Shown: positions 1-22,205 of the stretch, one piece after another | Layout of the letters: each line of letters begins with the position of its first letter | Numbering within the stretch: position 1 is the first letter of the stretch | Source: a virus | Reading direction: 5' to 3' (one strand) | IMG/VR virus record: IMGVR_UViG_3300023109_001138 | Span: 1-22,205 of that record | Length of the DNA: 22,205 nucleotides | Position numbers and translations under genes: made by a program | The notes under the pieces: model-generated | Told to the model about the DNA's origin: nothing | The model's input: only the letters and a program-made list of their open reading frames with translations | The model's database searches: none

Positions 1-557
1 TGACCATTTTTCTTTGCAGTCTTGAGTGCCTTAGTCAGATCTTTCATGTCATTATGTTTAAAGACAATCTTATCCGCACGACTATGTTTCATTCCCATGA
101 TCAAAGATGCGTGATTTTTGTTATCTGAAATAAAACAGATGTTTGGAATAATGCGTGATAGTGCAATCAATGACCACTCGTTGGCGACATATGCACTAGA
201 GAACAGTAACGCTCCCTCTTTCTTGTGTAGATTTGCAAGAACACTTTCAAGAGTTACGTGGTAATGTGAAGTACCACCAATGTTGCGTGTACCACCAGAA
301 CCTGCACCAGTCTGATCCAACGCAGTATGCATTGCATCTATGACGTATTGGTTTTGACCCATTCCCAAGTAATCATTGGAACACCAGTTCACAATGTTTT
401 TGGGTGCGTACTTACCATACCAAATAGAACGAGGGAACTTCCCTCGCTCTCTAAGGATGTCATTAAATACTCTATAATTACCTGCTGATTTGAAACTAGA
501 AACTACTTCTTCGAAACGATCTTTTTCAACCATTGTACCCATCTTAAATTGCTTCAT
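1..557 (-). CDS. hemA: 5-aminolevulinate synthase, N-terminal part (cut by window edge)
   Basis: PLP-dependent enzyme that condenses glycine and succinyl-CoA to 5-aminolevulinate, the first step of tetrapyrrole (heme, bacteriochlorophyll) synthesis in the Shemin pathway. I translated 185 open codons running off position 1; the family is about 400 residues, so the catalytic lysine lies outside. Seen: NWCSNDYLGMGQ near residues 57-68, GAGSGGTRNI at 84-93, LHKKEGALLFSS at 110-121, and SDNKNHASLI at 144-153 with the PLP-stacking His149. The GGTRN threonine (T90) is typical of ALAS rather than of the related KBL and AONS enzymes, which usually carry Ser there. The start at 557 follows the glutaredoxin stop by 10 nt. 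In-frame Met codons at 542 and 533 are alternatives, and none has a strong Shine-Dalgarno. It is the last visible gene of the nrd operon. Family call is firm; product activity is unproven. Confidence 0.93.
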   Translation of the reverse strand, partial: MKQFKMGTMVEKDRFEEVVSSFKSAGNYRVFNDILRERGKFPRSIWYGKYAPKNIVNWCSNDYLGMGQNQYVIDAMHTALDQTGAGSGGTRNIGGTSHYHVTLESVLANLHKKEGALLFSSAYVANEWSLIALSRIIPNICFISDNKNHASLIMGMKHSRADKIVFKHNDMKDLTKALKTAKKNG

Positions 558-567
558 CTAGGGTTAT

Positions 568-798
568 TTAGGCAGCCTGCTTAACATACTCCATGAACTG
601 TTCATATCCACCAATAGCATTACCATCAACTTTGATTTGAGGAAATGTACGTGCAGTAGGGAACATAGACATCATTTCTTCACGATTGAAGTCTACATCA
701 AGTTTTTTATAGGTGAAATCCATACTTTGGATCTCTGCAAGATTAATTGCTTTCGTGCAATATGCACAGTTGTCTTTACCGTATATTTCTATCGTCAT
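568..798 (-). CDS. glutaredoxin (NrdC/NrdH-like)
   Basis: Small thiol-disulfide oxidoreductase of 76 residues, a normal length for phage glutaredoxins. Redox-active CAYC at residues 11-14, the cis-proline segment ARTFPQI near 49-55, and the GGYEQF glutathione/helix motif near 63-68 are all present. Its probable role is to re-reduce the C-terminal cysteine pair of the phage ribonucleotide reductase encoded just upstream. Its ATG overlaps the nrdB stop in an ATGA junction, indicating translational coupling. An AAAGGG stretch lies 8 nt upstream of the start. The electron donor (glutathione or thioredoxin reductase) cannot be told from sequence alone. Confidence 0.92.
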   Translation of the reverse strand: MTIEIYGKDNCAYCTKAINLAEIQSMDFTYKKLDVDFNREEMMSMFPTARTFPQIKVDGNAIGGYEQFMEYVKQAA

Positions 799-1934
799 AA
801 GCTGAACCCTTTAAATGAATCTTCTGATACGTCTTGTTTAGTTCCACCAGAAACATAAGATGTAATCTCAGTCTCTTGTGGTGCGACTTGGACTTCTGCA
901 CCAGAGATCCACTTCTGTGTCCAAGGAAGTGGGTTGTTTTTAACATTATAAGGAGATTCAAGATCAACGTTTTTCATACGTCGAGTGCAGATATATTCGA
1001 TATACTCACCAAGTAGAACTGCGTTGAGACCAATCATAGAACCATCTTTGAACAGATAGTCTGCCCATTGCTTCTCTTGATCTACTGCATCTACGAACAT
1101 TTTAATGCATTCGTCTTTTGTTTCTTCTGCGATTTTGATGAAATCTGGATCATCTTTCTTCAGTGTCTTCAGTAGTAACTGTGTACTTGCCAAGTGCAAG
1201 TTCTCATCACGTGCAATCAACTTGATGATCTTTGCGTTACCTTCCATCTTCTTGAGTTCTGCGAATGCCCATGAACATGCGAAAGATACGTAAAAGCGTA
1301 CGCCTTCCAAGATGTTCACACTCATCAACGTCAACCATAGAAGTTTCTTTAGTTCATATAGATCCACAGTCACATTACGTGCTTTTCGATTACTCGTAAT
1401 TTGATGTGTACCTTCACCCAACAGGTTGTACCAAGAACTCATTTCAATAAGATCGTCATAGTACTTAGAGATATCTTCTGCACAATCAATGATAGGAGCG
1501 ATAGACATCAACTCATCAAACACTTTAGAAGGATTAGAATAGACATTACGGATGATGTGTGTGTATGAACGTGAGTGAATTGTCTCACTGAATGTCCAAG
1601 TCTGAATCCAGTTCTCAATCTCTGGAAGACTTACAATAGGACAGAACGCTTCTACTGGTGCACGACCTTGTACACTGTCTAGAAGGATCTGTCGTTTTAG
1701 GTTCGATGTAAAGATATGACGTTCATGATCAGTCAATGCTTTAAAGTCTTTTGCATCCTGATAGATGTCCACCTCTTCTGGTCTCCAAAAGAAACCCAAC
1801 TGACTATCCGTCAGTTTATCAAATGATTTGTATTTCAATTGATCATAACGTTGGATTGTTGGACCGCCCGATGGGTCCAAGAAAGCTGTTACTTTTGTGT
1901 GGTCTGCTTTATTCTTCGTATCGAAAACGCTCAT
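795..1934 (-). CDS. nrdB: class Ia ribonucleotide reductase, small (radical) subunit
   Basis: Diiron-tyrosyl radical subunit that supplies the radical for NDP to dNDP reduction in complex with NrdA. The 379-residue length fits the family. All ligands of the metal site are visible: D86 in LLDSVQGR, E117 and H120 in FSETIHSRSY, a Glu in NILEGVRFYVSF, and the ARDENLHL Glu/His pair. The radical tyrosine corresponds to Y124. The C-terminal tail EDSFKGFSL is the type that docks on NrdA. The start at 1934 is preceded by a clear AAGGAAG ribosome-binding site. The gene has its own consensus sigma-70-like promoter in the gap after nrdA and overlaps glutaredoxin by 4 nt. Intact, with no intron or intein. 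Confidence 0.97.
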   Translation of the reverse strand: MSVFDTKNKADHTKVTAFLDPSGGPTIQRYDQLKYKSFDKLTDSQLGFFWRPEEVDIYQDAKDFKALTDHERHIFTSNLKRQILLDSVQGRAPVEAFCPIVSLPEIENWIQTWTFSETIHSRSYTHIIRNVYSNPSKVFDELMSIAPIIDCAEDISKYYDDLIEMSSWYNLLGEGTHQITSNRKARNVTVDLYELKKLLWLTLMSVNILEGVRFYVSFACSWAFAELKKMEGNAKIIKLIARDENLHLASTQLLLKTLKKDDPDFIKIAEETKDECIKMFVDAVDQEKQWADYLFKDGSMIGLNAVLLGEYIEYICTRRMKNVDLESPYNVKNNPLPWTQKWISGAEVQVAPQETEITSYVSGGTKQDVSEDSFKGFSL

Positions 1935-1963
1935 CGATTCTTCCTTGTCTGTGATTCTAGTGT

Positions 1964-1992
1964 ATTATAATATCATTTGATCAAAATGTCAA
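1964..1992 (-). promoter_or_regulatory. consensus sigma-70 promoter for nrdB-glutaredoxin-ALAS
   Basis: On the minus strand TTGACA (1987-1992) and TATAAT (1964-1969) are both perfect and separated by exactly 17 bp. The spacer contains the 10-bp palindrome TTTGATCAAA (1976-1985). It sits in the 60-bp gap between the nrdA stop and the nrdB ATG. The predicted transcript would begin near 1957, about 23 nt before the start codon. It looks like a phage early promoter read by unmodified host polymerase. Confidence 0.85.
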
Positions 1993-1994
1993 GA

Positions 1995-4292
1995 TCAAAT
2001 TGTACATGATTCACAATCTTCGTCATCTATTGGAGTTTGTTCTAATTCACCTTGCATCATCTTGTCAACGTCTACTTCACCTTGACCATCATATGTGTTG
2101 AAGTAATACAATTGTTTACCACCCAACTTATAGAACATCAATACGTGTTGCAACATCTCAGACATGGAAATCTTTTCATTCTCTGAGAACACTGGGTTAT
2201 AACTTGTATTGATACTGATACCTTGGTCAATGTATTTCTGCAGTACAGCCATAATTTGTAGGTAACCTACAGGAGACTTTTGATCCCATAGGAGATCGTA
2301 TTTATTCTTCAATCTTTTGAACTCTGGTACAACTTGCTTTAAAACGCCATGTTTTGACTGTTTTACAGAGATTAATGAACGAGGTGGTTCGATACCATTC
2401 GTCGCATTTGCAACCTGTGCAGATGTTTCAGCAGGCATCAATGCCATGAGAGTAGAGTTTCGAATACCTGTCTTCTTTAACTGGTTGCGTAAACTCTTCC
2501 ACGGCATACGTTCTTTATGTTTGATCAACTCATCAAGATCAGTTTTGTATGTCATGTTTGGTGTGATACCATGTCCATATTTTGTTTCCATAACACCACT
2601 TGGTGCACCCATCTCAACTGCGAGATCTGCAGAGGCTTTGATCAGATAGTATGACCATGCTTCAGCGTACTCATCAATCAGTGACAAACCTTGTGGGGTG
2701 ATGTCCTGATAAGTCAAATCGTTTTTCGCCATGAAGTATGCGAAGTTAATGATACCCACTCCAAGAGGTCTACGTTTCTCTGTAGAGAGTTGTGCCGCAA
2801 GGATAGGATAGTTCTGATAAGACAACAATGCGTCGAGTCCACGTACAGCGAGCGTACAGGCACGTTCAAAGTCTCTTGGTGAACGAACATTACCCCAGTT
2901 GATTGCAGACAGTGTACAGAGACTAATTTCACCCTCTGCATCATTGATATCATTCAACGGTTTTGTTGGTAGATCGATTTCTGCACATAGATTAGATTGT
3001 CTGATAGGCGCAACATCTGGTAGGAATGAACCATGATCATTTGCATTGTCCACATTCTGTAGATAGATACGACCTGTGTTTTTACGTTCTTCCATGAATG
3101 CAGAGAACAGTTCAATCGCCTTGATTGTTTTCTTACGAAGACGTGTATTGCGTTCTGCAGTCTCATAGAGTTCCTTGAACTTGTCTTGATCTGCAAAGAA
3201 CGCATCATACAATCCAGGCACGTCACTAGGAGAGAACAAAGTAATGTCACCACCTTGGATAAGACGTTCGTACATAAGTTTGTTGAACTGTACACCATAG
3301 TCCATATGACGCACACGGTTTTCTTCTGTACCCTTGTTGTTCTTCAACACCAACATATCCTCGACTTCATAGTGCCAGAGAGGATAGTAGATAGTTGCTG
3401 CACCACCACGAACACCACCCTGTGAACAGGACTTAGTTGCAGACTGGAAGTGCTTGTAGAAAGGAATGATACCTGTGTGGAATGCGTCACCCCTACGAAT
3501 GGGAGAACCAATCGCACGGATGTTACCACCACCAATACCAATACCTGCTTTTTGACTTACGTACTTAACAATAGAAGAACTGGTTGCATTAATAGAATCG
3601 AGACTATCCCCAGTTTCAATAAGTACGCAGGAACTAAACTGACGTTGTGGAGTTCGTACACCAGCCATAACAGGAGTAGGGAGAGAAATATCGTGGGTTG
3701 AGATTGCATTGTAATAATCCTTTACCCATTGCATCCTAGTTTCTTTTGGGTAGTTTTGAAATAAAGTTGCGGCGATCAATACGTAACACATTTGTGGTGT
3801 TTCAAAGATCTCATTCGTTACACGGTTCTGTACTAGGTATTTACCACGCAACTGTTCCATTGCAACGTATGTAAGGTTTTCATCACGGTTGTGATTAACA
3901 AACGTATCTATGCGATCCCACTCTTCGTCATCATATTGTTCAAGTAACTCAGGATCATAGAAACCCTTATCGGTGTTACGTACAACTAACTCTCTTACAG
4001 AACATGGTTCATAACCATTATACACTTCTTTTCGGATTTGATAGTTGATAAGTCGACCACCAACGTATTGGTAATTAGGTGTCTCTTCAGTAATAAGATC
4101 TGCGGCAGCTTTAATCAGTGTCTCTTGGATCTCAGTTGTTGTTATTCCGTTATAGAATTGGATCTGAGATTTGATTTCGACTTCACTTGCACTTACACCT
4201 GTAATATCATCACATGCGTGGAAAACCACTTTGTGTAATTTTTCGATGTCGAGTTCTTCTCTAGATCCATCTCGCTTGGTTACTTGCGTCAT
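1995..4292 (-). CDS. nrdA: class Ia ribonucleotide reductase, large (catalytic) subunit
   Basis: Catalytic subunit (765 residues) that converts ribonucleoside diphosphates to deoxyribonucleotides. The N-terminal ATP-cone (VTKRDGSREELDIEKLHK, residues 4-21) is present, so dATP inhibition is possible. Active-site residues are visible: C222 in QFSSCVLIE, N434, C436 and E438 in RQSNLCAEID, and C459 in SLCTLSA. The radical-transfer Tyr pair is in GGKQLYYFNTYDGQGE. The tail ends in DCESCTI, with a C760/C763 pair for re-reduction by the glutaredoxin encoded downstream. It follows thyX by 9 nt and has AGGA upstream of ATG. It closely resembles enterobacterial NrdA throughout, with no insertion. Confidence 0.98.
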   Translation of the reverse strand: MTQVTKRDGSREELDIEKLHKVVFHACDDITGVSASEVEIKSQIQFYNGITTTEIQETLIKAAADLITEETPNYQYVGGRLINYQIRKEVYNGYEPCSVRELVVRNTDKGFYDPELLEQYDDEEWDRIDTFVNHNRDENLTYVAMEQLRGKYLVQNRVTNEIFETPQMCYVLIAATLFQNYPKETRMQWVKDYYNAISTHDISLPTPVMAGVRTPQRQFSSCVLIETGDSLDSINATSSSIVKYVSQKAGIGIGGGNIRAIGSPIRRGDAFHTGIIPFYKHFQSATKSCSQGGVRGGAATIYYPLWHYEVEDMLVLKNNKGTEENRVRHMDYGVQFNKLMYERLIQGGDITLFSPSDVPGLYDAFFADQDKFKELYETAERNTRLRKKTIKAIELFSAFMEERKNTGRIYLQNVDNANDHGSFLPDVAPIRQSNLCAEIDLPTKPLNDINDAEGEISLCTLSAINWGNVRSPRDFERACTLAVRGLDALLSYQNYPILAAQLSTEKRRPLGVGIINFAYFMAKNDLTYQDITPQGLSLIDEYAEAWSYYLIKASADLAVEMGAPSGVMETKYGHGITPNMTYKTDLDELIKHKERMPWKSLRNQLKKTGIRNSTLMALMPAETSAQVANATNGIEPPRSLISVKQSKHGVLKQVVPEFKRLKNKYDLLWDQKSPVGYLQIMAVLQKYIDQGISINTSYNPVFSENEKISMSEMLQHVLMFYKLGGKQLYYFNTYDGQGEVDVDKMMQGELEQTPIDDEDCESCTI

Positions 4293-4301
4293 TAGATGTT
4301 C

Positions 4302-4997
4302 CTATTTGTTAATATATTTTTTTGCGAGAGGGAAAATGCCTGTGATGGCTTTACCAATTTCTCTTGCGAGTTCCATATGCTCCTTTTGAGTACCGTTTGC
4401 GGATCTAAGTTCTACATAGTGAATCCATGATCTAATAGTACCGTTTACATACAGACGTGACACTGTCAGTCCTTCTGGAAGTAGCGCACGTGCTTGTTCT
4501 TTTGCAATACCCTGTTCAACTGCCCAATTGTAATTCCTCTTAACAAGATCAATTACCCCAGACTGTCGTCTGTTCCATTCTGCAATGAGTTCTTGATGTT
4601 TTGTGTTCTCTATCAATGAAGGATCACCTTCGATCTCAATAGAGTTCTGACGGTTCTTAGGATCTTGTAAACGACATTCACGCTTCACGAATTCCAAATC
4701 TTTCACTGGATCTGCATATCGTTGCGAAAACTCTTGGAAAGAGAAAGAACGGTGACGTAGAAGTTGACGTGCAATATCACGTGTCGTTTCTACTTCTACA
4801 CATGCAGATACCATTTCGAATGGTGACCAGTGTTTATGCTTTGCAAGATAGTTTAACAGTTTTTCTGCGGTGTCTTTGTTGTTTTGATTATCTGGGTTGG
4901 ATACTCTTGCGCAGTATGCGATGAGATCTTGAATATCATCTAAACCAATGAAATCTTCTTCAGGCGGTTGACTATAGCTAATCAATCGTGTCTTCAT
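4302..4997 (-). CDS. thyX: flavin-dependent thymidylate synthase
   Basis: Makes dTMP from dUMP using methylene-tetrahydrofolate and FAD/NADPH. The signature RHRSFSFQEFSQR (fitting RHRxxSxxxxSxR) begins at residue 81 of this model, and TQKEHMELA near the C-terminus matches the substrate-binding end of the family. I prefer the start at 4997 (231 residues) over the upstream ATG at 5009. The 4997 ATG overlaps the primase stop as ATGA and has GGAG at a good distance. The 5009 ATG would place that Shine-Dalgarno inside the gene. It acts with NrdA/NrdB to feed dTTP synthesis. A ThyX here takes the place that td (ThyA type) has in T4. Confidence 0.95.
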   Translation of the reverse strand: MKTRLISYSQPPEEDFIGLDDIQDLIAYCARVSNPDNQNNKDTAEKLLNYLAKHKHWSPFEMVSACVEVETTRDIARQLLRHRSFSFQEFSQRYADPVKDLEFVKRECRLQDPKNRQNSIEIEGDPSLIENTKHQELIAEWNRRQSGVIDLVKRNYNWAVEQGIAKEQARALLPEGLTVSRLYVNGTIRSWIHYVELRSANGTQKEHMELAREIGKAITGIFPLAKKYINK

Positions 4998-6013
4998 GTT
5001 TTTCTCCATCTTTGTAATCTAAGGTTTGCTTCTAAACCTTTGTACGTATTTTTTCTAATAATTTGTTCTACATCTCGTTCGCCATTGAGTATCATCTCAT
5101 TAATGTCCTTGCCTTTGACATTACTTGGCCATATGCATATGTTGTGTCCCTGCTTAATCATTTTCTCCATTCTCTGATGGATTTCTTTGTTGCGTGGTTC
5201 TGCATCAAATACGAATACTGCGTTCTCAATCTTTTCGAAGGCGGATACGTTACCATCCGCACCTGCCATTGCCAATGCGTTACTTAAGAATAAACTGTCT
5301 AGTGCACCTTCCACAACGAAGTACTGTTTGTTAAAGTCTACTGTGTCGAGTCCAAACACCTTGGGACGGTCTTCGAACATGATTGTAAGATATCTAACTC
5401 CATTGGGATTGAAACCACGTGCAGAAACGCCGAACACTTTCTTCTCTTTATCAAAGAAGGGTATTACTAGTCGTGGTTCATCCTTGTCTAGGTTATCGAA
5501 TTTATTTGGAATGATTCCGTTTATCCAGCTCTTGAACGACTTCACATAATACAGTCGATAGTGGTGACGTGCCGGAATCTGTCTACTACTTATATAAGTT
5601 TTTATAGCGTGAGTGTGAGAAAGTTGAGAAACTTTTTTTATTTTTTTTAAAGGATTCTCTTTAAGGGTAGAAAGTTTCTTGCCAGTATCACTTTTGAATT
5701 TATCTAAACCATCAACAGAGTCTTTCTTATCCTTTTGGATAAATTTCTCTGCGACATAGTCGTTATAGAGTAAAGGATCGATTGTCTTTAGGAAGTTTTG
5801 GAACCCATGGCTTGCGCCACAGTTGTGACAATAGAAGAGGAATTTGTTGTCCTTCTCTAGTAACCATCCACGTGACTTAGTGCGAGACTTCTGAGAGTCA
5901 CCGCATATAGGGCACCTAAAATTGATCTTGTAGGGATTTGTATGACGTATGCGAAAGTTTTCTAAACGTCCAGACAACATCTGGGCGTAGTGCAAGTCTG
6001 TAAATGCAACCAT
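4994..6013 (-). CDS. 61: DNA primase, T4 gp61-like
   Basis: Synthesises RNA primers for the lagging strand; in T4 it works with the gp41 helicase. The 339-residue length matches gp61. A zinc-binding domain sits at the N-terminus (CPICGD at 34-39, CHNCGA at 62-67). A Toprim-like core follows: VVEGALDSLFL near 233-243 (E235, D239) and FVFDAEPRNKE near 267-277. The KGKDINEMI stretch near the end also matches the gp61 pattern. A sigma-70-like promoter lies 32-60 bp upstream. It is the first gene of the primase-thyX-nrdA-nrdB operon, overlapping thyX by ATGA. The helicase gene is not in the window. Confidence 0.93.
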   Translation of the reverse strand: MVAFTDLHYAQMLSGRLENFRIRHTNPYKINFRCPICGDSQKSRTKSRGWLLEKDNKFLFYCHNCGASHGFQNFLKTIDPLLYNDYVAEKFIQKDKKDSVDGLDKFKSDTGKKLSTLKENPLKKIKKVSQLSHTHAIKTYISSRQIPARHHYRLYYVKSFKSWINGIIPNKFDNLDKDEPRLVIPFFDKEKKVFGVSARGFNPNGVRYLTIMFEDRPKVFGLDTVDFNKQYFVVEGALDSLFLSNALAMAGADGNVSAFEKIENAVFVFDAEPRNKEIHQRMEKMIKQGHNICIWPSNVKGKDINEMILNGERDVEQIIRKNTYKGLEANLRLQRWRKT

Positions 6014-6044
6014 AATATAGAGAATCCTTCAATCTGATTTGTAT

Positions 6045-6073
6045 ATCATACACCAATCAGAAAGGTTTGTCAA
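6045..6073 (-). promoter_or_regulatory. sigma-70-like early promoter for the primase operon
   Basis: Minus-strand TTGACA (6068-6073), 17-bp spacer, TATGAT (6045-6050). The -35 box includes the stop codon of the upstream gene. A start near 6038 would give a leader of about 25 nt before the primase ATG at 6013. Eleven of twelve consensus positions match. Confidence 0.8.
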
Positions 6074-6564
6074 CTAAAAAATGATGGCCAATTGATTCTT
6101 GCAATTAATAGGATGATAACAGCACCCATACCCATCATATAATACTTCCAATTTTCCAGACTATTGACACGTTTTGTCTGAAATGTGATACGTTCATGTA
6201 GTCCACGTTCCATTTTGTCAATTCTGTCTAGAACTGCATCTTGCGATTCGGAACGTACTCTGTTATTCTTTTCAGTAAGTTTGGCATGATCGTCTCTTGC
6301 CATTCTTCTGTACTCTTCGAGGCGATCACTCAGGACTGTCATCCTGAGACCTTCCTCTCTTTTAAATCCATCTACTTCTTTATCGATTTGATCGATCTTG
6401 GATGCGTGGTACTCTGAACTCTGTGTGTTGAGCGCAGTTTGTCGTTGGATTTCTGTGAGGATCTCCATAGAACTTTCTACACGCCCGAAGAACTTATTGA
6501 TCTGCTTGATGTCAGATTTAATAAGTGCTATGTCAGTCGATAATTCTGTTTCTTTGTTTGCCAT
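6070..6564 (-). CDS. coiled-coil, C-terminal tail-anchored membrane protein (possible XhlA-type lysis protein)
   Basis: 164 residues. Residues about 10-135 are charged and heptad-like, with little Pro or Gly, as expected of a long coiled coil. A single hydrophobic segment near 141-158 (YYMMGMGAVIILLIARI) sits at the C-terminus, leaving a very short tail. This layout is that of XhlA/hemolysin-like phage membrane proteins, and the gene lies directly after the spanin pair. I infer a lysis or envelope role; the exact family is not proven. It has its own late promoter (6615-6622) behind a terminator, so it is probably expressed late and separately from the early primase operon that follows. Confidence 0.72.
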   Translation of the reverse strand: MANKETELSTDIALIKSDIKQINKFFGRVESSMEILTEIQRQTALNTQSSEYHASKIDQIDKEVDGFKREEGLRMTVLSDRLEEYRRMARDDHAKLTEKNNRVRSESQDAVLDRIDKMERGLHERITFQTKRVNSLENWKYYMMGMGAVIILLIARINWPSFFS

Positions 6565-6614
6565 TGGTCTTGCTCTGTCCCTTTAGCTTTCCAGATAGTT
6601 TCACGCTTCATCCA

Positions 6615-6622
6615 TATTTATT
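6615..6622 (-). promoter_or_regulatory. T4-type late promoter box (AATAAATA)
   Basis: Minus-strand AATAAATA, a match to the NATAAATA late promoter of T4-like marine phages. It is 51 nt upstream of the ATG at 6564 and immediately follows the terminator T-run, so it would restart transcription for the tail-anchored protein. Confidence 0.62.
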
Positions 6623-6647
6623 AAAAAAGGGGACTAAGCAGCCCCCC
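6623..6647 (-). terminator. Rho-independent terminator after the spanin genes
   Basis: On the minus strand a G-rich arm (GGGGGCT), loop GCTT and C-rich arm (AGTCCCC) form a 7-bp stem with one G-T wobble. A run of six T follows. It lies about 36 nt after the o-spanin stop. Confidence 0.85.
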
Positions 6648-6682
6648 GAATTTGTTTCACTTTGACATCTTTATTTTTTTAT

Positions 6683-7066
6683 TTATTCCGTTTCTGTGAC
6701 TGCAGTCTCATAATAAAGAATTATTTCGCCTTGTTGCTTGATATATCGTCGCAGTTCGGCAATATTCAATGCAAGGTTCTCATAATCTTTCACTGAGAAC
6801 GCAACAAATGCACGGTTACCATTCACTTCCTCGAACTCTGCTAAGAAGTCTTCAATGTTATCTTCATTGACCACGTAGAGACGTGTGTCCGTTAGATTAA
6901 TCGGTTTGGGACGTGCTACTGTCGGAACTTGCGTCTTCTGTATCTCCGTTACCGTCACTACTTTCGGTTCTGGATTCCCTAGACTGCAACCAGTTAGGAA
7001 GAGGAGCATTACCGTTCCCACCAGTGTCTTGTTCCAATTCACGCCATAATTTTGCTGTCGCACCAT
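6683..7066 (-). CDS. o-spanin-like outer-membrane lipoprotein (Rz1 role)
   Basis: 127 residues with a short charged N-terminus, a hydrophobic stretch and the lipobox LTGC (Cys27), followed by Ser at +2, consistent with outer-membrane sorting. The mature part is Pro/Val/Thr rich at first, then a mixed region ending in RRYIKQQGEIILYYE. The gene starts inside the upstream i-spanin gene in another frame and overlaps it by 170 nt, an arrangement classic for Rz/Rz1 pairs. It would bridge to the inner-membrane partner and fuse the membranes in the last step of lysis. It is larger than lambda Rz1. A terminator follows. The functional call rests on topology and gene overlap, not on sequence identity. 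Confidence 0.75.
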   Translation of the reverse strand: MVRQQNYGVNWNKTLVGTVMLLFLTGCSLGNPEPKVVTVTEIQKTQVPTVARPKPINLTDTRLYVVNEDNIEDFLAEFEEVNGNRAFVAFSVKDYENLALNIAELRRYIKQQGEIILYYETAVTETE

Positions 7067-7388
7067 TCATAGATCCTTCAAGATCGGCAGGGTCTTTTAA
7101 AGCCCTTGCGGTTAAATTATGTCTTTGGAGTTTTAAACGAAGATTATCTCCGTACTGCTCTGCCTGTTGAAGATTACTTTGTAGACCTTGATTTAATTCA
7201 GTAAGTCTCTGTGTATCTTCTTGGAGAGTTTTGATGGATGCCTCTGCAGTCTGAACTGCAACTTCCATCTTTGCAACGTTAGCACGGGCGGTCTCCAAGT
7301 CTGATTGGAGTTGAGTTACATATAGGTAACCAACCCCGCCCGTAGCAAGTACTACAATTACTGCAGCGATTTTAATTGATGCAAACAT
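6897..7388 (-). CDS. i-spanin-like inner-membrane protein (Rz role)
   Basis: 163 residues. Residues about 5-25 form one N-terminal membrane anchor (IAAVIVVLATGGVGYLYV). Residues 27-95 are a Glu/Gln/Leu-rich coiled coil that would lie in the periplasm. LKDPADLEGSMNGATAKLW follows, then a Ser/Asp/Thr-rich C-terminal tail. This is the topology of an Rz i-spanin. The o-spanin-like lipoprotein gene begins within its 3' half in a different frame. The polar low-complexity tail is the part that overlaps the lipoprotein signal peptide, as expected when one frame is constrained. It sits 14 nt after the gp67-like gene. Confidence 0.75.
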   Translation of the reverse strand: MFASIKIAAVIVVLATGGVGYLYVTQLQSDLETARANVAKMEVAVQTAEASIKTLQEDTQRLTELNQGLQSNLQQAEQYGDNLRLKLQRHNLTARALKDPADLEGSMNGATAKLWRELEQDTGGNGNAPLPNWLQSRESRTESSDGNGDTEDASSDSSTSQTD

Positions 7389-7393
7389 AACAT

Positions 7394-7417
7394 GAAGACG
7401 ACTTATTCGTCGTCATC
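7394..7417 (-). other. inverted repeat at the gp67-like stop codon
   Basis: GACGAC (7397-7402) and GTCGTC (7409-7414) form a perfect 6-bp stem with a 6-nt loop, extended by 2 bp beyond one mismatch. The loop holds the TAA of the gp67-like gene. The hairpin ends 5 nt before the i-spanin ATG. There is no T-run, so this is not a standard terminator; an effect on i-spanin translation is possible but unproven. Confidence 0.35.
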
Positions 7418-7636
7418 TTCCTCGTCATCGTCTTTTTTCTTTTTGACTTGATCTTCTTCTTCGTCTTCGTCATCCTCGTCTTCATCTTCGTTTTCTTCGA
7501 CTTTGGCTTCTGCCATGTCTTCGTACTTAGATGTTAGAGCGGCATGAACACGACCTTGGATCTCTTCGTCAAAAGCTTTCTTCATTTGCACTGGTTCGTT
7601 GGCCAGCGCAGACTTAATGATATCTTCTACAGACAT
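7403..7636 (-). CDS. 67: prohead core protein, T4 gp67-like
   Basis: 77 residues: a short helical N-terminal domain (VEDIIKSALANEPVQMKKAF, then GRVHAALTSKYEDMAEAKVE) followed by a tail of almost only Glu, Asp and Lys. This is the pattern of T4 gp67, the prohead core peptide precursor. That protein is part of the internal scaffold and is cut to small acidic peptides during head maturation. In T4 and relatives gene 67 lies before the head genes 68, 21, 22 and 23, none of which is seen here. A perfect TATAAATA late box is 45 nt upstream, and AGGAG lies before the ATG. Call based on architecture and the N-terminal pattern. Confidence 0.75.
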   Translation of the reverse strand: MSVEDIIKSALANEPVQMKKAFDEEIQGRVHAALTSKYEDMAEAKVEENEDEDEDDEDEEEDQVKKKKDDDEEDDDE

Positions 7637-7663
7637 GATTATCTCCTATTATATTTTCTTAAA

Positions 7664-8092
7664 TTACGGTTTCAACGTTGTATTTATAAATTTACGGAAC
7701 GCTTTTTGATTTTCTTTCTTCCGTTTACGCAAAGCACGTCTTCCAATGCCAGGTTCTCCATCAGGACCAACCCCGATACCTGCAATGTTTCCGCCACCTG
7801 CGTTGTTCGCAGGTTCTTCTGATAAACGTTTCTTATGACGTTTGTATCTTGGTAGAGACATTTCTTTCTCTACATCTACTATGGCAGTAACAAACATTTG
7901 TAACAGTTCCATAGCATAGTCATAACCTTCGTAGTTCCCCATCTTAAGGAACCTAGTAGCGGCAACATGATCTTTCTCAACCTTCTTTTTAAGAGTGTTG
8001 AGTGGCATACGACCATAACCCTGAATAAGAACTTCAGGGTTTGCAAACTCTTTTGCGGTTTCTGGTTTTTTAAAGATAGTACCTTTTGGCAT
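7664..8092 (-). CDS. conserved phage protein of unknown function (142 aa)
   Basis: Not recognised by function. The N-terminus is basic and mixed (MPKGTIFKKPETAKEF). Residues about 25-85 look helical, with an aromatic/Met-rich stretch (YEGYDYAMELLQMFVTAIV). A Gly-rich linker, GGGNIAGIGVGPDGEPGI, lies near 99-116, then a strongly basic C-terminus (GRRALRKRKKENQKAFRKF). The Gly-rich IAG-GVGP-GEPG string recurs, as I recall, in structural proteins of marine T4-like phages, which together with its neighbours suggests a virion or assembly role. It begins 2 nt after the stop of the 65-residue gene. The late promoter of the gp67-like gene lies inside its last codons. Confidence 0.7.
   Translation of the reverse strand: MPKGTIFKKPETAKEFANPEVLIQGYGRMPLNTLKKKVEKDHVAATRFLKMGNYEGYDYAMELLQMFVTAIVDVEKEMSLPRYKRHKKRLSEEPANNAGGGNIAGIGVGPDGEPGIGRRALRKRKKENQKAFRKFINTTLKP
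7681..7688 (-). promoter_or_regulatory. T4-type late promoter (TATAAATA)
   Basis: Exact TATAAATA on the minus strand, 45 nt upstream of the gp67-like ATG, within the 3' end of the preceding gene. Confidence 0.75.
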
Positions 8093-8094
8093 GA

Positions 8095-8292
8095 TTATAC
8101 GTCCACTGTTAACGAGAAAGTAACTGATGTTGCGCCTGGAGTGATGCCTCTATTACGGAAATAGGTGTCGAAGTCAGAGAACCGAATAGTCCCTGATGTA
8201 GGGATGCCAGGACCGACACCATAATATTCACTAATTGCATCAGGCCGACCTCCACCAAAGTAGTTGGAGATAAATTCCATTCCAATTGCCAT
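8095..8292 (-). CDS. small probable virion protein (65 aa)
   Basis: 65 residues, Gly/Ser/Thr-rich with little charge. GGGRPDAISEYYGVGPGIP at 13-31 leads into a TIRFSDFDTYF segment. The I-x-FSDF string is often seen in marine phage structural and fibre-associated proteins. The protein ends in a beta-prone TSVTFSLTVDV. Its start shares one base with the stop of the 133-residue gene (TAATG), so translation is probably coupled. A perfect sigma-70-like promoter lies about 80-110 nt upstream, inside the neighbouring gene. Function unknown; a structural role is inferred from composition and neighbourhood. Confidence 0.68.
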   Translation of the reverse strand: MAIGMEFISNYFGGGRPDAISEYYGVGPGIPTSGTIRFSDFDTYFRNRGITPGATSVTFSLTVDV

Positions 8293-8693
8293 TACGAATC
8301 TCCTTCACTTAAATCTCCCTGATGACCCAAGATATGATTTAGTTCATTCTCAAATTTCAAAAGCGCTGGCTCTATTATATCATCATCCATATCCTCTGTC
8401 AAGAGGGAATCTTCAGAAAAATGATTATATTCTTTAATAAGAAACAATGCCGCTGCGTATGAAGCAAACCTTGTAGACCCACCAGGCACTTTTGCAAGAA
8501 CCTTTTTAAGATTGAGGATCATAAGATCAAATATACCAAACGCTTGTCGTTGCGCACGTTTAGTGAAATCTTTTCGTTTGATAAGAATATTACCCTTGTC
8601 GTCAATAATTCCAAGCTTATTCGCTTCCCACTTCTCGAAAGGAGTGACAAGTTTACGAATGAAATTGTATACTAGAAACAGATCTACGACCAT
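8292..8693 (-). CDS. conserved T4-like phage protein of unknown function (133 aa)
   Basis: 133 residues. The N-terminus, VYNFIRKLVTPFEKWEANKLG, and the internal LILNL-to-PGGSTRFASYAAALFLIKE pattern match a protein I recall as widespread among T4-like marine phages but without assigned function. It appears mostly helical and soluble, with an acidic C-terminal third. It lies 2 nt after the 124-residue gene and shares TAATG with the 65-residue gene. Its codons for LTEDMDDDII encode a full consensus promoter (8374-8402). Confidence 0.78.
   Translation of the reverse strand: MVVDLFLVYNFIRKLVTPFEKWEANKLGIIDDKGNILIKRKDFTKRAQRQAFGIFDLMILNLKKVLAKVPGGSTRFASYAAALFLIKEYNHFSEDSLLTEDMDDDIIEPALLKFENELNHILGHQGDLSEGDS
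8374..8402 (-). promoter_or_regulatory. consensus sigma-70-like promoter inside a coding region
   Basis: Minus-strand TTGACA (8397-8402), 17-bp spacer, TATAAT (8374-8379), all twelve positions matching. A start near 8367 would give a leader of about 75 nt to the ATG at 8292. It may drive the 65-aa, 142-aa and gp67-like genes early, or it may be chance. Confidence 0.55.
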
Positions 8694-8695
8694 GT

Positions 8696-9070
8696 TTATA
8701 TTCCTTTAAGTACTAGAGATATTTGTTCGTCTGATACTATACTATCTCTGTGTATAGATAACCCCTCATAGACTATGAGTTCAGGCATATAATTTAGATA
8801 TTCACAAAATGGTTTCAAGTACTCATGGTACTCTGGCAATTTCATGAACAACATTTGGGTTCCATTTCCACCAAATACATTGTATATGATGATCATATGA
8901 TTCAGAATCAACCTTTCTTTTAGTTGGCTTTCCAATCTATAACGACCAAAGAGTTTTCTTAAGTATTGAAAACGCTTTATGTCTTCCTCAAATTCGGACA
9001 TATCCGAACAGTGAGGGTTGTCATAGTTTTTCATAGCGTACATCAAAAAAGTTGATTCTGTCAATATCAT
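8696..9070 (-). CDS. conserved T4-like phage protein of unknown function (124 aa)
   Basis: 124 residues. The pattern YDNPHC, then EFEEDIKRFQYLRKLFGRY, LKERLILNHMIIIYNVFG and MLFMKLPEYHEYLKPF resembles a family I know from many T4-like cyanophages and pelagiphages, with no agreed function. It looks helical and cytosolic, with no signal peptide or membrane span. It lies 17 nt after the 105-residue gene and 2 nt before the 133-residue gene, in a run of small genes that leads to the prohead core gene, so an assembly role is plausible. Confidence 0.78.
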   Translation of the reverse strand: MILTESTFLMYAMKNYDNPHCSDMSEFEEDIKRFQYLRKLFGRYRLESQLKERLILNHMIIIYNVFGGNGTQMLFMKLPEYHEYLKPFCEYLNYMPELIVYEGLSIHRDSIVSDEQISLVLKGI

Positions 9071-9087
9071 AATTTATTATTCAGTTC

Positions 9088-9405
9088 TTAGCTATCCGCA
9101 ACTTTTGGATCTTCGTCTACTGTATCACCTGTTATACCCAAGTCACCTGCGTCTGCCGCAGTTACTTTCATTGCAATGAGTGATTCTGTCTTATGACGAG
9201 TGTTTCCATTTGCGTCTGTATAGGTGTGATACAAGTTCCAGCCTGGAGTCTTAAGACCCTTTGCTCTGTTTGATGCAACACCTGCTTCAGTTGTGTCAAC
9301 AAAGACGGCATTGTCTTTGTCATGTGATTTGTTAGGCTGTGCAGCCTCTGTTGAAAGATACTTAGGTGCGTCTGCCAGTGTATCTGTTTTTCCCCATTGT
9401 GCCAT
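9088..9405 (-). CDS. probable virion structural protein (105 aa)
   Basis: 105 residues, soluble. It begins MAQWGKTDTLADAPKYLS and contains SNRAKGLKTPGWNLYHTY near 46-63, then ESLIAMKV. This SNRAKGLKTPGWNLY pattern is shared, as I recall, with small structural proteins of T4-like marine phages. Its start shares one base with the stop of the 660-residue gene (TAATG), so both are probably co-expressed from the late promoter at 11427. The acidic C-terminus (GDTVDEDPKVADS) contains a V-D-E element like those in the upstream mosaic protein, but with Asp after it. Confidence 0.75.
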   Translation of the reverse strand: MAQWGKTDTLADAPKYLSTEAAQPNKSHDKDNAVFVDTTEAGVASNRAKGLKTPGWNLYHTYTDANGNTRHKTESLIAMKVTAADAGDLGITGDTVDEDPKVADS

Positions 9406-11387
9406 TATTCTTCTCCTGTGCTTTCGAATTCTTTATCGACAATTTTAGAAATTAGTTGTGATTTATCCATGTTCTTTGCTTTATCTATGTCATCGTCTCC
9501 GTAATGCTTTTGATAAAGTTTCATCAATTCCACTGGCGCTAATGTTTTAAGTTCATTATATCTATTTGCGACCTCATCAGATTTCTCTTCATTCTTGGAT
9601 GATTCACCAAGACGTTTACTGAGAGATCTTTTAAACTTCATTTTGAAAGAAGACTCTGTGAACTGTACAAGTGCAGAAACTGTAGCTTGTGTCTTAGGAT
9701 CAAGAACCGTCATACGTTCTTTACCCTTGGTAGAGTTCTTATAGTCTTTGTGAACCTTACGGAAGTCTTTCTTAGAGATGTGAACTTTACCGTTCTTGTA
9801 CTCATAGTTGTTCTTCTCTTCGATACCAGAGTCGTGATATCCCTTGCCATCGCAATGATCACATCCTTCGCCATCGCACTGAGGACACTCAGTCTTTTCT
9901 TCCATGCAAGAACCTTCGTGGACTTTACCACAGGACTCACATATCTTAGAGGCTTCTTCTAGTTCTTCTTTCTTCAACAACTTCATTGCAACGTTTGCAA
10001 GTTGAGTTGCTTTCATCTTATCCATCTTTGCTTTGTTCGCATCATTTACTTTACTGTAAATTTGCGTAATAGCAGATGCAGTAAACATGTCAACCAAAAC
10101 ACCATCGACTTTCATCGCTTGTTTCCTGTCAACAATTTGCATCATTGCATCAATAGTTTTAGATGCTTCATCAAGACGATAAGATTCACATTGGTATTCT
10201 GTACCTGCAAACATAAAGGATTTTTCACCTTTTTCTTTTGCCTGTTTAGCAGCGAGGATGAAACCACGCTTACCTTCCTCAACCTCTGCTTCAGTTGTAG
10301 TTGAAGTTGCGGTGTTGTTCTTATTACGTTTTGCGTCACGAAGTCTTTTCTTCGCATCCTGTTCACGTTTCCGTGCAATGTTCATACGTTCACGATCAGA
10401 AGCTTTCTTCTCTGCTTTTCTCGCACGTTGATCTGCGGCATCTGCACGACCTGCAGTAGACAGTCTCTTCTTGACTTTAATACCACCTCTTACAGCACCT
10501 ACTGCACCTTTACCTGCACCTCTGGCAACTGCACCAACACCTTTGGCGACACCTCTAATGGCACGTCCAATGAGTTCGTCTAGTTGTTCTTCGGTGAGAT
10601 CGTCGATATCAGTATCTCCGATCCATTCCATTATTGCATCAAGATCTACTTCAGAAGTCTCTTCACGCATACTGACATTAAACATCTTTGATGCTTTAGG
10701 AACACCAACTTGTTTTGCAACAATGTCGATAATCTTATCACGTACTTCTGTGTCTTGATCATTCGTAAACTTAACAAGTTTCTTTTCATCACCCTTGCGC
10801 ATCATTGCAGCGGCTTTGTTGAAATCTTTCTTGTCGATACCACCAGATTTACGTGCGTAAGACTCCATGTCTCTTGCGGCGTTATCCATGCCTTCTTCAA
10901 GTGAAACTGACTCGCCCATCGCCTTGCGTCTAATCATTCCGTGGAATGCATCATCTGCGGCAACTTGAGAACCTTTAAAGTCTAACTTAAAACGTTTTTC
11001 TTCAGGTGAACCAATTGCTTTCTTGTACAGTTTATCGAATTTCTTTTTCTCAGCGGCAGTCATGTCACGATCAAATTTATCTTTCTTTTCAGTAACAGCT
11101 ACCGCTTCAAGCTTTTTTGCAGAATTTTCCTTCGCCAATGCTTTACCAATCGCTTTACGGCGTTTGTGCAAATACTCGTCAGAACTGTCTGTATCGCCAT
11201 CGTTGTCGATATCTTTATCTTTACGATCTTTGAATTTCTTTGCTGCTGCTTTCGGATCTGCTTTATCCAGACCTTCACCATCATCGGACTTATTGTTCGA
11301 TGCATCTTCGGCAGTGATCTTTCTCTCTTCTAGTGTCTGTCGAACGAGATCACCGAAAAGACTATCGATTTTATCTTTGAAGTCCAT
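9405..11387 (-). CDS. 660-aa multi-module protein, candidate capsid-internal polyprotein
   Basis: Highly charged chain of unlike modules. Seen in order: helical N-terminus; an EF-hand-like acidic loop at 59-70 (DIDNDGDTDSSD); a Lys-rich segment; a helical module around 166-240; an acidic DxD/E stretch 247-271; a cationic Gly/Ala-rich stretch 272-310; a basic Arg/Lys/Ala coiled coil 311-358; a compact module 372-402 (KQAKEKGEKSFMFAGTEYQC); a helical module 408-472; a zinc-ribbon/DnaJ-like stretch with Cys at 483, 486, 494, 501, 504, 509 and 512; and a C-terminal helical module 605-650. Modules are separated by hydrophobic-X-E junctions followed by a small residue: LEE165-G, VEE371-G, LDE407-A and LEE478-A. 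IEE524-K is similar. This suggests prohead-protease processing. It has a late promoter upstream. No enzymatic function is recognised. Confidence 0.8.
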   Translation of the reverse strand: MDFKDKIDSLFGDLVRQTLEERKITAEDASNNKSDDGEGLDKADPKAAAKKFKDRKDKDIDNDGDTDSSDEYLHKRRKAIGKALAKENSAKKLEAVAVTEKKDKFDRDMTAAEKKKFDKLYKKAIGSPEEKRFKLDFKGSQVAADDAFHGMIRRKAMGESVSLEEGMDNAARDMESYARKSGGIDKKDFNKAAAMMRKGDEKKLVKFTNDQDTEVRDKIIDIVAKQVGVPKASKMFNVSMREETSEVDLDAIMEWIGDTDIDDLTEEQLDELIGRAIRGVAKGVGAVARGAGKGAVGAVRGGIKVKKRLSTAGRADAADQRARKAEKKASDRERMNIARKREQDAKKRLRDAKRNKNNTATSTTTEAEVEEGKRGFILAAKQAKEKGEKSFMFAGTEYQCESYRLDEASKTIDAMMQIVDRKQAMKVDGVLVDMFTASAITQIYSKVNDANKAKMDKMKATQLANVAMKLLKKEELEEASKICESCGKVHEGSCMEEKTECPQCDGEGCDHCDGKGYHDSGIEEKNNYEYKNGKVHISKKDFRKVHKDYKNSTKGKERMTVLDPKTQATVSALVQFTESSFKMKFKRSLSKRLGESSKNEEKSDEVANRYNELKTLAPVELMKLYQKHYGDDDIDKAKNMDKSQLISKIVDKEFESTGEE

Positions 11388-11426
11388 TTTGTTTTCCTTA
11401 AGGGTTTGTGTTAGTTCTTCTTATTC

Positions 11427-11434
11427 TATTTATT
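11427..11434 (-). promoter_or_regulatory. T4-type late promoter box (AATAAATA)
   Basis: Minus-strand AATAAATA, 40 nt upstream of the 660-residue gene, at the very end of the preceding gene. Fits NATAAATA, not the stricter TATAAATA. Confidence 0.58.
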
Positions 11435-11775
11435 TAGTTGTCTACCTTGGCACTGGCTCTCCATTGCCAACAAGACCAGTATCTCGCCTTCCACTTTGGG
11501 CCAGGGTCTGCGCAGTTATGACGTGCACGAAATGACTTTCTTCGTGCAGGATCGTCACGTTTGATCTCCATGTTAGGGTCCCCAAAAGAAACTTTAACAA
11601 CGTTTCCCTTTTCGTTCTTCACATAAACGTAGAACTTTTTAGATCCACCACGTACAGGATCGTTCAAGGATACTTCCTTGCCTTGATACTCTGAAGCTTC
11701 TATAACGAGATCGTCGTAGATATTACAGTCTTCACAAACGTCATCTATATCATTGAACTCGTTAAATCGTTTCAT
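11434..11775 (-). CDS. conserved phage domain protein of unknown function (113 aa)
   Basis: 113 residues. An acidic N-terminal part with a possible metal site (CEDCNIYDD, Cys14/Cys17) precedes a conserved block. That block starts at VRGGSKKFYVYVKN and continues through KVSFGDPNMEIKRDDPARR to a Cys/Trp/Arg-rich end (ADPGPKWKARYWSCWQW). I recall this block as a recurrent domain in phage structural proteins, without a known activity. The MKRFNEFN start resembles a capsid-targeting leader (T4 MKTYQEF type) but lacks the terminal Glu. Its ATG overlaps the nuclease stop (ATGA). Its role in the head is inferred only. Confidence 0.75.
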   Translation of the reverse strand: MKRFNEFNDIDDVCEDCNIYDDLVIEASEYQGKEVSLNDPVRGGSKKFYVYVKNEKGNVVKVSFGDPNMEIKRDDPARRKSFRARHNCADPGPKWKARYWSCWQWRASAKVDN

Positions 11776-12203
11776 AGTACTACTACACCTTCTTTGATCA
11801 GACGTTCTCTATTTTTCATATGTCCTGCCTGTGTTTCTTCTTTAGAACCACCAAAGTATGGTACGCAATGTCCTGCTTCGATCATCATATCAGTCATTCT
11901 GACATCATCGATTAGGAAGTCACCTAAGATACGTCCGAATTTACCTTTTTTGTCCTCACCATCTCTGGCGATTTCAGTCTTAAGGATCTGATGACTACCA
12001 ACAGGCATAAGACCTTTGACCCATGCTTTTGCAGCGAGACCAAATTTCTTCTCTACCTTATCACGTGTGCGTGACTCAGGTGTGTCGATACCCATAATAC
12101 GGACACGTTCTTTACGCAACCATACACCAAATCCTAGATCGATGTCAACATCTACTGTGTCACCATCAACGATGCGAAGCATTTTTACTCTATATTCATA
12201 CAT
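11772..12203 (-). CDS. staphylococcal nuclease-like (SNase/thermonuclease) endonuclease
   Basis: 143 residues, one SNase OB-fold domain. Active-site pattern intact: VDGDTVDVD (D13, D15, T16), RIMGIDTPE with R35, D40, T41 and E43 (the same numbers as in staphylococcal nuclease), and the second catalytic Arg in GKFGRILG (R91). It would cut single- or double-stranded nucleic acid with Ca2+. No signal peptide is seen, so it acts in the host cytoplasm or is packaged. Such nucleases are common in T4-like cyanophages and may help host DNA breakdown. It is coupled to the 52-residue membrane gene (TAATG) before it and to the 113-residue gene (ATGA) after it. Confidence 0.92.
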   Translation of the reverse strand: MYEYRVKMLRIVDGDTVDVDIDLGFGVWLRKERVRIMGIDTPESRTRDKVEKKFGLAAKAWVKGLMPVGSHQILKTEIARDGEDKKGKFGRILGDFLIDDVRMTDMMIEAGHCVPYFGGSKEETQAGHMKNRERLIKEGVVVL

Positions 12204-12361
12204 TATTCAGACTTCCATATTGTCCATGCGCCGTATGCGATTGCAATACCTGCAGCTATTTTTGCCAATGGTGCAAGGAATAATACCATCATTCCCAAAC
12301 CAACAAGAAACGCACCATCCCATGAGGTACGTTCTTTAAGTCTTCCTGTGATCCATTTCAT
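12203..12361 (-). CDS. small membrane protein (52 aa)
   Basis: Short gene not obvious from length alone. A basic, amphipathic N-terminus (MKWITGRLKERTSWDG) is followed by a hydrophobic stretch of about 30 residues (16-46, Gly/Ala/Leu/Met-rich, with one Pro-Leu-Ala-Lys break) and a short tail. It could be one long span or a hairpin of two. AGGAG lies 8 nt before the ATG, and the stop overlaps the nuclease start (TAATG), which supports real translation. The preceding large gene ends 11 nt upstream. Size and topology would allow a holin-like or superinfection-exclusion role, but nothing in the sequence decides this. Confidence 0.8.
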   Translation of the reverse strand: MKWITGRLKERTSWDGAFLVGLGMMVLFLAPLAKIAAGIAIAYGAWTIWKSE

Positions 12362-12372
12362 TTGGATTTCTC

Positions 12373-15300
12373 CTATTTTTTCTTTTTAAATCGAATATTC
12401 TTTGCGAACTTTTCGCCTGGTGTCATCGATGCGAACTTTTCAGTAGTTTCAGGAGTACCATATTCAGGGACACTCTCAGTCATACCACGTGCATCCTTCT
12501 GTGACTTGATCCATTTCTTCGCCATTGGTGACTTCGCAGGTATGTTAACCCACTTAGTAATGTCTTTATATGCACCAAGAGCACCATGTTCCCAATTCGA
12601 GTTATCTGAGTTATCGACAACAATCAACATGTTACCAAACAATCTTTGGAACTTACCAATATTGTCTTGTACTTCTTTCCACATTTTCGTAACTACTTTC
12701 GCACCCAATGTTCTTGGACGATCTTGATCACGTCTGATTGCAGTTTCTAAGTTAGTATTAACAAAGATCATGGCAACATCGTAACCAATTTTCTTCATGT
12801 CAACAACTTGTCCTGAAATCTTGTCGTAGTCTTTACCAGTACCATCAATCACCAAACCAAGACGACCAGCTAATGCCAACTCTTGTTGTTTCTTAGTCAT
12901 TGCTTTTGCTTTTGCACGTGCCGCTTGACCTTTTGGTGTGAAGATATCGTCAGGTGTCGCTTTCAGTCCAACTTTCTTCAACTGCTTTTCGAATGCAGGG
13001 TCTGAGTTAATTAGTTTCAAACCAAGTGCAGGTAATCCAGTTTTACCTACTAAGAATGACTTACCACTGCCTGGTCCACCTGCAAGGAACACCACTTTGA
13101 AGATACTTGGATCGTTTACACCTTCTTCAAGGTTTACGTCCTCACTGACTTTTTTTTTACCTGCGTCCATTACTTTTTTACCAAGTGGTGTCAAGTTACC
13201 TTTCTTGTCGTACATTTGGTCAATCAGTTTGAGTTCAGATTTAGTCAACTCTTCAAGTTCTTCTTTCTTTTCCCAAGGTGCTTTCTTCAAAGATACTTTT
13301 GCTTTACCTTTTTTAGATGATGCGGATGCCTTTGCAAGTTTCTTTGCAAGAGATGCTTTTTTGTTCTCTTCCAAGTCTTCGTTCTGTCTTCTTAGAACTG
13401 CGGCAACTTGTGGGTGACTAGACAAACCTTTTCTGATTTTGTCAATTACCTTCACGGCACCAGTCATGTTACCACCTGCATAACGTTTGTCAGATGCAAT
13501 ACCGATTGCCATTTTGATATCTTTTTTAGAAATACCTTCGTCTACAGTCTTTTCGTTCTTCTTGCGTTTCTTCATAACGTTTTGCGCAATAGAACCTGCA
13601 ACACCACCTGCAATCTTTGCAACAGTGCCACCACCAACTGCATGGGCAATACCTGCACCAGCTAATGCACCCAAGACACCTTCTTTGCGTAAACGTGGTT
13701 CACGACGATTGTCACTTGGGTCTTCCACACGTAGATTTTTAGGATCGTTGTTCAGTGGGTTGTTGTCTTTATGTCCAACATCCTTACCTGTAACATCAGT
13801 CGTTTTAGCCACAATTCTACGTGCACTGTTTCTTGATGAACGGTTAGCAATCTGTTCTGGTTTACTATGGTAGTTCTCATACTCTTTAGCGTAGTTGCGT
13901 TCGTCAAGTTCTACTTCTTCTCTGAAGATGCCTTTACGCTTCGCATCACCGATAGCCTTTGCCATCTGATCTCTCGACATACGCTTATACTTTGGCATAG
14001 ACATCAAGTAATCAATTGCATTGTGATCTTTCTTATTACCTTGCGACATATACTTTTCATAGTCCTTGATCAGGCTTTTGCTTTCATCAAGTTCAACAGA
14101 TTCTCTCTGGTTTGATCTGAATTTATATTTCTTGAAGAGAATGTCCAGAACGTCATCAATGAATTCTCTATCAGTTGCAAGACTTTTTTGCTTTGGTGAT
14201 TTGTTCAAAATACCTTTAATCACTGCAATTTGGTCATAACTGTCTGTATTTTTCTTATTACCTAATTTCTTAGCAACCATTTTTGCAACATCATCATCTG
14301 ACATTAACTTTGCTTCGTCAAGGTTTTCTTTCATCATTCTCTTCGCAAGTGCAATTGCCTTGCCAGGACCTTTTGCTTTGTTACCAGTCTCTTTTGATTG
14401 CGAGAACATATCCCAGACTTTACCACGATCAGTGTCATTTTTAGCCTGTTTCATGAATTTGTTTAGAATATCTGCACCCGCTTTGGATAATCTGTATTCA
14501 AGTTTATCATCGTAGCGTAGATTACCACCAACCATATAGTCTTGGTCACCTTTGTACTGCCATTTTCCTCTACCTGCAACCTCATCAAGAGACTCACCCA
14601 TCATGTTAGAGATTTTATTGTCCAAGTCACCGAATGCTTTCATTGTGTCTCTCTCAGATACACCAGCTTTTTCTAGATCGTTTTTCAACATCTCCATTGC
14701 TGCCATGCGGTTCTTCTCTTGTACACGGTCATTCTTACCTTTACTTGTTTTAGTAAAGAATTTAAGTGCTGAATCTAATGCTTTCTTCATCTTCGCATTC
14801 TCTACGAGATCTTGATGAACAGTTTCTTCAAACATAGCGTCAAATGATTCGTCTGTTTTCTTCTTACTTGACATAGCATCTCTCGCTTTGTTTACTGCAT
14901 GACCTGCAACTTTACCTGCAACATATCCTGCGGCAGCACCTGCGGCGGCTTTACCTACCTTTTTAACTGCTGCTTTCGCAACTCTCTTCATTACTTTCTT
15001 TGCGATGAATGCACCTGCCGCACCACCTGCGACCTTTGCAAGACCACCAAGAACTGGTGCGATCTCATCTACCTGTTTGTCATCACGTAGAGAGGCAAGA
15101 GAACGTTGAGTGGATGTCATTGTGCGAACTGGTTTCTTACGACCTGTCTTAGTACGACCCATTGCTTTGTTATGTTCTGCATCTTTTGCACGTTGAATTG
15201 CAACAGAGTCACCAGTCATCTTTGGTGCGCCTTTACGTCTAGGTCTTGGTGCTTCATCCATTTGTACGTCTTCCTTATACATGTTTAACTCGTATTTTTT

Positions 15301-16944
15301 GTTGTCCATGTTATAAACTTGGATCTGTACTGCCTTTTTACCAGACTTATCTGTTAGACGGTATGAGTTTGTTTTACCTTTAGAGGGTTTGCGTGGACCT
15401 GTTGCAACTTTGTCATCAATCTCACTAGGATCGATTTCAATTTTCAACTTATCTTTCGCATGTTTGTATGCGTGTTGCATTGCAGTCGAGAAATCTTTGT
15501 GATACAATTCGTATCCAGTAGATGATTTACCTTCATTCATTTCTTCATTCCTTACTTTCTTTGCAAGATCTGCATCTGCTTTGCCCCATGTCCCAGATGA
15601 TTTTGTGGTGAACGAGTTAACTCGTGCAAGTCCCCACTGTGTTGCAGTAGTGCCTGGACGGTGTCCAGTTCTCCATGCGGCAACACCACGATCAAATACT
15701 TTTTTAAGAACACCAAGAGGCATTCCAGACTTATCTGCTTTCTTTTTCAATGCTTCACCTGAATCTTCTTCAATTGCATCTACTGTAGATTCCATTAAGT
15801 CATAAATGTCGAACGTCAAGTCGTCAAGACTCTCTTTAAGAGGTTTCTCGTCATCACTCAACTCTGGTTTCTTCTTAAACATTTTGAAACGACCATCAAA
15901 CTTAACACCTTGATTACCAGCTTTCAACAACATGTGTGGTCTCTTACGTGCTACCATGTCTGCACGAGATGCCTCATCCATAGTTGAGAACTCTTCGTAC
16001 TTGATTACCTTAGAAGGTGTTTTGAAATCTTTTTTTCTCATGATTGTTTTATTAACGAGTTCAATCTCGTCACCCTTAGTTTTAATTACAACTGGTAAGT
16101 TTAGATCAGACGAAAGATCTTTAAGGACTGCTTCGATCCCTTTGTTGTCTTTAACATCTTTAGCTTTATTCTTTTGGATTTTCTTGAACAACTTCTGAAG
16201 TTCTGCAACCTTGATATCGGGAGAGTTTCTTTTGTCATTCATTCTATCAACGAAGTGTTTAGTAAACTCCACGTCGATTTTGAATTTGCCAAGAATACGA
16301 TCTGCAAATTTCTCTAGATCATTAATCTGTTTTTGCGATACATCTTCGTTTACACAGTTAGGAACCATCTTGTTCCCTTTTTTCTTCATACCAACCTGTT
16401 TGTACCCATTCCAACAAGGATCTTCCTCTTGTACCATCTTCACCAGTTCTCTACCGTTCACACCTGCATACGTACGTGCGACCTGTGCGGCATAGTAACC
16501 AATGTCATGTTTTGGGTTTTTCTTTTTACGATCCCAGACTTTCTGTAAAGTCATTGCGGCATGTTTCATGTTGCCTTTAAGGTCTTCTTTCTTTAAAGAC
16601 TTACCTTCTTTATCGTATCCAGGCTTTCCTGCTTTCTCTTTCTTAGAGATTGCAATCGCTGCTTGTTGCGCAGGGTTTGCACCACCTTCGCCGTACATCT
16701 GTTTGAATTTCTTTGTATGTGAGGATGGTTTTGTTTTTGTGTCTTTGTCACCAGGCGCAGGTTTATATGCTTTGGGATCATCGTCAGACATCTTTGCTTG
16801 TCGTGCAAACTGCTTTGCACGTTTCTCTTTATCGTCTTTATCGACACCAGAATAATACTTTGATGGCTGAGTGCCAGGCAACTCATCCACGTCTCTATCC
16901 TGTGAGACTTTCATTTTTTCGTTGACGAATTTAGTAAATCGCAT
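12373..16944 (-). CDS. 1523-aa mosaic protein, candidate capsid-internal polyprotein with kinase and HNH-like modules
   Basis: Lys/Asp/Glu-rich chain of many compact modules. It begins MRFTKFVNE, similar to T4 capsid-targeting leaders. Seen in order: helical module 126-171; Cys module 177-197 (DPCWNGYKQVGMKKKG); module 225-318 (FTKHFVDRMNDKRNSP); short module 330-360; a module 405-465 (HRPGTTATQWGLARVNSF), possibly Pfam DUF5824; basic module 565-612; Gly/Ala-rich cationic stretch 628-690; helical modules 716-785, 790-875, 878-948 and 955-1010; HNH-like module 1016-1085; second Gly/Ala-rich stretch 1088-1124; modules 1137-1188 (KRYAGGNMTGAVKVIDKI) and 1233-1262. Last comes a P-loop kinase 1280-1480 (GGPGSGKS 1289-1296, D1315, IDGTG 1366-1370, RRDQDRPR 1404-1411). 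Junctions such as MDE324-A, MNE471-G, MDE564-A, LDE788-V, LDE877-A, LDE954-S, VDE1136-G and LEE1274-G resemble gp21 protease sites. Confidence 0.85.
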   Translation of the reverse strand: MRFTKFVNEKMKVSQDRDVDELPGTQPSKYYSGVDKDDKEKRAKQFARQAKMSDDDPKAYKPAPGDKDTKTKPSSHTKKFKQMYGEGGANPAQQAAIAISKKEKAGKPGYDKEGKSLKKEDLKGNMKHAAMTLQKVWDRKKKNPKHDIGYYAAQVARTYAGVNGRELVKMVQEEDPCWNGYKQVGMKKKGNKMVPNCVNEDVSQKQINDLEKFADRILGKFKIDVEFTKHFVDRMNDKRNSPDIKVAELQKLFKKIQKNKAKDVKDNKGIEAVLKDLSSDLNLPVVIKTKGDEIELVNKTIMRKKDFKTPSKVIKYEEFSTMDEASRADMVARKRPHMLLKAGNQGVKFDGRFKMFKKKPELSDDEKPLKESLDDLTFDIYDLMESTVDAIEEDSGEALKKKADKSGMPLGVLKKVFDRGVAAWRTGHRPGTTATQWGLARVNSFTTKSSGTWGKADADLAKKVRNEEMNEGKSSTGYELYHKDFSTAMQHAYKHAKDKLKIEIDPSEIDDKVATGPRKPSKGKTNSYRLTDKSGKKAVQIQVYNMDNKKYELNMYKEDVQMDEAPRPRRKGAPKMTGDSVAIQRAKDAEHNKAMGRTKTGRKKPVRTMTSTQRSLASLRDDKQVDEIAPVLGGLAKVAGGAAGAFIAKKVMKRVAKAAVKKVGKAAAGAAAGYVAGKVAGHAVNKARDAMSSKKKTDESFDAMFEETVHQDLVENAKMKKALDSALKFFTKTSKGKNDRVQEKNRMAAMEMLKNDLEKAGVSERDTMKAFGDLDNKISNMMGESLDEVAGRGKWQYKGDQDYMVGGNLRYDDKLEYRLSKAGADILNKFMKQAKNDTDRGKVWDMFSQSKETGNKAKGPGKAIALAKRMMKENLDEAKLMSDDDVAKMVAKKLGNKKNTDSYDQIAVIKGILNKSPKQKSLATDREFIDDVLDILFKKYKFRSNQRESVELDESKSLIKDYEKYMSQGNKKDHNAIDYLMSMPKYKRMSRDQMAKAIGDAKRKGIFREEVELDERNYAKEYENYHSKPEQIANRSSRNSARRIVAKTTDVTGKDVGHKDNNPLNNDPKNLRVEDPSDNRREPRLRKEGVLGALAGAGIAHAVGGGTVAKIAGGVAGSIAQNVMKKRKKNEKTVDEGISKKDIKMAIGIASDKRYAGGNMTGAVKVIDKIRKGLSSHPQVAAVLRRQNEDLEENKKASLAKKLAKASASSKKGKAKVSLKKAPWEKKEELEELTKSELKLIDQMYDKKGNLTPLGKKVMDAGKKKVSEDVNLEEGVNDPSIFKVVFLAGGPGSGKSFLVGKTGLPALGLKLINSDPAFEKQLKKVGLKATPDDIFTPKGQAARAKAKAMTKKQQELALAGRLGLVIDGTGKDYDKISGQVVDMKKIGYDVAMIFVNTNLETAIRRDQDRPRTLGAKVVTKMWKEVQDNIGKFQRLFGNMLIVVDNSDNSNWEHGALGAYKDITKWVNIPAKSPMAKKWIKSQKDARGMTESVPEYGTPETTEKFASMTPGEKFAKNIRFKKKK

Positions 16945-16952
16945 ATTAGTAC

Positions 16953-18002
16953 CTATTGATCAGCGGGTCTTTTGTTATTTCTTGATTTAATACGATCTGT
17001 CTCACGCTTCTTGATAGTTGGAATAAGACGTTTAGAAATTGCCTTAACACGTGATGGAGAGATCTTTGCGAGACGTTTATCAATTGCCTGTCTTTGACCA
17101 TAGGACATAGTTTTGTAGTCCATACCCTTAGTCAACTTCTTTTTGAGAAGGTTTCTTGCACCCTTATGCGCACGTTTTTTCAACGTATCTAAAGTTGCAC
17201 GTTTTCTTGCAGATCTTTCACGACCTTTTTTAATCTTGTGTTTAATTCGTTTAAACATACGAGAACGTGCCACTCTTTGTTGTCGTGTCAACGCTTCTTC
17301 TAGTTCTTCCTTAAGGTTCTTCTGAACCAACTGCATCATCTTTTTCTTATCTGCGTCTGATAACTTAGATGCAGCGGCACTTTTGAAACCGAATTGTTTC
17401 TTACCCTTCTCATCTGTATAGTCGTCAAACTGTCCCTTTTGGGCAATACCTCTTAGTTTTGTACCTGACATTCCTTCAACACCTTCTGCATCAGCATCAC
17501 GCTCACCTGCAGATACAACTTTGATCTCTGCAAAGTTATATTCTTTACCGTTGTATTTGTCTAGGATTGTTTTGAACTCTGTTACACGATCAGAACCAAC
17601 GACCATGACGATCTTCTTGTATCCTGATGATTCGAGTTCTGCAGCGATTTGGAAAACCTGTTTCGCTTTAGAGTTGATCATGACAGAACCGAATGCCTTT
17701 CTGGCAAACCGATACTTGTCTTTATAACTTAGTGGATCTTTTTTGTTGTTCTGAGTATGAGAAAGATAGACACGTGCTTCTGCCTTTTCTTTCTTCGCAA
17801 CTTCTTTTACTTTGTTCACAAGTTTTTCGTGACCAATAGTAACAGGGTTCATGCGACCAAAAGAGAACACAACAGTATCGCTCTTAGCTTCTTTGAGAGT
17901 CGGTTCCAACTCAACAAAAGTGGAAGGATCAAACTCTTTGAATTTGACAAGATCCCGCTTCTTTTTGTTTTTATCTTTTTCTACTTCGGTCAGATCAGCC
18001 AT
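16953..18002 (-). CDS. nucleotidyltransferase (HIGH-type) with basic C-terminal module
   Basis: 349 residues. Core about 40-225 is a cytidylyltransferase/NMN-adenylyltransferase-like Rossmann domain: FSFGRMNPVTIGH at 46-58 holds the T-x-G-H nucleotide motif, MVVGSDR at 133-139, and MSGTKLR at 178-184 is the second NTP-binding motif. Substrate is unknown; NAD or lipid-precursor activation are options. Residues 237-340 are a very basic Arg/Lys-rich helical module (TRQQRVARSRMFKRIKHKIK) that could bind DNA. The core is bracketed by LKE38-A and LEE236-A, both fitting the T4 prohead-protease rule, so the first 38 residues may be a removable head-targeting piece. TATAAATA lies 32 nt upstream. It precedes the 1523-residue gene by 8 nt. 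Confidence 0.85.
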   Translation of the reverse strand: MADLTEVEKDKNKKKRDLVKFKEFDPSTFVELEPTLKEAKSDTVVFSFGRMNPVTIGHEKLVNKVKEVAKKEKAEARVYLSHTQNNKKDPLSYKDKYRFARKAFGSVMINSKAKQVFQIAAELESSGYKKIVMVVGSDRVTEFKTILDKYNGKEYNFAEIKVVSAGERDADAEGVEGMSGTKLRGIAQKGQFDDYTDEKGKKQFGFKSAAASKLSDADKKKMMQLVQKNLKEELEEALTRQQRVARSRMFKRIKHKIKKGRERSARKRATLDTLKKRAHKGARNLLKKKLTKGMDYKTMSYGQRQAIDKRLAKISPSRVKAISKRLIPTIKKRETDRIKSRNNKRPADQ

Positions 18003-18033
18003 AATTGTACTCTAATTTATTTGAATATATGTT

Positions 18034-18041
18034 TATTTATA
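18034..18041 (-). promoter_or_regulatory. T4-type late promoter (TATAAATA)
   Basis: Exact TATAAATA on the minus strand in the 41-bp gap, 32 nt upstream of the nucleotidyltransferase ATG. Probably drives that gene, the 1523-aa gene and the genes after it. Confidence 0.78.
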
Positions 18042-18043
18042 AT

Positions 18044-18769
18044 TCAAGTGTAATTCTGTTGAAAGGAATCAATAAATTCATAGTTTCTATATGCAGATCC
18101 ACCCCAAATAGTTGATTGTCTTAACCAACCAATAGCAGGAGTGGGGGATGCAATACACAAAGGAACACTAGTGCGTCTCTGGTTAAGGATAAAGTAAGCG
18201 TTATCTACACACCCCAATCTACCCCCATTTTCAATCTCATCTACCAGTGTACGTGCAGTCGCTTTCGTCATTGCATATGCGTGTGCGCCTTCATGTCCAT
18301 CAATATCTATGAACTCTGTTGGAGGTCCTGCTCTTTCGTGATCGTATCTAGAAGGATCTGGTAATTTATATCCTAACACTACAATCTTACCCTCTGGTAT
18401 ATCTATAGGTATGTCTGTCAACATGAGTGCATCGTGTTCTAGTACGATACCCACATCCTCTTCACCTTCTGCAATCAGTTTCCAAATAGCGGCGTGTCCA
18501 ACTGTACAACATTCAGCTTTCTCTGCAGCATTCAAATTCTCATTTGGTTCATATGGATAGTCTGCAGGTGGTAGAGTAATAGGTCTACCCTCATTGATAG
18601 TCAGATTAATATCAGATTTTGCCCATGCAAGTACGCCAGGGATATCACACCAACCATCAAATGTTTCCCATTTAATACCAACCCAATGACAAGAGTCCAT
18701 TGCGGCTTGTGCATATTCTTCTGATATCTCTTTATTAATTCGGAGTATGTAAGCGAGTTGTGTCTGCAT
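18044..18769 (-). CDS. glycosyltransferase family 25-like
   Basis: 241 residues. The pattern fits GT25 (LPS/collagen-type) sugar transferases: an N-terminal LAYILRINK strand, LNAAEKAECCTVGHAAIWKL near 79-98 (family G-C-x-x-S-H block), VGIVLEHDAL near 106-115 where EHD stands for the usual E-D-D metal-binding acid cluster, and HEGAHAYAMTKATARTLVDE near 159-178. A second acid lies in CVDNAYF (D189). It would transfer a sugar from a nucleotide donor to a surface glycan in the cytoplasm. It overlaps the 3' end of the sulfotransferase gene by 35 nt. Donor and acceptor are unknown. Confidence 0.85.
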   Translation of the reverse strand: MQTQLAYILRINKEISEEYAQAAMDSCHWVGIKWETFDGWCDIPGVLAWAKSDINLTINEGRPITLPPADYPYEPNENLNAAEKAECCTVGHAAIWKLIAEGEEDVGIVLEHDALMLTDIPIDIPEGKIVVLGYKLPDPSRYDHERAGPPTEFIDIDGHEGAHAYAMTKATARTLVDEIENGGRLGCVDNAYFILNQRRTSVPLCIASPTPAIGWLRQSTIWGGSAYRNYEFIDSFQQNYT

Positions 18770-19481
18770 AATGTTTCTTCTTTATTACTGTATATAAATT
18801 AAAGTCATTGACAAAGTAATCTCTCATAGACGTAATAGATTCATAATCAAAACGAATTTCTTTACTTGCATCTATTTTATCTACTCTGTAATTCGACTTG
18901 TGATTCGGAAGTTTATGGTTTATTGGTATGTTTAACTCATTCATAAACGATGTAAGATGTTCTGTCAAGTTCTCATATAACCAATATTCACCATTATTTT
19001 TTCCTTCAAATTTCAAAAAGTCAGACTGTAGGAGTTTAGAGTTATCCTCTCCTGTCGCCTTATCTGCGTCAAACCAACCTAGTGGAGCCATATACTTATA
19101 CTCTTTAAGACTATATGGTTTAGATTTTAGGTCTTTATCCCAACGTTTAAAGAAGTAATAGAAACTTCTTTGACGTTCTATGGGATCTCTCAATACGGCA
19201 AAGCAACGATAGTCCTTTACTTGTTCTGGAGTAACTAAGTTGTATTCGACGAGTTGATTTAGATTTAAGTGAAGATGTTTGAACGGATGGTAGTCGTCAT
19301 GCTTTCCTCTAATCTCTTCAAGTTTTTGATCAGAGAGAGTACCTGCAATTTTACTATCCTCGACTTCAGTATAGATAGCGTCTGGATCGTCTACGTTTTT
19401 AATAAAGAATTCCGAAAGACTGGTTGATGCAGTCTTCGGAACTCTAAGAAAGATAAATTTGTATTTGGGTGATATAAACAT
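18735..19481 (-). CDS. PAPS-dependent sulfotransferase (Sulfotransfer_2-like)
   Basis: 248 residues. The 5'-phosphosulfate loop FLRVPKTASTSLSEFF (residues 11-26, K16) and the 3'-phosphate motif FAVLRDPIERQRSFYYFF (94-111, R98 and S106) are both clear. A His-rich HPFKHLHLN at 65-73 lies where carbohydrate sulfotransferases place catalytic residues. It would move sulfate from PAPS to a sugar. No membrane anchor is seen, unlike Golgi members of the family. It starts directly after the stop of the 36-residue peptide gene (TGA then ATG) and overlaps the GT25-like gene. Together with neighbouring transferases it suggests tailoring of a surface glycan. Confidence 0.88.
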   Translation of the reverse strand: MFISPKYKFIFLRVPKTASTSLSEFFIKNVDDPDAIYTEVEDSKIAGTLSDQKLEEIRGKHDDYHPFKHLHLNLNQLVEYNLVTPEQVKDYRCFAVLRDPIERQRSFYYFFKRWDKDLKSKPYSLKEYKYMAPLGWFDADKATGEDNSKLLQSDFLKFEGKNNGEYWLYENLTEHLTSFMNELNIPINHKLPNHKSNYRVDKIDASKEIRFDYESITSMRDYFVNDFNLYTVIKKKHYADTTRLHTPN

Positions 19482-19592
19482 TCAATGTAATCCTAAACTC
19501 CACATCCATATTGGTATGACTATGAGGTGTAATACTAACACCGTCACAACCATTACCTTTACGGTTAACATATTTCCCCTGTCACCATGCAT
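19482..19592 (-). CDS. 36-aa membrane peptide
   Basis: Very short gene filling what would otherwise be a 110-bp gap. Its ATG at 19592 overlaps the stop of the GT32-like gene (TAATG), and its TGA is followed at once by the sulfotransferase ATG. Residues 1-7 are polar; 8-35 are almost all Val, Leu, Ile, Met and Trp, one strong transmembrane segment. GGGGAAAT lies before an inner ATG at 19571, which would give a 29-residue form. Exact coupling on both sides is the main support. Function unknown; it could recruit the soluble transferases to the membrane or alter the host envelope. Confidence 0.6.
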   Translation of the reverse strand: MHGDRGNMLTVKVMVVTVLVLHLIVIPIWMWSLGLH

Positions 19593-20242
19593 TAAGTTGC
19601 AGATGCGTATTGAGAAGTCCAAGGCATTCCTGTAGAACCCCAGTGATGTTCTGCGTAAACCTTATCTGGACCATCATAACGTTTCGCTTCACGAACGTAG
19701 AACTTAGGAGTGAAGAAATGTGATGGGAAGATTTTCAAGTGATACATGTTGTCATGGATCAAACCACTAAGGAATTGGTTTCCTGTAGATCTGAATGGTT
19801 CTGGTGCAAGTTGGTCTGCACGAACTTGGTGTAATGTTTCTACCAATAGACGAACAAACATGTTGCCAGGATTACATGCGAGAATAGGTTGTACGTTACT
19901 CGCACGATATAATTCGTTTTCATAACATGTATATGCTTTATGAGGATCGTTAACCCAGAGTTCATCTGTGTTTTCTAGACACTCCATGTCTGCTTCTGGG
20001 AAGAAACCACCACCTTCTAAAAGAAGTTCGTATCGAATGAGGTCAGAAACACCTTGATACTTCTTTGTGTTGTAGTAGTGTTCGATCAAGTGTTGGTTCA
20101 TCCACTTACGATCATGTAACATCTGGTCTGTGAAAATTTCATATGACCACTCTGGATGTTTCTCTTTCCAAGTATTCATCCACTGAAGGGGTGGGGCTTT
20201 TGGCCCAATCCAAATTTGTGTTATTTTCTTTTCGATATTCAT
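19592..20242 (-). CDS. glycosyltransferase family 32-like (Gly_transf_sug)
   Basis: 216 residues. ITQIWIGPKAPP at 7-18 is the N-terminal sugar-nucleotide strand of the OCH1/capsular-polysaccharide group. GVSDLIRYELLLEGGGFFPE at 64-83 followed by A84-D85 matches the family block around the DXD motif, here reduced to E-A-D (D85). The C-terminal part has HHWGSTGMPW (family H-x-x-x-x-S-W-type end). It likely adds a hexose to a glycan. It overlaps the methyltransferase gene by ATGA and the 36-aa peptide gene by TAATG. The altered DXD could change metal use. Acceptor unknown. Confidence 0.83.
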   Translation of the reverse strand: MNIEKKITQIWIGPKAPPLQWMNTWKEKHPEWSYEIFTDQMLHDRKWMNQHLIEHYYNTKKYQGVSDLIRYELLLEGGGFFPEADMECLENTDELWVNDPHKAYTCYENELYRASNVQPILACNPGNMFVRLLVETLHQVRADQLAPEPFRSTGNQFLSGLIHDNMYHLKIFPSHFFTPKFYVREAKRYDGPDKVYAEHHWGSTGMPWTSQYASAT

Positions 20243-20928
20243 AACAGTTGCTCTCTTTTTAATAGTATCATGTCCCTTGAGGGATATTTGCCTGCTTGTT
20301 CACCTGAGTCATCAAATCTATATAGAACGTCTTGGGGAAAGTTAAACGGTTCTCTAAACACGTCTATCAATCTAAACTCCCCCACGTTAACATATGCGTT
20401 TGGATAACTTGCCACATGTTTATGTGATGTCAAACAAATGTAAGGTATTCCAGAGTCTAAGAAGTTCTTGATAATCTTTTGACAATGTTCTGTTTGTAAG
20501 TGAAAAAACAGATCTCTACAAAAGAATAGATCCGCATAAGGCAGATCGTCTTCAACAACATCTAACTCTAAAAAATTGTAATCTGGATATTTAGTTTTAT
20601 TGTCCTGTATCATATCAGATACGATGTCACCACCTGTATAATGTAGGTCATAATCATCTAAAAGGATCTTCATCCAGTTAAAATCACCACAGGGTGCGTC
20701 TAAAATGCTTTTGATATTAAACTTTTCACACATAATCGGTAGATGATGTCGTAAGTTTATTGTATAGTCAGTTCCAGATCCTGCGCCGCTACGAGACTCT
20801 GTGTTCTCGTGTTGTCTCCACGCAAAGTTACGATAGATGCCATCGAAAACCCACTTACGATAGTCCTGTGTGAGTTTTACCTCTTCAGTCGTATCTCTTG
20901 GATACTTATCGTGATCTGGATGAGCCAT
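20239..20928 (-). CDS. SAM-dependent methyltransferase
   Basis: 229 residues, class I fold. Motif I is SILDAPCGDFNWM (74-86), the motif II acid is in YTGGDIVSDM (97-106), and DLPYADLFFCRDLFFHL provides motif IV-like residues. The APCGDFNW form resembles methyltransferases found in sugar or secondary metabolism loci. The target is not evident, but position between a second methyltransferase and a glycosyltransferase favours a sugar. Its ATG follows the previous stop with no gap, and it overlaps the GT32-like gene by 4 nt, so the four enzymes are tightly co-translated. Confidence 0.87.
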   Translation of the reverse strand: MAHPDHDKYPRDTTEEVKLTQDYRKWVFDGIYRNFAWRQHENTESRSGAGSGTDYTINLRHHLPIMCEKFNIKSILDAPCGDFNWMKILLDDYDLHYTGGDIVSDMIQDNKTKYPDYNFLELDVVEDDLPYADLFFCRDLFFHLQTEHCQKIIKNFLDSGIPYICLTSHKHVASYPNAYVNVGEFRLIDVFREPFNFPQDVLYRFDDSGEQAGKYPSRDMILLKREQLL

Positions 20929-21489
20929 TTACTTCTCAACCCACCAAACGAAGTCATCTTCTACATTGTAGTTGTCACCATAACGTTCTGTCACAGCTTT
21001 AAGAACTGTATCAAAGTGAATGTCATGTCCCATGACGTAACCACCCTTACGAACTTTTGGTGCCCATGCGTCGATATCACGTGCGCATCCTTCATATCCA
21101 TGATCAGCGTCAATGAATACAAAGTCCAGACTTTCGTCTTCTACAGTCTTTGCGACTTCTGTTGTGAAATCTTTGTGGATGGACGCTCGGTCTGGGTACT
21201 GTGCGCAGAACTGTGCCATGCGTTTATAGTACGATTCATGATCCCAAGGATGTCCGTTCTCGCCTGCGGTCCATTTCTCTGGACCATTGTTCTGAGGTTG
21301 AGGTGCGTATAAATCTACACCAATCATGTGTAGGTTCTTACATGTGCGTACGAGGTGTGTGAAGGTCTGTCCCATCCATACACCAAGTTCTGCACCTTTA
21401 GTCCAACCATTCTGTCGAACTAGTTTTTCTATTGTTAACCATCTCCAAGTGTTTCCACCATCGTGGCCACGATCACGTATCATTCCCAT
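20929..21489 (-). CDS. SAM-dependent methyltransferase (Methyltransf_24-like)
   Basis: 186 residues. KGAELGVWMGQTFTHLV (31-47) is the SAM-binding loop, MIGVDLYAPQ (55-64) holds the ribose-binding Asp59, and LDFVFIDADHGYEGCARDID (121-140) followed by GGYVMGHD (149-156) is the hallmark of the Methyltransf_24 group, often acting on sugars or small hydroxylated molecules in a metal-dependent way. It starts the surface-chemistry cassette, and a late promoter box is 31 nt upstream. It ends exactly where the next methyltransferase begins. Substrate unknown. Confidence 0.87.
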   Translation of the reverse strand: MGMIRDRGHDGGNTWRWLTIEKLVRQNGWTKGAELGVWMGQTFTHLVRTCKNLHMIGVDLYAPQPQNNGPEKWTAGENGHPWDHESYYKRMAQFCAQYPDRASIHKDFTTEVAKTVEDESLDFVFIDADHGYEGCARDIDAWAPKVRKGGYVMGHDIHFDTVLKAVTERYGDNYNVEDDFVWWVEK

Positions 21490-21519
21490 AATCTAATCTC
21501 CAAGTATTTCTGTTATATG

Positions 21520-21527
21520 TATTTATG
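21520..21527 (-). promoter_or_regulatory. T4-type late promoter box (CATAAATA)
   Basis: Minus-strand CATAAATA directly after the stop of the secreted-protein gene and 31 nt upstream of the methyltransferase ATG. Fits NATAAATA. Confidence 0.58.
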
Positions 21528-21528
21528 A

Positions 21529-21858
21529 CTATTTGATGACAGTCATTTTTTGACCTGCGATTACCAGACATCCTGCGCCTGTGTTCTCATCCATCATAAT
21601 TAAACTGAATGAACCGCTCGAAGGATTGATAAACTGCATAGTAACACCAGGCAACCATCCCCCCTGTGGTACTACTTGTACCAAAGTTTGTGAACTAGCG
21701 AAAGGAATTTCGCCATATTTTGTTTGAACCATGTCTATGATGTTGTTAGCATCTGTGTCACACCTCAAACCAATCGGCATTACGAACTGTTCTGCCTGTG
21801 CATTAATTGGTACTGCCAGGAAAATTCCCAACAATACTGCTGATAATCTTCCCAACAT
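21529..21858 (-). CDS. small secreted (periplasmic) protein, function unknown
   Basis: 109 residues. Residues 1-22 are a typical Sec signal peptide: MLGR, a Leu/Val/Ala core, and cleavage expected after AQA before EQF. The mature protein of about 87 residues has exactly two cysteines, C33 and C97, which could form one disulfide in the periplasm. VQVVPQGGWLPGVTMQF and FSLIMMDENTG suggest a small beta-rich fold. GGAG lies 8 nt before ATG. I do not recognise a function. The gene lies between a probable virion protein and the glycan cassette. A phage protein exported during infection suggests a role in envelope change, exclusion or lysis control. Confidence 0.82.
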   Translation of the reverse strand: MLGRLSAVLLGIFLAVPINAQAEQFVMPIGLRCDTDANNIIDMVQTKYGEIPFASSQTLVQVVPQGGWLPGVTMQFINPSSGSFSLIMMDENTGAGCLVIAGQKMTVIK

Positions 21859-21875
21859 GTTTGTTCTCCATCTTT

Positions 21876-22205
21876 CTATGAGTAACCATTAACCTTAGTC
21901 AATTTCATTATGCAATGGAAAGGTCCGTCACCGATAATTCGTATATCTCTATCTGAATACACGTTATCTACGAAACCTTTCATTTCTAATGAACCTGAGT
22001 TTACCAAATAATAATGTCCATGTGGTGCTACTCCATCCCACCTAGAAACGTCTAGGTGTTTATTGACTTTACAACCCCAGTGGATTTCTTTAATTGTAAC
22101 AGAAGCATCAGCCGCCGTATAAGTTTCACCGTTAGATATTAGATCAGACAATGCAATATCAACAGTATCGCCAGATGAGTCTGTTACGTATACTTTGATT
22201 ACTGC
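21876..22205 (-). CDS. partial protein of unknown function, 5' end outside window
   Basis: Open for 109 codons from the window edge to the stop at 21876. The first visible residues are AVIKVYVTDSSGDTVDI, so the true start is probably at or just beyond 22205. A TTG at 22151 is in frame but has no reason to be the start. The protein is Gly/Asp/Ser-rich and beta-prone, with VSRWDGVAPHGHYYLVNSG and a C-terminal HCIMKLTKVNGYS. No signal peptide can be judged. It resembles small phage structural or decoration proteins in composition; I do not recognise the family. Confidence 0.7.
   Translation of the reverse strand, partial: AVIKVYVTDSSGDTVDIALSDLISNGETYTAADASVTIKEIHWGCKVNKHLDVSRWDGVAPHGHYYLVNSGSLEMKGFVDNVYSDRDIRIIGDGPFHCIMKLTKVNGYS

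Follow-up and report, generated by a model that had tools for sequence, protein, structure and literature searches.

A giant modular protein of an uncultivated T4-like virus is a candidate head-cargo polyprotein with prohead-protease-like junctions

The internal proteins of phage T4 carry a capsid-targeting sequence (CTS), in which residues 4 and 7 determine targeting and residues 8 and 10 determine processing (PMC9026906). In the T4 record, ipII and ipIII start MKTYQEFIAE↓A (here and below, the arrow follows the Glu at a known or predicted cut). The phiKZ/SPN3US head ejection proteins are cut at A/S-X-E by the proteases gp175/gp245 (PMC10052503, PMC9026906). Polyvalent proteins, in turn, have been likened to polyproteins, and their processing was proposed to rely chiefly on embedded peptidases of the zincin or assemblin-like kind, which are common but not universal (PMC5512222).

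The DNA analyzed here, referred to as the window, is the entire contig of an uncultivated virus, a fragment of 22 kb. Genes that it has in common with a matching Kyanoviridae region (e.g. in Pelagibacter phage HTVC008M and Methylophilales phage Melnitz) encode ribonucleotide reductase, primase and a cytidylyltransferase-like protein. The window contains an ORF on the minus strand with an ATG start (12373-16944), encoding a protein of 1523 aa and 169.8 kDa, P0001, for which a pI of 9.7 and a Lys content of 16% were computed from the translation. Re-reading of this translation showed that the ORF, the N-terminus MRFTKFVNE and all 12 Glu positions that the initial annotation had proposed as cut sites were correct. 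The modularity that it had described was borne out as well, as the matches of individual P0001 stretches fall in distinct genes of HTVC008M, Melnitz, C48C1 and phiM12. The single chain combines domains of unlike biochemical kind, namely a kinase, DUF5824, a weak HNH-like stretch and further modules, all with separate relatives, and no peptidase family in Pfam or PHROGs matched it. From 80 related loci of viral contigs we collected 117 non-redundant proteins with modules of P0001 or of its two modular neighbors. Module order varies widely among them, and P0001 is the longest; other marine T4-like phages have its modules as well, either reordered or as separate genes. The features of P0001 are as follows.

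12373-16944, minus strand: P0001, modular protein of 1523 aa (ORF and translation; module matches to separate phage genes)
16918-16944, minus strand: leader MRFTKFVNE, residues 1-9, predicted cut after E9 (E↓K), resembling the T4 CTS
16345-16425, minus strand: short Cys module DPCWNGYKQVGMKKKGNKMVPNC, residues 174-200, recurring in C48C1, Melnitz and cyanophages
16000-16344, minus strand: module after E200, residues 201-315
15766-15972, minus strand: KRPHM module after E324, residues 325-393
15532-15765, minus strand: DUF5824 module after E393, residues 394-471 (PF19141, E=1.4e-17)
15253-15531, minus strand: module after E471, residues 472-564, matching Melnitz gene 20
14824-15252, minus strand: residues 565-707, a basic stretch after E564 and a Gly/Ala-rich basic stretch after E627, read from the sequence
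13900-14823, minus strand: four small modules, basic or neutral, at residues 708-1015, with motif-predicted borders E788, E877, E954 and E1015 and few homologues
13537-13899, minus strand: residues 1016-1136, an HNH-like stretch (PF13392, phrog_4578) and a Gly-rich stretch
13123-13536, minus strand: residues 1137-1274, a module after E1136 and two short basic linkers ending at E1232 and E1274
12376-13122, minus strand: P-loop kinase module, residues 1275-1523, following E1274 (matches to AAA_33 and Zeta_toxin exceed the cut-off)

The module at residues 472-564 shares 73% identity with a Melnitz gene 20 segment that itself comes after MDE↓A, and the E1136 junction, TVDE↓GISKKDIKMAIG, has the Melnitz counterpart ELDE↓GYSPKEIKMAIG. 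The HNH-like stretch scored 17.5 bits with PF13392, under the cut-off of 24.8 for this family, and matched the HNH family phrog_4578 with E=3.5e-4. An RNase-like fold was suspected for residues 201-315 and is unsupported, the model (pLDDT 60) being too poor to use. The Gly/Ala-rich basic stretches (window 15063-14824 and 13665-13540) have a glycine-zipper-like look and might touch membranes.

The kinase module matched PF13671 (AAA_33) and PF06414 (Zeta_toxin) and contains the Walker A sequence GGPGSGKS. In its predicted structure (pLDDT 84), the part ahead of the predicted cut (residues 1-11) is disordered, and the fold begins after the junction. Polynucleotide kinase and zeta toxin were its best fold matches, together with further P-loop kinases; at 13-21% identity, these matches do not choose between a UDP-sugar, a nucleic acid 5'-OH or another substrate. 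A genome scan for cellular relatives of the kinase, intended as a control lacking a prohead protease, gave three matches only, all in assemblies from metagenomes whose contigs may be of phage origin.

The N-terminus of P0001 had been likened to the T4 targeting leader, and this likeness held. Although MRFTKFVNE, at 9 aa, is one residue shorter than the T4 leader, it is in register when counted from the Glu, with aromatic residues at CTS positions 4 and 7, a hydrophobic residue at 8 and E at 10. Genes encoding the kinase module by itself start similarly, with MKSFKTFLDE↓G, MLRFKTFINE↓G or MVTFKSYITE↓G, and with MKTFAELQE↓G in Melnitz. A strict leader pattern was found in 16/106 module-bearing ORFs (0.22 expected) and in 35/844 neighboring ORFs (1.4 expected). 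Genome-wide, a leader profile gave 11 hits in Melnitz, where 2.1 were expected and the shuffle maximum was 7. No genome-wide excess was seen in HTVC008M, with 4 profile hits vs 2.1 expected and 1 strict match vs 0.31; the leader excess is not general to every relative.

Other Melnitz proteins start in a related manner. A RimK-like ATP-grasp protein (PF08443; locus L092, 82-1131) has the CTS-like start MTQKFSQFITE↓E, and a DUF6267 protein (PF19782; L092, 13272-14528) starts MLTLINFSKYITE↓D. Among the fetched loci, ORFs of 402-418 aa with a DUF6267-family look carry the strict leaders MENFANFITE↓Q and MHDFTEFLTE↓A. By its sequence, the DUF6267 protein is a candidate head protein.

The predicted junctions of P0001 read TMDE↓A (E324), EMNE↓G (E471), QMDE↓A (E564), QVDE↓I (E627), SLDE↓V (E788), NLDE↓A (E877), ELDE↓S (E954), ELDE↓R (E1015), TVDE↓G (E1136), DLEE↓N (E1193), ELEE↓L (E1232) and NLEE↓G (E1274). 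The initial annotation had expected such motifs to exceed their frequency in shuffled sequence. Against shuffles of P0001 itself, this failed for plain [LI]-x-E, which was not enriched (11 vs 9.1), and succeeded for the form with an acidic middle residue: [LIVMF][DE]E occurred 14 times vs 2.9 (P<0.0004) and [LIVMF][DE]E[AGS] 6 times vs 0.7. However, the reversed motif E[DE][LIVMF] was likewise enriched (10 vs 2.9). The linkers are acidic, which raises the motif in both directions and explains part of the signal within the single protein. Thus, single-protein shuffles are too weak a test, since the reversed motif is enriched too, and the test must come from relatives.

Across a non-redundant set of 67 related proteins, the frequency of [LIVMF][DEN]E[AGS] was 3.9-fold that in shuffled sequence and of its reverse 1.7-fold, as compared to 1.6-fold and 1.1-fold, respectively, in a set of 222 further large ORFs from these contigs. 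Before the kinase module, [LIVF]-x-E occupied exactly P3-P1 in 27/28 upstream-divergent contexts, counted such that residues P14-P4 were mutually ≤50% identical; these included 16/16 N-terminal leaders of stand-alone genes and 11/12 internal junctions. At other offsets in the same kinase sequences, the background was 18/209 (8.6%). The corresponding binomial probability of ~1e-26 treats contexts as independent. It makes no correction for a module edge derived from a common ancestor and overstates the strength of the result: even with dissimilar upstream sequences, this edge may be inherited. Inheritance of the domain edge could partly account for the Glu-Gly conserved in front of the kinase. 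In the Agrobacterium jumbo phage Atu_ph07, the protein around the kinase is dissimilar, yet EVTE↓G again precedes the module.

For DUF5824, the motif was located 3-8 residues upstream of the anchor in 32/33 contexts, as compared to 3/33 for the reversed motif, and for the KRPHM module it lay within a looser span, 7-14 residues upstream of the KRPH anchor, in 19/22 contexts. The exact motif position was kept directly before the 201-315 module in 11/17 upstream-divergent contexts, and in only 5/13 and 6/12 contexts for the modules after E1136 and E471, respectively. The claim that hydrophobic-X-Glu marks module borders in homologues was confirmed, far above background, for the two modules with many homologues, the kinase and DUF5824, and proved weaker for the modules after E1136 and E471. 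Residues 565-707 had 1-4 distinct homologous contexts, and the junctions at 627, 707, 788, 877, 954 and 1015 had just 1-3 each; several junctions with few homologues are predictions from the motif. A looser test on alignment borders in the 117 proteins placed the motif near borders at 0.52 vs 0.33 by chance, with 0.50 vs 0.34 for the reversed motif, and was discarded because equal enrichment of the reverse left it without discrimination.

The protease predicted to cut at these sites is of the T4 gp21 type. By annotation or sequence match, we found a Peptidase_S77 (prohead protease) gene of this type in 5/5 reference phages (HTVC008M, Melnitz, Atu_ph07, phiM12 and C48C1) and in 7/10 contig fragments that carry related proteins. 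No gp21-type protease gene was found within the 22-kb window.

Two genes near that of P0001 carry similar junctions:

16953-18002, minus strand: P0003, upstream gene, 349 aa, cytidylyltransferase-like (PF01467, phrog_3041)
9405-11387, minus strand: P0002, second modular protein, 660 aa (motif enrichment; module matches)

P0003 contains LKE↓AKSD and LEE↓ALTR. In P0002, [LIVMF][DE]E occurred 8 times vs 2.5 in shuffled sequence, and its stretches match separate genes in Melnitz, C48C1 and HTVC008M. Relatives of neighboring genes, including two homologues of P0003, have been detected in purified virions. The cytidylyltransferase T4-GC190 was identified by mass spectrometry in S-SM1 virions (PMC3037559); it starts MKKFSAFLNE↓A, a leader conserved in 10/10 distinct N-termini from 36 loci of its family. 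In S-CREM2 virions, mass spectrometry detected gp154, gp155, gp156 and gp160, and gp157-159 are absent from the portion of the virion-protein table consulted (PMC10665884). The four detected proteins gp154, gp155, gp156 and gp160 bear leaders or internal motifs. S-CREM2 gp154 is a cytidylyltransferase that starts MKNFSSFLTE↓A, and gp160 is a modular protein of 297 aa with NLEE↓K and EISE↓G junctions. The short Cys module of P0001 lies in a weak match to the virion-detected gp160 (residues 152-204, E 1.6e-4 in an eight-sequence database), and gp160 matched the modules of Melnitz gene 18 with 1.9e-8. The virion-detected proteins are relatives of P0001's neighbors and of one module, not of the whole P0001.

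Several further proteins at these loci were noted. S-CREM2 gp156 (locus L293, 3513-4226), among the proteins detected in the part of the virion table consulted, starts MKKLISE↓L; inspected by eye, its GG...SDIDLH stretch resembles that of nucleotidyltransferases. Atu_ph07 gp53 (locus L288, 2254-4590) and gp54 (758-2230) start MKWNDLNE↓A and MRWEQLNE↓N, respectively; besides the kinase after EVTE↓G, gp53 of this jumbo phage has two repeats, after NLTE↓LFDT and NLNE↓LFDT, in a similar architecture. In the window, a Staphylococcal-nuclease-like protein (PF00565) is encoded directly downstream of P0001 (11772-12203), and overlapping ORFs at 6683-7388 on the minus strand encode proteins of 163 aa, with an N-terminal hydrophobic stretch, and 127 aa, with LTGCSL. 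As judged from their sequences, this pair looks like an inner and an outer spanin.

We propose that P0001 is probably a phage-head cargo polyprotein that is cut by a gp21-type prohead protease and whose pieces stay with the DNA and are injected. The N-terminal leader would bring the protein into the prohead core, as the CTS does for the T4 internal proteins, and we judge packaging in the head to be very likely. The phage's own Peptidase_S77 protease would then cleave after hydrophobic-X-Glu at the module borders; cutting at several junctions appears likely. With the initial annotation, we infer that 10 or more small proteins would result. Some 12-16 pieces with masses of ~4-36 kDa would arise, most of them basic and rich in lysine; one would be a P-loop kinase of ~24-27 kDa. 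At least some of the pieces would remain with the packaged DNA and then enter the host, a step toward which our judgement leans slightly. We further propose that modules swap between a leader-bearing single gene and a slot in a polyprotein because the same cut frees both.

Injected proteins with several domains have been described, some of which enter the head without being cut (PMC5512222). P0001 might similarly be a polyvalent protein without processing, packed and injected whole as one long chain, like the N4 virion RNA polymerase, with its linkers as flexible joints; the enrichment of the motif in both directions by acidic linkers is consistent with this. However, a mere joint fails to explain that the same tripeptide closes the leader of the stand-alone module in all 16 cases, and the DUF5824 border seldom carries the reversed motif, so that we consider an uncut chain unlikely. 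It is also conceivable that P0001 is a core or scaffold-like protein, packed into the prohead and cut many times, with most fragments leaving before DNA packaging. T4 gp21 cuts gp22, gp67 and gp68 into many fragments that mostly leave the head (PMC9026906). This possibility seems quite improbable, as P0001 is basic and lysine-rich, it holds a folded kinase and other conserved modules that have stand-alone genes of their own, and its relatives encode a separate gp22-type scaffold. In addition, relatives with such modules are present in mature virions, according to the part of the S-CREM2 data consulted (PMC10665884).

The location of homologous genes between replication and nucleotide-metabolism genes would also fit an unpackaged protein of the infected cell, with accessory enzymes as modules and a motif that reflects composition, and the virion data cover relatives of the neighbors and of one module. 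The leader and junction statistics argue against such a protein, as do the leader-bearing neighbors found in virions of two related phages (PMC3037559 and the consulted part of PMC10665884), and we regard it as very improbable. That leader-bearing relatives are present in virions is taken from the literature; leader similarity, modularity, the border motif and the gp21-type gene in relatives were observed here. A head-cargo polyprotein processed by the prohead protease is the reading that we favor.

The T4 internal proteins and the polyvalent proteins are each known on their own, and a head polyprotein cut by a prohead protease would unite both; we found no prior description of one in the open-licence literature. 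If this is true, abundant ocean phages could deliver many proteins from one gene, and a leader together with hydrophobic-X-Glu borders would provide a sequence rule for spotting head cargo among unnamed genes. We give about an even chance to the broader proposal that, in marine T4-like phages and Atu_ph07, modules flanked by protease sites travel either as a leader-bearing gene or as a bead in a polyprotein, one gene delivering a dozen or more proteins.

Like T4 IPI, IPII and IPIII (PMC3012670, PMC9026906), P0001 is lysine-rich and has a short leader ending in hydrophobic-X-Glu, and the genomes of its relatives encode an S77 protease. In contrast to the T4 internal proteins, each a small protein of one domain that loses its leader in a single cut, P0001 strings together at least a dozen modules, and a candidate cut separates each from the next. 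The T4 protein Alt is a head-packed, injected enzyme that is trimmed by gp21 at both ends (PMC5694885), and P0001 is predicted to resemble it in packaging and processing; however, Alt is one enzyme with two cuts, whereas P0001 is a series of modules. The head proteins of the myoviruses phiKZ and SPN3US, which the prohead protease cleaves after X-Glu, in some cases more than once, parallel the scheme predicted for P0001, but their multiple cuts strip long propeptides, whereas those in P0001 would release a series of modules. With the polyvalent proteins (Iyer et al. 2017, PMC5512222), P0001 shares many unlike domains in a single polypeptide and predicted entry into the host with the DNA. Unlike most of them, it has no matched peptidase domain, and its candidate sites fit a separate prohead protease.
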